Position numbers and translations under genes: made by a program | The notes under the pieces: model-generated | What the model was told of the DNA's origin: nothing | What the model saw: only the letters and a program-made list of their open reading frames with translations | The model's database searches: none | Source: Sphingopyxis sp. MSC1_008 | Lineage (GTDB): Bacteria > Pseudomonadota > Alphaproteobacteria > Sphingomonadales > Sphingomonadaceae | Direction of reading: 5' to 3' | Assembly: GCF_023197165.1 (NCBI RefSeq) | Contig: NZ_JALPRD010000008.1 | Location: 1-64,000, forward strand | DNA: 64,000 nt | In this document: piece by piece, positions 1 through 64,000 of the stretch | How positions within the stretch are numbered: the first letter of the stretch is position 1 | Layout of the letters: the number at the start of each line of letters is the position of its first letter

Positions 1-140
1 CGCGTCGGGCGCGGGGATGGGGGCGATGTGGCTCATCTGCCAGTTTGGAGCATAGGTGAATAATGTAGGACAGCGGTTTTTGGGGTGGGGTGTACGAAAT
101 AGGATTTAGCACGCGCGCGTGGCTATGGTTTCGCGTGAAG

Positions 141-164
141 ACACGAAGACACGAAGACACGAAG
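141..164. repeat. Three tandem copies of an 8-mer
   Basis: The unit ACACGAAG occurs three times back to back (141-148, 149-156, 157-164), preceded by a partial GAAG. It is non-coding and too short and regular for a CRISPR. It looks like a simple-sequence expansion whose copy number may vary between strains. Confidence 0.85.
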
Positions 165-177
165 CGCCACCCGCTTT

Positions 178-249
178 CGTCAACCCGGATTTGATCCGGC
201 ATCCATTCCAGCGCCCGCGTTATGGACCCGGATCAAGTCCGGGTTGACG
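178..249. repeat. Palindromic repeat, cgtca family, copy 1
   Basis: The left arm (178-199) and right arm (229-249) are near-perfect inverted copies built on CGTCAACCCGGAT and its complement, around a spacer of about 30 nt. The same design recurs at 15489, 18133 and 61824 and in decayed form at 1262. This is a dispersed REP-like family, usually found between genes. Confidence 0.85.
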
Positions 250-365
250 CTTTACTGCGGCAGCAGCTTGCGCTGGTTCGCAATGTGGTGGCGGCGCGCG
301 GCAATATAGGGATGATGCGGCCGATTACGGTACATTAAGGTTTTACGTGCGCATCTCTGGTAGGG

Positions 366-1199
366 TCAGGTGCGCTCGGCACTTAGGTTCCGTCCATCAT
401 ACTTGTCGATGATGCTTTTACGCAGGACGGCGATTTCTTTTTCCGCTTCCGAAATCGCGAAGTTTAGGTTCTTGCTTGCCGTGTCATGGACGTCAAACGT
501 CCTCCTCCACGCCGATTGAAAGCGTTCCACCACATTCGTGGTTCTTCTTAACATAAAGTGCAACGGGTCTTTCGTATAATTCGGGTGGTCACCGATCAAA
601 ATGGGTGGGTTATATTCACGCACTGTCATCTTCGCGTTTGATAGAGCGGCCTCGAACAGGTCGCCTCGAAGATGACTAGGCGGCGATTGTTTTGCGCTGC
701 TGGCGTTTCCGCGATGATAGCGCGCAGTTTCGTCTTTGCTCGCGTTATCGAAATCTTGCCAGGCCCTTTCGATTTGCGTCAGGGCGCCCCGCAAAATTGG
801 CAACTGGGACTCAAGATACCAAATCCGCGCAAGATGGACGGCCAAGTCATCTCGCGCGCCGCGCGCCGTTTGTAGATTCCCCGACAATCCGACAATCTGT
901 TGACCGAGGCGCGTTAGTTCTGACCTCACTTCACTGTCGTCGAAAATCAGTGGGAGATCAGCCTGGTTGGAGACTTTTCTCATGTACTCGAAAAGGGCGT
1001 ACACGAATATTGCCTGCAAAATGAGTAGCCATCCCCACCAAGGAAGAAGCGATCCGCTCACTCCCCAGAGTTTTCGAACTATAGGCCATTCAAGCTGCCC
1101 GGACACCGTGTCGTAACCCGTGAACAGAAACCAAAAGAGGAAAAGGAACCTGACAATTGGAGGCTTTGAGATCGCGTAAAGCGTGCCGAGTCTTTCCAT
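366..1199 (-). CDS. Hypothetical membrane protein with coiled-coil region
   Basis: 277 residues. Two hydrophobic segments are visible near the N-terminus (about residues 14-31, rich in F and L, and about 52-70, beginning WWGWLL). A long hydrophilic charged region with coiled-coil character follows (about 85-150 and 225-265). This would be a membrane-anchored protein with a cytoplasmic or periplasmic helical domain. No family is recognised. Codon use and GC content are clearly lower than in all other genes of the window, suggesting recent acquisition. It stands alone, with no operon partner. No function can be assigned. Confidence 0.6.
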   Translation of the reverse strand: MERLGTLYAISKPPIVRFLFLFWFLFTGYDTVSGQLEWPIVRKLWGVSGSLLPWWGWLLILQAIFVYALFEYMRKVSNQADLPLIFDDSEVRSELTRLGQQIVGLSGNLQTARGARDDLAVHLARIWYLESQLPILRGALTQIERAWQDFDNASKDETARYHRGNASSAKQSPPSHLRGDLFEAALSNAKMTVREYNPPILIGDHPNYTKDPLHFMLRRTTNVVERFQSAWRRTFDVHDTASKNLNFAISEAEKEIAVLRKSIIDKYDGRNLSAERT

Positions 1200-1723
1200 T
1201 CTCTCTTCATATCACCACGCTTCGGTGAGTCTAAAGATACTTGTTTGAAAGTGGTAATCGCCGATTTGATCCGGGGCGATGCAACGGCCTTAGAATGGAT
1301 ACCGGACCAAGTCCGAAGATCGGGTTGGTTTGGAGGTTTTGCTGCGCTTCGTCACGTCAAGCTCAACCGCTATCATCTTGTCGGACTCGATCTGGCATCA
1401 TGCGGTGGGCAAGTGGATGATCGACAATTGATGAGTTTGGCTTAGTCGATTTGATCGAAGGCGCGGCGAGCGTTATTCCCCAGCTACCAAGGTTCACTCT
1501 ACAAGTTTGCTCGACAACCGACCATTTCCATACAATCCCAAGATCGGATTCAGAGTTTATAGAAAACGAATCCCGTCCCCGTTGCGAGGTGACTATCTCC
1601 ATAGTGCATGCGAACTAGAAGGGACATAAGCGAATATTGACTGACTATCCGCGGCCCAGTCACTCCGATCTCGCTTTCAAATCGTTGGTACATATTTCTA
1701 TTAACGCAGGTTGAAGCTTTACT
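1200..1723. other. Gene-poor, lower-GC stretch with a decayed repeat
   Basis: No reading frame here looks like a real gene. The short open frames have atypical composition, and one includes peptide pieces (WIPDQVR) that are the usual translation of the palindromic repeat rather than protein. With the preceding gene, this seems to be a small foreign or degenerating patch. Confidence 0.55.
1262..1328. repeat. Degenerate copy of the cgtca palindromic repeat
   Basis: It keeps TTGATCCGG on the left, the TAGAATGGAT spacer motif, and ACCAAGTCCG on the right, as in the intact copy at 18133. The outer arms have diverged and the spacing is changed. It appears to be an old inactive copy. Confidence 0.45.
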
Positions 1724-1954
1724 TCAAACCGAAAACCCGCCCGAATTCCGTCGGTTCGAGCTCGCCGCCAGCACCTTCTTGCCCTGTGGGGTCAGCGCCC
1801 ATTTGGCGCCCTGTTTGACCACCAGACCCAGCGTGACGAGTTCGTCGCGGATCGGGTCGGTGGGGAGTTGGGGGCGGCGGTTCGACAGGCCTTCGAGCGT
1901 CGTGCGCTGCGGCTGGCTGAGGATGATAAGCTTCTGTTTTTGCTTGTCGGTCAT
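1724..1954 (-). CDS. Small helix-turn-helix-like hypothetical protein
   Basis: 76 residues, high-GC codon use like the rest of the chromosome. The sequence suggests a compact winged-helix fold: a helix around QRTTLEGL, a second around DPIRDELVTLGLV, then a WALTPQGKKVL strand-helix typical of the wing of MarR or PadR-like domains. It lies downstream of nrdB on the same strand, separated by 130 nt that hold a palindromic repeat, so it is probably a separate unit. A DNA-binding role is inferred from shape only. Confidence 0.6.
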   Translation of the reverse strand: MTDKQKQKLIILSQPQRTTLEGLSNRRPQLPTDPIRDELVTLGLVVKQGAKWALTPQGKKVLAASSNRRNSGGFSV

Positions 1955-2010
1955 TTGGGTGGCCTCTGACTTCTTGTTTGTCTTGGGTGCGATAGGCGGG
2001 CGTTGGTGCC

Positions 2011-2075
2011 CACCCCGCTGCGACTAGCGGGCTCTGCCCGCAAGTCTCGCTGCCCCTCCCGCTTGCGGGAGGGGC
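2011..2075. repeat. Compound palindromic repeat, variable-stem family, copy A
   Basis: A conserved left flank (CACCCCGCTGCGACTA) and right flank (AAGTCTCGCTGCCC) enclose a 6-bp hairpin, GCGGGC (2027-2032) pairing with GCCCGC (2036-2041). A stronger hairpin, GCCCCTCCCGC and its complement (2052-2075), follows. The same flanks occur at 48572-48612 and 56330-56370 with entirely different but still self-complementary stems. The copy ends 9 nt from the nrdB stop. Confidence 0.85.
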
Positions 2076-2081
2076 TTTTTT
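2052..2081 (+). terminator. GC-rich hairpin followed by T run
   Basis: An 11-bp stem (2052-2062 with 2065-2075) is followed by six T residues on the plus strand, the form of an intrinsic terminator for plus-strand transcription. It lies just beyond the minus-strand nrdB stop, so it may insulate nrdB from antisense readthrough as well as end the repeat. Confidence 0.55.
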
Positions 2082-2084
2082 ACG

Positions 2085-3149
2085 TCACTCGGCGGCGATG
2101 CCGGCTTGTTTGAACATGTCTTCGCCGTCGCTTTCGGCGTCGTTGACCGGGCTCGTGTCTTCGCTGTTCTTCGCCTTCTTGCGGCTGTCGAAGCTGGTCC
2201 ACACATTGTTCCATTCGCCGCGCGTCGCGCCCTTGCTGTATTCGGTCGCGCGCGTTTCGAAGAAGTTGGCGTGCTCGACGCCGTTGAGCAGCGGGGCGAG
2301 CCAGGGGAGCGGGTGCTCGTCGATCATGTAGATCGGCTGGAACCCAAGCTGCCCGAGGCGCCAGTCGGCGATGTAGCGGATGTAGCGCTTGATCTCCTTC
2401 GGCGTCATGCCGGGGACGGGGCCCTGTTCGAACGCGAGGTCGATGAACGCATCCTCGAGCCGCACCGTTTTCTGGCAGGTGTCGATGATGTCTTCCTTCA
2501 CCGCCTTGGTCAGGCAGCCGCGTTCCTTGGTGAAGGTGTGGAACAGCTTGATGATGCCTTCGCAGTGGAGGCTTTCGTCGCGGATCGACCAGCTGACGAT
2601 CTGGCCCATGCCCTTCATCTTGTTGAAGCGCGGGAAGTTCATCAGCATCGCGAAGCTGGCGAAGAGCTGCAAGCCTTCGGTAAAGCCGCCGAACATCGCG
2701 AGCGTGCGCGCGATATCCTCGTCATTGTCGACGCCGAACTGCTGCATATAATCGTGCTTGGCGCGCATCTCGTCATATTCGAGGAACATGCCATATTCGC
2801 TTTCGGGCATGCCGATCGTGTCGAGCAGGTGCGAATAAGCCGCGATGTGCACGGTTTCCATGTTGCTGAACGCGGTCAGCATCATCTTGATTTCGGTCGG
2901 CTTGAACACGCGGCCATATTTGTCGTGGTAGCAATCCTGCACCTCGATATCGGCCTGCGTGAAGAAGCGGAAAATCTGCGTGAGCAGGTTGCGCTCGTGG
3001 TCCGAAATCTTTTGCGCCCAGTCGCGGCAATCCTCGCCCAGCGGCACTTCCTCGGGAACCCAGTGAATCTGCTGCTGGCGTTTCCAGAAATCGAACGCCC
3101 AAGGATATTCGAAGGGCTTGTAGGTGTTGCGGGCTTCTAACAACGGCAT
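2085..3149 (-). CDS. nrdB: Ribonucleotide reductase class I, beta (radical) subunit
   Basis: 354 residues from the start chosen here. It generates and stores the tyrosyl radical used by NrdA to reduce ribonucleotides to deoxyribonucleotides in the cytoplasm. Visible family signatures are an acidic ligand segment (D67/E69), the E98-x2-H101-x3-Y105 motif giving two metal ligands and the probable radical tyrosine, and a second E-x2-H pair in RDESLHCEG. A longer frame runs 35 codons upstream, but those residues are translated palindromic repeat, so MPLLEARN at 3149 is preferred. It is the second gene of the nrdA-nrdB operon, 117 nt after nrdA with a repeat element between. Confidence 0.96.
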   Translation of the reverse strand: MPLLEARNTYKPFEYPWAFDFWKRQQQIHWVPEEVPLGEDCRDWAQKISDHERNLLTQIFRFFTQADIEVQDCYHDKYGRVFKPTEIKMMLTAFSNMETVHIAAYSHLLDTIGMPESEYGMFLEYDEMRAKHDYMQQFGVDNDEDIARTLAMFGGFTEGLQLFASFAMLMNFPRFNKMKGMGQIVSWSIRDESLHCEGIIKLFHTFTKERGCLTKAVKEDIIDTCQKTVRLEDAFIDLAFEQGPVPGMTPKEIKRYIRYIADWRLGQLGFQPIYMIDEHPLPWLAPLLNGVEHANFFETRATEYSKGATRGEWNNVWTSFDSRKKAKNSEDTSPVNDAESDGEDMFKQAGIAAE

Positions 3150-3178
3150 GGCGGCTATCCTCGGTTCTGATCTTTTGT

Positions 3179-3255
3179 GTGTCCCGGCGAAAGCCGGGAT
3201 CCAGTCTGGCTTGGCGTCAGGTCGCGCTGGGCCCCGGCTTTCGCCGGGGTTCACG
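3179..3255. repeat. Palindromic repeat, cccggcgaaag family, between nrdA and nrdB
   Basis: The left arm TCCCGGCGAAAGCCGGGA and the right arm CCCCGGCTTTCGCCGGGG are each self-complementary and also pair with each other. A second copy is at 37419. It sits inside the nrdA-nrdB transcript and could modulate the subunit ratio by partial termination or mRNA protection, but that is inference. Confidence 0.85.
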
Positions 3256-3266
3256 CGACGGGAGCG

Positions 3267-5207
3267 TCACTGGCAGGCCAGACACTCGTCGTAGTCGGTG
3301 CTCTCCAGCTGATACACGGGCGCTTCGGCGGTGTTGTCGGCCTCGACCCCGCCCGCGAAGCCGGCGCGCTGCACCGACTTGGACCGCAGGTAATAGAGCG
3401 ATTTGATGCCGAGTTCCCACGCGCGATAGTGGAGCATGAGCAGGTCCCATTTCTCGACATCGGCGGGGATGAACAGGTTCAGCGACGCGGCCTGGTCGAT
3501 GTACGGCGTGCGATCGGCGGCGAGTTCGAGCAGCCAGCGCTGGTCGATCTCGAAGCTCGTCTTGTAGCAGTCCTTCTCGTCCTGCGTCAGGAAGTCGAGG
3601 TGCTGGACGCTGCCGCCCTTTTCGAGGATCGAGTTCCAGATATTGTCGCTGTTCTTCGCCTTGTCGACGAGCAAGGCTTCCAAGTGCGGGTTGCGGATCG
3701 AGAAGCTGCCCGAGAGCGTCTTGTGCGTGTAGATGTTCGCCGGGATCGGCTCGATGCACGCGCTGGTGCCGCCGCAGATGATCGAGATCGACGCGGTCGG
3801 CGCGATCGCCATCTTGCAGCTGAAGCGCTCCATCACGCCCTGATCGGCGGCGTCGGGGCAGGGGCCGCGTTCCTTGGCGAGCAGCATCGACGCCTGATCG
3901 ACCTGCGCGCGGATATGCTTGAAGACGCGGAGGTTCGACGATTTCGCCATCGCGCCCTCGAAGGGCAGGCCGCGCGCCTGCAGGAAGCTGTGGAAGCCCA
4001 TGACGCCGAGGCCGACCGAGCGTTCGCGGCTGGCGCTGTACTTGGCGCGCGCCATTTCGGGCGGGGCGCGGTCGATATAGTCCTGAAGGACGTTATCGAG
4101 CATGCGCATCACATCTTCGATGAAGACCTTGTCGCCGTTCCACTCGTCCCAGGTTTCGAGGTTGAGGCTCGAGAGGCAGCAGACCGCGGTGCGATCGTTG
4201 CCGAGATGGTCGCGGCCGGTCGGAAGCGTGATTTCCGAGCAGAGGTTCGAGGTGGTGACCTTGAGGCCGAGGTCGCGATGATGCTTCGGCATCATGCGGT
4301 TCACCTGGTCGATGAAGATGATGTAGGGCTCGCCCGTCGCGAGGCGCGTTTCGACGAGCTTCTGGAACAGCGAGCGCGCGTCGACGGTGCCGCGGACGCT
4401 CTGGTCCTTCGGGCTGCGCAGGTTGAATTCGGTGCCGTCGCGGACGGCCTCCATGAACTCGTCGGTGATCAGCACGCCGTGGTGGAGGTTGAGCGCCTTG
4501 CGGTTGAAGTCGCCCGAGGGTTTGCGGACCTCGAGGAACTCCTCGATCTCGGGGTGCGAGACGTCGAGGTAGCAGGCGGCCGAGCCGCGGCGGAGCGAGC
4601 CCTGGCTGATCGCGAGGGTGAGCGAGTCCATCACGCGGACGAAGGGGATGATGCCGCTGGTCTTGCCGTTGAGGCCGACGGGTTCGCCGATGCCGCGCAC
4701 CGCGCCCCAATAGGTGCCGATGCCGCCGCCGCGCGAGGCGAGCCAGACATTCTCGTTCCACGTGCCGACGATGCCCTCAAGGCTGTCGTCGACCGAGTTC
4801 AGATAGCAGCTGATCGGCAGGCCGCGGCCGGTGCCGCCGTTCGACAAAACGGGGGTCGCGGGCATGAACCACAGCTTCGAGATATAGTCGTAGAGGCGCT
4901 GCGCATGCTCCTGATCGTCGGCATAGGCCGACGCGACGCGCGCGAAGAGGTCCTGATACGATTCGCCGGGGAGGAGGTAGCGATCCTCGAGCGTTTCCTT
5001 GCCGAAGTCGGTGAGCAGCGCATCGCGGTCACGCACGGTGACGATGTCGAACCGGCGCGCGTGGACCTTTGCCTCGCTGCTGTCGTTGAGCTTTGCCGCG
5101 GGCGCCGCATCGGGCGCCGATTCGCTTGCTGCAGGAGCATCATTCTTCGTCAGTTCCGCCGTCGCCACGTCGCTCGTCTCCACCCGTTCCGTTTCCCGAA
5201 AATCCAT
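3267..5207 (-). CDS. nrdA: Ribonucleotide reductase class I, alpha (catalytic) subunit
   Basis: 646 residues from ATG at 5207. Catalyses reduction of ribonucleoside diphosphates with NrdB. The redox and radical cysteines are visible: C134 in ISCYLNS, C323 in NLCSE, C343/C344 in CCLSS, and a C-terminal CLAC pair that would relay electrons from thioredoxin. The glycine-rich substrate loop (ASRGGGIGTYWG) and the late PTASIS motif are also present. The first ~50 residues are low-complexity and A/E/D-rich; no N-terminal ATP-cone is seen, so the protein is about 110 residues shorter than E. coli NrdA. An alternative start 28 codons upstream gives atypical sequence. The promoter region carries two NrdR-type boxes. 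Confidence 0.96.
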   Translation of the reverse strand: MDFRETERVETSDVATAELTKNDAPAASESAPDAAPAAKLNDSSEAKVHARRFDIVTVRDRDALLTDFGKETLEDRYLLPGESYQDLFARVASAYADDQEHAQRLYDYISKLWFMPATPVLSNGGTGRGLPISCYLNSVDDSLEGIVGTWNENVWLASRGGGIGTYWGAVRGIGEPVGLNGKTSGIIPFVRVMDSLTLAISQGSLRRGSAACYLDVSHPEIEEFLEVRKPSGDFNRKALNLHHGVLITDEFMEAVRDGTEFNLRSPKDQSVRGTVDARSLFQKLVETRLATGEPYIIFIDQVNRMMPKHHRDLGLKVTTSNLCSEITLPTGRDHLGNDRTAVCCLSSLNLETWDEWNGDKVFIEDVMRMLDNVLQDYIDRAPPEMARAKYSASRERSVGLGVMGFHSFLQARGLPFEGAMAKSSNLRVFKHIRAQVDQASMLLAKERGPCPDAADQGVMERFSCKMAIAPTASISIICGGTSACIEPIPANIYTHKTLSGSFSIRNPHLEALLVDKAKNSDNIWNSILEKGGSVQHLDFLTQDEKDCYKTSFEIDQRWLLELAADRTPYIDQAASLNLFIPADVEKWDLLMLHYRAWELGIKSLYYLRSKSVQRAGFAGGVEADNTAEAPVYQLESTDYDECLACQ

Positions 5208-5386
5208 CTTATTCGCCCCCGATTTGAACGCGCACCCGGTGCGCTTTGTTCCTGTCTTGTTCGACTCAGGGCGAAGCCCCGGTCTTAGCATCTAAACCTG
5301 TCCCCGTGGGCACTTATTTTGGGCGCAAGGAGGGTTTTTCCGTGTCCATATGCGATGGACGACGGAAATCCGCCACTTACAGCCGA

Positions 5387-5402
5387 ATACTATTTATTGG
5401 GG
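5387..5402 (-). promoter_or_regulatory. NrdR-type box 1 upstream of nrdA
   Basis: Read on the minus strand the site is CCCCAATAAATAGTAT, matching 12 of 16 positions of the NrdR consensus acaCwAtATaTwGtgt. Its centre is 32 bp from box 2, about three helical turns, the spacing known for paired NrdR boxes. NrdR is the ATP/dATP-sensing repressor of bacterial ribonucleotide reductase genes. Confidence 0.65.
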
Positions 5403-5418
5403 TGCCCCCGTGTTTGAC

Positions 5419-5434
5419 CCACCACCTATAGTGC
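5419..5434 (-). promoter_or_regulatory. NrdR-type box 2 upstream of nrdA
   Basis: On the minus strand this reads GCACTATAGGTGGTGG, matching about 11 of 16 consensus positions. It is weaker than box 1, but the exact 32-bp centre-to-centre spacing supports it. Confidence 0.55.
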
Positions 5435-5710
5435 CACGTCGGCGCCGCGATGCAAGACGGTAAATGACAGATCGGGGACTCAACTCGTCGATAATTTGAT
5501 TCGTCTCGTCGCGGCTGATGCACGAGTGCGCGGCGCCGCGCCAGCCTTTCCGCGCCTTAGCGCGCGGATTGGCGTGGATGGGCCCGCGAGGTCGAATTTT
5601 GAGGCGGCGACGATGGCGCCGGGCGTGCCGCTATCGGCCGGCGCATGCTCCGATGCCGACGATCGCGCCGACGGGCGCTGCGCAGGGGCGGGTCAAGAAC
5701 AGCAGGCAAA

Positions 5711-5748
5711 GAAAAAGGGCCCCGGAAACATCCGGAGCCCCTTTTTTT
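5711..5748. terminator. Bidirectional intrinsic terminator
   Basis: Stem GGGCCCCGGA (5717-5726) pairs with TCCGGAGCCC (5731-5740) with one mismatch and an AACA loop. Five A residues precede it and seven T residues follow it, so it can stop transcription both ways. It lies 8 nt past the stop of the small minus-strand gene and supports that gene being a real transcript. Confidence 0.85.
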
Positions 5749-5757
5749 GTTTCTGGC

Positions 5758-5820
5758 TTACGCTTCGCCGCCGCCGTTGCCGGAGCCGCCGCCGCCCAGA
5801 AATCTCCAAAACCAACCCAT
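5758..5820 (-). CDS. Very small glycine-rich protein, 20 residues
   Basis: The peptide begins MGWFWRFL and continues with a Gly/Ser/Asn-rich tail ending GEA. Three features mark it as real: a perfect AGGAG ribosome-binding site (5828-5832) 7 nt before the ATG, a strong terminator just after the stop, and an AT-rich candidate promoter at about 5870-5910. The aromatic, arginine-containing N-terminus suggests an amphipathic membrane-associated segment. No family is known to me. It is well below usual annotation length limits. Function unknown. Confidence 0.65.
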   Translation of the reverse strand: MGWFWRFLGGGGSGNGGGEA

Positions 5821-5913
5821 GTCAGATCTCCTGTTCGCACTGCCCACGAGGAACAGTTAACGGCGCGTATACCTTAATTAATAAGGTAAATCGAGTCTTA
5901 ACTATAAACAACG

Positions 5914-5928
5914 CTGCCAGTTTGGCAG
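5914..5928 (-). terminator. Short hairpin at the end of the EAL gene
   Basis: CTGCCA and TGGCAG pair around a 3-nt loop directly after the TAA stop at 5929-5931; a T-rich stretch follows on the minus strand. A modest intrinsic terminator. Confidence 0.45.
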
Positions 5929-8235
5929 TTATGCGGTGCGGTTTTGGGGCGTGGCGGCGAGCGTCGCGGTCAGCTCGGAAAACAGTTGAGGTTTTCCAAG
6001 ATGATAGCCCTGGCCAACATCGCAGCCGAGACCCGCGAGAAGCGCCATGGTTTCGGCGTCTTCGATGCCTTCGGCGACCGCGACGGCGCCGAGACGGTGC
6101 GCAAGATCGATCGTCGATTTGACGACTTCGAGGTTCCGCTGCGAATCGCGCATCGTCATCACGAATCGCTTGTCGATCTTTATTTCGTCGGCCTCGATCT
6201 CGGTTAGATATTCGAGGTTTGACTGGCCGGTGCCATAATCGTCGATCGACAGGCGGATGCCGGTCCGGCGGAGCTGGGCGAGCGTCTGGCGCGCCTGGCG
6301 GCTGTTTTCGATCTGCGCGGTTTCGGTGATCTCGATCGTCAGAATCTCGGGCGGCAGGTGATGCGCGGTGAGCATCACGCGGATCGTGCCGACGAGGTCG
6401 CTGTGGTCGAGCAGGCTTGCCGACAGGTTGACCGACATGCTGATCGGAAGCCCGCGTTCGCGCAGCTGCGCCGCCGAGCGGATCGCCTGATCCATCACGA
6501 ACAAGGTGAGGCGGTAGATGTCCTGGCTCTTTTCGGCCTGGACAATGAATTCGTCGGGGGGGATCGGACCGCGCGTCGGATGCGTCCAGCGCGCGAGCGC
6601 CTCGACCCCGACGAGCTGCCGCGTCGCGATCTGATATTGCGGCTGGAAGGCAACCCAGATGTCGCCGCCGGTGAGCGCGTCCTCGAGCTGCGAGTGGAAG
6701 CTCAACTGCCAGCCCGCATCTTCCTTTTGCCGCGACGTATATTTGGTCCACAGCGAGCGGGTGCGGATCGCGCGCTCGGCGGCGACGAGCGCCGCGGCGA
6801 GACGCTGCGCGTTCGACCCTTCGAACTCGTCGTTGACCCCGAAGGCGATCGCGACGTCGACGCGCAGCTCACCGATCGTCAGCGGTGCGTTGAACAGCGC
6901 GGCGAGGCCCGCGAGCTGCCCCTCGATCTGGCTGTGCTGATAATAGGGGACGAGCCAGGCAAAGGTGCCGTCGAGATCGTGATGCAGCGTCGTCCCCTGC
7001 GAGGCAAGCTGGAGGCGGCGGGTAACCTGTTCGACGAGTTTGCCGATGCCGTCGCCGGGGATGAAGGCGGCGAGATCCTCGAAATTGACGACCTTTGCCG
7101 CGACGACAGTCGCGCTGCCGAACGCTGCTTGCGTCCGCAAGGCTTCGAAATTGGGTAGGCCCGAGATCGGATTCTCGCGCTGCGCCGAGTGGCGGCGCCG
7201 CGTGCGCGACACATTGGTGCTGAGCGCAACGACCAGAAAGCAGGCCGCGCCGATCTGGATCGAGATGAGCGACAGGCCCAGCAAGACCTTCGCCACGATC
7301 AACAGCACAGTCGTGCCCAGTGCGATGTGCAAATACCAGCGCGAGCTGCCGAAGGCGAGGGCGCCGAGCAGGATGATTGCAGCGACCCCGAGCGGCGGAG
7401 CCCAGCCGATATCGATCGGGTTGCCGCGCTTGAGTGCCTCGCCGGCGATCAGATGGATATAGGCGCCGAACACCTTGTCGTGTCCGGGCAGATAATGCTG
7501 GTCGGGTGACGTGGCGGCGGCGGGCGCGAAGATGACGTCCTTGCCGCGCAGCAACTCGGGGTCGAGTTTGCCCGACATCAGATCGATCGCGCTATATTGC
7601 GTGATCGTCTTGGTATCGTAGGACAGGTCGAGCGAAAAAATCCCGGGCCGGTCGGGCTGGCGATCGGCCAGCAGTGCCGAAAAGCTGGGTAGCAGGCGGC
7701 CGTTTGCCGATACGGCGAGCGGAACCCGCCATACCTGCCAGAAATCATACTCCCAGCATATGCAGGCTTGTTTCGCCTCGGTGCCGAAAGCGGGATCGGG
7801 CCAATTATTGACGACGGTTGTCGTGCCCTCGGTGTTGTTGCCCGGCACGGCGAGCACGATCCGCTTGCCCATATGCCGGACCGCATTTGCCAGCTTGGGA
7901 AAATCGCGGTCCTTGAGACGACGGTCATAGGAAAAGTCGACGAAAAGTCGCTTCGCCGGGGTCGCGTCGACGGCGCCGATCAGCTTTGCGTGATGCAAAA
8001 CGTTGAAATCGCGGTCTTCGACGGCGTTCATCGTCTTGTCGTCGAGGGCAAGGATGACGGTGTCGCCCGAAACGGGCCGCCAAGCGTTCCAGCCCACGGC
8101 GCTTTCGGCGATGCGGTCGATCGGTTCGGCGACCGCCAACAGGCCCACCACAACGCTCAGCAGCAGCGAGAGTGCGATGGATCGCCAGCTGATGATCAGA
8201 CTTTTGACCGGGATGGGCACGCACGTCTCCAGCAA
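5929..8235 (-). CDS. CHASE2 sensor / degenerate GGDEF / EAL c-di-GMP phosphodiesterase
   Basis: 768 residues. An N-terminal membrane segment (about 17-36) is followed by a periplasmic CHASE2 domain (about 45-275), then three membrane helices (about 283-350). A GGDEF-like domain (about 365-505) lacks the GGDEF signature and cannot be a normal cyclase. The EAL domain (about 520-755) keeps E545 of EAL, the N of VNLSAS, the E of IEITET, DD of IDDYGTG, K of EIKIDK and E of AVAEGIED. It is therefore expected to hydrolyse cyclic di-GMP in response to an external signal. It stands alone; the small gene at 5758 lies about 110 nt downstream with its own signals. Confidence 0.9.
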   Translation of the reverse strand: MLETCVPIPVKSLIISWRSIALSLLLSVVVGLLAVAEPIDRIAESAVGWNAWRPVSGDTVILALDDKTMNAVEDRDFNVLHHAKLIGAVDATPAKRLFVDFSYDRRLKDRDFPKLANAVRHMGKRIVLAVPGNNTEGTTTVVNNWPDPAFGTEAKQACICWEYDFWQVWRVPLAVSANGRLLPSFSALLADRQPDRPGIFSLDLSYDTKTITQYSAIDLMSGKLDPELLRGKDVIFAPAAATSPDQHYLPGHDKVFGAYIHLIAGEALKRGNPIDIGWAPPLGVAAIILLGALAFGSSRWYLHIALGTTVLLIVAKVLLGLSLISIQIGAACFLVVALSTNVSRTRRRHSAQRENPISGLPNFEALRTQAAFGSATVVAAKVVNFEDLAAFIPGDGIGKLVEQVTRRLQLASQGTTLHHDLDGTFAWLVPYYQHSQIEGQLAGLAALFNAPLTIGELRVDVAIAFGVNDEFEGSNAQRLAAALVAAERAIRTRSLWTKYTSRQKEDAGWQLSFHSQLEDALTGGDIWVAFQPQYQIATRQLVGVEALARWTHPTRGPIPPDEFIVQAEKSQDIYRLTLFVMDQAIRSAAQLRERGLPISMSVNLSASLLDHSDLVGTIRVMLTAHHLPPEILTIEITETAQIENSRQARQTLAQLRRTGIRLSIDDYGTGQSNLEYLTEIEADEIKIDKRFVMTMRDSQRNLEVVKSTIDLAHRLGAVAVAEGIEDAETMALLAGLGCDVGQGYHLGKPQLFSELTATLAATPQNRTA

Positions 8236-8290
8236 TTGCCGGTCGTGCCTAGTCCCAGATGGTTATCATTGCGTTAATCATGAACGAAGT

Positions 8291-8310
8291 CCTGCGCCGC
8301 AAGGCGCAGG
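8291..8310 (-). terminator. Perfect 8-bp hairpin after the acyl-CoA dehydrogenase gene
   Basis: CCTGCGCC (8291-8298) pairs with GGCGCAGG (8303-8310) around a 4-nt loop, 13 nt beyond the stop codon. The downstream T content is low, so it is only a probable terminator. Confidence 0.5.
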
Positions 8311-8322
8311 ATTCCGATTGTT

Positions 8323-10065
8323 TCAGGCGATCGCTGGGAGCGGCTCGAGCGCCGCGTCGCCGGCGAGCGCCGAGGCGGCGAGGCCGGTTGCCGCGGGGAC
8401 GATCTGTTCGAGGTAGAAGCGCGTCGAGACGATCTTCGCTTCGAGGAAGGCGCGGTCGCCGCTGCCCTCGTCGAGCGCGGCGCGCGCCGCCTTGTGCTGG
8501 ATCGCCATCAGCCAGCCGCACGTCGCGGTCGCGAGCATGGTGAGATAGGGATAGCTGCCCGCGAGCCGGTCGCCGGTGTTCGCGCCGACCATCCAGTCGG
8601 TGACCGCGCGGCACGCATCGACAAGCTGCTGCAATTCGGGGAAATCGGCGGCGCCGTGCGCGATATCGTCGATCAGCCCGCGGACGAGATCGCCGCCCGC
8701 CATGCCGAGCTTGCGCCCGACGAGATCGACGGCCTGGATGCCATTGGTGCCTTCGTAGATCGGCGCGATGCGCGCGTCGCGATAATGCTGTGCGGCGCCG
8801 GTTTCCTCGATGAAGCCCATGCCGCCGTGGACCTGCACGCCGAGGCTCGCGACCTCGCAGCCGATGTCGGTCGCGTGCGCCTTGACCAGCGGGATGAGGA
8901 TGTCGGCGCGCATCGCGGCGGCCTCGTCGCCCAATTTGCCGAAATCGATCTGCGCCGCAGCATAATAGGTCAGCGCACGCGCGGCCTCGGTCTGCGCGCG
9001 CATCCGCCACAGCATGCGGCGGACGTCGGGGTGCTGGTCGATGGTGACGGGGGTGCGGTCGGGCGAGCCCGCGAGTGACGACTGGACGCGCTCGGCGGCG
9101 AAGCGCTGCGCCTGCTGCGTCGCGCGTTCGCCGATCTGGATGCCCTGACAGCCGATCATCAGGCGCGCGTTGTTCATCATCACGAACATCGCGCGCATGC
9201 CGCCCATTTCATCGCCGACGATCTCACCGAGGCAGTCTTCGTCCTCGCCATAGACCATCACCGCGGTCGGCGAGCCGTGGATGCCGAGCTTGTGCTCGAT
9301 CGACGCGCAGTGGACGCCGTTCGAATGCGCCGGCTTGCCGTCGGCGTCGAGGCGGTATTTGGGAACGAGGAAGAGCGAGATGCCGCGCGTTCCCTCGGGC
9401 GCGCCGGGGGTGCGCGCGAGGACGAGGTGGACGATATTGTCGGTGAGATCATGCTCGCCGAAGGTAATGAAGATCTTTTGCCCCTTGATCCTGTAGAGGC
9501 CGGCATGCTCGCCTTCGGTGACCTTTTCGGCGGTCGAGCGCAGCGCGCCGACGTCGCTGCCCGCGGCGGGTTCGGTCAGGTTCATCGTGCCGTTCCACTC
9601 GCCGGTGATCAGCTTGGGAAGCCAGGTCTGGCGCTGTTCCTCGGTGCCATAGGCCATCAGCGCGTGGATCGCGCCGGGGGTCAGGATGCTGCACAGCGAG
9701 AAGCCCATGTTCGCGCTGCCGAGCGCTTCGATCACGACGGCGGCGAGAGTGAAGGGCAGGTCCTGTCCGCCATATTCGCCGGGGCCGTCGATGCTGCCCC
9801 ATCCCGCCTCGACGAACTGCTTGTACGCGTCCTTGAAGCCCGGGGGCATCGTGACCTTGCCATTGTCCCACTTGGGATTGACCGTGTCGCCGACGCGGTT
9901 GAGCGGGGCGTAGACGTCGGCAGCGAACTCGCCGATGCCGGTGACGATCGCCTCGACCATGTCGGGGGTCGCGGCGGCGAATTTGTCGTGCGCGGCCATC
10001 GCGTCGATGCGCGCGATATGGTTGAGGACGAAGAGCTGTTCGGTGGTGGGCGGCGTGTAGGTCAT
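8323..10065 (-). CDS. Acyl-CoA dehydrogenase family protein (DmdC/FadE5-like)
   Basis: 580 residues, longer than the ~380-residue classical acyl-CoA dehydrogenases and typical of the long branch that includes methylmercaptopropionyl-CoA dehydrogenase DmdC. It oxidises an acyl-CoA to the enoyl-CoA with FAD. Visible motifs are the substrate/FAD signature LTEPAAGSDVGALRSTA, the middle-domain ITFGEHD segment, the GGMGFIEETG segment bearing a glutamate in the catalytic-base region, and YEGTNGIQA near the C-terminal flavin contact. A C-terminal domain of ~120 residues follows. Substrate cannot be told from sequence. Transcribed alone, divergent from the gene at 10117. Confidence 0.92.
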   Translation of the reverse strand: MTYTPPTTEQLFVLNHIARIDAMAAHDKFAAATPDMVEAIVTGIGEFAADVYAPLNRVGDTVNPKWDNGKVTMPPGFKDAYKQFVEAGWGSIDGPGEYGGQDLPFTLAAVVIEALGSANMGFSLCSILTPGAIHALMAYGTEEQRQTWLPKLITGEWNGTMNLTEPAAGSDVGALRSTAEKVTEGEHAGLYRIKGQKIFITFGEHDLTDNIVHLVLARTPGAPEGTRGISLFLVPKYRLDADGKPAHSNGVHCASIEHKLGIHGSPTAVMVYGEDEDCLGEIVGDEMGGMRAMFVMMNNARLMIGCQGIQIGERATQQAQRFAAERVQSSLAGSPDRTPVTIDQHPDVRRMLWRMRAQTEAARALTYYAAAQIDFGKLGDEAAAMRADILIPLVKAHATDIGCEVASLGVQVHGGMGFIEETGAAQHYRDARIAPIYEGTNGIQAVDLVGRKLGMAGGDLVRGLIDDIAHGAADFPELQQLVDACRAVTDWMVGANTGDRLAGSYPYLTMLATATCGWLMAIQHKAARAALDEGSGDRAFLEAKIVSTRFYLEQIVPAATGLAASALAGDAALEPLPAIA

Positions 10066-10116
10066 GGAGAGCCGACTTTCCTGGTGAATATCGTTGCGCG
10101 GGCGCTATAGCGCGGC

Positions 10117-11070
10117 ATGGCTGATGGTCAAACGCGCATGACGACCGATATCCGCCCGTTCGGGCCGGAGGCAATGGCGTGCGCCGGGGGGCTGATCGGG
10201 GAGGGGCAGCCGGTCGCGGTGCCGACCGAGACGGTCTATGGCCTCGCCGCCGATGCGCGCAATGCGGAGGCGGTGGCACGGATCTACGCCGCGAAAGGGC
10301 GGCCCGATTTCAATCCGCTGATCGTGCATGTGCCCGATCTGGCGGCGGCCGATGCGCTGGGCGTGTTCGGTGCGGTCGAGCGGGCGCTGGCGGCGCGCTT
10401 CTGGCCGGGGCCGCTGACGTTGGTCGTGCCTCGCACGGCCGATTGTCCGGTGGCGAGTATCGCGACGGCGGGGCTCGATACGATTGCGCTGCGCGTGCCC
10501 GGGCATCGTGCGATGCAGGCTCTGCTGGCGGAGACGGGCGCACCGCTCGCGGCGCCGAGCGCGAATGCGAGCGGACGCGTGAGCCCTACGAAAGCTGAAC
10601 ACGTGCTTGCGAGCCTCGACGGGCGGATCGCGCTGGTGATCGACGACGGGCCGACGAGCGCGGGCGTCGAATCGACGATCGCGCGGGCGAAGGATGGCGC
10701 GGTCGAAATCTTGCGGCCGGGGCCGGTGACGGCAGATATGCTCGCGGAGGCGAGCGGGATGGCGGTGACCGGGGTGAAGGGATCGGAGATCGTCGCGCCG
10801 GGGATGCTGGCGAGCCATTATGCGCCGGGTAAGCCGGTGCGGCTGGGGGCGGTGGACTTCGCGGGCGATGAATATGGCATCGGGTTCGGCGCGGTTGCGG
10901 GCGATTATGATTTGAGCGCGGCGGGCGACCTTACCGAAGCGGCGGCGCGGCTGTTCGACGCGCTGCATGCCGGGGCGGCGAGCGCGAAGGCGAAGATTGC
11001 GGTTGCGGCGATCCCGGCCGAGGGGCTGGGCGCGGCGATCAATGATCGGTTAGCGCGGGCAGCGGTTTAG
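10117..11070 (+). CDS. L-threonylcarbamoyladenylate synthase, Sua5/YwlC type
   Basis: 317 residues. Makes threonylcarbamoyl-AMP from threonine, bicarbonate and ATP for the universal t6A37 modification of tRNAs decoding ANN codons. The N-terminal YrdC/TsaC domain shows PTETVYGLAADA, the KGRP segment, FWPGPLT and the SAN segment APSANASG. The extra C-terminal ~110 residues form the Sua5 domain, making this the long version. A second ATG at 10138 is an alternative start; neither has a strong ribosome-binding site. Its end overlaps the convergent transporter gene by 4 nt. Confidence 0.92.
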   Translation: MADGQTRMTTDIRPFGPEAMACAGGLIGEGQPVAVPTETVYGLAADARNAEAVARIYAAKGRPDFNPLIVHVPDLAAADALGVFGAVERALAARFWPGPLTLVVPRTADCPVASIATAGLDTIALRVPGHRAMQALLAETGAPLAAPSANASGRVSPTKAEHVLASLDGRIALVIDDGPTSAGVESTIARAKDGAVEILRPGPVTADMLAEASGMAVTGVKGSEIVAPGMLASHYAPGKPVRLGAVDFAGDEYGIGFGAVAGDYDLSAAGDLTEAAARLFDALHAGAASAKAKIAVAAIPAEGLGAAINDRLARAAV

Positions 11071-11969
11071 GCCGCAGCAGGCTCGATTGGGTCGCCGTGC
11101 GGCGCCTTGCGTGCGACGATCAGGCAGGCGGCGACGATCAGCAGCGCGCCGGCGAAGGTCGGCAGCGTGACCGCTTCGTCGAAAAAGAACCAGCCGAAGA
11201 CCATCGCCCAGAGGAAGCCGGTATATTCGGTGGTCGCGAGGATCTGCGTCTCGGCGCGCGCATAGGCCCAGCTCAATAGCAGCAGCGATGTCGTCGCGAG
11301 GATCGCGGCGCCGACGATGTGCGGCGCATGGCCCGCGTCGGGGACCGCGAGGAACCACGGCGCGCCGAGCGTGAGGATCGCGGTGACGAAAAAATTCTGG
11401 AAGAAGGCGATTTCCATCGGCTCGGCCATCTTCGCCTGCCGCCGCGCGAGGATGAGGTTATAGGCGTAGAAGATCGCCGACAGGAACACCGCGCCGACCG
11501 CGAGCAGCGCCTCGTCCGAATAGTCGCTGCCGCCGAGTTTGCCCGCGACGATGACGAGCACGCCGCAAAGGCCGAGGATCGAGGCGGCGATCGAGCGCGG
11601 GCCGATCTTCTCACCGAGGAAGATCGCTGCCATATAGAGCGCCATCAATGGCGCGACGAAGGCGAGCGCGATCGCTTCGGCCATCGGCAGCCGCGCGAGC
11701 GCCCAGAAGAAGCAGAGCGCCATCCCCGCGACGAACAAAGAGCGCCACGCGTGTATCTGCATCGTCGCCCTGCCCGGCCATTTGGGGCGGCTCGCGAAAT
11801 AGAGCGCGCCCGCGAGAAGCGTGCCGGTGCCGGTGCGCCACAGCACGGCATTATAGGCGCCGATATCGATCGACAGCCCCTTCATCAGCACGTCCATCGC
11901 CGAAAAGGTCGCGATCCCCGCGCACGCGATCAGGAAGGGGATGACGGGAGAGGGCGAATCGGGGCGCAT
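11067..11969 (-). CDS. DMT/EamA-family transporter
   Basis: 300 residues in two EamA repeats, about ten membrane helices, ending in a short basic cytoplasmic tail. Members export or import small metabolites such as amino acids, nucleotides or drugs across the inner membrane. The substrate cannot be predicted. The repeat structure is visible as two similar halves, one starting near PFLIACAGIATFSAMD and one near EALLAVGAVFLSAIFYA. It is convergent with the synthase at 10117 (4-nt overlap) and followed by no operon partner. Confidence 0.88.
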   Translation of the reverse strand: MRPDSPSPVIPFLIACAGIATFSAMDVLMKGLSIDIGAYNAVLWRTGTGTLLAGALYFASRPKWPGRATMQIHAWRSLFVAGMALCFFWALARLPMAEAIALAFVAPLMALYMAAIFLGEKIGPRSIAASILGLCGVLVIVAGKLGGSDYSDEALLAVGAVFLSAIFYAYNLILARRQAKMAEPMEIAFFQNFFVTAILTLGAPWFLAVPDAGHAPHIVGAAILATTSLLLLSWAYARAETQILATTEYTGFLWAMVFGWFFFDEAVTLPTFAGALLIVAACLIVARKAPHGDPIEPAAA

Positions 11970-12055
11970 GGGTTGGCCTCTAGCGGAGGGGTTCGTCCTT
12001 GCACAATGAAACTAAGGGGCGCAGCATCGCGGCGGGTCATTGAGTGGAGTGGGCA

Positions 12056-12619
12056 ATGACGAAACCGAGCAAATTTGCGCATGTCGTCTATATGACGCGG
12101 CGCTATGACGAGATGATCGCCTGGTATCAACGGGTGTTCGAGGCCGAGGTCGTGCATCAGGACCCGGCGCTCGCCTTTCTGACCTATGACGACGAGCATC
12201 ACCGCTTCGCCTTCGCCAACCTCGAGCTCTTGAAGCCCGGCGGCGATGGCGGGCGCGGCGATGTCGGGGTCAATCATGTCGCCTATACTTATCCGAGCGC
12301 GGGCGACCTGATGGAGGACTACAAGCGGCTGAAGGCCGAAGGGATCAAGCCCTATTGGCCGATCCATCACGGGACCACGTTATCGCTCTACTACGCCGAC
12401 CCTGACGGAAACCGGATGGAGTTCCAGGTCGACCACGGCACGGTGGAGGACGCCGTAGCCTATATGAAGAGCGAGGCGTTCGGCGGCAATCCGATCGGGA
12501 TCGAATATGACCCCGACGAACTGCTTGCGCGTTATCAAGCCGGCGCGAGCGAGGCGGAGCTTATGGCTATGCCTGTGGGGCCGCCGTCGGGGATTCCTGC
12601 CGAGCATGGAATGGCTTGA
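12056..12619 (+). CDS. VOC-family protein, extradiol-dioxygenase-like
   Basis: 187 residues from ATG 12056, chosen over an in-frame GTG at 12044 because GGAG lies properly spaced before it. Fold and motifs are those of vicinal-oxygen-chelate enzymes. The metal-ligand triad of extradiol dioxygenases is visible: H near residue 9 (HVVYMT), H in VNHVAYTY and E in RMEFQVD. Such proteins are often annotated as biphenyl-2,3-diol dioxygenase. No ring-cleavage partners are nearby, so the true substrate is unknown. Convergent with the SDR gene at 12623. Confidence 0.85.
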   Translation: MTKPSKFAHVVYMTRRYDEMIAWYQRVFEAEVVHQDPALAFLTYDDEHHRFAFANLELLKPGGDGGRGDVGVNHVAYTYPSAGDLMEDYKRLKAEGIKPYWPIHHGTTLSLYYADPDGNRMEFQVDHGTVEDAVAYMKSEAFGGNPIGIEYDPDELLARYQAGASEAELMAMPVGPPSGIPAEHGMA

Positions 12620-12622
12620 GGG

Positions 12623-13402
12623 TTAGCGGAAGGTCGCCTGACCCGCGCCGTCGATGTTGAGCTTCTGCCCCGAGCAATAGCTGTTCGCATCGCTGACGAA
12701 CCACACCACCGCCGCGGCGACATCGGCGGGAACGGCGACGCGGCCGAAGGGCATTTTCGCGTCGAGGTGGTGGATGTCCTCGTTACCCGTGATCGCGCGC
12801 GACAGCTTCTCGCCCATGTCGCTGACGGTGAGCGCGGGGGCGACGATGTTGACGCGAACGCCGTTGCCGAGCTCTTCCTTGGCGAGGGCGTAGGCGAGGG
12901 CTTCGCCGGCCGCCTTCGCCATCGTGTAGGGCGCGCCGTTCGGCGAGTGGGTATAGGTCGCGATGCTAGAGATGACGATGATGTCGCTGCGCGCGTGGGT
13001 GCGGAGCTGAGGCAGCGCGAGGCGGCTGAGGCGGTGCGGACCCGCGGCGTGGACGGCAAAGAGCTTGTCGACTTCTTCGGGGGTGGTGTCGGCGACCGAC
13101 AGTCCGCGGCTTGCGATGCCGGCGTTGTTGATCAGGATCGACATGGAGCCGAAATCGGCTTCGATGGCGGCGACCATCGCGGCGCAGGCGGCCTCGTCGG
13201 TGACCGACGCCTGATAGGCTTTCGCCTTGCGGCCGAGCGCTTCGATCGCGGCGACGGTTTCGGCGGCGGCTTCTTTGCCGCGGGTGTAATTCACCGCAAC
13301 GTCGGCGCCCGCTTCGGCGAGCCCGATCGCGATACCGCGGCCGATGCCGCGCGAGGCGCCGGTGACGAGCGCGACGCGGCCCGCAAGGTTCATCTCGCCC
13401 AT
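12623..13402 (-). CDS. SDR-family NAD(P)-dependent oxidoreductase
   Basis: 259 residues from ATG 13402, which has GGGAGAGAG upstream; an earlier ATG at 13420 lacks support. Rossmann motif TGASRGIGRG near the N-terminus and NNAG for adenine-ring stabilisation are present. The active-site Y-x3-K appears as YTMAKAAGEAL after the serine of SSIATY. Closest in style to FabG-like 3-oxoacyl reductases, but it is away from fatty acid genes, so the substrate is unknown. The upstream thioredoxin-like gene is 10 nt away on the same strand, implying one transcript. Confidence 0.88.
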   Translation of the reverse strand: MGEMNLAGRVALVTGASRGIGRGIAIGLAEAGADVAVNYTRGKEAAAETVAAIEALGRKAKAYQASVTDEAACAAMVAAIEADFGSMSILINNAGIASRGLSVADTTPEEVDKLFAVHAAGPHRLSRLALPQLRTHARSDIIVISSIATYTHSPNGAPYTMAKAAGEALAYALAKEELGNGVRVNIVAPALTVSDMGEKLSRAITGNEDIHHLDAKMPFGRVAVPADVAAAVVWFVSDANSYCSGQKLNIDGAGQATFR

Positions 13403-13412
13403 GTCTCTCTCC

Positions 13413-13901
13413 CTAACCAATCAGTTCATTATAGATGTCGTCGTCGCTGCGGCTTGCGGCGTTGCGCCATTTGGGCGCGGCCTTGCGGTTGAGCACGGTG
13501 CCGTTCGCGTCGAGGATCGCGACGGTCGGCGTGCCCTTGATCCTGAAGCCGAAGCGTTTTGCTACCTCGGGATTGCGGCCCGAGCCGCGGATGTGCGGCA
13601 TGCCGATGTCGGCGTAGACGATCTCGTAGCGTGCGCGGACGGGGGCGAAGCGGTCGGTCGCGATCAGGTTCGCGAGCCAGGCGCTGTCGTGGCAGCCGCC
13701 GGTGCCCATCACGAGCAGGACGGGCTTGCCCGACTGTTTCGCTTTGGCGAGCGCGGCGTCGATCGCGGGCATCGGGTTCGGGTCGAAGGCGTCGCTTTTA
13801 TACGCGTCGGCGACATCCGGAATCGTGCGCGTTTCGCTGGCGGTTGCGGGCGACAGGGCGAGCAGCATGGCGGTGAGGGCGAAAGCGATCGGGCGCGTCA
13901 T
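13413..13901 (-). CDS. Exported thioredoxin-fold protein with C-x-x-S active site
   Basis: 162 residues from ATG 13901. A Sec signal peptide (MTRPIAFALTAMLLALSP) with cleavage near ATASE places it in the periplasm. The thioredoxin-like domain has the substrate-binding cis-Pro segment IKGTPTV. The active site reads GTGGCHDSAWL, so the usual C-x-x-C is C-x-x-S with a single catalytic cysteine. Such proteins act as monothiol reductants, isomerases or peroxide-linked enzymes rather than classic reductases. Upstream neighbour and probable cotranscript of the SDR gene; divergent from the carboxylase at 13958 with only 56 nt between. Confidence 0.8.
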   Translation of the reverse strand: MTRPIAFALTAMLLALSPATASETRTIPDVADAYKSDAFDPNPMPAIDAALAKAKQSGKPVLLVMGTGGCHDSAWLANLIATDRFAPVRARYEIVYADIGMPHIRGSGRNPEVAKRFGFRIKGTPTVAILDANGTVLNRKAAPKWRNAASRSDDDIYNELIG

Positions 13902-13957
13902 GGGCCGACGATAGGTTTCGGATGACGTTTCCGTCAACGTAAGATAGCCTTCGCGCC

Positions 13958-15475
13958 ATGAGCTGGGAAAAAGAGATCGACGAACTCGGGCAGCGCCGCG
14001 CGATGGCCGAGAAGATGGGCGGCGAGGAAAAGGTCGCGCGGCAGCATGGGCGCGGCAAAATGGACGCGCGGGCGCGGCTCGCGGGGATCGTCGATGCGGG
14101 CAGCTTTCGCGAGATCGGCAAGATCGCGGGGCGCGGAAAATATGGCGCCGACGGCGAGTTGGAAGACCTCGCGGCCAGCAATTTCATTTTTGGGCGCGCG
14201 AATATCGACGGGCGGCCGGTGGTCGCCTCGGCCGACGATTTCACCGTGCGTGGCGGTGCGGCCGATGCGGCGCTGCACCGCAAATTCGTCCAGTGCGAGG
14301 CGATGGCGCATGAATATCGCCTGCCGCTGATCCGCATGATCGACGGCACCGGCGGCGGCGGGTCGGTCAAGACGCTGGAGGATATGGGATACACCTATAT
14401 CCCGCACGTGCCGGGCTGGGACGAGATTATCGCGAACCTCGATACGGTGCCGGTGGTGGCATTGGCGCTCGGGCCGACGGCGGGGCTGGGCGCGGCGCGG
14501 GTGGTCGCGAGCCATTACAGCGTGATGGTGCGCGGGCTGTCGCAGTTGTTCGCGGCTGGACCCGCCGTCGCGGCGGCGATCGGCGATACGCTCGACCGCG
14601 AGGAGCTGGGCGGCAGCGACGTGCACACGCGCAACGGCGTCGTCGACGACGAGGTCGCGAGCGAGGCCGACGCCTTTGCGGCGGCGCGGCGGTTTCTGTC
14701 GTATCTGCCGTCGTCGATCCATGACCGGGCGCTGCGCACCGCGTGCAGCGATCCGGTCGATCGGCGCGACGAGAGCTTGCTGTCGATCGTGCCGCGCGAG
14801 GCGAAGCAGGTTTATTCGATGCGGCGGATTACGGCCGCCGTGTTCGATCAGGGCAGCTTCTTTGAAATGGGCGCGCGCTGGGGGCGGGCGGTGATTACCG
14901 CGTTTGCGCGGCTCGACGGTTATCCGGTCGCGGTGCTCGCGAGCGATCCCTCGTACCTTGGCGGATCGTGGGATGCGAAGACGAGCGAGAAGGCCGAGCG
15001 TTTCGTGAAGATGGCCGACCAGTTCCGGCTGCCGATCGTGCATCTGGTCGACAATCCCGGCTTCATGATCGGCGGCGAGGCTGAGCGGACGGGGACGATC
15101 CGCTATGGGGTGCAGGCGATGAACGCGATCTACCGCGCAACGGTGCCGCTCGCGTCGGTCGTGGTGCGCCGCGCCTACGGCATCGCGGGGAGCGCGATGT
15201 CGAACGCCGAGCGTTTCCAGTATCGCTTCGCCTGGCCGTCGGGCGACTGGGGCAGCCTGCCGATCGAGGGCGGGGTCGAGGTCGCGTACAAGAGCGAGCT
15301 CGAAGCCGCCGAGGATCCGGCGGCGCATCTGGAGGCGATCAGGGAGCGGCTGAACCGCGTGCGTTCGCCGTTCCGGACGGCGGAGAAATTCGGGGTCGAG
15401 GATATCATCGACCCGCGCGATACGCGGCCGTTGCTGTGCGAGTTTGCGGAATTGGCGTGGCGGGTGCTGAAATAG
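13958..15475 (+). CDS. Acyl-CoA carboxylase carboxyltransferase (beta) subunit
   Basis: 505 residues, the usual size for propionyl-, methylcrotonyl- or geranyl-CoA carboxylase beta subunits. It transfers the carboxyl group from biotin to an acyl-CoA. Both crotonase-like halves are visible: an N-terminal half with the oxyanion-type IDGTGGGGSVKTLE and GPTAGLGAARV glycine loops, and a C-terminal half with VDNPGFMIGGEAERTG and RRAYGIAGSAMS. No biotin-carboxylase alpha subunit is adjacent, so the acyl-CoA substrate is not determined. The absence of a strong AMKxM biotin motif confirms it is the transferase only. Confidence 0.9.
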   Translation: MSWEKEIDELGQRRAMAEKMGGEEKVARQHGRGKMDARARLAGIVDAGSFREIGKIAGRGKYGADGELEDLAASNFIFGRANIDGRPVVASADDFTVRGGAADAALHRKFVQCEAMAHEYRLPLIRMIDGTGGGGSVKTLEDMGYTYIPHVPGWDEIIANLDTVPVVALALGPTAGLGAARVVASHYSVMVRGLSQLFAAGPAVAAAIGDTLDREELGGSDVHTRNGVVDDEVASEADAFAAARRFLSYLPSSIHDRALRTACSDPVDRRDESLLSIVPREAKQVYSMRRITAAVFDQGSFFEMGARWGRAVITAFARLDGYPVAVLASDPSYLGGSWDAKTSEKAERFVKMADQFRLPIVHLVDNPGFMIGGEAERTGTIRYGVQAMNAIYRATVPLASVVVRRAYGIAGSAMSNAERFQYRFAWPSGDWGSLPIEGGVEVAYKSELEAAEDPAAHLEAIRERLNRVRSPFRTAEKFGVEDIIDPRDTRPLLCEFAELAWRVLK

Positions 15476-15488
15476 ACATATCCATCAT

Positions 15489-15560
15489 CGTCATCCCGGA
15501 CTTGATCCGGGATCCGTTTGCGCGATGTTGCCTGGATCCCGGATCAAGTCCGGGATGACG
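15489..15560. repeat. Palindromic repeat, cgtca family, copy 2
   Basis: Arms CGTCATCCCGGACTTGATCC and its complement pair almost perfectly over 27 nt. It lies between the carboxylase and the acyltransferase, 21 nt before the latter's ATG. It creates a spurious N-terminal extension of that reading frame (WIPDQVRDD). Confidence 0.9.
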
Positions 15561-15580
15561 AAAGTGGGAGGGAGGGGCCG

Positions 15581-16714
15581 ATGACCACGCAACGCCATCA
15601 CGGCATGGACTGGCTGCGGATCGGGGCGTTTGGGCTGTTGATCCTCTATCATATCGGCATGTATTTCGTGCCGTGGGGCTGGCACGTGAAGATCGCAGAG
15701 CCGCTCGATTGGGTGCAATTGCCGATGCTCGCGACGAACAGCTGGCGGCTCGCGCTGCTGTTCCTCGTGTCGGGTTATGCGAGCGCGGCGCTGTTCGCGA
15801 AGCTCGGCGGCAGCGGCGCCTTTGCGCGGTCGCGCAGCGCGCGGCTGCTGATCCCGCTCGTCTTCGGCATCGTCGTCATCATTCCGCCGCAGCCATGGAT
15901 CGAGCTGGTCGGCCAGCATGGCTACACGCATGGCTTCCTGCATTTCTGGGCGCGCGACTATTTCCGTTTCGGATCGCTCGAAGGAATCATCCTGCCGACG
16001 TGGCAGCATCTGTGGTTCGTCGTTTATCTGTGGGTCTATACGATGCTCGCCGCGATCCTGGTGGCGCTGGTGCCGGGCGCGATGCGGACCCGGATCGCCG
16101 ACGGCGCTGCGCGGTGGCTCGGCGGCGCTGGTCTGCTCGTATGGCCGCTCGCGGCGTGGCTGCTCATCTATGCCGCGTTCCCCGACCATGACGAGACGCA
16201 CGCGCTGTTCGACGACGGGCCGTCGCATCTTCACTATCTGACCCCCTTTCTGGTTGGCTGGCTGCTCCGGGTGCGGCCGCAGTTGTTCGAGGCGGTAGCG
16301 CGCTGGTGGCGCGCCGCGCTGATCATCGCGGTCGCGGCGTTCGGGGTGGTCGCATGGATCCTGTGCCTCTGGCTGACCGGCGCGCAGCCCGCCGACTGGG
16401 GGCTGCTGCCGTTCAATATCGCGCATCTGGTGCAGGGCTGGACGACGATCGTCGCGCTGGTCGGGATCGCCGACCGTTACTGGAACCGCGATCACCCGTC
16501 GCGCACGACGCTCGCCGAGGCGGTGTTCCCCTTTTACATCATCCACCAGACGATCATCGTCGTGGTCGGCTGGTATCTGCTGCAGGCCGATGTCGCGGCG
16601 CTGCCGTCGTTCCTCATCCTCGTTGCGACGACGACGCTCGGATGCTGGCTATTCTACCTCATCGGGCGCAACATCGGCTGGCTGCGGCCGCTGATCGGAC
16701 TGCAGCGCAAATAG
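15581..16714 (+). CDS. Acyltransferase-3 family membrane protein (OpgC/YrhL-like)
   Basis: 377 residues from ATG 15581, preceded by GGGAGGGAGGGG. About ten membrane helices spread over the length. The N-terminal HHGMDWLRIGAFGLLILYH motif is characteristic of acyltransferase-3 enzymes, which move acetyl, succinyl or other acyl groups onto glycans or lipids at the inner membrane; the R-x10-H arrangement is the likely catalytic pair. The closest style is the glucan-modifying MdoC/OpgC branch. No glycan genes sit nearby. Followed after 10 nt by the small membrane protein at 16725. Confidence 0.85.
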   Translation: MTTQRHHGMDWLRIGAFGLLILYHIGMYFVPWGWHVKIAEPLDWVQLPMLATNSWRLALLFLVSGYASAALFAKLGGSGAFARSRSARLLIPLVFGIVVIIPPQPWIELVGQHGYTHGFLHFWARDYFRFGSLEGIILPTWQHLWFVVYLWVYTMLAAILVALVPGAMRTRIADGAARWLGGAGLLVWPLAAWLLIYAAFPDHDETHALFDDGPSHLHYLTPFLVGWLLRVRPQLFEAVARWWRAALIIAVAAFGVVAWILCLWLTGAQPADWGLLPFNIAHLVQGWTTIVALVGIADRYWNRDHPSRTTLAEAVFPFYIIHQTIIVVVGWYLLQADVAALPSFLILVATTTLGCWLFYLIGRNIGWLRPLIGLQRK

Positions 16715-16724
16715 GGAGGGCGAC

Positions 16725-16922
16725 ATGGGAGCATTGAAGGGTGTCTTGGCGATCGTCGGCATTGCGGCGATCCTCGTCGGCGGGCTGTGGGTGTTGCAAG
16801 GGCTCGATATTGTGCGCTGGCCCGCAAGCAGCTTCATGCTCGGCGATACGACATGGACGCGCAACGGGGTGATCCTCGCGGTCGTTGGCGTCGTGCTGGT
16901 CTGGTTCGCGCGAAAGAAATAG
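16725..16922 (+). CDS. Small two-helix membrane protein
   Basis: 65 residues with AGGGAGGG ten nt before the ATG. Two hydrophobic helices (about 5-26 and 46-60) flank a short polar segment, ending in RKK, a cytoplasmic positive-inside tail. It is cotranscribed with the acyltransferase (10-nt gap) and may be an accessory subunit, but this is inference. It resembles short conserved membrane proteins common in sphingomonads. Function unknown. Confidence 0.75.
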   Translation: MGALKGVLAIVGIAAILVGGLWVLQGLDIVRWPASSFMLGDTTWTRNGVILAVVGVVLVWFARKK

Positions 16923-16931
16923 TCCAATCCG

Positions 16932-16945
16932 ACTACAAATGTAGT
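16932..16945. promoter_or_regulatory. BlaI/MecI-like operator upstream of the S41 peptidase
   Basis: ACTACAAATGTAGT is a perfect 14-bp dyad containing TACA-N2-TGTA, the recognition core of BlaI/MecI/CopY-type winged-helix repressors. It overlaps the first T of a possible -35 (TTGATC, 16945-16950). The regulated gene would be the peptidase at 17005. No BlaI-like regulator is encoded in this window. Confidence 0.6.
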
Positions 16946-17004
16946 TGATCTGTATTGCCGATGTGATACACCTCTCTTCGGCCGGGGCTGGATTGGAGAT
17001 GAGG

Positions 17005-18114
17005 ATGATTCGTTCTTCGCGTATTTTGCCCGCGCTTCTGCTCGCTGCCGGGATGGTGGTCGTGCCGGTACTGGCGCCCCCGCCCGCCTATGCCGCGGAC
17101 GAGGCGAGCGCCGATGCGGTCGCCGAAAAATATGCGGCCTTGCTCGAGCGCGACTATGTCTATCCCGAGACGGGCAAGCGTTATGCTGCGGCGATCCGCG
17201 CGGGCATTGCGGCGGGGCGCTACAAGACGCTCGCCGGCCCGGCGCTGGGTGAGGCGATCGATGCCGATGTGAATGCCGTCGCGCCCGACGGGCATCTGCG
17301 CCTGCGCGCGCCCGAAACCACGGGGACGCCGGCAGGTGCAGCGCCGGGTGGTGCGGCGCCCGTGCGCCGGCCGCCGAAGGTGCCCGTCGAACAGGCGGGC
17401 TGGATTGCGCCGGGGATCGCGTTCATCCGCTTCAATGTCTTTCCGCAAGATGCAGCGGTGACGGCGGCGGCGGCGAAATTCATGGCCGACCATGCCGATG
17501 CGAAGGCGATCATCTTCGACATCCGCACGCATAATGGCGGCGGGCTCGACCAGATGGACGCGATCTTTCCGTGGCTGTTCGCGGAACCGACGCGGCTGGT
17601 GACGATGGCGACACGCGCTTCGGTCGATGCGCGCGGCGGTTCGCCGATCGACGGGCTGGCTTCGATGCGCATGGTGAAGGGCGACGCGGGCATGGTCGCG
17701 CGCGAACATTGGGCGACGCCGAATGCCGACACGCGGCTGCGCGATGCGAAAGTCTATGTGCTGACGTCGGGTGCGAGCGCGTCGGCGGCGGAGCATTTCT
17801 CGCTCGCGATGAAGCATACCGGGCGTGGGACCTTGGTCGGTGCGCCGACCGCGGGGGCCAATCATTTCGGCAGCGGCGAGGATCTGGGCGGCGGGTACGG
17901 CGCCTTCATCCCGGTCGGGCGGACCTATGATCCGGTCACGGGGAAGGATTGGGAAGGCGAGGGCGTCTTGCCCGATATCGCGGTCCCGCCCGCCGACGCG
18001 CTCGTGCGCGTGCTCACCGACCTGGGCGTGGCGCCGGCGGCGGCGAAGACGCTTTCCGACGCGCATATGCCGAGCTGGCCGATGGAGCGGCGGAAGCCGC
18101 GCGGAGTGAAGTAG
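17005..18114 (+). CDS. S41-family peptidase, exported
   Basis: 369 residues from ATG 17005, preferred to ATG 16999 because GGAG is then spaced 6 nt away. A signal peptide (SSRILPALLLAAGMVVVPVLA) ends near AYAADE. The tail-specific protease domain carries the nucleophile serine S258 in TSGASASAAE, with DIRTHNGGG forming the oxyanion region. A proline/alanine-rich linker (about 128-150) precedes the core. No clear PDZ domain is seen. Likely a periplasmic peptidase of retinoid-binding IRBP/Tricorn type. The upstream dyad suggests repressor control. Confidence 0.85.
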   Translation: MIRSSRILPALLLAAGMVVVPVLAPPPAYAADEASADAVAEKYAALLERDYVYPETGKRYAAAIRAGIAAGRYKTLAGPALGEAIDADVNAVAPDGHLRLRAPETTGTPAGAAPGGAAPVRRPPKVPVEQAGWIAPGIAFIRFNVFPQDAAVTAAAAKFMADHADAKAIIFDIRTHNGGGLDQMDAIFPWLFAEPTRLVTMATRASVDARGGSPIDGLASMRMVKGDAGMVAREHWATPNADTRLRDAKVYVLTSGASASAAEHFSLAMKHTGRGTLVGAPTAGANHFGSGEDLGGGYGAFIPVGRTYDPVTGKDWEGEGVLPDIAVPPADALVRVLTDLGVAPAAAKTLSDAHMPSWPMERRKPRGVK

Positions 18115-18132
18115 GCCGACAATATCCTTCTT

Positions 18133-18203
18133 CGTCATGCCGGACTTGATCCGGCATCCATTCTACAGCCGTTGGATGGACCCCGGATCAAGTCCGGGGT
18201 GAA
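18133..18203. repeat. Palindromic repeat, cgtca family, copy 3
   Basis: Arms CGTCATGCCGGACTTGATCC and CCCCGGATCAAGTCCGGGGTG pair around a spacer containing CATTCTACAGCCGTTGGATG. It fills the gap between convergent genes, where it can act as a terminator for both. Confidence 0.9.
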
Positions 18204-18209
18204 GAATGT

Positions 18210-18689
18210 TCAGGATACAGCCAGCTTCGTCAGCGCATCGCCATCGACGCGCATCACGGTCCATTCGTCCATCAGCCTGGCACCGAGGCTCTGGTAAAAG
18301 CCAATTGCCGGGGCGTTCCAGTCGAGCACCGACCATTCGAGCCGCGCGCAGTCGCGCTCGACGACGAGGCCCGCGAGATGCGCGAGCAGCGCCTTGCCGA
18401 GGCCCGATCCGCGCGCTTCGGGACGGACGAACAGATCTTCGAGATAGATGCCGGGTCGCCCCTCGAAGGTCGAGAAATTGTGGAAGAAGAGCGCGAAGCC
18501 TTGCGCACTCCCGTCGATCTCGCCGATCACCACCTCGGCATAGGGGCGCGGGCCGAACAGTTTCTCGCCGAGCTTCGCCTCGTCGAAGCGGACCTCGTGC
18601 GCGAGCTTTTCATAGTCGGCGAGGTCGCGGATGAACTGCGCGATGAGTGGCAGGTCGGCGGGCGTGGCGGGGCGGATCGATAGGGTCAC
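18210..18689 (-). CDS. GNAT-family N-acetyltransferase
   Basis: 159 residues from GTG 18689, supported by AGGA 8 nt upstream; longer ATG starts give unsupported sequence. The family begins directly with SIRPATPADLPLI. The acetyl-CoA-binding motif A is LEDLFVRPEARGSGLGKALL, with the R-x2-G-x-G/A pyrophosphate loop. The overall pattern (EGRPGIYLEDLFV, LDWNAPAIGFYQSLGA) matches the diamine/thialysine acetyltransferase (SAT-like) branch, so a small polyamine-like or amino acid substrate is likely. Stands alone. Confidence 0.88.
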   Translation of the reverse strand: MTLSIRPATPADLPLIAQFIRDLADYEKLAHEVRFDEAKLGEKLFGPRPYAEVVIGEIDGSAQGFALFFHNFSTFEGRPGIYLEDLFVRPEARGSGLGKALLAHLAGLVVERDCARLEWSVLDWNAPAIGFYQSLGARLMDEWTVMRVDGDALTKLAVS

Positions 18690-18959
18690 GCGGATTATCC
18701 TGTTAAAAGAGCGGCGTCGCATCTGCCTTAGCGGCGACGCATGCCGCTGGGCAATGGCGCGCGCCCTTACAATCACCCGCCGCCGCCCCATATGGAGAGG
18801 ATGCCACTGGACCTAGCCGCGTCGCAACGCAGCAGGCCATCTGTCGGGCATTGTCTCCTATCGATCAAAATGACTTTGGTTGGGTTTTCCGGGACAGGAA
18901 AATGATCGCGATTCCGGTGGGCTGACAGCCCGGGTCGGCGATCCGAAAGGCATGCCTGC

Positions 18960-19856
18960 ATGATCGGCTATTTCATCCTCCTCCACCGCTTTCCCGAACA
19001 ATTCAAACGGATGTTCAATGCCATTTATGCGCCCGGGAACAGCTATGTGATCCACGTCGACAAAGGATCAGGACCCGAGTTCGCCGCCGATATCGCCGCC
19101 TTTCTGAAACCCTTTCAAGGGGTCGCGATCATCGAATCGAAAAAGGCGTTGTGGGGCGGCTACAGCCTGGTCGACGCGGAATTGCGCGGAATGAAGCAAC
19201 TGCTGAAGATGAATCGCAGCTGGACCCATTATATCAACCTCAGCGGACAGGATTTCCCGTTGAAGTCGCAAGCCTATATCCGCGCCTTCCTGCGCGCCAA
19301 CCCGCGGCGCCAATATATTCGCGCGCTCGACCAGCGGGCGGTGCGGCCCGATACGATGAACCGCGTCAGCCATATGTTCGTCGAGGCACTGGGGCGCATG
19401 TTCCGCACCCGCCTGCCGCGCGCGTTCCTGAAAGACGCGACGCCCTATATCGGCACGCAGTGGAAAGCCGTGACGCGGAGCTTTTGCCATTTTGCGGTCC
19501 ACCACCCGAGCGCCGAGCGGTTCAAGACTTTCTATCGCCGCAGTTTCATCCCCGATGAGGCGTTTTTCCAGACATTGATGATGAACAGCCGCGCGCAGGG
19601 CGAAGTGATGAACGACGATCTGCGCACGATCGACTGGGTGCCCGACGGCGACATCAAGCTGCGCCCGCGCACCTTCGTGACGGCGGATGCGCTGCGCCTG
19701 ACGCTGAGCGGCGACCTGTTCGCGCGGAAGTTCGACGCGGAGGAAGATTCGGTGATTTTCGACCTGCTCGAAGCGCATCTGAAGACGCCCGCGGCGAATA
19801 TTTATGCTGCGGAAACGACCGTCAAACCACAAGATCGGACGCTTGAGACAGCTTGA
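18960..19856 (+). CDS. Glycosyltransferase family 14 (core-2/I-branching type)
   Basis: 298 residues. The sequence follows family GT14: an N-terminal GYFILLHRFPEQFKRM, the VIHVDKGSG aspartate segment, WGGYSLVDAELRGMKQLL, and the YINLSGQDFPLKSQ motif that is nearly diagnostic. The Trp-Lys segment GTQWKAVTRSF is also present. It would add a sugar (xylose or GlcNAc in known relatives) to a surface glycan. There is no membrane anchor. The ribosome-binding site is weak, and there are no glycan genes next to it, so the acceptor is unknown. Confidence 0.88.
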   Translation: MIGYFILLHRFPEQFKRMFNAIYAPGNSYVIHVDKGSGPEFAADIAAFLKPFQGVAIIESKKALWGGYSLVDAELRGMKQLLKMNRSWTHYINLSGQDFPLKSQAYIRAFLRANPRRQYIRALDQRAVRPDTMNRVSHMFVEALGRMFRTRLPRAFLKDATPYIGTQWKAVTRSFCHFAVHHPSAERFKTFYRRSFIPDEAFFQTLMMNSRAQGEVMNDDLRTIDWVPDGDIKLRPRTFVTADALRLTLSGDLFARKFDAEEDSVIFDLLEAHLKTPAANIYAAETTVKPQDRTLETA

Positions 19857-19883
19857 TCCGAGCCGTCCTCGCGATGATGAGGC

Positions 19884-19922
19884 GCGCCCGTTGATGCATC
19901 AATAATGTGTATCAACGGGCGC
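19884..19922. promoter_or_regulatory. 12-bp perfect stem-loop before the leader ORF
   Basis: GCGCCCGTTGAT (19884-19895) and ATCAACGGGCGC (19911-19922) are perfect inverted copies around a 15-nt AT-rich loop. There is no T run after it. It could end the upstream glycosyltransferase transcript or act as an operator or attenuator for the downstream unit. Confidence 0.6.
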
Positions 19923-19987
19923 ACCATTTCGTCGCGCGGCGAAATCTCGTATTCGAGGTGCGACAAGAGCGATTGGAGGAGGTGCCG

Positions 19988-20053
19988 ATGCCGATGTTCG
20001 AACGCTGTGATGTGGTCGTCGTCGACGATCCCGAAGGTCGGATTGCATCGTGA
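19988..20053 (+). CDS. Possible 21-residue leader peptide coupled to the next gene
   Basis: A strong GGAGGAGGT (19975-19983) stands before ATG 19988. The 21-residue frame starts MPMFERCDVVVVDD and its TGA overlaps the GTG start of the next gene as GTGA. The frame is open further upstream to 19895 without a better start. It may serve only to deliver ribosomes to the weakly initiated GTG gene, or be the remnant of a longer protein. No family recognised. Confidence 0.45.
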   Translation: MPMFERCDVVVVDDPEGRIAS

Positions 20054-20985
20054 GCGCGCGATGGATGGCCCTGCTGATCGCGCTGGCGAGTGTTCCGGCG
20101 ATGGCGCAATCGGCGCCGGCCGCATCGCCGGCTATCACCCGCGAAGGCCAGCGCGATTTCGATTTCGAGATTGGCGAATGGTCGACCGAGGTGCGCGTGC
20201 TCACCAATCCACTGTCGGGCAAATCGCCGGTCTGGGCCGAATATCGCGGCACCAGCCTGGTTCGGGGCCTGATGGACGGCCGGGCGAACAGCGTCGAGCT
20301 GTCGGTTGCGGGCCCCGCGGGCAAGATCGAGGGCATATCGCTGCGCCTTTATGATCCCGGCGCGCGCAAGTGGAGCCTCAACTTCGCGAGCCTGCGCGAC
20401 GGGGCGATGACCCCGCCGGTGGTCGGCGGCTTCGGCGCCGACGGGCGCGGGATCTTTTATGGCGACGACAAGCTGGGTGAGCGCGCGATCCGCGTGCGCT
20501 TCGTCATCACGCAGGTGTCGGCCGACGAAGCGCGGTTCGAGCAGGCTTTTTCGGCCGACAATGGCGCGACATGGGAAGTGAACTGGATCGCGGTTGATCG
20601 GCGATTGGACGCCGCCGCCTTGCCCGCCGATCTTGCGCAAGCGGTGGAGGCGCACAACCGGGCGACGGTGCGCAAGGACATCGCGGCGCTCGGCGCGTTG
20701 GTGACCGACGATTATCTGCTCGTGAACTCGGATGCGACGACGCAGGACAAACGCTCCTATCTCGTCGATTTCGAAATGCCCGACTTCCGGATCGAACCGT
20801 TCACGATCGAGCAGCCGACCCACCGCGTCGATGGCGACACGGCGATGACGGGCGGGCTGATGACGCTGCGCTGGACGCAGGCCGGACGCCAACAGAGCCG
20901 CCGCCTGCGCATCGTGCATATGTGGATCAAACAGGGTGGGAGCTGGCGGATCGCCTATACCCAGCTCACGCGAGTCCCGGGCTAG
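20050..20985 (+). CDS. Exported DUF1579-like plus SnoaL/DUF4440-like protein
   Basis: 311 residues from GTG 20050. A signal peptide (SARWMALLIALASVPAMA) is cleaved near AQSAP. The N-terminal half (about 30-175) begins with REGQRDFDFEIGEW, as in DUF1579-type lipocalin-like proteins. The C-terminal half (about 190-310) has the AVEAHNRATVRKDIAAL and DDYLLVNSDA pattern of NTF2/SnoaL DUF4440 domains. Both are small-ligand-binding folds, so a periplasmic binding or isomerase-like role is plausible. Translation is probably coupled to the short upstream ORF. Confidence 0.75.
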   Translation: MSARWMALLIALASVPAMAQSAPAASPAITREGQRDFDFEIGEWSTEVRVLTNPLSGKSPVWAEYRGTSLVRGLMDGRANSVELSVAGPAGKIEGISLRLYDPGARKWSLNFASLRDGAMTPPVVGGFGADGRGIFYGDDKLGERAIRVRFVITQVSADEARFEQAFSADNGATWEVNWIAVDRRLDAAALPADLAQAVEAHNRATVRKDIAALGALVTDDYLLVNSDATTQDKRSYLVDFEMPDFRIEPFTIEQPTHRVDGDTAMTGGLMTLRWTQAGRQQSRRLRIVHMWIKQGGSWRIAYTQLTRVPG

Positions 20986-20995
20986 CGGGGCATCC

Positions 20996-22147
20996 TTACG
21001 CCGCTTTGCCGTGCAGCGTGTCCATGCTCACCGAACTGCCCGCGTCGATCTCGGCCGCCTTGGCTTCGACGAGCTTGACGATATGGCTGATCATGTCGGC
21101 GTCCTCGACATGATGATCGGTGACGCCCGACAGAAAGACCATATGCTTGCCGTTGCCGCCGCCGGTGATGCCGATGTCGGTTTCGCGCGCTTCGCCGGGG
21201 CCGTTGACGACGCAGCCGAGGACCGAGAGCGACATCGGGGTCTTGATGTGGCTGAGCGCGTCTTCGAGCGCCTGCACGGTGCGGATGACGTCGAAGCCCT
21301 GCCGCGCGCAGCTGGGGCAGGAGACGACGCGGACGCCGCGGGTGCGGAGGCCCAAGGATTTGAGGATTTCATAGCCGACGCGGACCTCTTCCTCGGGTTC
21401 GGCCGAGAGCGAAACGCGGATCGTGTCGCCGATGCCCGCCCAGAGCAGGTTGCCGATGCCGAGCGCCGATTTGACGGTGCCGCCGATCAGCCCGCCGGCT
21501 TCGGTAATGCCGAGGTGGAGCGGGCAGTCGACCGCGTCGGCAAGCTGCGCGTAAGCCGCGACCGCGAGGAAGACGTCGCTTGCCTTCACCGCAACCTTGT
21601 AATCGTGGAAGTCGTGATCCTGGAGCAGCTTGATATGGTCGAGCGCGCTTTCGACGAGCGCTTCGGGGCACGGCTCGCCATATTTCTCGAGCAGGTCCTT
21701 TTCGAGGCTGCCGGCGTTGACGCCGATGCGGATCGCGCAGCCGTTGGCTTTAGCGGCGCGGACGACTTCGCCGACGCGCTCGCTGCTGCCGATGTTGCCG
21801 GGATTGATGCGCAGGCACGCGGCGCCGGCATCGGCGGCTTCGAGTGCGCGCTTATAGTGGAAATGGATGTCGGCGATGATCGGGATGCGCGACGCGCGGA
21901 CAATTTTGCCGAGCGCCGCGGTCGACTCGACGTCGGGGCACGAGACGCGGATCAGGTCGGCGCCCGCCTCCTCGCAGCGGCGGATCTGGTCGATCGTCGC
22001 GACCGGATCGCTGGTCAGCGTGTTGGTCATCGTCTGCACGCTGATCGGCGCGCCGCCGCCGACGGGGACGTTGCCGACCATGATCTGGCGGCATTCGCGC
22101 CGCGCGATGTCGCGCCAGGGGCGCAGGCCGGGGTTGTGATCGCTCAT
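20996..22147 (-). CDS. ispG: 4-hydroxy-3-methylbut-2-enyl diphosphate synthase (GcpE)
   Basis: 383 residues. The penultimate step of the MEP isoprenoid pathway: converts MEcPP to HMBPP with a [4Fe-4S] cluster and flavodoxin or ferredoxin electrons. The N-terminal TIM barrel shows [11 protein letters not shown] and [10 protein letters not shown]; the C-terminal domain carries the cluster cysteines in [10 protein letters not shown] and [10 protein letters not shown]. Length fits the bacterial two-domain form. A GC-rich hairpin (22190-22205) lies in its 5' region, and it has no operon partner here. Confidence 0.97.
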
Positions 22148-22408
22148 GGTGCGGGCTCGATAAGAAAGGGAGATATGCGCCGCTCTTTAGCCGCCCGGGG
22201 GCGGCTTGGCAAAGCCCGGCGTATATCGGGGTGGCTGTTGCGCGAAAGTCACAGTCTGACGCCGATTCGTCCCTTTGCGCAATTTTCGTTTGTGCATCGC
22301 AGCAAAATCGGCAATTTCACAAGCGTTCGTCGTTACAGGCCCGTACGAAGAGGCGTGAACACGCAACGCAGGCTGGGACGATCCGTTTTTTATTTAGGGG
22401 GATCACCC

Positions 22409-23161
22409 ATGAAGTTTCTTACCAAAGCGTGTTTCGGCATGCTGCTCGCCGCGTCGGCCATGTCGACGCCCGCTTTCGCCCAGGAAGAAGAAGCGGCCAG
22501 CGGCCCGTTCTCGCTTTCGGGCGGCATCGCGCTCACCTCGGACTATCGCTTCCGCGGCATTTCGCTGTCGAATGAAAAGGTTGCGGTGCAGCCGACGCTG
22601 ACGGTCAGCCATGAAAGCGGCCTTTACGCAGGCGTGTGGGGCTCGTCGCTTCCCGACAGCGATGCCTATGGCAAATTCGAACTCGACCTCTATGCGGGTT
22701 TCAACACCGAGATCGCGTCGGGCACTTCGGTCGACCTCGGCGTGACCTATTACACCTATCCCGGCAGCCACGACGGCGGCGCACCGACCGACTATTTCGA
22801 AGGCATCGGCAAGCTGTCGCACGACATCGGTCCCGTCTCGGTCACCGGTATGGTCGCTTATGCGCCGAAGCAGAATTCGCTCGGCGACGAGGACAATATC
22901 TATCTGAACCTCGGCGCCGGCCTGGGCGTCCCCAACACGCCGCTGACGCTGACCGCGGGCATCGGCTATAACGACGGTTCGCTGGGCCTTGTGTCGCCTG
23001 ATGGCAAATATATCGACTGGTCGGTCGGCGCTTCGGTGCCTGCGGGCCCGCTGACCTTCTCGGTCCAATATATCGACACCGACGTCAAAAAGTCGGGGAT
23101 CAAGGAATTCGACACGCTTTACGATCCAACCGTGGTCTTTACGCTTGGCGCATCTTTCTGA
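22409..23161 (+). CDS. TorF-family putative outer-membrane porin
   Basis: 250 residues from ATG 22409; AGGGGG lies upstream. A signal peptide MKFLTKACFGMLLAASAMSTP is cleaved near AFAQEE. The mature protein is a run of amphipathic beta strands starting with the family hallmark GGIALTSDYRFRGISLS and ending in the outer-membrane signature VVFTLGASF with a C-terminal Phe. It would form a small beta-barrel in the outer membrane. The substrate is unknown. It has its own promoter region and strong terminator. Confidence 0.9.
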   Translation: MKFLTKACFGMLLAASAMSTPAFAQEEEAASGPFSLSGGIALTSDYRFRGISLSNEKVAVQPTLTVSHESGLYAGVWGSSLPDSDAYGKFELDLYAGFNTEIASGTSVDLGVTYYTYPGSHDGGAPTDYFEGIGKLSHDIGPVSVTGMVAYAPKQNSLGDEDNIYLNLGAGLGVPNTPLTLTAGIGYNDGSLGLVSPDGKYIDWSVGASVPAGPLTFSVQYIDTDVKKSGIKEFDTLYDPTVVFTLGASF

Positions 23162-23190
23162 TCGCCTAGCGGGTCAGCGACCACGCGCTA

Positions 23191-23224
23191 AGGGGACGGC
23201 TTCGGGGGAGGCCGTCCCCTTTTT
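23191..23224 (+). terminator. Intrinsic terminator of the porin gene
   Basis: AGGGGACGGC (23191-23200) pairs with GCCGTCCCCT (23211-23220), with four more T residues after it (23221-23224). It lies 30 nt beyond the porin stop and 19 nt before the end of the convergent gene. Confidence 0.88.
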
Positions 23225-23242
23225 CGTGCGCGAAAGCCGGCG

Positions 23243-24391
23243 TTACCGCCAGCGCAGATTATGGGGGCCGAGATCCGCGAGGGTCCTGGCCCCCATCAAT
23301 TTCATCCCGCGCTCCATCTCGGCGCGGAGCAGCGCGATCGCGCGCGCGACGCCATCCTCGCCCGCCGCGGCGAGCGCGTAGAGATAGAGGCGGCCGCCCG
23401 AGCAGGCCTTGGCGCCGACCGACAATGCCTTCAGTACGTGCGTGCCGCGCGTGATGCCGCCGTCGCAGATCACCTCGACCCGGTCGCCGACCGCATCGAC
23501 GATCTCGGCGAGCGCGTCGAAGGGCGCGATGCTGCCGTCGAGCTGGCGCCCGCCATGGTTCGACACCATGATCGCGGTCGCGCCGATGTCGGCGGCGCGC
23601 TTGGCATCCTCGACCGCGACGATGCCTTTGAGGCAGAAGGGACCGTCCCATTTCTGGCGGATCGCCTCGGCGCGTTTCCAGTCGAGGCTCTGGTCGAGCA
23701 TCGAGGTGAAATATTCGGCGACCGATTTGGGGACGCTCGACCCTTCGGAGACGTGTGTCGCGAGGTTCGGCAGGCTGAATTTCTCGCGGAGGACATAGTT
23801 GAGCCCCCAGCCGGGCTTGGCGGCGTAGCTCAGCATATTCGACGCGGTGAAACGCGGCGGCGACGTGAAGCCCGAGCGCAGGCAGCGTTCGCGATTGCCG
23901 CCGACGATCGTATCGACGGTGAGCGCGACGGCGTCGAATTTGGCGTCGCGCGCGGCGTCGAGCATCGCCTGGTTGAGGCCTTCGTCGTGGTGGACGTAGA
24001 GCTGGAACAGCTTGGGCCCGTCGGTAAGCGCGCCCGCTTCGGCGAGGCTGATCGTCGCGAGGCTCGATATGCCCGCGACGGTGCCGGCGTTCGCGGCGGC
24101 GCGGAGAACGGCGCGCTCGCCCTGCCAATGGAACAGGCGCTGGAGCGCGGTCGGTGAGAGGAAGAGCGGCATCGCGATCTCGCGGCCGAACAAGGTCGTG
24201 CGCATGTCGACGCGTTCGACCCCGGCGAGGACGCGTGGGATCAGGTCGCAATCGTCGAACGCCGCGCGGTTGCGGCGACGCGTGACCTCATCGTCGGCGG
24301 CGCCGTCGATATAGTCGAACACCGGCCACGGCAGGCGGCGCTTCGCGAGCGCGCGGAAGTCGTCGATATTGTGGCAGTCGGTGAGTTTCAT
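23243..24391 (-). CDS. FMN-dependent alpha-hydroxy-acid dehydrogenase/oxidase
   Basis: 382 residues, the standard length. Oxidises an L-2-hydroxy acid (lactate, mandelate, glycolate or similar) to the 2-keto acid. Family signatures: N-terminal FDYIDGAADDE, the FMN-site SPTALQRLFH, LYVHHD, and the catalytic histidine motif MVSNHGGRQLDGS followed by VICDGGITRGTHV. It is the last gene of a four-gene minus-strand group, 11 nt after the flavin oxidase gene, so its substrate is probably made by those enzymes. It is closest to LldD, but no lactate permease is near. Confidence 0.9.
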   Translation of the reverse strand: MKLTDCHNIDDFRALAKRRLPWPVFDYIDGAADDEVTRRRNRAAFDDCDLIPRVLAGVERVDMRTTLFGREIAMPLFLSPTALQRLFHWQGERAVLRAAANAGTVAGISSLATISLAEAGALTDGPKLFQLYVHHDEGLNQAMLDAARDAKFDAVALTVDTIVGGNRERCLRSGFTSPPRFTASNMLSYAAKPGWGLNYVLREKFSLPNLATHVSEGSSVPKSVAEYFTSMLDQSLDWKRAEAIRQKWDGPFCLKGIVAVEDAKRAADIGATAIMVSNHGGRQLDGSIAPFDALAEIVDAVGDRVEVICDGGITRGTHVLKALSVGAKACSGGRLYLYALAAAGEDGVARAIALLRAEMERGMKLMGARTLADLGPHNLRWR

Positions 24392-24402
24392 GCTTGCCCC
24401 GA

Positions 24403-25686
24403 TTAAAAAACCGTCCGTGCCGCCGCCGTCCCCTTGGTCGCGAAGCTGAAGCGCGGTTCGACCGCGAGATTCTTGTCGAGGATATGTGCCGCGACGCGTT
24501 TCCCGACCGCGGGGCCGTTCTTGAACCCGTGCCCCGACCCGCCGCCGACGAGCCAGACATGGTCCTGTCCCGGGAAGCGGTCGATGAGGTAATCGCCGTT
24601 CGAGCTGTTCTCATACTGGCAGACGCGCCCGCCGATCAACGGTGCGTTCGCGAGGCCGGGGAAGCGGCGCGCGACATAGGCCCGCGCCTCCGCGATGCCC
24701 TCCGCGGTCAGCGTGCGTTCCATCGTGTCGGGGTCGATCCGCGGTCCGTGGCGGTCGATCGCGATCTTGAACCCGGCCCCCTCGAGGTCGGGGATGCCAT
24801 AGAAGATGCCATTGTTGCTGTTGTCGGCCCAGACGGGAAGCTCGGGCGGGGCGAAGCGCGTGTCGCCCTGCGGTGCGCCGAAATGATAGACCTCCTGCCG
24901 CGTCGCGACGATCTTGTTCATCAACTGCTGCGGGAAGAGTTCGGCGAGCCACGGGCCGGCGGCATAGACGAGATGGTCGGCGGTGCCGCCGTCGGGGAGT
25001 GTGTGGCGCTTCGTTTTTTTCGAGAAGAGCGGCGCCGGCATGACGACACGCTCGATCTCGATCTGTGCGTCGGCGATCAGTTCCTGCACCCCGCGCGCGG
25101 CGATCAGCGCGCCGGCTTCGGTTTCGAGGATTCCGGTCTCGCCCTGGTAGAATTGGATCTGGCGGTACTTGTTCTGAAGCCAGCTGACGTCGCCATGCTC
25201 GTGCCCGACGCGGTTCGCCTGCAGCCAAGCTAGCGATTGCGCGGTGTAGGCGTCGCCTTGCGGCCCGAACCACAGCACGCCGGTGTTGTGGAAGATCGGT
25301 GCGCTCGCGGTGTCGGAGAGGTCTTTCCAATATTTGAGCGAGTCGCGCGCCATATCCGAATAGATGGTGTCGGCGCCGTATCCCATGCGGATGACGCGGC
25401 TTTCGCCCCCCGATGAGGCGCGCGCGTTGCCCGCACCATAGGCGTCGAACAGCCGCACCGTCTTGCCCGCGCGGAGCAGATGCCATGCCGTCCATGCGCC
25501 GAACACGCCCGCGCCGATGATCGCGACATCGACATGCTGGACCTTGGGCTTGGCGGGCCTGCGCTTCTTCGGTTTGCGTTCCTTGCGCTCGGCCGCGGCC
25601 GCTGCGGCGGCAACCGGCAGCGCCGCGAGGCCGGTGAGCAGCGCGCGCCGCGTTGGTACGTTTTTGGGAGGCGTATCAGCGGCCAA
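24403..25686 (-). CDS. Tat-exported FAD-dependent amine/amino-acid oxidase (DAO family)
   Basis: 427 residues. The N-terminal signal PTRRALLTGLAALPVAAAAA has a twin arginine and suggests Tat export, followed by a basic linker (about 33-48). The Rossmann FAD motif DVAIIGAGVFGAWTAWHLL leads the DAO domain. A conserved SSGGESRVIRMGYG loop and the late VWLVGGGSGHGFKNGP segment match monomeric sarcosine oxidase-like proteins. It would oxidise an N-methyl or secondary amine in the periplasm. Its start overlaps the end of the amidohydrolase gene by 11 nt, strong evidence for an operon. Exact substrate unknown. Confidence 0.85.
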   Translation of the reverse strand: MAADTPPKNVPTRRALLTGLAALPVAAAAAAAERKERKPKKRRPAKPKVQHVDVAIIGAGVFGAWTAWHLLRAGKTVRLFDAYGAGNARASSGGESRVIRMGYGADTIYSDMARDSLKYWKDLSDTASAPIFHNTGVLWFGPQGDAYTAQSLAWLQANRVGHEHGDVSWLQNKYRQIQFYQGETGILETEAGALIAARGVQELIADAQIEIERVVMPAPLFSKKTKRHTLPDGGTADHLVYAAGPWLAELFPQQLMNKIVATRQEVYHFGAPQGDTRFAPPELPVWADNSNNGIFYGIPDLEGAGFKIAIDRHGPRIDPDTMERTLTAEGIAEARAYVARRFPGLANAPLIGGRVCQYENSSNGDYLIDRFPGQDHVWLVGGGSGHGFKNGPAVGKRVAAHILDKNLAVEPRFSFATKGTAAARTVF

Positions 25687-27340
25687 CGGTCGCGCCCTCG
25701 CTCTTCTTGTAATAGCGATAGCCGCCGATCCAGGTTTCGAGCGGGGTCATCTTGCGAATTTCGTCGGGGCTGGCGAGCATCGGGTCGGCCTCGACGATCA
25801 GGAAGTCGGCGCGCATCCCGGGCATCAAGGTGCCGATGCGGTCCTCGGCAAAACCGGCGAAGGCGGCGGTGCGGGTGAAGCCGTCGAGCGCGGTTTCGCG
25901 GGTGACGATTTCCTCGGGGCGCCAGCCGCCGAAGGGTTCGCCCTTGGCATCGGTGCGCGAGATCGCGGCGGCGATGCCGGGGAAGGGATTGGCGTTTTCG
26001 ACCGGCACGTCGGAACCAAAGGCGAGGCGGACGCCTGCCTTTTCGAGGCTGCGCCACGCATAGGCGCCTTTCAGGCGATCGGGGCCGAGGCGCGCTTCGG
26101 CCATCATACGGTCGCTCGGCTGGTGGACGGGCTGCATCGAGGCGATGACCTTGAGCGCCGCGAAGCGCGGGATGTCGACGGGGTCGATGATCTGCGCATG
26201 TTCGATGCGCCAGCGGCGCTCGCCGGGCAGGTCGGCGGTGAGGTCGGTGATCGCGTCGAGCGCCTCGGCGTTGGCGGCGTCGCCGATCGCGTGGATCGCG
26301 ACCTGGAACTTGTCCATCGACGCGCGCACCATCTTGTTGCGGAGCTGCGCGGGCGTGAGCAAAGCTAGGCCCTTTTGCCCCGGCGCGTCGCTGTACGGCG
26401 TCTTCAGCCACGCGCCGCGCGACCCCAAGGCGCCGTCGAGCAAAAGCTTTACCCCGACCATGCGCAGGCGGTCGTCGTAGAGCCACGGCGTCGGTTCGGA
26501 CCCCGCGATGATCGCCATATTGTCGATGTCCGCGCCATAGCTCAGGATGCGGACGGCGAGCTGTTTCTTGTCGCCGGCGCGGCGATACGCCTGCCAGTCG
26601 GCGATGCTGGTGCCCATGTCGGCGATCGTCGTGATGCCCTGTGAAAGCAGTTTTTGCTGCGCCAGATAGAGCGCGCGGTCGAGGTCGCGCGCGAGCGGCT
26701 TGGGCTTGGCGCTGTCGATCAGGTTCATCGCGGCGTCGACGAAAACGCCGCTCGGCTTGCCGCCCTCCATTTCGATGCGGCCGCCCTCGGGCGATTTGCT
26801 CGCGGGGGTGATCTTCGCGGCGGTCATCGCCGCGGTGTTCGCCCAGCCGGCGTGGCCGTCGATGCGTTCGAGCCAGACGGGGCGGTTCGGCACGGCGGCG
26901 TCGAGGTCAGCGGCGGTCGGGAAGCGGCCGAGGCCCCATTTCTCCTGATTCCAGCCCGACCCGATGATCCACGGCATTTCGGGATTGTCGGCGGCATATT
27001 TGCGGATCGCCGCCTGCGCTTCGGCAAGGCTGTTGGTGCCGCTGAGGTCGAGCAGCATCAGCTGGAAGCCCAAACCCATGACATGGCCGTGCGCGTCGAT
27101 CAGACCGGGGATGAGGGTGCGGCCCTTGCCGTCTTCCTTGAAGTCAGGGCGTTCGGGGCGCTTGTCCTTGCGGTCGAGCAGCTGTTTCACCTTGCCCTGC
27201 GTGTCGATGACGAGCCCGGTGAAGCGGACGAGCTTGCCGTCCTTGTCGAGCGTGATGCCGTTGACATTGTCGACCAGCGTATCGGCATGCGCGGGGGCGG
27301 CGAGGGTCAGCGCGAGCGCGGTCAGGATCAGGCGCTTCAC
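25676..27340 (-). CDS. Exported amidohydrolase family protein (YtcJ/Amidohydro_3 type)
   Basis: 554 residues from GTG 27340, which overlaps the stop of the upstream gene as GTGA. The signal peptide MKRLILTALALTLAAPAHA places it in the periplasm. Metal-site motifs of the amidohydrolase superfamily are visible: PGLIDAHGHVMG (H-x-H), HAIGDAANAEALD, RIEHAQI and FGSDVPVENANPF. Typical relatives hydrolyse N-acyl or cyclic amides. A longer open frame upstream overlaps the neighbouring gene and is not credible. It would feed a product to the flavin oxidase encoded next. Confidence 0.88.
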   Translation of the reverse strand: MKRLILTALALTLAAPAHADTLVDNVNGITLDKDGKLVRFTGLVIDTQGKVKQLLDRKDKRPERPDFKEDGKGRTLIPGLIDAHGHVMGLGFQLMLLDLSGTNSLAEAQAAIRKYAADNPEMPWIIGSGWNQEKWGLGRFPTAADLDAAVPNRPVWLERIDGHAGWANTAAMTAAKITPASKSPEGGRIEMEGGKPSGVFVDAAMNLIDSAKPKPLARDLDRALYLAQQKLLSQGITTIADMGTSIADWQAYRRAGDKKQLAVRILSYGADIDNMAIIAGSEPTPWLYDDRLRMVGVKLLLDGALGSRGAWLKTPYSDAPGQKGLALLTPAQLRNKMVRASMDKFQVAIHAIGDAANAEALDAITDLTADLPGERRWRIEHAQIIDPVDIPRFAALKVIASMQPVHQPSDRMMAEARLGPDRLKGAYAWRSLEKAGVRLAFGSDVPVENANPFPGIAAAISRTDAKGEPFGGWRPEEIVTRETALDGFTRTAAFAGFAEDRIGTLMPGMRADFLIVEADPMLASPDEIRKMTPLETWIGGYRYYKKSEGATVGR

Positions 27341-28215
27341 TTGGGGAGCCTCGTCACGAGCGAGCTGGTATCCTTGCGCCCGCCGCCGGCCTTTTGCACA
27401 TCGGCGTAGAACTGGTCGACGAGGCTGGCGACGGGGAGCGTTGCGCCGTTGACGCGCGCTTCGTCGAGCGCGAGGCCGAGGTCCTTGCGCATCCAGTCGA
27501 CCGCGAAGCCGAAATCGAACTCGTCCTTCGCCATCGTGCCCCAGCGGTTGAGCATCTGCCAGCTCGCCGCGGCGCCGCCCGACACCGCTTCGAACACCTT
27601 GTCGGTGTCGAGCTTCGACGCCTGCGCGAAACGCAAAGCTTCGGACAGGCCCTGAACGACGCCGGCGATCGCGATCTGGTTGACCATCTTGGTCGTCTGT
27701 CCCGCGCCGGGGCCGCCGATATGGACCATGCGCGCGGCATAGGCCTGCATCACCGGCGCGGCGGCGTCGAACGCGGCCTTGGTGCCGCCGCACATGATCG
27801 AAAGCGTACCGTTTTGCGCGCCCGCCTCGCCGCCCGAAACGGGTGCGTCGAGGCAGAGGAGGCCGAGCCCCTCTGCCTCGACCGACAGCTGACGTGCGAT
27901 GCGCGCGGAGACGGTGGTGTGATCGACGAAGAGCGCGCCCTTGCGCATCGCCTTGAACGCGCCATCGCGGCCGAGCGTCACTTGCGCGAGATCGTCGTCG
28001 TTGCCGACGCAGGTCAGGACGACATCGGCGCCCTGCGCAGCCTCGGCGGGGGTCGATGCCGCTGCGCCGCCGTGCTGCGCGACCCAGGCCTCGGCCTTGG
28101 CGCGCGTGCGGTTGTAAACGGTGAGGTGGTGACCCGCCTTGACGAGGTGCCCCGCCATCGGTCCGCCCATGACGCCGGTGCCGATGAAGCTGATGCGCAA
28201 TTTTTGTTCGCTCAT
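27337..28215 (-). CDS. NAD(P)-dependent beta-hydroxyacid dehydrogenase family protein
   Basis: 292 residues from ATG 28215; an ATG 6 codons earlier is possible. Family of 3-hydroxyisobutyrate dehydrogenase and tartronate semialdehyde reductase. Motifs: ISFIGTGVMGGPMAGHL (Rossmann glycine loop), the substrate-binding DAPVSGGEAGAQNGTL, and the catalytic lysine segment GAGQTTKMVNQI. First gene of the four-gene group 28215-23243 and tightly coupled to the amidohydrolase by a 4-nt overlap. The product suggests handling of a small hydroxy or aldehyde acid. Confidence 0.9.
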   Translation of the reverse strand: MSEQKLRISFIGTGVMGGPMAGHLVKAGHHLTVYNRTRAKAEAWVAQHGGAAASTPAEAAQGADVVLTCVGNDDDLAQVTLGRDGAFKAMRKGALFVDHTTVSARIARQLSVEAEGLGLLCLDAPVSGGEAGAQNGTLSIMCGGTKAAFDAAAPVMQAYAARMVHIGGPGAGQTTKMVNQIAIAGVVQGLSEALRFAQASKLDTDKVFEAVSGGAAASWQMLNRWGTMAKDEFDFGFAVDWMRKDLGLALDEARVNGATLPVASLVDQFYADVQKAGGGRKDTSSLVTRLPK

Positions 28216-28274
28216 GGCCAAGTCCATAAGCATAGTTTGCGCGGCGCGCCAGATAGGCTAGTGCGCTTGCCGTT

Positions 28275-29525
28275 ATGACAGATCAACTCACCCTGACCTC
28301 CGCCGCCGATTTACCGGCAATCACATTGGACGATGTGCGCGCGGCGGCGGGACGAATTAACGGCTCGGTCGTGCGGACGCCGACGCTCCATTCGCAGACC
28401 TTGTCCGAAATGGTCGGCGCCGAAGTGTGGCTGAAGTTCGAAAATCTGCAATTCACCGCGGCGTATAAGGAACGCGGCGCCTTGAACGCGCTGTTGCTGA
28501 TGGATCCGGAAGCGCGCGCGCGCGGCGTGATCGCGGCGTCGGCGGGCAATCATGCGCAGGGGCTCGCCTATCATGGCAAGCGCCTCGGCGTGCCTGTCAC
28601 CATCGTGATGCCGAGCACGACGCCGCAGGTGAAGGTCTCGCAAACCGCGAGCCACGGCGCGACGATCGTGCTGTTCGGCGAGAAATTCGACGACGCCTAT
28701 GCGCATGCGCGCGAGCTGGAAGTCGAGCGCGGGCTGACCTTCGTCCATCCCTTCGACCATCCGCACGTCGCGGCGGGGCAGGGAACGGTGGCGCTCGAAA
28801 TGCTCGAGGATGTCCCCGACCTCGACACGCTGATCGTCCCGATCGGCGGCGGCGGGCTGCTTGCGGGCATGGGCACCGCGGCGCGCGGGATCAAGAATGA
28901 CATGCGCCTCGTCGGGGTGCAGGCCGAACTGTATCCGTCGATGTATGCCGAACTCAACGGCGTCGACATGGCGTGCGAGGGCGACACGCTCGCCGAGGGC
29001 ATCGCGGTCAAGGAGCCGGGCGCCTATACGCGCAAGCTGGTTGCCGAGCTCAACGACGACATCGTGCTGGTTGCGGAGCGCCACCTCGAGCGCGCGGTCA
29101 GCCTGCTGCTCCAGATCGAGAAGACGGTGGTCGAGGGTGCGGGCGCGGCGGGGCTCGCGGCGATGCTCGCGCATCCCGAGGAGTTTGCCGGGCGCAAGGT
29201 CGGCCTCGTGCTCACCGGCGGCAATATCGACACGCGCCTGCTCGCGAATGTGCTGCTGCGCGACCTCGCGCGCTCGGGCCGCATCGCGCGGCTGCGCATC
29301 CGCTTGCAGGATCGTCCCGGCGCGCTGTTCAAGGTGATGAAGCTGTTCGACGAGAAGCAGGTCAACATCATCGAAATCTATCACCAGCGCATCTTCACGA
29401 CCTTGCCCGCGAAGGGGCTGATCACCGACATCGAGTGCGAGGCGCGCGACCGCGAGCATCTCGACAGCCTCGTCGCGGCGCTCCGTGATGCGGGTTATAT
29501 GGTGACCACCGTCGAACTCGCATGA
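28275..29525 (+). CDS. ilvA: Threonine ammonia-lyase with ACT domain
   Basis: 416 residues. PLP-dependent deamination of L-threonine to 2-oxobutyrate (isoleucine synthesis or threonine degradation). The PLP lysine sits in FENLQFTAAYKERGALNA, the phosphate-binding glycine loop is PIGGGGLLAGMG, and ASAGNHAQG is present. One C-terminal ACT-like domain (about 325-415, RLQDRPGALFKV) makes it the shorter, single-ACT form usually linked with degradative or feedback-controlled enzymes. Usual family members have a GS or SF pair before the lysine; here AAY occurs. Its ATGA overlap with the next gene marks an operon. Confidence 0.92.
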   Translation: MTDQLTLTSAADLPAITLDDVRAAAGRINGSVVRTPTLHSQTLSEMVGAEVWLKFENLQFTAAYKERGALNALLLMDPEARARGVIAASAGNHAQGLAYHGKRLGVPVTIVMPSTTPQVKVSQTASHGATIVLFGEKFDDAYAHARELEVERGLTFVHPFDHPHVAAGQGTVALEMLEDVPDLDTLIVPIGGGGLLAGMGTAARGIKNDMRLVGVQAELYPSMYAELNGVDMACEGDTLAEGIAVKEPGAYTRKLVAELNDDIVLVAERHLERAVSLLLQIEKTVVEGAGAAGLAAMLAHPEEFAGRKVGLVLTGGNIDTRLLANVLLRDLARSGRIARLRIRLQDRPGALFKVMKLFDEKQVNIIEIYHQRIFTTLPAKGLITDIECEARDREHLDSLVAALRDAGYMVTTVELA

Positions 29526-29923
29526 GGGAGTTCACGCTTGAGCTCGTCGCGACGCCCGAGAGCATCGACGAGCTGGGGCACGTCAACAATGCCGTCTGGG
29601 TCCAGTGGATCCAGCAGGTTGCGACGGGGCATTGGGACGCGGCGGCGCCCGAGGCGCACAAGCTTGCCTATATCTGGGTCGTGGTGCGACACGAGATCGA
29701 CTATCTGCGCGCGCTCGGCCCCGGTGAGACGGTGATCGCGCGGACGTGGGTCGCCGACAAGCCGCAGGGCGCGAAGTTCGATCGCTACATGGAGTTCACC
29801 GACGCCGATGGCAAAGTCCATGTCCGCGCGCGGACGGTGTGGGCGCTGCTCGACAAGGCGAGCGGGCGGCCGCTGCGCGTGACGGCCGACGTGGTCGCGC
29901 CGTTCGTGGAGGATATGCCATGA
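29522..29923 (+). CDS. Acyl-CoA thioesterase, 4-hydroxybenzoyl-CoA (hotdog) family
   Basis: 133 residues, a single hotdog domain. The active-site loop ESIDELGHVNNAVWVQWI contains the catalytic acid and helix of the YbgC/FadM branch. It hydrolyses an acyl-CoA to the free acid; the chain type is unknown. It starts 4 nt inside the ilvA stop region and in turn overlaps the next acetyltransferase gene by 4 nt, so it is translationally linked to both. It could remove excess acyl-CoA made from threonine breakdown, but this is speculation. Confidence 0.85.
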   Translation: MREFTLELVATPESIDELGHVNNAVWVQWIQQVATGHWDAAAPEAHKLAYIWVVVRHEIDYLRALGPGETVIARTWVADKPQGAKFDRYMEFTDADGKVHVRARTVWALLDKASGRPLRVTADVVAPFVEDMP

Positions 29924-30417
29924 GCAGTGCGGCGCAGTGGCGGCCGATGGGCGCCGCAGACCTGCCCGCCGTCGTCGCGATTTCGGACGTCGTGCATGGT
30001 GCCTTCACCGAGCCGCTGGCCACCTTTGCCGACCGGCTCGCGCACTATCCCGCCGGCTGCGCGATTTTCGAGCGCGGCGAGGCGCCCTTGGGCTATCTGA
30101 TCAGCCATCCATGGCCGCGCGATGCCGAGCCTCCAAAGCTTGGCGCGCTGCTCGGCGCAATTCCGGCCGCGGACAGCTATTATCTCCACGACATCGCGCT
30201 GCTGACCGCGGCGCGCGGAACCGGCGCCGGGGCGACTGCGACCGCCTTTGCCGTCCGGCAGGCCAAAATCGAGGGCTGCCGCGACATCCGGCTGGTCGCG
30301 ATCCAGGGCGCCGACAGCTATTGGCACGCGCAAGGCTTCGCCTATGTCGGCGCCGCCATCGAAGGCCCCTATGGACCGGGATCGCACCTGATGCAGCGCG
30401 CGATCGGCGCGGCATGA
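29920..30417 (+). CDS. GNAT-family acetyltransferase
   Basis: 165 residues from ATG 29920, overlapping the thioesterase stop as ATGA. N-terminal WRPMGAADLPAVVAISDVVHG and the motif-A region LHDIALLTAARGTGAGATATAFAV carry the acetyl-CoA-binding G-x-G-x-G pattern. The C-terminal LVAIQGADSYWHAQGFAYVG is characteristic of GNATs with bound small substrates. The next gene (30414) is another GNAT, but they share little sequence, so they are not a recent duplication. Substrate unknown. Confidence 0.8.
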   Translation: MSSAAQWRPMGAADLPAVVAISDVVHGAFTEPLATFADRLAHYPAGCAIFERGEAPLGYLISHPWPRDAEPPKLGALLGAIPAADSYYLHDIALLTAARGTGAGATATAFAVRQAKIEGCRDIRLVAIQGADSYWHAQGFAYVGAAIEGPYGPGSHLMQRAIGAA

Positions 30418-30905
30418 CGGCGCTGCTCATCCGGCCTGCCAGGCCCGACGATGCCGCAGCGATCTGGGCCGTCATCGAACCGGTGATCCGTGCGGGCGAG
30501 ACTTTGACGCTGGATCGTGACATGACCGAGCATGATGCGCTCGCCTATTGGTTCGGTGCCGACAAGGAGGCGTTCGTCGCCGAAGAGGATGGCGCGATCC
30601 TTGGCACCTATTATCTGCGCGCCAATCAGACCGGCGGCGGCGCCCATGTCGCCAACGCGGGCTATGTGACCGGCGCGGCGGCGACCGGGCGCGGGGTCGC
30701 GCGGGCGATGGGGCTGCATTCGATCGCGCATGCGAAAGTGCGCGGCTTTCGTGCGATGCAGTTCAACTTCGTCGTCAGCAGCAATGTGCGTGCGGTCGGG
30801 CTGTGGCAGTCGCTGGGGTTCGAAGTCGTTGGCCGCTTGCCGGGTGCTTTCGATCATCCGGCCGAGGGCTTCGTCGATGCGCTGGTGATGTTCCGGGCGC
30901 TCTGA
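30414..30905 (+). CDS. GNAT-family acetyltransferase
   Basis: 163 residues, ATG overlapping the previous stop by 4 nt. The pattern RPARPDDAAAIWAVIEPVIRAGETL and the motif-A region HVANAGYVTGAAATGRGVARAMGLHSI resemble the amino-acid N-acetyltransferase (phosphinothricin-acetyltransferase-like) branch. VVSSNVRAVGLWQSLGFEVVGRLP is typical motif B. Last gene of the ilvA unit. It ends directly beside the convergent MarR gene with no space. Substrate not determined. Confidence 0.85.
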   Translation: MTALLIRPARPDDAAAIWAVIEPVIRAGETLTLDRDMTEHDALAYWFGADKEAFVAEEDGAILGTYYLRANQTGGGAHVANAGYVTGAAATGRGVARAMGLHSIAHAKVRGFRAMQFNFVVSSNVRAVGLWQSLGFEVVGRLPGAFDHPAEGFVDALVMFRAL

Positions 30906-31385
30906 TTATTTCTTGAAGCGTTCGCCCAGTGGCTTGTCGGCCAGGGCCTTGAGCGCTTTCAGTATTGCGCCGTGGACGTCGCCGACCTCTTCGAAGAGCG
31001 CACGATAGACCTCGCTTATCCGCGCGCTATAGGCGTCGATGCGGGCGAGCTGGTCGTGGCCCGCTTCGGTCAGCCGGAAAATCTTGCGCCGCGCGTCGGC
31101 GGGGTCGGCGTGCTGGGTGATCAGGCCGAGGCGGAGCAGCGCGGGGCATTTCTGGATCACGAGCTGGTGCGACTGGCCGAGCGCCCGCGCGAGATCAGCG
31201 GCAGAGGCTTCGCCGGCCTCGACGAGTGCGGTGAGCAGCGAGCAGGACCGCACGGGAACGGTAATGCCGGCGTCTTCGAACAAGGGACGCGTCTGTTCCT
31301 CGATCCGCTGGCTCAGCGCTTCGCTGAGGCGGCCGAGGAACGAGATGTCGTCGAGATCGGTCGAGATGTCAGTCGAGGCGGGCAT
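30906..31385 (-). CDS. MarR-family transcriptional regulator
   Basis: 159 residues. The winged helix-turn-helix (about 45-115) shows SAADLARALGQSHQLVIQKCPALLRLGLI followed by a DPADARRKIFRLTEAG wing. N- and C-terminal helices would make the dimer interface. It overlaps the end of the upstream peptidase gene by 17 nt, so both are translated from one mRNA. The 24-bp palindrome in front of that gene (32717-32740) is the obvious operator, implying autoregulation. A single cysteine in the recognition helix could make it redox-sensitive, but this is inference. Confidence 0.88.
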   Translation of the reverse strand: MPASTDISTDLDDISFLGRLSEALSQRIEEQTRPLFEDAGITVPVRSCSLLTALVEAGEASAADLARALGQSHQLVIQKCPALLRLGLITQHADPADARRKIFRLTEAGHDQLARIDAYSARISEVYRALFEEVGDVHGAILKALKALADKPLGERFKK

Positions 31386-32688
31386 AGGTCAGGGTCGTTC
31401 CGTCGCGGTCGATGCGTTCGAGAGCGACCACCTTGGCGCCTTTGCGCATAATGCGGAAGCGGAAGTCGCGCACGCCTTCGATGGCGAGCAGGTCGCCGGC
31501 GAGCGGCTCGAGCGTCAGGCGCAGCCGTTCACGCCAGGTATAGAGCAATTTGCCGCCGACGAGATCGATGCGGCGTCCTTCATAGCGGCCGGTGATCGCC
31601 TTGAGCGCGGCGGTGGTTGGCCGGGGGCGCGGGGCGAGCATCGGCGCGAACCAGTCGGCGTCGGCCCGCTTCGCCGGATCGGCCTTCGCCAGATCGGCGA
31701 GCGCGAGGCGGTGCGCGACCGCGAGCGCATCGGCCGAGGCGACCTGATGATCGGGTGTGACGCCCTGTCCCTCGAAATCGCTGCGGTCGATGGGGTCGCG
31801 GATCTGGCCGATCGGCACCTGCACGAAGAAATCGCTACCGACGGGCTTGCGGTCGACCGGATGCGCGCCGCCCGCGGTGCGTTCGCCGACCAGCGTCGCG
31901 CGTCCCAGCTTCTTGAGCGTGTAGGCGAACCATTCGGCGGCGGAGAAGCTGGTCGATCCGGTGAGGACATAGACGGGTTTGCCGGTCAGCCGCTTCGCGG
32001 GCAGCGCGGGGAGTACCCATTGGCCGCGTTCGACGCGGCGGCCGTCGAGTGTGTAATAATAGTCGAAGAGCTCCTGATCCTTGTCGCCCGGGAAGAGCTG
32101 GCTCGCGAGCAATTGGGCCATCTCGAGATAGCCGCCATTGTTGTAGCGCAGGTCGTAGATCACCGCGTCGCCATTTTCGATAAAGCGCATCGCCGCCGCG
32201 GCGGCGTCATAGCCGGGTTCGGGGTCGGCGAAATGCGAGAGGTCGACATAAGCTATATTTCCGTCGAGATAGCGGAGGCCCGCAAAGCCGAAATTCTTCC
32301 GCGCCTCTTGGCGCCGTTCCTCCTCGCGCACTGCCGCGGCGCGCACGGGGTCCTGCCGCGCGGCATAGTCGGCAACCCACGCCGGATCGACCCCGACCGA
32401 GAAATGCAGGTCGTTGCTCGCGGCGATCAGATCGTCGGTCAGCTCGCTCGCGAGCGTGTGCCGGTCGGGCGCCGCGTCATAATTGCCGGCGTCGAGTTGA
32501 CGGCGCAGTGCCGCCGCGATGGTCTTCGCCTTGTCGGGAAAGACATAATTTGCCTCGAGCGTTTGGCCCAGCTGCTCGACGACGGCGCGCTTGTCGGCCG
32601 CCGTGAGCGGCGCGTCTTGCGCCGCGGCGGTGCTTCCCGTCCACGCAGCCGTGGCGGCCAGAATGAGTGCCCAATGCCGGATATTCAT
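31369..32688 (-). CDS. S41-family peptidase, exported
   Basis: 439 residues from ATG 32688 (GGGAAA upstream). Signal peptide MNIRHWALILAATAAWTGS cleaved near AAAQD. The S41 core shows LRYNNGGYLEMA and the nucleophile motif VLTGSTSFSAAEWF. An N-terminal helical region with a coiled TLEANYVFPDKA resembles the IRBP-like branch, and a C-terminal beta-rich extension (about 360-439) is present. Probably periplasmic. It is the first gene of an operon with its MarR regulator. A second S41 peptidase (17005) exists in the window but with a different operator. Confidence 0.87.
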   Translation of the reverse strand: MNIRHWALILAATAAWTGSTAAAQDAPLTAADKRAVVEQLGQTLEANYVFPDKAKTIAAALRRQLDAGNYDAAPDRHTLASELTDDLIAASNDLHFSVGVDPAWVADYAARQDPVRAAAVREEERRQEARKNFGFAGLRYLDGNIAYVDLSHFADPEPGYDAAAAAMRFIENGDAVIYDLRYNNGGYLEMAQLLASQLFPGDKDQELFDYYYTLDGRRVERGQWVLPALPAKRLTGKPVYVLTGSTSFSAAEWFAYTLKKLGRATLVGERTAGGAHPVDRKPVGSDFFVQVPIGQIRDPIDRSDFEGQGVTPDHQVASADALAVAHRLALADLAKADPAKRADADWFAPMLAPRPRPTTAALKAITGRYEGRRIDLVGGKLLYTWRERLRLTLEPLAGDLLAIEGVRDFRFRIMRKGAKVVALERIDRDGTTLTYARLD

Positions 32689-32716
32689 GTGTTTTCCCAT
32701 CCGCGATTCGATTTAT

Positions 32717-32740
32717 ACAATATATTGCGCAATATGTTGT
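32717..32740. promoter_or_regulatory. 24-bp palindromic operator of the S41-peptidase/marR operon
   Basis: ACAATATATTGC (32717-32728) is followed directly by GCAATATGTTGT (32729-32740), its reverse complement except at one position. On the minus strand a -35-like TTACAA and a -10-like TATAAA flank it, so bound MarR would block the promoter. The spacing to the start codon (29 nt) is suitable. It also lies 105 nt upstream of the divergent VOC gene. Confidence 0.78.
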
Positions 32741-32845
32741 AATTATCGTCGATGCAAGCTCCGCTAACGATGGAAGCGGCGGGAACCATCGTCCGGCGAA
32801 GCGGTTTTTCGGATATGGCATGCGGGCATGAGAGGAGAGGCATCC

Positions 32846-33279
32846 ATGGAAACGCAATTGCTGCACCGCGGGCGGTTGATCGATCATATCCAGCTCGTCG
32901 TCGCCGACCTGGCGGCGAGCCGCGCCTTTTACGGCGCGATCTTCGATGTCCTTGGCGTGCCGATCGGCGGCGAGGCCGAGGATTATTTCTGGGTCGATGA
33001 GCTGTTCGTGTCGACGAAGGACAGTCAGGCGGCGCTCGGCAAGCTGACCGGGCGGCATCATCTGGCGTTTCAGGCGGCGGACCGCGCCGCGGTCGATGCT
33101 TTTTACAAGGCGGGTCTTGCGGCTGGCGGAGGCGACAATGGCGCGCCGGGCGAGCGGCCCTATCATCCGGGCTATTATGCGGCCTTCTGCTCGACCCCGA
33201 CGGCAATAATATCGAGGCGGTCTATCATGGTGCGCATCAGCGTAGCGCGCCGTCGGTCGAGATCCGCTTCGAAGGTTGA
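32846..33279 (+). pseudogene. VOC-family protein gene with single-base frameshift
   Basis: ATG 32846 with AGGAGAGG ribosome site. The frame encodes a clear VOC protein: N-terminal LIDHIQLVVADLAASRAFYGAI, then HHLAFQA and YHPGYYAAF. At about 33186-33190 the frame shifts: the expected continuation LLDPDGNNIEAVYH is perfectly readable in the next frame until a stop at 33277-33279, while the original frame runs on into junk to 33349. One base is missing after the TTC of the AAF segment. The metal-binding C-terminal glutamate is thus lost. This may be a true pseudogene or a sequencing error. Confidence 0.8.
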
Positions 33280-33346
33280 CGCGCGCTTGGCGGGAAACGC
33301 AGTCCCGGCGCTCGCGCCCGCTCGGCCAGTCTCCGGCGCACAAAAA

Positions 33347-33376
33347 TGAAGTCCGCCGGCAAGCCGACGGACTTCA
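33347..33376. terminator. Long hairpin downstream of the broken VOC gene
   Basis: TGAAGTCCGCCGGC (33347-33360) pairs with GCCGACGGACTTCA (33363-33376) with one mismatch. Five A residues precede it, so the T run is on the minus-strand transcript. There is no minus-strand gene to its right before 34726, so it may function in either direction or be left from rearrangement. Confidence 0.55.
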
Positions 33377-33450
33377 AGAGAGCAAGATGGCCTTGGTTCC
33401 ACCTTTCTCGGGTCGCACCCACCTAATGTCCGATTCGTTAGATTGTTTCG

Positions 33451-33466
33451 CTACCCACGTGGGTAG
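33451..33466. promoter_or_regulatory. Perfect 16-bp palindrome upstream of the LuxR-type gene
   Basis: CTACCCACGTGGGTAG is a perfect dyad centred on CACGTG, 95 nt before ATG 33561. Its length and symmetry are those of a dimeric helix-turn-helix regulator site. The nearest regulator is the LuxR-type protein encoded downstream, so autoregulation is the simplest reading. Confidence 0.65.
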
Positions 33467-33560
33467 GGGATGGAATATTTTCATTTTATCGCATTGCGCT
33501 TGCCTTCGCGCCCCGGCTCCTCTCAAATGAGGTTGCTGCGGGTCTTCTGGGGGGAAGTGC

Positions 33561-34724
33561 ATGCAGAGCGACCAGCGACCGACCTTTCCGTCCGACCATA
33601 ATGCGCCGGCCGAATGGGAGGTGCTCAACGCGCTGATTGGCGAAATCTATGATTCGGTGCTGCATCCCGAAAGCTGGAACGAGACCCTCGCGCGCATCAC
33701 GGGCACGCTCTGCCCGCTGAGCTGGGAAGCGGCCTTCATCCTCTGGGAAAGCAATAGCCCGCCGAGCGCGCGTTTCGTCGCCGCGACCGGGCTCGCCGCG
33801 GGGGTGCAGGAAATCTACACCGCGGTGTACGCGGGCAACCACCCCTGGTCGCGCAAGCTGATGCGCTATGGCAATGGCAGCGTCGTCGACAGCAACGACA
33901 TCATGACGCGCGAGGAATTTCTCGAAACCGAATTCTTCCGCAATTTCCTCGCCCCATGGGGGATAGACCGAATGATCGCGGTGCTGCTCGACAAGCGCGG
34001 CAGCGAGCGGCTCGGGCTTATGCTGCCCGGTCCCGGCGACCGCGATGTCGGACGATTGAAGCGCGGGCTGCGCGTCCTCGCCCCGCATATGCAGCGCGCG
34101 ATGCGGATCAGCGACCGTATTGCGACGCTCGATCTTGCCGCGGGCGCGGCGCGTGCCGCCGCCGACGCCGCGCCTTTCGCGATCTTCAGCCTCGACGATC
34201 AGCTCAATATCCTTGCCGCGAACAGCCGCGCCGCGCGCTATGAAAAGGCGGGTTTCATCCGCACCGCGCAGGGGCGCTTCGCCTTCACCCATCCCGCGAG
34301 TCAGAAACGATTGCTCGACCTCGTCAAAAGTTCGGACCCGGCGGGCCTCGCGTTCCAGACGGTCGGCGACGCGGACCGTGAATGCCCCGTGCTCGTCGCG
34401 CGCGTCACGCGCCAGTCGGCGCAGCAACTCGGCGGCGTGCGGCTCGGCGCCTCGCTGATCGTCACGCTCGGCAGCGCGCCGGGCGAAACCCCCGTGGTCG
34501 AAATCGACCGCGTCGCGCAATGGTTCGGGCTGACCCCCGCCGAAGCCCGCCTTGCCGTCGCGCTCGCCGCGGGCGACACGCTGAAGGACTATGCGGCGCT
34601 GCGGGCGGTCAGCGTGAACGCGGTCCGCTTCCTCCTGAAAGGCATCTTCCGCAAGACCGGGGCGACCACGCAGGCGCAGCTCGTCGCGCTGCTCGCGCGG
34701 CTGCCTGCGCCGGGAGCGAATTAG
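33561..34724 (+). CDS. LuxR-type helix-turn-helix transcriptional regulator
   Basis: 387 residues, preceded by GGGGGGAAG. The N-terminal ~320 residues form a sensor region of unrecognised type, with a PAS-like middle segment (about 195-310, FAIFSLDDQLNILAANSRAARY). The C-terminal ~65 residues are a GerE/LuxR HTH: FGLTPAEARLAVALAAGDTLKDYAALRAVSVNAVRFLLKGIFRKTGATTQAQLV, shown here from about residue 321 in pieces. It is the common sphingomonad layout of LuxR solo regulators. A palindrome upstream is the likely operator. Convergent with the methyltransferase after a 1-nt gap. Inducer unknown. Confidence 0.85.
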   Translation: MQSDQRPTFPSDHNAPAEWEVLNALIGEIYDSVLHPESWNETLARITGTLCPLSWEAAFILWESNSPPSARFVAATGLAAGVQEIYTAVYAGNHPWSRKLMRYGNGSVVDSNDIMTREEFLETEFFRNFLAPWGIDRMIAVLLDKRGSERLGLMLPGPGDRDVGRLKRGLRVLAPHMQRAMRISDRIATLDLAAGAARAAADAAPFAIFSLDDQLNILAANSRAARYEKAGFIRTAQGRFAFTHPASQKRLLDLVKSSDPAGLAFQTVGDADRECPVLVARVTRQSAQQLGGVRLGASLIVTLGSAPGETPVVEIDRVAQWFGLTPAEARLAVALAAGDTLKDYAALRAVSVNAVRFLLKGIFRKTGATTQAQLVALLARLPAPGAN

Positions 34725-34725
34725 G

Positions 34726-35421
34726 TCAGGCGTAACCGACCCAGCCGCGCCAGGTGAAGGCGGCGTAGAATTGCTCGACATCGTGGAAACCTGCGGCGCG
34801 CAGGGCGTCCTCGTCGGCTTCGGGGCTCAGCATCGCGACGTGGGTAGCGACGGCTTCGCGTCCCTTGGCGACCTGTTCGGGATCGCCGCCCGAGGCGATG
34901 GCAAAGGCGGCGTAGCGATCGAGCCAGCGGTCGCGTTCGTGCGCCCCTTGCGGGAAGCTGCCGTGCGCGGCAACGAACGGGGCGCCGGGTTTGAGGCGGC
35001 GGCGGATTTCAGCGGCGGTGCGGATGCGCTCTTCGACCGAGAGGAAGTGGAGGGTGAGGAGGCACGTTGCGCCGTCGAATGGCCCGGCGGGGGCGTCGTC
35101 GATATAGCCTTCGATCAGTTCGGCGCGGTGGGCGTTGGAGCCGAGCACTTGTGCCGCGAGGTCAAGCATCGGCCCCGCGGGGTCGACCCCGGTGAAGCGC
35201 CAGCCGGGGTGCGCCTCCGCCATCGCCTTCATTTCGCTGCCGCCGCCCGCGCCGAGCACGAGGATATGCGCGTCGTCGGGGACGCGCTCGGCGAGCAACA
35301 GCCCGGTCATGCGGTGGAGCCCGTCGAGGCCAGGCACGAAGCGGCGCGGCCTTTCGGTGTAGCGCGCGACTGCGGCGGGATCCTTGAAGCCGTCGAGAAA
35401 ATGTTGGGCGCCTTCAGCCAT
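34726..35421 (-). CDS. Class I SAM-dependent methyltransferase
   Basis: 231 residues. Motif I is ILVLGAGGGSEMKAMAEAHPG and the acidic end of strand 2 is FTGVDPAG, with the motif IV-like region FDGATCLLTLHFLS. It would methylate a small molecule in the cytoplasm. It overlaps its upstream Rrf2 regulator gene by 8 nt, giving a regulator-enzyme pair that is probably controlled by that regulator. The N-terminal AEGAQHFLDGFKDPAAVARYTER segment suggests a small-molecule methyltransferase of the type paired with stress regulators. Substrate unknown. Confidence 0.85.
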   Translation of the reverse strand: MAEGAQHFLDGFKDPAAVARYTERPRRFVPGLDGLHRMTGLLLAERVPDDAHILVLGAGGGSEMKAMAEAHPGWRFTGVDPAGPMLDLAAQVLGSNAHRAELIEGYIDDAPAGPFDGATCLLTLHFLSVEERIRTAAEIRRRLKPGAPFVAAHGSFPQGAHERDRWLDRYAAFAIASGGDPEQVAKGREAVATHVAMLSPEADEDALRAAGFHDVEQFYAAFTWRGWVGYA

Positions 35422-35878
35422 GAATATGATCCTGTGCGGTGGGGGAGGTGGATCGCGCGGCCATGCGCGCGTGGAAATCGGCGGCGAGCGCCGCGAGCGT
35501 CACTTCGCCGAAGCGCGCGAGCAGCAGCGCCTCGGCCTCTTGAAAGCTGGTGTCGAGCGCGGCGTTGACCGCCTGCTCGACGAGGCAGCCGGGCGCTTCG
35601 GTGCGGTTGCCCATCGCCATCAGGCTGGGGCGGCCGATCGCGTCATAGACGTCGCGCATCGTGATATCGGCGAGGCTCTTCGCGATCGTCCAGCCGCCGC
35701 CATGGCCCTTTTCACTATGGACGAAGCCCGCATCGCGCAGCCCGCCGAGGATGCGGCGGATCACGACGGGGTGCGTCTGCATCGCTTTGGCGAGCTGGTC
35801 CGAGGTCATCGGGGCGGCTTGCTCGGCCATATGGAGGAGGACGTGGAGCACGCCCGAGAGTCGGCTGTCGCGTTTCAT
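35414..35878 (-). CDS. Rrf2-family transcriptional regulator
   Basis: 154 residues. Begins RDSRLSGVLHVLLHMAE, the first helix of Rrf2 proteins, followed by the wHTH with SDQLAKAMQTHPVVIRRILGGLRDAGFV and the GHGGGW wing. Only one cysteine (GCLVEQAVNAAL) is in the cluster region, so it lacks the three cysteines of IscR or NsrR and likely does not hold an Fe-S cluster. It resembles YwnA-like members. An imperfect dyad, CATGTAACTTT to AATAGTGCATG (35876-35898), overlaps its start and could be an autoregulatory site. It heads an operon with the methyltransferase. Confidence 0.87.
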   Translation of the reverse strand: MKRDSRLSGVLHVLLHMAEQAAPMTSDQLAKAMQTHPVVIRRILGGLRDAGFVHSEKGHGGGWTIAKSLADITMRDVYDAIGRPSLMAMGNRTEAPGCLVEQAVNAALDTSFQEAEALLLARFGEVTLAALAADFHARMAARSTSPTAQDHIHG

Positions 35879-35997
35879 GTAACTTTAAATAGTGCATGAA
35901 ATGCGATCGTCAAGCCGGGACTTGATCGGCGGGCGCGGCGCTGTTACGCCTGCCTGCGATGACCAAAGACCAATCCCTCCGATTCAAGGCGTATTGG

Positions 35998-36017
35998 CGC
36001 TCCTTTACATAGGAGCG
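35998..36017 (+). promoter_or_regulatory. Hairpin sequestering a ribosome-binding site
   Basis: CGCTCC (35998-36003) pairs perfectly with GGAGCG (36012-36017). The latter contains GGAG of the AGGAG used by the 30-residue ORF starting at 36020. Folding would hide the ribosome site, a possible translational switch. The 8-nt loop and 6-bp stem are small, so this is tentative. Confidence 0.45.
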
Positions 36018-36019
36018 GC

Positions 36020-36112
36020 ATGGCATCACCTGTGACCATCGCCGCCGTGTTCGGACAAGGCGAATGGTCATCATCACACCACTACCCCCCGGTCACGGCG
36101 TGCGCTTTTTGA
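36020..36112 (+). CDS. Possible 30-residue small protein or leader peptide
   Basis: An AGGAG (36011-36015) stands 4 nt before ATG 36020. The peptide reads MASPVTIAAVFGQGEW, then a run SSSHHYPPV and a TACAF end. Its TGA lies 12 nt upstream of the GNAT gene start, as for a leader controlling the next gene. Consecutive Ser, His and Pro codons are reminiscent of attenuator leader peptides, but no clear terminator/antiterminator pair is visible. No homologue known to me. Confidence 0.4.
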   Translation: MASPVTIAAVFGQGEWSSSHHYPPVTACAF

Positions 36113-36124
36113 AGAAGACGCGAC

Positions 36125-36643
36125 ATGACCGATACCTTGCTTGCCCTGTCGACCGACCATTGCCGCATCACGCCGCTGTTTGCCGACGATGCGCGCGCCT
36201 TGTCCGCGATCACCGACGAGACGGTGACGTCGCAGGTCCATTTCCTGCCTGCGCCCTTCACCGAAGCCGACGCGCGCGCGCTGATCGCGGGATCGGGGGG
36301 CGGCGACGTGTTTCATGCGGTGCGCGACGAAAGCGGCCCCGATTTGAGCGGCGTGATCGGGGTCCATCGCCGCTTGGGACAGGAATATGAGATCGGTTAC
36401 TGGTTCGCGGCGCGGGCGCGCGGGAAGGGGATCGCGACCGAGGCGGTGCGCGCGGTCGTCGGGGCGCTTGCTTCGTCGCGGCCGGGCTGTTCGATCGTCG
36501 CCGAGTGCCACCCGGACAATGAACGATCGCGCGCGCTGCTGCGCCGGATCGGTTTTGTGTCGACGGGGCGCCCCGGAAAGCGGCCGGGGCGGATGTTGAT
36601 GGTGTGGCGCGCGGCGCCCGCCTATCGCATCGATGTGTGCTGA
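36125..36643 (+). CDS. GNAT-family acetyltransferase (RimJ/RimL-like)
   Basis: 172 residues. The RimJ/RimL-type sequence RITPLFADDARALSAITDETV is followed by a motif-A region EIGYWFAARARGKGIATEAVRAVV, which holds the R-x2-G-x-G/A acetyl-CoA loop, and ECHPDNERSRALLRRIGFV. Members acetylate N-termini of ribosomal proteins or small amines. The ribosome-binding site is weak (GAAG), so expression may depend on the short upstream ORF. Its 3' end overlaps the convergent hydrolase gene by 22 nt. Confidence 0.85.
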   Translation: MTDTLLALSTDHCRITPLFADDARALSAITDETVTSQVHFLPAPFTEADARALIAGSGGGDVFHAVRDESGPDLSGVIGVHRRLGQEYEIGYWFAARARGKGIATEAVRAVVGALASSRPGCSIVAECHPDNERSRALLRRIGFVSTGRPGKRPGRMLMVWRAAPAYRIDVC

Positions 36644-37395
36644 TCGGGCGCGTCGGCGCCGACCTCTTCGGTCAGCGCCTTGACGATCGCCGCCACCGAC
36701 GTGGGGGCGTAGGCGAAGCCCATATGGCCGCAGTCGACCTCGACCTGCCGGTCGCTTTCGTGCGGCTGGCCGCGCGCGCTGCTCACCGCGACGACGCCGT
36801 CATGCTTCGACCAGAGCGCGAAGGTCGGCATTTCGGGGCGCGGGGCGGGGTGGAAGTCGATCGGCGGATTGTCCACGGGGTGGCGTGCGACGAGGTGGTA
36901 AAGGCGCCACGCGCGGTTGGCGCGGCGGCTGCCCGAAAAGGGCGAGCCCAGGGTGACGACGCGTGCGACCTTGCCGGGGTGATGCTTGGCATATTCGCGC
37001 GCATAGATGCCGCCGAGGCTCCACCCGACGAGCGCGGGGGCATAGCCGGTGCGGTCGATGATCCACTGGACGCGGGTGTCGATGCGCTCGATGATATCGG
37101 GGGTCGCGCCGCGGTTGAAGCCGAGGCCCCAGGCGTAACAGCGGAACCCCGAGCGGCGAAGGTCGGCGCGCAGGGCCTTGGTCGCCCAGTCGCCCGACAG
37201 GAAGCCGGGGAGCACCATCACCGGCGGATGCTCGCTGTCGGGGTTCGGCTCGGGCGGCATCGGCCGGATGCGGCCCCCCATTGCGCGCGCCAGCGACCCG
37301 ATCTCGCGCCACAGCAAGGCCAGCGGCGGCAAGGCGTCGGGATCGGGAATACGCGCGGGCCATTCGGCGCGCCGGGTGAGGAAGCCGCGGATCAT
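36622..37395 (-). CDS. Alpha/beta-hydrolase family protein
   Basis: 257 residues. The nucleophile elbow GWSLGG is visible after VMVLPGFLSGDWATKALRADLRR, and a late GHMGF supplies the histidine. The sequence resembles triacylglycerol lipase/PGAP1-like hydrolases (esterase or acylhydrolase), including LVGWSLGGIYAREYAKHHPGKV. No signal peptide, so cytoplasmic. It is a single gene, convergent with the GNAT at 36125 with overlapping ends, and its start is 128 nt from the gene at 37523 with a palindromic repeat between. Confidence 0.84.
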   Translation of the reverse strand: MIRGFLTRRAEWPARIPDPDALPPLALLWREIGSLARAMGGRIRPMPPEPNPDSEHPPVMVLPGFLSGDWATKALRADLRRSGFRCYAWGLGFNRGATPDIIERIDTRVQWIIDRTGYAPALVGWSLGGIYAREYAKHHPGKVARVVTLGSPFSGSRRANRAWRLYHLVARHPVDNPPIDFHPAPRPEMPTFALWSKHDGVVAVSSARGQPHESDRQVEVDCGHMGFAYAPTSVAAIVKALTEEVGADAPDQHTSMR

Positions 37396-37418
37396 GGGGA
37401 TGATATAGTCACGGTTGT

Positions 37419-37509
37419 TCCCCGGCGAAAGGCGCCCAGAGGCGCGCGAATCCGGGCGCGGCCCACGATAGGCTGCGCGAGGCTTCTGAACCCCGGCTTT
37501 CGCCGGGGC
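37419..37509. repeat. Palindromic repeat, cccggcgaaag family, copy 2
   Basis: TCCCCGGCGAAAGGCGCC near 37419 and CCCCGGCTTTCGCCGGGG near 37492-37509 are inverted, as in the copy between nrdA and nrdB. It separates two minus-strand genes. Confidence 0.8.
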
Positions 37510-37522
37510 ACACGGAAGGACG

Positions 37523-38701
37523 CTATTTCTTCGGGACGAGCCTCACCAGCTTGCCGCCGTCGCCGTCGGTGAGCAGCCAGATCGAGCCGTCGTCGCGCAC
37601 TTCGACTTCGCGGATGCGCTGGCCGAAGTCCCAGTAGTCGGACTTGTGGAGCTTGTCGCCGTCGACGCCCATGCGGATCAGCCCTTCGCCCGACAGCGCG
37701 CCCATCAGCAGGCTGTTCTTCCAGCCCGGATAGACGTCGCCGCCGTACCAGACGAGGCCCGCTGGCGACACCGACGGGTTCCACCAGAGTTTGGGCGCGG
37801 CGAATTCGGGGCGCGTCGGGTGGTCGGGAATGTCCTTGCCGTCATAATGGTCGCCGTTCGACACGATCGGATAGCCGTAGTTCGCCTTCGCCTCGACCAG
37901 ATTGACTTCATCGCCGCCCTTGGGGCCCATTTCCTGGTTCCACAGCTTGCCGGTGCCGTCGAAGGCGAGCCCCAGGATGTTGCGGTGGCCGAGCGACCAG
38001 ATTTGCGCGGTCACGCCGCCCTCACTGGCGAAGGGGTTGTCGGCGGGGGCGCTGCCGTCGGGATTGAGGCGCAGTACCTTGCCGAGATTGCCCGTCATGT
38101 CTTGCGCGGGCGTGAATTTCTGGCGCTCGCCCGAGCCGATGAAGAGATATTTGCCGTCGGGCGAAAAGGCGAGGCGGTGCGAATAATGGCCCTGTCCGGT
38201 GACCTTGGGATCCTGTTTCCAAATGATCTGGAGCCCTTCGAGCGCAGGTGCGGCGCCCTGCTTCAGCTTCGCCTTGCCGACGACGGCGCCATAGGTGTTG
38301 CCGGGGCCGGGTTCGACCCAGCTCAAATAGATCGTGCCGCTGGCCGCAAAGTCGGGCGCGACGATCACGTCGCCGAAGCCGCCCTGACCGCCATAGGCGA
38401 CCGCGGGGGCACCCGCGACATCGAGCGTCGGGCCGCTTTCCTGCCAGAGTTTGAGTTTGCCCGATCGCTCGGTGACGAGCGCCGCGCGCGTGCCGGGGAC
38501 GAAGGTCATTGCCCATGGCTCGTTGAAGCTCGCGATCTCCTTCACCGTGAAAGGCGCGTCGGCGAGCGGCGTCGCGGGCTGTGCACCCGAGGCGTCGAGC
38601 TTGGCGGTGTCGGCGGGCGCGGCCTCGGTCGACGCCGGGGCGGCCGAGCAGGCGGCGACGGCCAGCGCGGAAATCAGGGCAAGATGCGGCAGGTTTTTCA
38701 T
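37523..38701 (-). CDS. PQQ-dependent sugar dehydrogenase-like lipoprotein
   Basis: 392 residues from ATG 38701. The signal ends in an LAVAAC lipobox, so it is probably a lipid-anchored periplasmic protein. The beta-propeller sequence typical of soluble glucose dehydrogenase (Asd/GdhB) is seen: FNEPWAMTFVPGTRAALVTER, GYPIVSNGDHYDG, the HRLAFSPDGKYLFIGSGERQKF segment, and WNPSVSPAGLVWYGGD. It oxidises an aldose at the C1 position with PQQ and Ca2+. PQQ synthesis genes are not in the window. Upstream neighbour is the stress sigma gene, without evidence for cotranscription. Confidence 0.9.
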   Translation of the reverse strand: MKNLPHLALISALAVAACSAAPASTEAAPADTAKLDASGAQPATPLADAPFTVKEIASFNEPWAMTFVPGTRAALVTERSGKLKLWQESGPTLDVAGAPAVAYGGQGGFGDVIVAPDFAASGTIYLSWVEPGPGNTYGAVVGKAKLKQGAAPALEGLQIIWKQDPKVTGQGHYSHRLAFSPDGKYLFIGSGERQKFTPAQDMTGNLGKVLRLNPDGSAPADNPFASEGGVTAQIWSLGHRNILGLAFDGTGKLWNQEMGPKGGDEVNLVEAKANYGYPIVSNGDHYDGKDIPDHPTRPEFAAPKLWWNPSVSPAGLVWYGGDVYPGWKNSLLMGALSGEGLIRMGVDGDKLHKSDYWDFGQRIREVEVRDDGSIWLLTDGDGGKLVRLVPKK

Positions 38702-38771
38702 CGAAAGGGGCTCGCTTCGCTGGGGACGGATGCGCACATCTGACGCGGCTGCACGGCAAAGTCGAGAGGAC

Positions 38772-39404
38772 TTAGCGGTTCGCCGCCTCGCGCCGCGCAG
38801 TGATCGTCTCGACGCTGTCCATGATCGCGTCGACCGCTTCGCTCGACGGCGGTGCGTCGGCGCGCTTCTGCGAAAACTGGCCGCTGTTCATAATCTCTTC
38901 GAGCGCCGCGCGCGCGCGCGAGACGCGGCTTTTCATCGTGCCAAGCGCGCAGTCGCAGATGCTGGCGGCTTCCTCATAGGACATGCCGCCCGCGCCGACG
39001 AGGATCAGCGCCTCGCGCTGGTCCTGCGGCAATTCCATCAGTCCGCGCTGCAGATCGGCCATCTCGCCGCTGTCTTCCTGGCTGGCGGGGGTCGACATCG
39101 TGCGCTCGACCGCGGTCTCGTCATATTCGCCGACAAATTTGTTGCGGCGCATCTGCGACAGGAAGGTGTTGCGCAGGATGACGAAGGTCCACGCCTTGAT
39201 CGAGGTGCCGCGCTCGAACCGTTCGCGCGACGCCCACGCCTTGACCATCGTGTCCTGCGTCAGATCGTCGGCAAGGTCAGGACTACCCGACAGGCTGCGG
39301 CCATAAGCGCGAAGATGCGGAATGACGCCGGCGAGCAGCGTCTTGAATTCACCGTCCGACAGCGCGTCGGCCTGCGGCTGCGTAGCAGCGGTTGGTCCGG
39401 TCAT
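38772..39404 (-). CDS. ecfG: General-stress sigma factor, ECF family (EcfG)
   Basis: 210 residues. Region 2 shows LRAYGRSLSGSPDLADDLTQDTMVKAW with the Trp-Val promoter-melting helix continued in SIKAWTFVILRNTFLSQMRRNKF; region 4 is LPQDQREALILVGAGGMSYEEAASICDCALGTMKSRVSRARAAL in pieces. This is the ECF15/EcfG sigma that directs the alphaproteobacterial general stress response. Its ATG overlaps the nepR stop as TAATG, so sigma and anti-sigma are translationally coupled. A near paralogue (39864) is divergently encoded. Confidence 0.93.
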   Translation of the reverse strand: MTGPTAATQPQADALSDGEFKTLLAGVIPHLRAYGRSLSGSPDLADDLTQDTMVKAWASRERFERGTSIKAWTFVILRNTFLSQMRRNKFVGEYDETAVERTMSTPASQEDSGEMADLQRGLMELPQDQREALILVGAGGMSYEEAASICDCALGTMKSRVSRARAALEEIMNSGQFSQKRADAPPSSEAVDAIMDSVETITARREAANR

Positions 39405-39634
39405 TATTGCTTCGAGCTTTTCTGATCGAGCTGGGAAAGAAGGTCGAGCATATTATCGGGCAGCTTTTCGGCGACGACATTGCCATAGATCATGCGCAGC
39501 TTCGCGCTCACCGGCTCGGGCGCCTGCCGACCAGTCAGCGTGCGATGCCACTGGTCGCCGTTCGTACCGGGAAAACTTCCCAGCGTGCGGCGCGGCGCAT
39601 CGGCGCCCGGGGGAAGGGGGCCCTTGCCGTTCAT
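39404..39634 (-). CDS. nepR: Anti-sigma factor NepR
   Basis: 76 residues from ATG 39634. The conserved NepR helices are near the C-terminus (VSAKLRMIYGNVVAEKLPDNMLDLL), which bind EcfG in unstressed cells and PhyR upon stress. An earlier in-frame ATG at 39658 lies within 2 nt of the transcription start predicted from the EcfG promoter at 39667-39691, so the later ATG, with a 26-nt leader, is preferred. The N-terminal ~40 residues are Gly/Pro-rich and variable, as in other sphingomonad NepR proteins. Coupled to ecfG downstream. Confidence 0.85.
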   Translation of the reverse strand: MNGKGPLPPGADAPRRTLGSFPGTNGDQWHRTLTGRQAPEPVSAKLRMIYGNVVAEKLPDNMLDLLSQLDQKSSKQ

Positions 39635-39666
39635 CCTGTTGTTGCCTTGCGTAGCCATGCGGGAGC

Positions 39667-39691
39667 AACGACGGGAACGGCCCCGGGTTCC
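39667..39691 (-). promoter_or_regulatory. EcfG-type promoter of nepR-ecfG
   Basis: On the minus strand GGAAC (39691-39687), a 16-nt spacer and CGTT (39670-39667) match the EcfG consensus GGAAC-N16-17-CGTT exactly. Transcription should start near 39660. This gives positive autoregulation of the nepR-ecfG operon and excludes the longer nepR starts. Confidence 0.85.
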
Positions 39692-39863
39692 CATGCCACT
39701 GGTTTTTTCGACGAACCGTGTTGCGACAAAAGCACAATGCCTGGTCCGGCCGGGATCGGTTATTGCCTCTTTGGGTGCGCTTTTGGTTCCCATAATGGAT
39801 TCAACCCGCTAAGCCCTCGGTCTATTCAGCGGTGCTTCAGGGCGCCCAAGCGATCAGGATTTT

Positions 39864-40481
39864 GTGACTAGCGACGAAACGCCTCAGCCGCTCGACGATG
39901 CCAGCTTCAAGCGTGAACTCGCGGCGATGTTGCCGCATCTGCGCGCATTCGGGCGCAGCCTGACGGGCAACGCCGACCTCGCCGACGACCTGGTGCAGGA
40001 AACGATGCTGAAGGCGTGGAAGGCGCGCGCGCAATATGTGCCGGGCCCGGCCAGCATGAAAAGCTGGGCGTTCGTCATCCTGCGCAATTGTTTCCTCTCG
40101 CAGATGCGGCGCAAGAAATTCACCGCCGAATATGACGAGCTTGCCGCCGAGCGGTTGCTTGTCGCGCCCGACGATCAGGACGACAGCCTGCACCTCGCCG
40201 ATGTGCAGCGCGCGTTGCTGCTGCTGCCCGTCGACCAGCGCGAGGCGCTGGTGCTGATCGGCGCCGGGCAATTATCCTATGAGGAAGGCGCGGCGATCTG
40301 CGGCTGCGCGGTCGGCACGATGAAAAGCCGCGTGTCGCGCGGCCGCGCGGCGCTGCAGACGATATTGGAGAGCGGCGAAATGCCGCGGCGCAGCGCCGAC
40401 GTGATGCCGTCGAGCGAGGCGTTCCGCACGATCATGGACAATGTCGATCAGCTCACCGCGAACGGTCCCGCCGGGGACTGA
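39864..40481 (+). CDS. Second general-stress ECF sigma factor, EcfG paralogue
   Basis: 205 residues from GTG 39864 (AGGA upstream). Clear paralogue of the sigma at 38772: region 2 LRAFGRSLTGNADLADDLVQETMLKAW and region 4 LPVDQREALVLIGAGQLSYEEGAAICGCAVGTMKSRVS parallel it closely. Also an EcfG-class member by pattern. It has no NepR partner of its own and is encoded divergently from nepR with ~230 nt between. No EcfG-type promoter is visible in front of it. Second EcfG paralogues in other alphaproteobacteria can modulate or substitute for the main sigma. Convergent with phyR. Confidence 0.9.
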   Translation: MTSDETPQPLDDASFKRELAAMLPHLRAFGRSLTGNADLADDLVQETMLKAWKARAQYVPGPASMKSWAFVILRNCFLSQMRRKKFTAEYDELAAERLLVAPDDQDDSLHLADVQRALLLLPVDQREALVLIGAGQLSYEEGAAICGCAVGTMKSRVSRGRAALQTILESGEMPRRSADVMPSSEAFRTIMDNVDQLTANGPAGD

Positions 40482-40502
40482 GGCTGTTTCGGTAAAGGGT
40501 AT

Positions 40503-40524
40503 CCCCTCCCGTAAACGGGAGGGG
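40503..40524. terminator. Hairpin between the convergent sigma and phyR genes
   Basis: CCCCTCCCGT (40503-40512) pairs with ACGGGAGGGG (40515-40524) with a 2-nt loop. Same cccctccc core as the repeats at 2052 and 48503. No T run in either direction, so it is a structure that may slow polymerase rather than an ideal terminator. Confidence 0.6.
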
Positions 40525-40538
40525 AGAGGAAAGAAGCC

Positions 40539-41333
40539 CTAGGCCGCGAGCTGCGGCGTGAAGAGCAAACTCTGGCTGATCGCCGCGCGCACGGTGTTTT
40601 CGCGGAACGGCTTTGAAATCAGGAAGGTCGGCTCGACGCGTCCGCCCGTAAGCAATTTTTCGGGAAAGGCGGTGATGAAGATCGCCGGCACCGGCGCGAT
40701 CGCCAATATGTCCTGCACCGCGTCGATCCCCGACGATCCGTCGGCAAGCTGGATGTCGGCAAGGACGAGCCCCGCGTCGGTCCGTTCGAACGCCGCCACG
40801 GCATCTTCGTGGGTGGTTGCGATGCCCGCGACGCGGTGACCCAGATCTCGCACGATCTGTTCGAGCTCCATCGCGATCAGCGGCTCGTCCTCGATGATCA
40901 GCACCGAAGTTTGCGATTCGCGGTCGAGTTCGCCGACCGCATCGGCGAGCAGCGTTTCGACCGTCGGCCCGTCGGTGCCGGTGATCAGCCCGGCTTCCTC
41001 GACCGAAAAGCCCTCGAGCGCGGTGAGCAACAGGATCTGCCGGCCGAGCGGTGTGATCTGGACGAGGCGCTGGTGCGCGGCACGGACGAGCGGGTGCTCG
41101 CCGTCATCGCTGTCTTCGCCCTCGTCGATATAGGCGCTTTCCCAGATGCGGTGGAAATTGCGGTAAAGGTCGATCCGGGTGCCGTCGCCGCTGTGGAATT
41201 CGTCGGGTGCCGCGACAATGACTTCGAGCGTTGTGTGGACGAAATTGTCGCCATGCTGCTGGCTGCCCGTCAGCGCGCGCGCGTAGCGGCGCAAGAACGG
41301 CAAGTGCCCGCGAAGTTCCTCACCCAATGTCAT
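40539..41333 (-). CDS. phyR: Stress response anti-anti-sigma regulator PhyR
   Basis: 264 residues from ATG 41333 (GGGAG upstream). The N-terminal ~150 residues mimic an ECF sigma factor (HLPFLRRYARALTGSQQHGDNFV then TPLGRQILLLTALEGFSVEEAGLI). The C-terminal ~120 residues are a receiver domain with the phosphorylated aspartate in LVLADIQLADGSSG and the SVLIIEDEPLIAMELE start. Phosphorylation exposes the sigma-like part, which captures NepR and frees EcfG. An EcfG-like promoter (41362-41387) lies upstream. Confidence 0.95.
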   Translation of the reverse strand: MTLGEELRGHLPFLRRYARALTGSQQHGDNFVHTTLEVIVAAPDEFHSGDGTRIDLYRNFHRIWESAYIDEGEDSDDGEHPLVRAAHQRLVQITPLGRQILLLTALEGFSVEEAGLITGTDGPTVETLLADAVGELDRESQTSVLIIEDEPLIAMELEQIVRDLGHRVAGIATTHEDAVAAFERTDAGLVLADIQLADGSSGIDAVQDILAIAPVPAIFITAFPEKLLTGGRVEPTFLISKPFRENTVRAAISQSLLFTPQLAA

Positions 41334-41361
41334 CAAAATTGCTCCCTCTTGAATGCAGTCA

Positions 41362-41387
41362 TACGCGTCCCGGCGCGGGTCGGTTCC
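41362..41387 (-). promoter_or_regulatory. Probable EcfG-type promoter of phyR
   Basis: Minus strand GGAAC (41387-41383), 17-nt spacer, CGTA (41365-41362). The -35 is exact and the -10 differs from CGTT in the last base. Its distance to ATG 41333 would give a leader of ~22 nt. This would give positive feedback, as known for phyR in other alphaproteobacteria. Confidence 0.55.
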
Positions 41388-41540
41388 GTCTGATGGCGTA
41401 AACAGCGGCGCTAACCGTTGCAACTTGTCGCGCCCCAATGCGTAGAGTCAGCCGGGACGCGATGAGAATGCGAAGTAAGTAAGTGGAATGTCGCCACTTT
41501 CCCGTTACGGCGCGAGCATGCTTTTGTAGGGACCCTTTTC

Positions 41541-43088
41541 ATGGCAGAGCGGCGCCCCGGGGACATCAGCGATGCGGAGTCATCGGCATCGCAAGGCAGC
41601 GAGGGACGAGGTTTGGCGGACGGGGGAGACGAAGCTGCAGCACGCGCCGAAAGGCTGCGTCTCGACACGCTTCGCGAATATCGCATCATGGATACCCCGC
41701 CCGAGCAGGCGTTCGATCGCGTCACGAAAATGGTCGCGGACCTGTACGGCGTGCCGATCGCGCTGGTCTCGCTGGTCGACGATTGCCGCCAGTGGTTCAA
41801 ATCGGCGTACGGCCTCGATACCCCCGAAACGCCGCGCGAGATCAGCTTTTGCCAATATGTCATCGCCGAGGAGCGGCCGGTGATGGTGACCGACGTGCTG
41901 GGCGATCCGCGCTTTCAGGACAATCCGCTGGTGACCGGCGACCTGCACATCCGTTTCTATGCCGGGGTGCCGCTGCGCGCTTATAACGGCGCGATCCTCG
42001 GCAGCCTTTGCGTGATCGACCGCGAAGAACGCGGACCGTTGACCGATGTCGAGCTCGAACGGCTCGAGGATTTCGCCGGGATCATCATGGCCGAGGCCGA
42101 TCTCCGCCGCATCGGCGTCGAGCGCGACGAGGCGCGCCGGACGCTCGAGCGCGCGCTCGATTTTTCAGGGATAGCGACCTGGCAATATGACCCCCGGACC
42201 GACCGGCTGAGCACGCAGGGCGCCGGCGCCGAACTATGGGGTTCCGAATTCCAGGCGATGCTTGCGACCGGCAACGGATTTTTCGACCTGGTCCACCCCG
42301 ACGACCGGGCCGCGCTGCGCGAAATACTGAAGGAAGCGATCGCGAACGGCACGCCCTATGCGGCCGAATATCGGGTTCTCAATCCCGAGCGCGGGGTGCG
42401 CTGGAACGCCGTGCGCGGTGACTGGGACGTGCGGTCGGACGATGCGATGCTGACCGGGGTGAGCATCGACATCACCGAACAGAAAAGCCGGCAGGAAAAT
42501 GCCAATCTGTTGATGCGCGAATTGCATCACCGGATGCGCAACCTGTTCGCGACGGTCAGCGCGATCATCTCGCTGACCCGCCACGCCGCGCGCGATGTCG
42601 ACGATTATGTCGAGCGGATCAGCAGCCGGCTCGACGCGCTTAACCGCGCGCAGAATGTGCTGCTCGGCGCCAATTTCATGACCGGATCGATGCACGCGCT
42701 GATGCGCGAGGTCGAGGCGGCTTTTCCACGCATCCACTGGTCGGGCCCCGACCTGCTGCTGCCCGAAAATGCGCTGGTCGCGATGGCGCTGGTGTTCAAC
42801 GAACTCGCAACCAATGCGGTCAAGCATGGCGCGCTGGCGGAGGACGGCGGGCGCGTCGAGGTCGATTGGTCACAGGATTCCGACGGCAGCGAGTCGCGGA
42901 TGTTCCGGCTGACCTGGACCGAAACCGGGACGCAGGGGCTGGTCGGGCCGCCCGACCGCACCAGTTTCGGCACGTTGCTGATGGAACGCAGCGTGCGCAA
43001 CAATCTGGGCGGCACGATCGCGCGACACTGGGAACCGACGGGGTTAGTGGCCGAAATCGCGCTGCCCGCCAAGTGGCGCGAGGCGTAA
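41541..43088 (+). CDS. GAF-PAS-HWE-family sensor histidine kinase
   Basis: 515 residues, no membrane segment, so cytosolic. An N-terminal tail of ~30 residues is followed by a GAF domain (about 35-185, MDTPPEQAFDRVTKMVADLYG), a PAS domain (about 205-320), a dimerisation/phosphoacceptor helix with LMRELHHRMRNLFATVSAIISL, and an HWE/HisKA_2-type ATPase with VFNELATNAVKHGAL. Such kinases phosphorylate PhyR in the general stress response, and the gene is divergent from phyR here, so that is the expected partner. It may sense cytosolic signals through GAF or PAS; the ligand is unknown. Confidence 0.9.
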   Translation: MAERRPGDISDAESSASQGSEGRGLADGGDEAAARAERLRLDTLREYRIMDTPPEQAFDRVTKMVADLYGVPIALVSLVDDCRQWFKSAYGLDTPETPREISFCQYVIAEERPVMVTDVLGDPRFQDNPLVTGDLHIRFYAGVPLRAYNGAILGSLCVIDREERGPLTDVELERLEDFAGIIMAEADLRRIGVERDEARRTLERALDFSGIATWQYDPRTDRLSTQGAGAELWGSEFQAMLATGNGFFDLVHPDDRAALREILKEAIANGTPYAAEYRVLNPERGVRWNAVRGDWDVRSDDAMLTGVSIDITEQKSRQENANLLMRELHHRMRNLFATVSAIISLTRHAARDVDDYVERISSRLDALNRAQNVLLGANFMTGSMHALMREVEAAFPRIHWSGPDLLLPENALVAMALVFNELATNAVKHGALAEDGGRVEVDWSQDSDGSESRMFRLTWTETGTQGLVGPPDRTSFGTLLMERSVRNNLGGTIARHWEPTGLVAEIALPAKWREA

Positions 43089-43134
43089 ACGCGGCGTAGC
43101 GATTTGTAGCGTAAACGCGACGGGGCGATTTGTT
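43083..43134. repeat. Two tandem 26-bp units before the LexA box
   Basis: Units 43083-43108 and 43109-43134 share 22 of 26 positions (core GTAAACGCG and GCGATTTGT). The first covers the kinase stop codon; the second runs into the LexA box. It may be a simple duplication or a paired protein-binding site. Confidence 0.75.
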
Positions 43135-43146
43135 CTTGCTATGTTC
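43132..43146. promoter_or_regulatory. LexA (SOS) box, alphaproteobacterial type
   Basis: GTTC (43132-43135), 7 nt, GTTC (43143-43146) matches the alphaproteobacterial LexA consensus GTTC-N7-GTTC exactly. It ends 18 nt before ATG 43165, so LexA would repress the repair operon that follows until DNA damage. Confidence 0.85.
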
Positions 43147-43164
43147 TCATGCTAGGCATGGGGC

Positions 43165-44415
43165 ATGTCCGCCAAACCGATTCTGAAAAAGCTGAGCATC
43201 CTGGCCGATGCGGCCAAATATGACGCGTCTTGCGCATCGTCGGGAACGGTCAAACGCGATTCGGTGGCGAGCAAGGGCATCGGGTCGACCGAGGGCATGG
43301 GAATCTGTCACAGCTATGCCCCCGATGGCCGATGCATTTCGCTGCTCAAGATATTGCTGACCAACTTCTGCATTTACGACTGCCGTTTCTGCATCAACCG
43401 CGCGTCGAGCAATGTCGAGCGCGCGCGATTCAGTCCGCAGGAGGTCGTGCGGCTGACGCTCGATTTCTACAAGCGCAACTATATCGAAGGGCTGTTCCTC
43501 TCGTCGGGAATCATCCGCTCCGAAGATTATACGATGGAGCAACTCGTCGAGGTTGCGCGCATATTGCGCGAGGAGCATCGCTTCCAGGGCTATATTCATT
43601 TGAAGACGATCGCGGGCGCCGATCCCGGATTGATCGCGCTCGCGGGGCTTTATGCCGACCGGCTGTCGACCAATGTCGAGTTGCCGACCGAGGCAGGCCT
43701 TTCAAGTTTCGCGCCCGAGAAAAAGCCCGAGACGATCCGCAAGACGATGGCGTCGGTGCGCATCGGCGCCGACGATGCGATCGAGGCGGCGAAGAGCCGG
43801 TTGATCGGCAAGGCGATGCCGCCGCGCTTCGCGCCCGCGGGGCAATCGACGCAGATGATCGTCGGCGCCGATGCGGCGCGCGACGACGATATATTGAAGA
43901 CCGCGACGAACCTTTATTCGGGATACCGGCTCCGCCGCGTCTATTATTCGGCGTATAGCCCGATCCCCGATGCGAGCAGCGACCTGCCGCCGGTGCGCCC
44001 GCCCTTGATGCGCGAGCACCGGTTGTATCAGGCCGACTGGCTGCTGCGCTTCTATGGCTTCGAGCGCGCCGAGATCATGGAGGGCGCGAGCGGGGGGATG
44101 CTCGATCTCGCGATCGATCCCAAGCTTGCCTGGGCGCTGATGCGGCGCGAGGCGTTTCCCGTCGACATCAACCGCGCGCCGCGCGAACTGCTGCTGCGCG
44201 TGCCGGGGCTTGGGACGCGTGCGGTCGACCGCATCGTCGCGGCGCGGCGGCTGGGCAAGCTACGGCTCGGCGATCTCGCAAAGCTGACGGCGTCGGTGAA
44301 GAAGGTCTTGCCGTTCATCGTCACCCTCGACTGGCGGCCGGGCAAGCTGACCGACAGCGCCGACCTGCGCGCACGCTTTGCGCCGCCGGCGGAGCAGTTG
44401 GCGCTCGCGCTGTGA
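43165..44415 (+). CDS. Putative DNA modification/repair radical SAM protein
   Basis: 416 residues. The radical SAM cluster motif is CIYDCRFC (C-x3-C-x2-C) around residues 70-77, with further cysteines N-terminal (DASCASS, GICHSY). A helix-hairpin-helix (LLLRVPGLGTRAVDRIVAARRLG, about residues 339-361) at the C-terminal end would bind DNA. This is the family annotated as probable DNA modification/repair radical SAM protein, normally paired with the DUF4130-UdgX gene that follows. Chemistry unknown; a damaged-base reversal role is inferred. First gene of a four-gene LexA-boxed operon, overlapping the next by 4 nt. Confidence 0.9.
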   Translation: MSAKPILKKLSILADAAKYDASCASSGTVKRDSVASKGIGSTEGMGICHSYAPDGRCISLLKILLTNFCIYDCRFCINRASSNVERARFSPQEVVRLTLDFYKRNYIEGLFLSSGIIRSEDYTMEQLVEVARILREEHRFQGYIHLKTIAGADPGLIALAGLYADRLSTNVELPTEAGLSSFAPEKKPETIRKTMASVRIGADDAIEAAKSRLIGKAMPPRFAPAGQSTQMIVGADAARDDDILKTATNLYSGYRLRRVYYSAYSPIPDASSDLPPVRPPLMREHRLYQADWLLRFYGFERAEIMEGASGGMLDLAIDPKLAWALMRREAFPVDINRAPRELLLRVPGLGTRAVDRIVAARRLGKLRLGDLAKLTASVKKVLPFIVTLDWRPGKLTDSADLRARFAPPAEQLALAL

Positions 44416-45839
44416 GAGAGATTGTGCTCGCCGAGCCCGGCGATTTTGCCGAATGGCGGAGCGCGGCGCGCGGGTTGCTTGCGGGCGGTGTCGCGCCCGA
44501 AGATGTGAGCTGGCGCGGCGGCGCGGAGGGCGCGTCGCTGTTCGGCGATGCAGCGGCGCCAGCGTCAGCCGGCGCGGTGTCGCTGCCGCGCGAATTGCTC
44601 GAAATCGCCGAGCGGGTGATCTGCCATCGCGACCCCGAGGTTCCGGCGCGGCTCTATCGGATCATCTGGCGCGCGGCGCGCGATCGGCAATTGCTGGCGC
44701 GGACGACCGATGCCGAAGTCGACTGGCTGCGGAAGGCTGACAAGATTATCCGCCGTGACGTGCATAAGATGCACGCATTCGTCCGGTTCCGGCGCTTGGG
44801 CGAGGAGGCGGGGCGCGAGAGTTTCGCGGCGTGGTTCGAACCGTCGCACCGCATCTTGCGGCTGACCGCGCCTTTCTTTCAGCGGCGCTTCTATGGCATG
44901 GACTGGGCGATCGTGACGCCCGACGCGCGCGCGATCTGGCAGGACGAGACGCTTGTCTACGGCCCGGGCGGAACGAAGGACGAGGTGCCGGACAGCGATG
45001 TGGTCGAGGACCAGTGGCGCACCTATTATGGCGCGATCTTCAATCCCGCGCGCGTGAAAATCGACGCGATGCGCGCCGAAATGCCCAAGAAATATTGGAA
45101 GAACCTGCCCGAGGCGCAGGATATCGCGCCGCTGCTCGCGGGCGCCGAGGCAAGGGTGGAACGCATGCGCGAAGCGGCCGTTTCTCTGGCGAACCCTTTG
45201 ACCGACAAATGGCGGACGCGCGTGCCCGACGAATTGCTGCTCGATGACGATGTGAAGACGCTGGGCGACGTGGCGCGCGCGGTCGATCGCTGCACGCGCT
45301 GCCCGCTCTACTGCAACGCGACGCAGGGGGTGGCGGGCGAGGGGCCGGGCGCGGCGCGGATCATGCTCGTCGGCGAGCAGCCGGGCGATCAGGAGGATTT
45401 GCAGGGGCGGCCGTTCGTGGGACCGGCGGGGCACGTTCTCAATGAGGCGCTGGAGGAAGCGGGGCTCGACCGCAGGCGGTTGTTCCTCACTAACGCGGTC
45501 AAGCATTTCAAATTTGAGCCGCGCGGCAAAAGGCGCCTCCATCAAAATCCGACGACGGGCGAGATCGATATCTGCCGCTGGTGGCTCGACAAGGAGCGTG
45601 CGTTTGTTCAGCCGGACCTGATCGTTACCTTGGGCGCGAGCGCGCTGCGCGGAGTGACGGGCAAGAGCGTGAGCATCAAGTCGATGCGCGGCGCGGTGCA
45701 TGAGCTGGATGGGGGAAGCAAACTGGTCGCAACGATCCATCCCTCCTTCCTGCTCCGCCTCCCCGATCGCGAACGCGCCGCCGAGGAGCGGGCGATGTTC
45801 GTTGCCGACCTGATCCGCGCGCGGAAACTTGCCGCCTGA
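44412..45839 (+). CDS. udgX: DUF4130-UdgX fusion protein (uracil-DNA binding)
   Basis: 475 residues from GTG 44412. The N-terminal ~235 residues are a DUF4130 domain (probable DNA metabolism protein). The C-terminal half is UdgX, a uracil-DNA glycosylase relative that forms a covalent link to the abasic site after excising uracil. Visible: Fe-S cysteines CTRCPLYC, GEQPGDQEDLQGRPFVGPAG, and the diagnostic GKRRLHQNP loop with H377 as the covalently linking histidine. The late HPSFLLR is the usual motif 3. Coupled by overlaps to both neighbours in the SOS operon. Confidence 0.93.
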   Translation: MREIVLAEPGDFAEWRSAARGLLAGGVAPEDVSWRGGAEGASLFGDAAAPASAGAVSLPRELLEIAERVICHRDPEVPARLYRIIWRAARDRQLLARTTDAEVDWLRKADKIIRRDVHKMHAFVRFRRLGEEAGRESFAAWFEPSHRILRLTAPFFQRRFYGMDWAIVTPDARAIWQDETLVYGPGGTKDEVPDSDVVEDQWRTYYGAIFNPARVKIDAMRAEMPKKYWKNLPEAQDIAPLLAGAEARVERMREAAVSLANPLTDKWRTRVPDELLLDDDVKTLGDVARAVDRCTRCPLYCNATQGVAGEGPGAARIMLVGEQPGDQEDLQGRPFVGPAGHVLNEALEEAGLDRRRLFLTNAVKHFKFEPRGKRRLHQNPTTGEIDICRWWLDKERAFVQPDLIVTLGASALRGVTGKSVSIKSMRGAVHELDGGSKLVATIHPSFLLRLPDRERAAEERAMFVADLIRARKLAA

Positions 45840-46852
45840 TGGCGAAGGCCAAATCCTGGATCGAGCCGCATGCAAGCGGCATCTATGTGAAACCCGCCGA
45901 CCTGTGGATCGACCCGTCGCGCCCCGTCGAGCGTGCCGCGGTGACGCACGGTCATGCCGATCATGCGCGGAGCGGCCATGGATCGGTGTTCGCGACCCCC
46001 GAGACGCTGGCGATCATGGCGCTGCGTTATGGCGTCGATGTCGAGGCGAGCCATAATCAGGCGTATGAATATGGCGACGGGTTCGAGCGCGGCGGGGTGC
46101 GGTTCAGCTTCCACCCGGCGGGGCATGTGCTCGGCAGCGCGCAGATCTTGATGGAATATGCGGGCGAGCGGATCGTCGTCACGGGCGACTACAAGCGGCG
46201 CGCCGATCCGACCTGCGCGCCGTTCGAGGTCGTACCGTGCGACATCTTCGTCACGGAGGCGACCTTTGGCCTGCCGGTGTTTCGTCATCCGCCGACCGCC
46301 GACGAGATCGCCAAGCTGATCGGCGCGGTGCGCGCCGAGCCCGACCGCTCGGTGCTCGTCGGCGCCTATGCGCTCGGCAAGGCGCAGCGCGTGATCGCCG
46401 AATTGCGCGGTGCGGGGTGGGATGCGCCGATCTATATCCACGGCGCGCTCGAGAAGATGTGCCAGCTTTATGCGGTGCACGGTGTCGATCTTGGCGAACT
46501 GCGGTTGGTTTCGGAGACTGACAAGGCCGAGATGGCGGGGCAAATCGTCCTTGCGCCGCCCTCGGCGCTCAACGACCGCTGGTCGCGGCGGCTGCCCGAT
46601 CCGGTGACCGCGATGGCGTCGGGCTGGATGCGCGTGCGCCAGCGCGCGCGGCAGCGGATGGTCGAGCTGCCGCTGGTGATTTCGGATCATGCCGATTGGG
46701 ACGAACTGACAACGACGATTTCGGAAGTGAACCCCAAGGAGAGCTGGATCACGCACGGCAGCGAAGACGGGCTGCTCCGCTGGTGCGAACTGCATCAGCG
46801 CAAAGCGCGCGCGCTGCACCTCGTCGGCCGCGATCTGGAGGAAGAGGCGTGA
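45839..46852 (+). CDS. Ligase-associated DNA exonuclease (MBL/beta-CASP)
   Basis: 337 residues, ATG overlapping the udgX stop as TGATG. Metallo-beta-lactamase motif THGHADHAR (H-x-H-x-D-H) near residues 37-45 and TGDYKRR; the HPAGHVLGSAQI segment is typical. The family is annotated as ligase-associated DNA exonuclease or mRNA 3'-end processing factor and is adjacent to an ATP ligase in many genomes. It would trim DNA ends before sealing. It overlaps the ligase by 4 nt. The usual third partner, a ligase-associated DEXH helicase, is not encoded here. Confidence 0.9.
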   Translation: MAKAKSWIEPHASGIYVKPADLWIDPSRPVERAAVTHGHADHARSGHGSVFATPETLAIMALRYGVDVEASHNQAYEYGDGFERGGVRFSFHPAGHVLGSAQILMEYAGERIVVTGDYKRRADPTCAPFEVVPCDIFVTEATFGLPVFRHPPTADEIAKLIGAVRAEPDRSVLVGAYALGKAQRVIAELRGAGWDAPIYIHGALEKMCQLYAVHGVDLGELRLVSETDKAEMAGQIVLAPPSALNDRWSRRLPDPVTAMASGWMRVRQRARQRMVELPLVISDHADWDELTTTISEVNPKESWITHGSEDGLLRWCELHQRKARALHLVGRDLEEEA

Positions 46853-48501
46853 AGCGCTTCGCGGCCCTGATCGACCGGCTGATCTACACGCGCTCGCGCA
46901 ACTCCAAGCTCGCGCTGATCGTCGATTATTTGCGGCACACGCCCGATCCCGACCGCGGCTGGGCAATCGCGGCGCTGACCGAGAGCCTCGATTTCCCGGC
47001 GGTAAAGGCGGGAACGGTGCGGACCTTGCTCGCGACGCGGGTTGATGAGGAGTTGTTCCGGCTGTCGCGGCACTTCGTCGGTGATACGGCGGAGACGGCG
47101 GCATTGCTGTGGCCGGAGCAAGAAAAGCCCCTCCCCTTCAGGGGAGGGGTTGGGGGTGGGGTTTCGAAGGCTGGCGCTACGCCGCTAGACCCCACCCCAA
47201 CCCCTCCCCTGAAGGGGAGGGGCTTAACAGTTAGCGAAGCTGTTGATGCGCTCTCTTCCGCGACCCGCAGCGATGCGCCCGCTATCGTTGCGTCGCTGCT
47301 CGACCGCCTCGACGCCGATGGACGCTATGCGCTGCTCAAGCTCGCGCTTGGCGGGATGCGTGTCGGGGTGTCGGCGCGGCTTGCGAAACAGGCCTTCGCG
47401 CAAGCGTTCGATGTGCCCGTCGACGATGTCGAGGAGCTATGGCACGCGATCCCGCCGCCTTATGCGCCGTTGTTTGCATGGGGCGAGGGCAGGGCGGAGC
47501 GACCCGACCTCGCCGACGTCGCCTTCTTCCGCCCCTTCATGCTCGCGCATCCGTTGGAGGAGGAGAGCGTCGACCTCGCCGACTATGCCGCCGAGTGGAA
47601 ATGGGACGGCATTCGCGTCCAGATCGTCCATGGCGGCGGCGAGACGCGGATCTACAGCCGCGGGGGCGAGGAGATCAGTGGGGCGTTTCCCGAACTGGTC
47701 GCGGCGTTCGATCAGGATGCGGTGATCGACGGCGAACTGCTCGTGCGCGGCGAGGTCCAGGGCGGTGAGGCGGCGAGCTTCAATGCGCTGCAGCAGCGGC
47801 TCGGGCGAAAGGTCGTCTCGAAGAAGATGCTCGCCGACTACCCTGCCTTCGTGCGCGTGTACGATCTGCTCGCGGTCGATGGCAACGATCTGCGCGGGTT
47901 GCCCTGGACCGAGCGGCGACGGCAGCTGGAAGCCTTTGCGCCGCGCCTCGCCGGCAGCCATTTCGACCTCTCGCAAGTGATCGATGCCAAGAATTTCGAC
48001 GACCTCGCAGAACGCCGCGCCGGTGCGCGCGACGCCGCGATCGAAGGGGTGATGCTCAAGCGCCGCGACGCGCCTTATGTGGCGGGGCGGCGTGCCGGGC
48101 TCTGGTATAAATGGAAGCGCGACCCGCTCACCGCCGATTGCGTGATGATGTACGCCCAAAGGGGCAATGGACGCCGCGCCAGCTTCTATTCGGACTATAC
48201 CTTCGGATGCTGGTCCGAGGCGGGCGAATTGCTACCCGTCGGCAAAGCCTATTCGGGCTTCACCGACGAGGAATTGAAATGGCTCGACAAGTTCGTGCGC
48301 GACAACACGCTGAACCGTTTCGGGCCGGTGCGCGAGGTCGAAAAATCGCTCGTACTCGAAGTCGCCTTCGATTCGATACACAGCAGCAAGCGCCACAAGT
48401 CGGGGCTCGCGATGCGCTTCCCGCGCATTTCGCGTATCCGCCGCGACAAGCCCGCCGAAGAGGCCGACCGGATCGCGGCGCTTCAGGCAATGGTGACCTG
48501 A
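46849..48501 (+). CDS. ATP-dependent DNA ligase (bacterial accessory type)
   Basis: 550 residues from GTG 46849. Joins DNA nicks through a covalent AMP-lysine; the nucleophile K251 is in EWKWDGIRVQI, and motifs III-V continue (VRVYDLLAVDGNDLR, GVMLKRRDAPY, LWYKWKRDP). It keeps the N-terminal DNA-binding domain found in the longer bacterial ligases. An in-frame insertion of repetitive sequence (47125-47225, residues ~93-126) adds Pro/Gly-rich residues between the N-terminal helices. The C-terminal OB domain is intact. Last gene of the SOS operon. Confidence 0.92.
   Translation: MKRFAALIDRLIYTRSRNSKLALIVDYLRHTPDPDRGWAIAALTESLDFPAVKAGTVRTLLATRVDEELFRLSRHFVGDTAETAALLWPEQEKPLPFRGGVGGGVSKAGATPLDPTPTPPLKGRGLTVSEAVDALSSATRSDAPAIVASLLDRLDADGRYALLKLALGGMRVGVSARLAKQAFAQAFDVPVDDVEELWHAIPPPYAPLFAWGEGRAERPDLADVAFFRPFMLAHPLEEESVDLADYAAEWKWDGIRVQIVHGGGETRIYSRGGEEISGAFPELVAAFDQDAVIDGELLVRGEVQGGEAASFNALQQRLGRKVVSKKMLADYPAFVRVYDLLAVDGNDLRGLPWTERRRQLEAFAPRLAGSHFDLSQVIDAKNFDDLAERRAGARDAAIEGVMLKRRDAPYVAGRRAGLWYKWKRDPLTADCVMMYAQRGNGRRASFYSDYTFGCWSEAGELLPVGKAYSGFTDEELKWLDKFVRDNTLNRFGPVREVEKSLVLEVAFDSIHSSKRHKSGLAMRFPRISRIRRDKPAEEADRIAALQAMVT
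47125..47225. repeat. Palindromic repeat inserted in-frame inside the ligase gene
   Basis: Left arm (47125-47162) begins AAGCCCCTCCCC, right arm (47189-47225) is its near-perfect reverse complement, and each arm contains its own CCCCTCCCCTTCAGGGGAGG palindrome. The reading frame stays open through it (KPLPFRGG to PLKGRGL). The same core occurs outside genes at 48503 and 56261. This is a protein-coding copy of a mobile-like repeat. Confidence 0.9.
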
Positions 48502-48502
48502 A

Positions 48503-48632
48503 GAGCCCCTCCCCTTCAGGGGAGGGGTTGGGGTGGGGGCTGTCGGCGTAGCGCAAGGTCGATGGCCCCCACCCGCTGCGACTAACGAACAAGTTCGTAA
48601 GTCTCGCTGCCCTCCCCTGAAGGGGAGGGCGT
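48503..48632. repeat. Compound palindromic repeat, variable-stem family, copy B
   Basis: Outer palindrome CCCCTCCCCTTCAGGGGAGG leads into a GGGTGGGGGC arm, a GGCCCCCACCC arm, then GCTGCGACTA, the stem ACGAAC (48585-48590) with GTTCGT (48593-48598), AAGTCTCGCTGCC and a final CCTCCCCTGAAGGGGAGGG. Compared with copies A and C the flanks are nearly constant but the inner stem is different and still pairs. Directly follows the ligase stop, so it can act as a terminator. Confidence 0.88.
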
Positions 48633-48657
48633 AGATGAGGAAAAATTCCTCGTCACA

Positions 48658-48669
48658 GGGTTGCAACCC
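48658..48669. promoter_or_regulatory. 12-bp dyad upstream of sodB
   Basis: GGGTTGCAACCC is a perfect palindrome 58 nt before the sodB start. It overlaps a possible -35 (TTGCAA). It might bind an iron- or redox-responsive regulator of Fe-SOD, but no regulator family is identified. Confidence 0.35.
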
Positions 48670-48727
48670 GCGGGTCCGATACCGAGTTTAAGGCCGCAAA
48701 CCCCTCGATAATAAAATGGAGACTGCC

Positions 48728-49342
48728 ATGACGATCGCCCATCCTCCCCTGCCGTACGCCCAGGACGCGCTGGAGCCGCATATCTCGGCCGACACGCTGG
48801 CGACGCACCATGGCAAGCACCATAAAGCCTATGTCGACAAGACGAACGCCGCGATCGAAGGCACCGAGCTGGCGTCGAAGCCGCTCGAGGAAATCGTCCA
48901 CCACGCTGAAGGTTCGGGCAACAAGGGCCTGTTCAACAATGCCGCACAGGCGTGGAACCATGCCTTCTATTGGGAAAGCCTGAGCCCGACCAAGACCGCG
49001 CCCAAGGATGACCTGCTCGCTGCGATCGAACGCGATTTCGGTTCGCTCGACGACCTCAAGAAGAAGCTCAAGGAAACCGCGGTCAACCATTTCGCGTCGG
49101 GTTGGGCTTGGCTTGTCTCGCGCGACGGCACGCTGTCGGTCACCGACACGCATGATGCGGGCACCGAGCTGGTTGCGGGCATAAAGCCTTTGCTCGTGAT
49201 CGACGTGTGGGAACATGCCTATTACATCGACCGCAAGAATCTGCGCCCGGCCTATGTCGATGCGGTGGTCGACGAATTGCTCAACTGGGACTTCGCCGCG
49301 GAGAATTTCGCGCGCGACACCACTTGGACCTACCCGGCCTGA
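48728..49342 (+). CDS. sodB: Superoxide dismutase, Fe/Mn family (Fe-type)
   Basis: 204 residues from ATG 48728 (GGAG upstream). Converts superoxide to oxygen and hydrogen peroxide in the cytoplasm. Metal ligands are seen in HHGKHHKAYV (first His), NHAFYWESL, and DVWEHAYYID (Asp and His). NNAAQAWNH and the GSGWAWLV segment fit the iron-specific branch. Own promoter region with a palindrome at 48658. It lies between the repair operon and serine dehydratase, with no obvious operon partner. Confidence 0.95.
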   Translation: MTIAHPPLPYAQDALEPHISADTLATHHGKHHKAYVDKTNAAIEGTELASKPLEEIVHHAEGSGNKGLFNNAAQAWNHAFYWESLSPTKTAPKDDLLAAIERDFGSLDDLKKKLKETAVNHFASGWAWLVSRDGTLSVTDTHDAGTELVAGIKPLLVIDVWEHAYYIDRKNLRPAYVDAVVDELLNWDFAAENFARDTTWTYPA

Positions 49343-49404
49343 AGCATAAATAATCTGGCCCCGATGTCCTATCTTCATGGCGGCGCGTCTTCTATAGCGC
49401 CGCC

Positions 49405-50784
49405 ATGACGATCAGCCTCTTCGAACTCTTCAAAATTGGTGTCGGACCGTCGAGCTCACATACCGTGGGTCCGATGGTTGCGGCCCGACGCTTCACCGTC
49501 TGGCTCGACGAGCACGCGCTGCTGGGCAACACCGCGCATGTCGAAGCCGACCTCTACGGCTCGCTCGCGCTGACCGGTAAGGGCCACGCCGCCGACACCG
49601 CGATCGTCGCGGGGCTCGCCGGCGAGATTCCCGCCTCGACCAGCCTCGCCGCGATCAAGGCGCATTGGGATCGGGCCGAGAGCGAAGGTTTTATCTACCT
49701 GCTCGGCCGGCAGCGCGCTCGCTTTCAACCGAAAGGCGACCTGCATTTCCAGATGCGCCAGCGCCAGCCATTCCACAGCAACGCCGTGAGCTTCACAGCG
49801 CGCGACGGCGATGGCGAAATCCTTGCCAAGCGCATGTATTTTTCGATCGGCGGCGGCTTCGTCGTCGACGAGGATGAGGCGGGGCGCAACAGCCGCGGTG
49901 CCGAGGACGAGGTAGAGCTGCCCTTCGCCTTCACCTCGGGCGCCGACCTGCTCGAAATGGGCGCGGCGTCGGGCAAGAGCTTTGCCGAGATGATGCTCGA
50001 GAATGAGCTGGTGCATCGCAGCCTCGACGAGGTGAACGCCGGACTCGACGCGATCGCGGGCGCGATGGATTCGTCGATCGACGCGGGCTGTTGCAGCACG
50101 GGAATTTTGCCGGGCGGACTCAAGGTCAAGCGTCGCGCGCCGCAAATCGCCGAAGACATTCGCAATCGCCACGAACAGAATCTGACCGACCCGCTCGCGA
50201 TGATGGACTGGATCAACCTGTGGGCGATGGCGGTGAACGAGGAAAATGCCGCGGGCGGCAAGGTCGTCACCGCGCCGACCAATGGCGCGGCCGGGATCAT
50301 TCCGGCGGTGATCCGTTTCTACCGGCGCGGCTATCGCGGCGATGACGCGGGGGTACGGACCTTCCTGCTCGCCGCGGGCGCGGTCGGTGCGCTCTACAAG
50401 CGCAATGCCAGCATCTCGGGCGCCGAGGTCGGTTGCCAGGGCGAGGTCGGCGTCGCCTGCTCGATGGCCGCGGCGGGTCTGACCGCGGCGCTGGGCGGCA
50501 CGAACGCGCAGGTCGAAAATGCCGCCGAGATCGGCATGGAACATAATCTCGGGCTCACCTGTGATCCGATCGGCGGGCTGGTGCAGATCCCGTGCATAGA
50601 ACGCAACGCGATGGGTTCGATCAAGGCGATCGATGCGAGCCGCATCGCGATGATCGGCGATGGCACGCATGTCGTCAGCCTCGACACGGTGATCGTGACG
50701 ATGCTGCAGACGGGCCGCGACATGCGCGACAAATATAAGGAAACCTCGAAGGGCGGGCTGGCAGTCAGCGTCGTGGAGTGCTGA
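49405..50784 (+). CDS. sdaA: L-serine ammonia-lyase, Fe-S dependent, single chain
   Basis: 459 residues. Deaminates serine to pyruvate using a [4Fe-4S] cluster. N-terminal beta domain begins [22 protein letters not shown]-terminal alpha domain has the cluster cysteines in [27 protein letters not shown] and [19 protein letters not shown], and the [12 protein letters not shown] loop. Alpha and beta are fused, as in E. coli SdaA/SdaB. The next gene (adhC) starts 104 nt downstream on the same strand; cotranscription is possible but not shown. Confidence 0.94.
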
Positions 50785-50888
50785 CGCGCTGATCTTCTGA
50801 CAGCGATGCCATAGCTATGTTTCCGCGGGCATGCTCTTGCATTGCGGCGACATTTGCGGGATGGGAACGCGCGAAAGGGAGATACGCC

Positions 50889-52001
<1,113 letters not shown>

Positions 52002-52008
52002 GGCCGGC

Positions 52009-52392
52009 ATGTTCAGCCATGTCGCGCTGGGCGCCGACGATATCAAAGCCGCGCGCCTTTTCTATGACGCCGCGCTCGGCGCGCTCGGGATCCCACCGGG
52101 CGTCGTCGACGAATGGGGCCGGCTCATCTATTCGCACGCCGGCGGGCGCTTTTTGCTGACGAAGCCGCTCAATGGCGAAACCGCGAGCGGGGCCAATGGC
52201 GGAACGCTGGGTTTCGTCGCGGCGTCGACCGAGGCGGTCGATGCGTGGCACGCCGCAGGCGCGGCGAACGGCGGCGCGGCGATCGAGGACCCGCCCGGCA
52301 TTCGTCAGGTAACTGCGGGGCGGACGGTCTATCTCGCCTATCTGCGCGATCCCGCCGGCAACAAGCTGTGCGCGACGCATCGGCTGGCGTGA
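52009..52392 (+). CDS. VOC-family protein, formaldehyde-operon paralogue 1
   Basis: 127 residues, starting 7 nt after adhC. Small single-domain glyoxalase-like protein: MFSHVALGADDIKAARLFYDAAL, with metal-like residues in the HVALG and NKLCATHR regions. It is a clear paralogue of the protein at 53385 (shared GVP-type loops, ANGG-AIEDPPG, YLAYLRDPAGNKLCA). Neither has a known function. Both are interspersed among formaldehyde genes, so they probably act on glutathione adducts. The GTG of the next gene overlaps its stop. Confidence 0.82.
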   Translation: MFSHVALGADDIKAARLFYDAALGALGIPPGVVDEWGRLIYSHAGGRFLLTKPLNGETASGANGGTLGFVAASTEAVDAWHAAGAANGGAAIEDPPGIRQVTAGRTVYLAYLRDPAGNKLCATHRLA

Positions 52393-52397
52393 TCGAA

Positions 52398-53261
52398 ATG
52401 GACCAGCCCGCCTTTGTCCTGACCTTCAGCTGTGTCGATGCGGTCGGCATCGTCGCGGCGGTGACGGGGCTGCTCGCCGAACGCGACGGCTTCATCCTCG
52501 ACAGCCAGCAATATGCCGATCTCGATTCGGGGCGCTTTTTCATGCGCGTCGAGTTCCGCGGTGCCGGGCCACGCTTTCCCGGCGAGCTGGCCGCGGTGCA
52601 GGAAGCGTTCGCGCCGATCGTCGATCGTTTCGCGATGGATGCGCGGATCAGCGACAGCCGGGTCAAGCCGCGCTTCGTCATCGCGGTGTCGCAGGGCAGC
52701 CATTGCCTCAACGACCTGCTCCACCGCTGGTCGACGGGCAATCTCGCGATCGACATCGCCGCGGTGGTGTCGAACCATGAGCATCAGCGGCGGCTGACTG
52801 AATGGCACGGCGTGCCCTTCCACCACTTGCCGGTCAGCGACGCCAACCGCGCCGAACAAGAAGCCGCGATCCTGCAGATCATGGCCAATGCGGGCGCCGA
52901 GCATCTGGTGCTCGCGCGCTATATGCAGGTTCTGTCGCAGGACCTGTCGGCGAAGTTGTCGGGACGCTGCATCAATATCCACCACAGCTTCCTGCCGGGC
53001 TTCAAGGGCGCCAAACCCTATCACCGCGCGCACGAGCGCGGAGTCAAGCTGATCGGCGCGACCGCGCATTTCGTGACAAGCGACCTCGACGAGGGGCCGA
53101 TCATCGAACAGGCGGTCGAGCGTGTCGATCATCGCGATTCGGTGGACGAATTGATCCGCATCGGCCGCGATACCGAGGCGCAGGTGCTGGCGCGCGCGGT
53201 GCGCTGGGTCGCCGAGCAGCGCGTGCTGATCGACGGCCGCAAGACCGTGGTTTTCCGTTAG
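52398..53261 (+). CDS. purU: Formyltetrahydrofolate deformylase
   Basis: 287 residues from ATG 52398; a GTG at 52389 overlapping the upstream stop is also possible. Hydrolyses 10-formyl-THF to formate and THF. The N-terminal ACT domain starts FVLTFSCVDAVGIVAAVTGLLAERDG; the formyltransferase-like core carries INIHHSFLPGFKGAKPYHRAHERGVKLIGATAHFVT and SDLDEGPIIEQ. In this operon it may connect formaldehyde-derived one-carbon units with formate release. Length is standard. Confidence 0.93.
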   Translation: MDQPAFVLTFSCVDAVGIVAAVTGLLAERDGFILDSQQYADLDSGRFFMRVEFRGAGPRFPGELAAVQEAFAPIVDRFAMDARISDSRVKPRFVIAVSQGSHCLNDLLHRWSTGNLAIDIAAVVSNHEHQRRLTEWHGVPFHHLPVSDANRAEQEAAILQIMANAGAEHLVLARYMQVLSQDLSAKLSGRCINIHHSFLPGFKGAKPYHRAHERGVKLIGATAHFVTSDLDEGPIIEQAVERVDHRDSVDELIRIGRDTEAQVLARAVRWVAEQRVLIDGRKTVVFR

Positions 53262-53384
53262 GAGCCTTGTGCCGCGCCCTGGTTCATCATTTTTGACGAA
53301 TCCGGAACAGAAAGGCGGCTGGTCCTGCCCGGCGGGACAGCGTAGGTATCGATTCGCAACCAAAATCAGGAGGAGCAAACGGCG

Positions 53385-53765
53385 ATGTACAGTCATAATA
53401 TGGTCGGGGCGAACGACCTCGAAGCCGCCAAGAAATTCTATGACGCGACCTTTCAGGCGATCGGCGGCAAGCCCGCGATCACCGACGAGAAGGGCCGCCT
53501 GATCTATGTGCATAACGGCGGCCTGTTCCTCGTCGGCGCGCCGATCGACGGCGGACCGGCTACGGTCGGCAACGGATGCACGATCGGTTTCGCAATGGAG
53601 GGCCCGGAGCAGGCCAAGGCGTGGCACGACGCCGGCGTCGCCAACGGCGGCACCTCGATCGAAGACCCGCCGGGCGTGCGCGAAGGCGGCTTTGGCGCCC
53701 TGTATCTCGCTTATCTGCGCGATCCGTCGGGCAACAAGCTCTGCGCGCTGCACCGCGTCGTCTGA
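53385..53765 (+). CDS. VOC-family protein, formaldehyde-operon paralogue 2
   Basis: 126 residues, AGGAGG-like site before the ATG. Paralogue of the 52009 gene: YSHNMVGANDLEAAKKFYDAT, EDPPGVREGGFGALYLAYLRDPSGNKLCALHR. A 123-nt gap before it carries no clear promoter. Presence of two related copies separated by purU suggests that both are needed or that they form a heterodimer. Function is unknown; it may bind a glutathione adduct of formaldehyde. Confidence 0.82.
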   Translation: MYSHNMVGANDLEAAKKFYDATFQAIGGKPAITDEKGRLIYVHNGGLFLVGAPIDGGPATVGNGCTIGFAMEGPEQAKAWHDAGVANGGTSIEDPPGVREGGFGALYLAYLRDPSGNKLCALHRVV

Positions 53766-53774
53766 GCCGATACC

Positions 53775-54281
53775 ATGATGCGAGGCGAAGCGGGATTGCT
53801 GGCCGATTTGGACGTGCTCGCGATCCCCTTTGCCGCGCACGAACATGAGGCGGTGTTTACCGTTGCCGAGAGCAACGCGGTGCACGCCGCGATGCCGGGG
53901 GCGCACACCAAGAATCTGTTCCTGAAGGACAAGGGCGGCGCCTTTTGGCTCGTCACCGTGCCGTCCGACGCGCGCGTCAATCTGAAGGCGCTTCCCGGCG
54001 CGATCGGGTGCAAGCATGTGAGCTTTGGCAAGGCCGAGGATATGGAGCGATTGCTCGGCATTTCGCCGGGGTCGGTGACGCCGCTCGCGGCGATCAATGC
54101 GGTGCCCGGAAGCATCACCATCGTGCTCGACGAAGTGCTGGCGATAGCGGAAACGGTCAACGTCCACCCGCTGCGCAACACCGCGACGCTTGGGCTGCCG
54201 GGCGCAACGATCCTCGACCTGCTGCGTCATTGGGGGCATCAGCCGCTTGTCGCCGCCATCCCTGTGCAGGAAGAATCATGA
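53775..54281 (+). CDS. YbaK/ProX-type aminoacyl-tRNA editing domain protein
   Basis: 168 residues. The YbaK/EbsC fold: FAAHEHEAVFTVAESNAVHAAMPGAHTKNLFLKDKGG, with the conserved K of TKNLFLKDK and the GSVTPLAAIN loop. Family members clear misacylated tRNA (Ala-tRNA-Pro in ProXp-ala or Cys-tRNA-Pro in YbaK). It sits between formaldehyde genes with 9-nt and 4-nt linkers, an odd place for tRNA editing. The connection, if any, could be removal of a modified amino acid. Specificity cannot be set from sequence. Confidence 0.85.
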   Translation: MMRGEAGLLADLDVLAIPFAAHEHEAVFTVAESNAVHAAMPGAHTKNLFLKDKGGAFWLVTVPSDARVNLKALPGAIGCKHVSFGKAEDMERLLGISPGSVTPLAAINAVPGSITIVLDEVLAIAETVNVHPLRNTATLGLPGATILDLLRHWGHQPLVAAIPVQEES

Positions 54282-55126
54282 CCCTCGAAACCCTCTCCAC
54301 CGTTCGCAGTCATGGCGGCACGCAGGGCGTGTACAAGCATGCAAGCACGACCACCGGCACCGACATGATTTTTGCGGTCTTCGTTCCCGATCATGCGCCC
54401 GGCGCGAAGCTTCCGGTGCTCTGGTATCTGTCGGGGCTGACCTGCACCCACGCCAATGTGATGGAGAAGGGCGAATATCGCGCCGCGTGCGCCGAACATG
54501 GCGTGATCTTCATCGCGCCCGATACCAGCCCGCGCGGCGATGGCGTGCCCGACGATCCCGACGCGGCATGGGATTTCGGGCTGGGCGCCGGCTTCTATGT
54601 CGATGCGACCGAGGAGCCGTGGGCGAAGAACTACCGCATGCGCTCGTACATCGAGGATGAGCTGCCGTCGCTGGTGCTGCGCAATTTCGCTTCGGCCGAC
54701 CTGACGCGGCAGGCAATCACTGGCCATTCGATGGGCGGCCATGGTGCGCTGACCATCGGCCTTCGCAATCAGGACCGCTTTCGTTCGGTCTCGGCCTTCT
54801 CGCCGATCGTCGCGCCGCTGCAATGCCCGTGGGGCGAGAAGGCGCTCGGCAATTATCTCGGTAACAACCGCGAGGAGTGGCATGCCTATGACGCGTGCGC
54901 GTTGCTCGATCAGGGGCTGCGCGTGCCCGACCTGCTCGTCGATCAGGGTGACGCCGATAATTTCCTCGCCGAGCAGCTCAAGACCGAATTGCTGGTCGCG
55001 GCGTGCGAACGTGCGGGGCAGAAGGCCGAAATCCGGATGCAGCCGGGGTATGACCACAGCTATTATTTCATCTCGACCTTTTTGGCCGAGCATGTCGCGT
55101 GGCATGCGGAGCGGTTGAAGGCGTAA
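54278..55126 (+). CDS. fghA: S-formylglutathione hydrolase
   Basis: 282 residues from ATG 54278, overlapping the previous stop by 4 nt. Hydrolyses S-formylglutathione to formate and glutathione, completing the pathway started by AdhC. Alpha/beta-hydrolase motifs: nucleophile GHSMGGHGA, oxyanion-region YLSGLTCTH, and the C-terminal catalytic histidine in YDHSYYFIST. Length and motifs match FghA/esterase D. Ends just before a palindromic repeat, the probable terminator of the operon. Confidence 0.96.
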   Translation: MTLETLSTVRSHGGTQGVYKHASTTTGTDMIFAVFVPDHAPGAKLPVLWYLSGLTCTHANVMEKGEYRAACAEHGVIFIAPDTSPRGDGVPDDPDAAWDFGLGAGFYVDATEEPWAKNYRMRSYIEDELPSLVLRNFASADLTRQAITGHSMGGHGALTIGLRNQDRFRSVSAFSPIVAPLQCPWGEKALGNYLGNNREEWHAYDACALLDQGLRVPDLLVDQGDADNFLAEQLKTELLVAACERAGQKAEIRMQPGYDHSYYFISTFLAEHVAWHAERLKA

Positions 55127-55205
55127 CGTCGCCCCCGCGAAGGCGGGGGCCGCTATCGGCCTTTTGCTACATCTCCAGCGGCCTCCCGCCTTCGCGGGGG
55201 CGACG
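55127..55205. repeat. Palindromic repeat, gcccccgcgaaggc family
   Basis: CGTCGCCCCCGCGAAGGCGG is inverted against CCGCCTTCGCGGGGGCGACG, with a spacer containing CTATCGGCC. Both arms are themselves self-complementary. Located between convergent fghA and qor, so it may terminate both. Confidence 0.85.
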
Positions 55206-55206
55206 G

Positions 55207-56193
55207 TTAGGAATGTTCCGGAATCAGCAAGGTCGATCCTGTCGTCCGCCCCGCCTGTAAATCCGCATGCGCCCGTGCCGCATCCTGCAGCGAATAGCGT
55301 TGGCCGACGGTGATCTGCACCGCGCCCGATGCGATCATCTCGAACACGCGCGCGGCGCCCGCGGCGCGTTCGCCGGGAAGGTGGTAATAATCGAACAGCG
55401 TCGGGCGGGTGACGAATTGCGAGCCGTGCTGCGCAAGGACGCCGAGGTTGACCCCGGTCACTGGGCCGCCGGCATTACCGTAGCTGACGATCATCCCGCG
55501 CCGTGCGGTGGCTTTCAGCGAGACCTCCCACGTCGCCATGCCGATGCCGTCGAAGGTGACGGGAACGCCCTGGCCGTCGGTGATCTCGCGGACGTGCGCG
55601 GCGACGTCGTCGGCCTTGTACATCAGCACATGGTCGGCGCCGGCTTCGCGCGCCGCGTGCGCCTTGGCTTCGGTGCTGACGGTGCCGATGACGGTCGCGC
55701 CGATCGCCTTCAGCCACTGGACGAGGATCAGCCCGACGCCGCCCGCGGCGGCGTGGACGAGCACGGGCGAACCCGCCGGAACCTTGGCGCAGCGTTCGAC
55801 GAGCATCTCGACGGTGCAGGCTTTCAATAACGCGGCGGCGGCGGTTTCATCGTCGATGTCGGCGGGAAGTTTGAACAGCGACGCCGCGCCGACGATCCGC
55901 GCGCTGGCATAGGCGGTGCGTTCGGGGCCGAACGTCGCGACGCGGTCGCCGGGCTGGAGGCCATGGACGTCAGCGCCGACGGCAATGATTTCACCAGCGG
56001 ATTCGACGCCGAGCCCGCTCGGCAGCGGAACGGGGTAGGTCCCGTCGCGGTGATAGGTGTCGAGATAATTGAGCCCGACCGCGGTCTGTCGCAGCAGCAC
56101 CTGGCCGGGGCCGGGGTCGCCGAGCGTCACCTCGCGCCAGTCGATGACCTCGGGTCCGCCCTGGCTTTCGATAAAGGCTTCGATCGCTTGCAT
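55207..56193 (-). CDS. NADPH:quinone oxidoreductase, zinc-independent MDR type
   Basis: 328 residues from ATG 56193 (AGGAGA upstream). Medium-chain dehydrogenase lacking the zinc-ligand cysteines, of the QOR/zeta-crystallin type. N-terminal FIESQGGPEVIDWREVTLGDPGPGQVL and the Rossmann loop VLVHAAAGGVGLILVQW are clear, and the substrate loop YLDTYHRDGTYPVPLP is typical. It reduces quinones or enones with NADPH. Stands alone between two repeats. Confidence 0.92.
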   Translation of the reverse strand: MQAIEAFIESQGGPEVIDWREVTLGDPGPGQVLLRQTAVGLNYLDTYHRDGTYPVPLPSGLGVESAGEIIAVGADVHGLQPGDRVATFGPERTAYASARIVGAASLFKLPADIDDETAAAALLKACTVEMLVERCAKVPAGSPVLVHAAAGGVGLILVQWLKAIGATVIGTVSTEAKAHAAREAGADHVLMYKADDVAAHVREITDGQGVPVTFDGIGMATWEVSLKATARRGMIVSYGNAGGPVTGVNLGVLAQHGSQFVTRPTLFDYYHLPGERAAGAARVFEMIASGAVQITVGQRYSLQDAARAHADLQAGRTTGSTLLIPEHS

Positions 56194-56260
56194 GCGCCGC
56201 TCTCCTGCTGTCCGGACCATCTGGGGCGGCACACGCTGTGGTGCAAGGGTCAAGCGATGA

Positions 56261-56390
56261 AAGCCCCCTCCCTTTCAGGGGAGGGGTTGGGGTGGGGGCC
56301 ATCAACCTCGCGCGAGGCCGATGGCCCCCACCCGCTGCTACTAAGCCAGCAAGCTGGCAAGTCTCGCTGCCCTCCCCTGAAGGAGAAGGC
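56261..56390. repeat. Compound palindromic repeat, variable-stem family, copy C
   Basis: Same order as copy B: CCCCTCCCTTTCAGGGGAGG palindrome, GGGTGGGGGC arm, GGCCCCCACCC arm, GCTGCTACTA, stem GCCAGC (56345-56350) with GCTGGC (56353-56358), AAGTCTCGCTGCC, and a CCTCCCCTGAAGGAGAAGG end. The inner stem sequence is unrelated to those of A and B yet still pairs. It lies between qor and the helicase gene. Confidence 0.88.
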
Positions 56391-56398
56391 TTATTGTG

Positions 56399-58252
56399 TT
56401 ACTTCGACGGACGACGTGGGCTGCGCTGGCCGAAGGGCTTGGGCTTGTAGCGTTCGTTGCCGCCGGGACCGCCGGGGCCACGCGGGCCGCGCGGACCCGA
56501 ACGATCACCAAAGCTGCGGTCGCTGCCGGGCGCGCGGCCGAGCGTGCTGCGCGGAGCGTTGTCGCGCGGACCCTTATCGCGGCGCGGCGGATAGGTCGGG
56601 CCGTCGGGCGCGGGCGTGATCGACACGCCGCTGTCATCCTCGCCATCGGCGTTGGCGCTGCGTACCACCGCTTCGGCAAAGCGATCGGCGATCGCGCGCG
56701 GGATGTTGAACATCGTTTCCTTGGGACCGATGCGGATCGCGCCGATCTCGTTCTTGCTCACATGGCCGCGGCGGCAGAGCAAAGGCAGGATCCAGCGCGG
56801 GTCGGCATTCTGGTGGCGGCCGATGTTGAGGCGGAACCAGACGCTGTCCTCGAACCCTTCGCGCTGATCGCCGCCGGGGCCGCGCTCGGGGCGTTCGAAA
56901 CGTTCGCCACGCTCGGGGCGGCCGGCACTGTCGCGACCGCGGGCGCTGTTGTCGATCAGGTCCTCGGGCGGCGGCATCAGCGCGCGGTGCGCCTGAACGA
57001 GCGACGCGGCGATATCCTCAGGGGTGCGCTCGGCCATCAGGCGCTGCGCGAGCTCGAGATCCTCGGGCTCATGCTCGACCGGCGTGAGCAATTTCTCCAT
57101 CAGCCGTTCCTGGTCGCGCTTGCGCACGTCGGCGGCGGTCGGGGCGTCCATCCATTCGGCGTTGATTCGTGCCCCGCGCAGCATGCCGTCGACGCGGCGG
57201 CGGCGCGGATAGGGGACGATGATGACCGCGGTGCCCTTTTTGCCCGCGCGGCCGGTACGGCCCGAACGGTGCTGGAGCGCTTCGGCATCGCGCGGGATTT
57301 CGACGTGGATCACCAGACTGAGCGTCGGTAGATCGATGCCGCGCGCGGCGACGTCGGTCGCGACGCAAACCTTGGCGCGGCGATCGCGCAGCGCCTGCAG
57401 CGCCGCGTTGCGCTCATTCTGGCTATGCTCGCCCGACAGCGCGACCGCGGCGAAACCGCGTTCGACCAAGCTGGCGTGGAGGCGGCGCACATTGTCGCGC
57501 GTCGCGCAGAACAGCATCGCGGTTTCGGCATCGTGCAGGCGGAGCAGGTTGACCACCGCGCCTTCGATGTCGGCGGGGGCGACGGTGACGGCCTGATAGG
57601 CGATGTCGCCATGGCCGCGATCCTGGCCGACAGTCGAAATGCGCAGCGCGTCCTTCTGGTAGCGCTTGGCGAGCTGGACGATCGGGTTGGGGATCGTCGC
57701 CGAGAATAGAAGCGTGCGGCGCGTCGCCGGGGTGCCGTCGAGGATTTCCTCGAGATCGTCGCGAAAGCCCATGTCGAGCATTTCGTCGGCTTCGTCGAGC
57801 ACGGCGACGCGCAGCGCCGACAGGTCGAGTGCGCCGCGTTCGAGGTGATCGCGCAAGCGCCCGGGGGTTCCGACGACGATCTGCACGCCCTGACCGAGCG
57901 CGCGGCGTTCCTTGCTGGCGTCCATGCCGCCGACGCAGGTGGCGATGCGCGCACCGGCCTTGGCGTAAAGCCAGCTGAGTTCGCGGCTGACCTGCAGCGC
58001 GAGTTCGCGCGTCGGCGCGACGATCAGCGCGAGCGGCGAGGTTGCGAAGGGCATACGGCCGTCTTCGAGCAGCTCGTCCCCCATTGCGAGGCCGAAAGCG
58101 ACGGTCTTGCCCGACCCGGTTTGCGCCGAGACGAGCAGGTCGCGGCCCTTGGCCTGGTCTTCGCTAACCTGCGTCTGGACGGGGGTGAGCGCTTCATAGC
58201 CGCGCGCGACAAGGGCGTCCGAAAGGACGGGGGAAAGATTTTCGAAAGGCAT
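56399..58252 (-). CDS. DEAD-box RNA helicase with C-terminal RNA-binding and RG-rich tail
   Basis: 617 residues from ATG 58252. Motifs: Q motif LTPVQTQVS, Walker A AQTGSGKT, DEAD (VLDEADEMLDMGF), SAT (LFSATIP), and HRSGRTGRAGKKG. A DbpA/CsdA-type RNA-binding domain (about 470-535, DSVWFRLNIGRHQNADPRWILPL) follows the helicase core. The C-terminus is a basic Arg/Gly/Pro-rich tail. It remodels RNA in ribosome assembly or decay; CsdA-like cold-shock roles are likely. Preceded on the coding strand by nothing close, followed by a repeat. Confidence 0.94.
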   Translation of the reverse strand: MPFENLSPVLSDALVARGYEALTPVQTQVSEDQAKGRDLLVSAQTGSGKTVAFGLAMGDELLEDGRMPFATSPLALIVAPTRELALQVSRELSWLYAKAGARIATCVGGMDASKERRALGQGVQIVVGTPGRLRDHLERGALDLSALRVAVLDEADEMLDMGFRDDLEEILDGTPATRRTLLFSATIPNPIVQLAKRYQKDALRISTVGQDRGHGDIAYQAVTVAPADIEGAVVNLLRLHDAETAMLFCATRDNVRRLHASLVERGFAAVALSGEHSQNERNAALQALRDRRAKVCVATDVAARGIDLPTLSLVIHVEIPRDAEALQHRSGRTGRAGKKGTAVIIVPYPRRRRVDGMLRGARINAEWMDAPTAADVRKRDQERLMEKLLTPVEHEPEDLELAQRLMAERTPEDIAASLVQAHRALMPPPEDLIDNSARGRDSAGRPERGERFERPERGPGGDQREGFEDSVWFRLNIGRHQNADPRWILPLLCRRGHVSKNEIGAIRIGPKETMFNIPRAIADRFAEAVVRSANADGEDDSGVSITPAPDGPTYPPRRDKGPRDNAPRSTLGRAPGSDRSFGDRSGPRGPRGPGGPGGNERYKPKPFGQRSPRRPSK

Positions 58253-58319
58253 TTTTATCTCAATAATATGGGCGGTCACCGGTGCGGTGACGGGCCGACG
58301 GAAAAGGGGCTCAATGGGC

Positions 58320-59498
58320 TTAAATCACCTGTCCGGCAGCGTGTCCGCTGGCCCAGGCCCATTGAAAATTATAGCCGCCTAACCACCCTGTGACATCTAC
58401 GGCTTCGCCGACCGCATAGAGGTTCGGGACGGTTTTGGCCATCATTGTTTGCGAGGATAGGTTTGCAGTCGAGATTCCGCCCACGGTGACCTCGGCTTTG
58501 GCGAAGCCCTCGGTGCCGTTCGGACGGAAAATCCAGCCCGTAAGCTGTGCCTCCGCATCGGCGAGTTTGCGGTCGGTCTGCGCGCCGAGTTCGCCGGGGA
58601 GCGCGAGGCGTTCGGCGAGGGTTTCGGCGAGGCGGTCGGGGAGCAGCGCGCCGAGCGCGGCGCGCAGGGTGATGCGTGGACGGGTGCGTTTGGCTTCGGT
58701 GAGCCAACCCGACGGCGTGTCGGGGAGAAGGTCGATCGTCACGGGTTCGCCGTGGCGCCAATAGCTGCTGACCTGCAGGATCGCGGGACCCGAAAGGCCG
58801 CGGTGCGTGAACAGCGCGGCCTCGCGGAAGGCGGCCTTGCCTGCGCGCGCTTCGACCGGCGCGGCTATTCCCGACAACTCGCGGAAAAGGACATCGTCGC
58901 CGCCGAGCGTCAACGGGACGAGTGCGGGGCGCGGCTCGACGACCTTGAGGCCGAACTGGCGCGCGAGGTCATAGGCGAAGCCCGTTGCACCCATCTTGGG
59001 GATCGACGGCCCGCCGGTCGCGATGACCAGCGCGGGGGCGGTGAAGCTCTGGTCGCCGAAACGGACGGTGAATTTGCCGTCGGCGTGCGTCACGTCGCTC
59101 ACCGGCTGGCCGGTGCGGACATCGACGCCGGCTTTCGCGGCTTCTTCGAGCAGCATCGCGACGATCGCTTTCGCCGATCCGTCGCAGAAAAGCTGGCCGA
59201 GCGTCTTTTCGTGATAGGCGATGCCATGACGCTCGACGAGTGCGATGAAATCGGCGGGGGTGTAGCGTGCGAGCGCCGATTTGGCGAAATGCGGGTTCGC
59301 CGAAATGAAACGGTCGGGCACGGTGTTCACATTGGTGAAGTTGCAGCGCCCGCCGCCCGAGATCAGGATTTTTTTCCCCACCGCATCGGCATGGTCGAGC
59401 AGCAGCACGCGGCGGCCGCGTGCGCCCGCGACCGCGGCGCACATCAGCCCGGCCGCGCCGGCACCCAGCACGATGGCATCGAATTCATTGGTGGACAT
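58320..59498 (-). CDS. NAD(P)/FAD-dependent oxidoreductase, HI0933/YhiN family
   Basis: 392 residues. Two-domain flavoprotein: FAD Rossmann motif DAIVLGAGAAGLMCAAVAGARGRRV, then KKILISGGGRCNFTN, and the conserved late LYAVGEAVDVTGWLGGYNFQWAWASG. These residues define the HI0933 family. Its function is not established; it may be a flavin-dependent reductase. It is located 7 nt upstream of nothing coding on its strand but 67 nt from the helicase start; the small protein at 59505 lies just upstream on the same strand. Confidence 0.9.
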   Translation of the reverse strand: MSTNEFDAIVLGAGAAGLMCAAVAGARGRRVLLLDHADAVGKKILISGGGRCNFTNVNTVPDRFISANPHFAKSALARYTPADFIALVERHGIAYHEKTLGQLFCDGSAKAIVAMLLEEAAKAGVDVRTGQPVSDVTHADGKFTVRFGDQSFTAPALVIATGGPSIPKMGATGFAYDLARQFGLKVVEPRPALVPLTLGGDDVLFRELSGIAAPVEARAGKAAFREAALFTHRGLSGPAILQVSSYWRHGEPVTIDLLPDTPSGWLTEAKRTRPRITLRAALGALLPDRLAETLAERLALPGELGAQTDRKLADAEAQLTGWIFRPNGTEGFAKAEVTVGGISTANLSSQTMMAKTVPNLYAVGEAVDVTGWLGGYNFQWAWASGHAAGQVI

Positions 59499-59504
59499 GG
59501 GGTG

Positions 59505-59684
59505 TCAGTGCAGCTTTGCGATCGAGAGGCTGTCGGCCTTGGCGCGCGCCTTCACCGATTCCTCGCTGCGCGTCAGCGCTTTCGCGATCGACTTCAGCGG
59601 CATGCCCTTCTTGGCAAGCGTGTGGAGCTTGTCGATCTCGGCCGGGGTCCACGGCTGTTTGTGGCGTTCGAACTTGTCTTTCAT
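59505..59684 (-). CDS. Small helix-turn-helix-like protein coupled to the Gre factor gene
   Basis: 59 residues, below common length cut-offs. Begins MKDKFERHKQPWTPAEIDKL, a SANT/Myb-like start, and continues with the second helix LKSIAKALTRSEESVKARA, typical of small DNA-binding or Sin3-like helical domains. Its ATG overlaps the stop of the upstream Gre-type gene as ATGA, so it is translated in tandem with it. The stop is 6 nt before the flavoprotein start, so the three genes may form an operon. A transcriptional role is inferred. Confidence 0.75.
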   Translation of the reverse strand: MKDKFERHKQPWTPAEIDKLHTLAKKGMPLKSIAKALTRSEESVKARAKADSLSIAKLH

Positions 59685-60157
59685 GCCTGCGTCTCCGGAT
59701 CGGGCTCGACCGCGAGGATCGCGATCGCATCCTCGCGGTCCTGATATTCGACACTCTCGCCGGCCTCGGCACCCATCAGCGCGCGCGCGAGCGGGGCGGA
59801 AAAGGCGATGTGGCCGCGCGCGGGGTCGGCCTCGTCGCCGCCGACGATGGTGATCGTCTTTTCGGCCTTGTTCAGCCGGTATTCCACGCGGCTGCCGATA
59901 CCGACGCTGCCATCGGCGGGCGGCGGCTGCACGTCGGCGGTCGACTGGCGCGTGTGGAAATAGCGCAGGCGGCGCTGCAATTTCTTGCGCGCGTCCTCGT
60001 CCGCGGTTTCCGCAATCTCGCCCTCAAGCCGCGCGACCTCTTCGCCGAGCAGGCGCAGCCCGCGCGGGGTCACGAGATTCGGGCCGACCGCGATGGGCAG
60101 CTCGAATTCGGGTTCCTTATGCTCGTCGTCGCTCTCGCGGCGAAAGGCTACGCTCAT
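59681..60157 (-). CDS. GreA/GreB-family transcription elongation factor
   Basis: 158 residues from ATG 60157. N-terminal coiled coil (about 28-75, GLRLLGEEVARLEGEIAETADEDARKKLQRRLRYF) and a C-terminal FKBP-like domain (about 80-158, VGIGSRVEYRLNKAEKTITIVGGDEADPARGHIAFSAPLARALMGAEAGE). This is the arrangement of Gre factors that rescue backtracked RNA polymerase through its secondary channel. The basic patch on the tip and the acidic residues of the coiled coil place it nearer GreB. First gene of a short minus-strand group, coupled to the small helix-turn-helix-like gene. Confidence 0.88.
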   Translation of the reverse strand: MSVAFRRESDDEHKEPEFELPIAVGPNLVTPRGLRLLGEEVARLEGEIAETADEDARKKLQRRLRYFHTRQSTADVQPPPADGSVGIGSRVEYRLNKAEKTITIVGGDEADPARGHIAFSAPLARALMGAEAGESVEYQDREDAIAILAVEPDPETQA

Positions 60158-60277
60158 GGTCGGTCTTTCGGTTTCGGGGAGAAATATCCTCTGGACGCCG
60201 AAGGTGGCGACAAGATGGCAGACCGCTGGACAGCGATGACCACTGTGTGTTATGCAAGCAATACACAGAGGAGATTT

Positions 60278-61033
60278 ATGATGCGGAACTGGATGATGGC
60301 GATTTTGCCGCTGGCGCTTGTGACCGGCTGTAACGGCGCGGCGCCGAGCAACGAAAAGCAGGCCGAGCGGGGCGGGCCGCCGGCCAGCGCCGGTCCGATC
60401 ACGACTCAGTCCTTCGACCTGACCGGCTTTACCGGCGTCGAGGTTGCGGGTCCCGACGACGTCACCATCCGTCAGGGCGACAGTTTCTCGATCACTGCGC
60501 GCGGCCGCAAGGAAGCGCTCGACCGGCTCGAGATCAAGCTCGACGGACCGGATCTGTCGATCGGCCGCAAGCGCGAGGGTTTCAGCTTTTCGAGCAGTGA
60601 CGAGGATGACGTCGATATCGCGATCACCCTGCCTCGGCTGAACAAGGTGCGCCTGACCGGATCGGGAACGATCGACGCCGACACGGTCGAAGGCGACGCG
60701 GTCGAGGCGGTGGTCACCGGATCGGGCGACCTCAAGGTTGCGAAGCTGACGGGCAAGCGCGCCGATATCACCGTGTCGGGTTCGGGTGATATCGAGATTG
60801 CCGGCGGCACGATCGGATCGGGCGAACTCAGCATCACCGGATCGGGCGACATCGACGCCGACGGGCTCGTCGCGACGACGCTCGAGGTGTCGGTCACCGG
60901 ATCGGGCAATGTCGACGCGCAGGCGACCGGCAAGGCCGATATTCGTATCCTGGGGTCGGGCGATGTGACGCTGGCCGGCGGCGCGACCTGTTCGACGCGG
61001 CAGATGGGTTCGGGCACCGCGACCTGCAAATGA
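60278..61033 (+). CDS. GIN-domain (DUF2807) lipoprotein
   Basis: 251 residues from ATG 60278; AGAGGAG upstream. A lipobox (ILPLALVTGC) indicates a lipid anchor. The rest is a repetitive right-handed beta-helix of DUF2807 type, marked by repeated TGSG, SGSG and GSGD turns spaced ~20 residues apart. Such head-GIN proteins are usually periplasmic or surface proteins of unknown role. It is followed after 43 nt by a second GIN-domain gene. A partial dyad (CTGTGT...ACACAG at 60243-60268) lies just upstream of the ribosome site. Confidence 0.85.
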   Translation: MMRNWMMAILPLALVTGCNGAAPSNEKQAERGGPPASAGPITTQSFDLTGFTGVEVAGPDDVTIRQGDSFSITARGRKEALDRLEIKLDGPDLSIGRKREGFSFSSSDEDDVDIAITLPRLNKVRLTGSGTIDADTVEGDAVEAVVTGSGDLKVAKLTGKRADITVSGSGDIEIAGGTIGSGELSITGSGDIDADGLVATTLEVSVTGSGNVDAQATGKADIRILGSGDVTLAGGATCSTRQMGSGTATCK

Positions 61034-61076
61034 TGCGATACTGGTGCCGCCTGCCCGAACGGGGTAAGGCGGCACC

Positions 61077-61787
61077 ATGACGCTTGCCACAAGATGCGCC
61101 GCGATCGCGGCCGCCGCCCTGCTTGCTGCCGGCCCCGCATGGGGCGCCGAAAAGCGTTATGGCCTCACCAGCTTCGAGACGATCGACGTCAGCGCCGATG
61201 TGACGGTCGAAGTCGTGACGCGGGCACCGGTCAGCGCCGTGGCGACGGGGCCGCAGGACGCGCTCGACCGGCTGAGCGTCGAAGCGCGCGACGGCAAGCT
61301 GGTGATCAGCGAGCGCCAGTTCGCGGGCGATGAGAAACGCCGCGGGCCGCGCGGGCCGGTGACGGTTCGCATCAACGCCGCCAATCTGCGCGCGGCGACG
61401 CTTTCGGGGGCGGGATCGCTGCAGATCGACAAGCTGAAAGGGCAGCGCGCGATGGTCGGGCTGCGCGGGCCCGGGCGGCTGGTCGTCGGCCAGATCAATA
61501 CCGACCGGTTGCAGGTCGCGATGATCGGAAACGGCACGATGACCCTCGGCGGCGCGGCAAAGAATGCGCAGATGACATTGTCGGGTGCGGGTGCCGTCGA
61601 CGCGGGCGCGCTGTCGGTCGACGAACTCATCAGCGACAGTGAGGGCGCGGGCGATCACATCCTGCGCGCGGTCAAGAGCGCCGCGATCACCACACGCGGG
61701 ATCGGCAAGACGGTGGTGCTCGGCAAGCCGGTCTGTACGGTACGCAATATCGGCAGCGGCTCGGTGACGTGCGGGAATGCAAAATAG
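61077..61787 (+). CDS. Secreted GIN-domain (DUF2807) protein
   Basis: 236 residues. A Sec signal (TRCAAIAAAALLAAGP) is cleaved near AWGAEK. The same beta-helix repeats as in the previous protein are visible but with weaker turn glycines (SGAGS, GPGR, GNGT, SGAGA). The two are likely an old duplication, one lipid-anchored and one soluble. Cotranscription is likely from the 43-nt gap. Function is not known; relatives are common in sphingomonads and Bacteroidetes. Confidence 0.82.
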   Translation: MTLATRCAAIAAAALLAAGPAWGAEKRYGLTSFETIDVSADVTVEVVTRAPVSAVATGPQDALDRLSVEARDGKLVISERQFAGDEKRRGPRGPVTVRINAANLRAATLSGAGSLQIDKLKGQRAMVGLRGPGRLVVGQINTDRLQVAMIGNGTMTLGGAAKNAQMTLSGAGAVDAGALSVDELISDSEGAGDHILRAVKSAAITTRGIGKTVVLGKPVCTVRNIGSGSVTCGNAK

Positions 61788-61823
61788 CCGGCAGCTAACG
61801 ACCATTAGTTGCCTATCCATCAT

Positions 61824-61896
61824 CGTCACCCCGGACTTGATCCGGGCCTGCCTTCTTGAAGGAAAAGGCGGGTCCCGGGTCAAGCCCGGGATGACG
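61824..61896. repeat. Palindromic repeat, cgtca family, copy 4
   Basis: CGTCACCCCGGACTTGATCC is inverted against GGGTCAAGCCCGGGATGACG with spacer CTGCCTTCTTGAAGG. It fills the gap between convergent genes, as does the copy at 18133. Confidence 0.88.
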
Positions 61897-61956
61897 GAAG
61901 TGGATGATCGATAAGGTCCGGTTCCCACCCCAAAGCCGACGCCGATGTCGAATAGC

Positions 61957-62760
61957 TCAATGCCCCACGGCGCCCAGCCCGTCGATCTTCTTCGACTGGC
62001 GCACGATCAGCCCCGGGAACCAGCGCGCGAGGCGGGACAGGCGCTTCGCCATCTTGCCGACCGTGGTGTGGACGCTCTTTCCATGCACCGCTTCCCACGC
62101 CGCCCCGGCGACGCGCTCGACGGGGACGATTTCGAAACCGCTGTCGGACAGGCGGGTGCGCGCGGGCTCGTTGCTGTCGGCGCTGACCTGGTCGAGCAGC
62201 GGCGTGTCGATGAAGCCCGGCATCAGCGAGCGGACCTTGATGTCATGTTTGGCGAATTCGATTTCGAGCGCTTCGGTCAGCCCGCGGACCGCGAATTTGG
62301 TCGCCGAATAGATGGCAAGGCCCGCGACGCCATAGAATCCCGACGCCGAACCGGTGTTGAGGATCGTCGATTCCGGGGTCGCGCGGAGCAGCGGCAGCGC
62401 CATATAGATGCCGTTGACGACACCGCCGAAATTGATCGCGATCAACCGGTCGGCTTCGGCCGGCGGCATATCGGCGAACTGTCCACCCGTGCCGATCCCG
62501 GCGTTGTTGAAGAGGACATCGAGGCGGCCGCCGCTTTGCTGCGCGAAAGCGTCGAGCGCTGCCTGCCACTGGTCGCGATCGCGGACATCCATCACATGGC
62601 GCGACGAGGCGCCTTCGGGAAGCAGCGCGGCGGTTTCATCGATCCCGGCGCTGTTGACGTCGGCGATGCCGACGAACCAGCCCTGCCCGGCGAAATGGCG
62701 CGCGACCGCGCGGCCGATCCCCGATCCGCCGCCGGTGATGAAAATCGCCTTTCGTGCCAT
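61957..62760 (-). CDS. SDR-family oxidoreductase
   Basis: 267 residues. Rossmann motif FITGGGSGIGRAVARHFAG, NNAG at the adenine site, and the catalytic Y-x3-K in IYSATKFAVRGLTE preceded by a Ser in NTGSASGFYG. It is unlike the SDR at 12623 in its C-terminal region, which is longer (VRQSKKIDGLG). Classical SDR, NAD(P)H-dependent; substrate unknown. Divergent from the gene at 62870, 109 nt apart. Confidence 0.9.
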   Translation of the reverse strand: MARKAIFITGGGSGIGRAVARHFAGQGWFVGIADVNSAGIDETAALLPEGASSRHVMDVRDRDQWQAALDAFAQQSGGRLDVLFNNAGIGTGGQFADMPPAEADRLIAINFGGVVNGIYMALPLLRATPESTILNTGSASGFYGVAGLAIYSATKFAVRGLTEALEIEFAKHDIKVRSLMPGFIDTPLLDQVSADSNEPARTRLSDSGFEIVPVERVAGAAWEAVHGKSVHTTVGKMAKRLSRLARWFPGLIVRQSKKIDGLGAVGH

Positions 62761-62869
62761 GGGCCCCTCCTTACATTGATGTCAGCGCGACAAGATGCGA
62801 AGTTGACGTTTCCGTCAAGCGGCAATCGCGGCTTGGCAAGGCGAAGCGCGGCTCGCTAAGAGGGCGTCG

Positions 62870-63388
62870 ATGATGACCCGCGGCCTTCGCTTTTTCCTCC
62901 TGTCGTTGCTGATGCTGTGCGCGGGCCTCACCGTCCCGGCGCGCGCCGAGGTGGTCGTGAGTTTCTACAGCCATGATTTCGGCGACCGTTTCCCGCACGC
63001 CTTTATCGTGATGAAGGGGACGCTCGACGCGACGGGCGAGGTGGTCGACGCCAATTATGGTTTCACGGCGGTTTCGGTCAGTCCGGCGATCCTTTTGGGT
63101 TCGGTGAAGGGCAAGGTGGAATCGTCCAAGCCCGATTATATTGCCAAGAGCGACCGCCAGTTCGACGTGACGGTCGACGATGCGACCTATGCGCGGGTGA
63201 TCGCGAAGGTCGCCGAATGGCGCGACCGCGAGCAGCCGAGTTACAGCCTGAACAAGCGCAACTGCGTCCATTTTGTAATGGAGTTGGCCGAAGTCGTCGG
63301 GCTCAAGGTCGACCGCAAGAGCAAATTGTTCAAGAAACCGAAGAGTTTCCTCCAAGAAGTGAAGCGGCTCAATCCGGACGTGGAATAG
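62870..63388 (+). CDS. Exported hypothetical protein, possible papain-like fold
   Basis: 172 residues. Signal peptide (RGLRFFLLSLLMLCAGLTVP) cleaved near ARAEV. The conserved-looking residues are a His in FPHAFIVMKG and a Cys-His pair in NKRNCVHFVMELAEVVG, an order (H before C, then a helix) that resembles permuted papain-like (NlpC/LRAT/PPPDE) hydrolases. A YGFTAVSVSP segment lies between. It is not assigned to any family with confidence. The next gene is 9 nt downstream, so the two may be cotranscribed. Confidence 0.6.
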   Translation: MMTRGLRFFLLSLLMLCAGLTVPARAEVVVSFYSHDFGDRFPHAFIVMKGTLDATGEVVDANYGFTAVSVSPAILLGSVKGKVESSKPDYIAKSDRQFDVTVDDATYARVIAKVAEWRDREQPSYSLNKRNCVHFVMELAEVVGLKVDRKSKLFKKPKSFLQEVKRLNPDVE

Positions 63389-63397
63389 GGGGTGACG

Positions 63398-63757
63398 ATG
63401 TTGCTGACAGTGATGATGCTGGTTCTTGCAGCGCCGGAAGTGGTGGTGCCGCCGCCGGGCGGGCTGGAGCGAGCGGGAAAGCTTACGACCAATCCCGCTT
63501 TCTGGGTGACGATGAACGATTATCCGCCACAAGCGAAGAGGAAAGGCCGGGAGGGTACAGTGGGTTTTCTGGTGCATTACGGCACGGATGGTTTGCCAAC
63601 GGGATGCGATATCGTCACGTCAAGTGGGCATGCCGATCTCGACGCGACGACGTGCCAGTTGGTGCAGAAGCGTGCGCGCTTCAGGCCCGGTCGAAACGCA
63701 CAGGGCGAAAATATCGGCGGGACCTATAGCAACCGCGTCCATTGGCGGGTTCCATAG
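63398..63757 (+). CDS. TonB C-terminal domain protein
   Basis: 119 residues from ATG 63398; a GTG at 63392 is an alternative. A short N-terminal hydrophobic segment (about 1-13) may export it or anchor it. The TonB C-terminal domain (about 40-110) shows YPPQAKRKGREGTVGFLV and QKRARFRPGRNAQG. No proline-rich periplasmic spanner or long membrane anchor exists, so it is not a normal energy transducer. It may be a secreted TonB-like binding protein. Two cysteines (GCD and TCQ) could form a disulphide. Confidence 0.82.
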   Translation: MLLTVMMLVLAAPEVVVPPPGGLERAGKLTTNPAFWVTMNDYPPQAKRKGREGTVGFLVHYGTDGLPTGCDIVTSSGHADLDATTCQLVQKRARFRPGRNAQGENIGGTYSNRVHWRVP

Positions 63758-63875
63758 GGAGCCGCGATTGACAAAGGCGGATCGGGCTGAGGGTCTGGAC
63801 GTCGCGTCGCTTTCACCCTATGTTCAGGGAACGGGGCGCAATAATCTGGGCTCCGGATGTAGTTAGGGGCGATTC

Positions 63876-64000
63876 TTGCGGCTGTTGCTGACCCTTTTGG
63901 CATTGTTGACCGGCCTGGCGACCGCCGACCGGGCCGTTGCCGCGCCTGCCGTTCCGGCGGCGATGGGGTCGCTGGTGATGTTCGCAGAAACCGCGGGCAA
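63876..64000 (+). CDS. N-terminus of an exported protein, cut by window end
   Basis: The frame opens with TTG 63876 after AGGGG (63866-63869 region) and encodes a typical Sec signal peptide, MRLLLTLLALLTGLATADRAVAA, shown here in short pieces (MRLLLTLLALLTG then LATADRAVAA), with cleavage near APAVPAAM. Only ~41 residues are inside the window, so the protein cannot be identified. The TTG start is inferred from the ribosome-binding site and the hydrophobic core. Confidence 0.55.
   Translation, partial: MRLLLTLLALLTGLATADRAVAAPAVPAAMGSLVMFAETAG

Follow-up and report, generated by a model that had tools for sequence, protein, structure and literature searches.

The window, a 64,000-nucleotide stretch of the genome of Sphingopyxis sp. 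MSC1_008, carries three minus-strand copies of a foldback repeat. The copy at positions 48,503-48,632 is a full element of about 130 bp, whose CTT..TAG sense is the minus strand and which is antisense to both neighbouring genes; the stop codon of an ATP-dependent DNA ligase frame (46,696-48,501, plus strand) lies 4 nt ahead of its P1. The order in a full copy is the P1 palindrome, TT, the P3 stem-loop with its G/C stem, the P4 module with its covarying hairpin, and the P5 palindrome, which is the reverse complement of P1. In the 48.5-kb copy, P1 (CCCCTCCCC-TTCA-GGGGAGGGG, 48,506-48,527) is able to pair with P5 (CCCTCCCC-TGAA-GGGGAGGG, 48,610-48,629), P3 (GGGGTGGGGG.. / ..CCCCCACCC) spans 48,530-48,574, and P4, with the inner hairpin ACGAAC-AA-GTTCGT and paired feet, spans 48,575-48,611 on the minus strand (61.1 bits). 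The predicted fold of this copy is a three-way junction made of a closing stem of about 20 bp (P1 with P5), the G/C-rich P3 and P4, with z scores against its own shuffles of -9.4 as RNA and -10 as DNA; the helix extends beneath the variable P4 stem, where GACT pairs with AGTC. The second full element (56,261-56,390, minus strand) has the same sense as the DEAD-box helicase gene upstream of it, and its P4 (56,334-56,371, minus strand; 53.1 bits) has one foot base changed (TACTA). The third copy (2,011-2,075) is truncated, without P1 and most of P3; its P4 (2,017-2,054, minus strand; 61.7 bits) is sense to the upstream gene for the ribonucleotide reductase small chain (2,085-3,146, minus strand, the start being our choice), whose stop codon is 11 nt from P5 (2,052-2,073). 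As the original prediction stated, the three copies share the flanks GCTGC-x-ACTA (at 2,017, 48,575 and 56,334) and AAGTCTCGCTGCC (ending at 2,054, 48,611 and 56,371), and enclose the perfectly paired stems GCGGGC/GCCCGC, ACGAAC/GTTCGT and GCCAGC/GCTGGC, respectively. Relatives of the element include some without P4 and others whose left arm, or in some cases each arm, bears a similar hairpin. One P1-P3-P5 element without P4 (47,128-47,222) lies within the ligase reading frame, ahead of the ligase domains, and leaves that frame open throughout. When the loops of P1 and P5 are compared in 116 elements, 38 pairs are reverse complements, 3 are identical, 30 are of another kind and 45 are unscorable.

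The family is abundant in this genome and its relatives. The exact two-flank pattern occurs 21 times in the 4.75-Mb genome and the reversed pattern, used as a control, not at all; a covariance model, whose matches here number at least 22 (15 of them already among the 21), adds 7 copies without exact flanks, giving a total of at least 28. The sister species Sphingopyxis sp. PET50 holds 90 copies and another genome of the genus 44 (slightly looser pattern). Within the family, the exact-pattern element is present in 40 of 298 genomes and 21 of 96 genera, and among the 80 matches listed of at least 117 stretches, all belong to Sphingomonadales or alphaproteobacterial bins. At an E value of 1e-4 the covariance model matches at least 4 of 289 genomes of the class, three of them from this family (the present genome included) and the fourth from another. 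In L382 (genome G555, from another family of the class), a similar module reads GGCTA-GGCAGC-AA-GCTGCC-AAGCC, with the foot pair changed on both sides. Ten plasmid records match the element, one of them over at least 80% of the query, and the phages searched gave no match. Nothing in the window exceeds an Rfam gathering score, and Rfam matches to the element itself fall below the cut-offs. The literature, searched by repeat letters and by topic, yielded no description of this repeat family, in line with the original prediction. Hairpin types recur within and between genomes, ACGAAC-AA-GTTCGT alone accounting for 32 of the 90 PET50 copies, and the suggestion that a unique hairpin is built at each insertion is therefore unsupported.

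Pairing of the P4 stem is maintained almost throughout. Among the 28 stems of this genome, 24 pair perfectly and 4 have a single mismatch, so that additional copies did not bring the unpaired stems that would have spoken against a structure: by reading, 19 of the 21 exact-pattern stems are fully paired and two (L009, L017) have one mismatch each, and the 7 copies added by the covariance model divide into 5 and 2 in the same way. The 173 distinct elements, scored over their first six positions, divide into 116 with full pairing, 39 with one departure and 18 with more. In 56 full elements with 14-nt hairpins, picked from 154 by completeness and hairpin length, 99.6% of cells are paired, and both sides have changed in 76 cells, compared with 22.2 on shuffling; none of the 500 shuffles reaches 76. 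A set of 53 modules, selected by hand out of 128 listed, has 94.0% of cells paired, with corresponding figures of 98 and 30.7. The covariation score exceeds all 500 shuffles in both of these sets and in the reductase-slot set described below, with the reservation that related rows inflate such scores. Shuffles equalled the pair counts and the pair-type counts in 288 and 116 of 500 cases for the 56 elements, 0 and 34 for the 53 modules, and 19 and 274 for the reductase slot. Compensatory change in the element thus exceeds shuffles and slid controls, an excess that is not clear for the number of pair types. With this qualification, the P4 structure and selection on it, as originally proposed, are well supported.

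The departures from pairing are not symmetrical between strands. When 103 distinct hairpins are oriented as CTT..TAG, their mismatches are G.U 32, G.A 31, G.G 8, A.C 6, C.C 4, U.U 3, C.U 2 and A.A 1; G.U thus outnumbers A.C by 32 to 6 (binomial p 2e-5) and G.A plus G.G outnumber C.U plus C.C by 39 to 6, although the hairpins are kin and binomial tests overstate the difference. On the complementary strand, the common mismatches would read A.C, C.U and C.C. This skew points, with fairly good support, to the CTT..TAG strand as the probable target of selection for folding. The predicted stability of this strand relative to its complement is higher in 61, lower in 8 and equal in 34 hairpins as RNA, and 87, 12 and 4 as DNA. 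The first five pairs in PET50 contain 12 G.U mismatches in the CTT sense, no A.C, and 3 A.A on the plus strand, and the foot pair in 60 genomes of the genus is A-T 56 times (27 of them from two genomes), G.U in the same sense 6 times and never A.C. The 48 antisense copies show the G.U bias too (8 G.U against 2 A.C); transcription in cis therefore does not explain it. Some observations run the other way: the four mismatches of this genome are two G.U (L009, L017) and two A.C (L416, L418), the stem GGCAGC/GTTGCC is an additional A.C case, and 16 divergent copies show the opposite of the purine bias (G.A plus G.G 2, C.C plus C.U 4). Mutation acting unequally on the two strands could produce part of the same mismatch skew. 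The loop types in the CTT sense are CTTG, GNA and GNNA, which resemble stable DNA loops; we do not take this as proof of DNA over RNA.

Orthologous sites allow the changes to be followed in place. At the ribonucleotide reductase slot we compared 46 genomes whose slot resembles that of the window and added 13 more, 11 of which were readable (L410 and L411 were unreadable, and G341 was left out). The first 46 comprise 32 with an alignable P4, 1 with an unaligned P4, 2 with P4 and another repeat in its loop, 9 with another hairpin and 2 with none, and by a simple pattern P5 is kept in 41. The P4 loop of L327 and L338 contains CCCTTCGACAAGCTCAGGAC, apparently from another repeat. The 11 added genomes comprise L405 with P5 and another hairpin, L401 with a palindrome without P4, L408 with another foldback, and 8 with no element. 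A P4-type hairpin in the sense orientation is thus present in 35 of the 57 genomes read, and another hairpin in 10 more. Among the 32 aligned hairpins (25 distinct, with some rows shifted in register at the foot), both sides have changed in 37 cells, compared with 13.1 on shuffling, and none of 500 shuffles reaches 37. On the gene tree of the 46, in which 10 of 43 branches are well supported, 13 labels (18 of the 46 assignments being made by hand) require at least 29 changes, compared with a shuffled mean of 31.9 and values as low in 12 of 200 shuffles, and so hairpin type is nearly unlinked to the reductase gene tree. L316, L318 and L317 have three different hairpins, one an unrelated core, on near-identical left flanks. 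Since the flanks and P5 are constant and the orientation is the same, the differences at this slot look like exchange or change in place; re-insertion is a possible source. Two other hairpins, CCCGGCGAAAGCCGGG and CCCCGGCTTTCGCCGGGG, lie between the two ribonucleotide reductase genes of the window (3,183-3,250).

The other two slots are occupied more variably. At the 48.5-kb slot, readable in 53 of 60 genomes of the genus, 20 lack a foldback (among them L247, with its imperfect palindrome), 17 and 3 carry REPs that are CGTC-type by their letters, 5 carry P4 elements (one as in the window, two inverted, two two-armed and decayed), 3 carry elements without P4, 3 solitary palindromes and 2 another foldback. 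The type of foldback found here in those last two genomes is also seen in the window as an inverted pair of CCCGCCTTCGCGGG at 55,134-55,198. The 56-kb slot, read by eye in 49 of the 60 genomes, holds a P4-type element in 6, a CGTC-type repeat in 16 and a solitary palindrome in 22, of which one, one and two, respectively, are decayed; 5 cases are ambiguous. Unrelated foldback repeats thus occupy the same slots in other species, and hairpin differences at orthologous sites can therefore arise by re-insertion.

As to how the copies move, a search of this genome for the suggested RAYT, the REP-type transposase (Y1_Tnp), found none. Across the 298 family genomes, Y1_Tnp is present in 8 of the 40 with the exact-pattern element and in 31 of the 258 others, and with so weak an association and its absence here we rejected a RAYT as the mover. 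No convincing target-site duplication was seen in 85 elements over 392 combinations of length and offset (best case 6 against 1.43 expected, at length 3). The PET50 copies show no preference for one replication strand (52 of 90, with the origin placed at base 1 by assumption). The two close inverted copies of L018 might have bounded a composite transposon, but this too was rejected, as the genes they enclose look by eye like housekeeping genes. GTAG REPs, which are associated with RAYT, need a perfect stem and one particular strand in S. maltophilia (PMC8266576, PMC3733652). They are similar in having variable-stem hairpins in many intergenic copies; however, their GTAG foot is unpaired, whereas the feet here are GACTA/AAGTC, paired and without GTAG, P4 is embedded in a larger junction, and this genome has no RAYT. 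The CGTC REPs of Alphaproteobacteria are intergenic, lie near gene ends, occur in sphingomonads and are without a dedicated transposase (PMC3733652). They share slots with the P4 family, but the P4 family, judged from our alignments against the description in PMC3733652, lacks their CGTC tag, their 8-9 bp stem starting with AT and their CCA tail. The REPs GTAG-15 of A. variabilis and CGTC-1 of H. neapolitanus are set within longer palindromes (PMC3733652) and so resemble a hairpin unit inside a longer foldback, but their letters and architecture are different, and in the P4 family the hairpin is highly variable. The small size and terminal inverted repeats (the P1/P5 pair over about 20 bp) recall MITEs; unlike these, the family shows no target duplication, and no transposase was found here, Y1_Tnp being the only one sought. 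In integron attC sites the structure of one folded strand is kept and not its sequence, and the P4 hairpin is similar in keeping a single-strand fold rather than letters. We read the family as a REP/BIME-like foldback family that fits neither GTAG nor CGTC REPs and is nearest in behaviour to both.

Our tentative reading, to which we give a probability of roughly 0.45, is of a non-autonomous REP/BIME-like foldback family of Sphingomonadaceae, in which the folded CTT strand is recognised in trans and P4 alleles are exchanged by recombination. The folded strand, as ssDNA or RNA, would be recognised by a factor supplied in trans as copies spread, the cue being the shape together with the CTT/TAG feet; P4 alleles may pass between copies through recombination across the shared flanks, and some resident copies may serve as 3'-end elements of genes. 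Directly observed are the paired changes that keep P4 a helix, the mismatch skew towards the CTT strand, and the presence or absence of copies at orthologous sites near stop codons. An unlikely variant is a transposase-less, single-strand-folding repeat whose hairpin is a swappable cassette replaced in place, even from an unrelated foldback family, with selection only for the folded CTT strand. It is possible, if doubtful, that the element acts instead as RNA, with P5, P4 and P3 folding in the 3' untranslated region of the mRNA from the gene upstream to control its end, stability or termination, so that pairing is selected in RNA and the letters are free. Copies do lie near stop codons: 63 of 123 genes that face P5 have their stop codon no more than about 10 nt away, as do 42 of 102 that face P1. 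Among 184 copies (orthologues thinned, genes called by a home-made caller), 67 are sense, 46 antisense, 56 convergent and 15 divergent, a sense excess over antisense with p 0.06. The sense hairpins of the reductase slot, the occupation of the same spots by foldbacks of other families and the tolerance of G.U would also suit RNA. Against this, the strand bias extends to antisense copies, the 48.5-kb copy is itself antisense to both neighbours, and many genomes do without, the 48.5-kb slot having no foldback in 20 of 53 and the reductase slot no element in 8 of 57. T-runs (at least 5 T of 8) are rare, following P1 in 11 of 111 cases and P5 in 9 of 210, though the controls gave 1 and 1; an intrinsic terminator was therefore rejected as the general identity of the element, and a minority of copies could be terminators.

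Pairing could also be restored by mutation alone, if template switching at quasi-palindromes copies one arm into the other. We consider this improbable: it would give paired changes in one step, including G-C to C-G flips (L033/L132), but the process predicts neither the strand bias nor the tandem G.A/A.G pairs found in 13 of 95 hairpins. Gene conversion that redistributes a small number of old hairpin types among the copies, with little present-day selection, agrees with the recurrence of types and with the differing hairpins of L316, L318 and L317, yet it leaves the origin of 103 distinct hairpins unexplained, and the single-mismatch intermediates are strand-biased over the whole set; we regard it as quite improbable. 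Selection on dyad symmetry itself, for a double-stranded protein site or a cruciform, would account for full pairing over six positions in 116 of 173 elements, but a duplex site treats both strands alike and the mismatch bias therefore counts against it, which makes it highly improbable. In this family, paired changes at fixed sites can be compared as a natural series over dozens of species, and the strand bias tells which strand folds. This opens to experiment the question of how REP-like repeats spread when no transposase is known for them, and whether a strong hairpin of any kind downstream is all that some genes need. Copies of the element can themselves host other repeats: in L039, L055, L073, L113, L134 and L379, P1 or P5 has nested within it another kind of foldback, whose arms are CAGGT.. 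and GTCC.GGAC-like.
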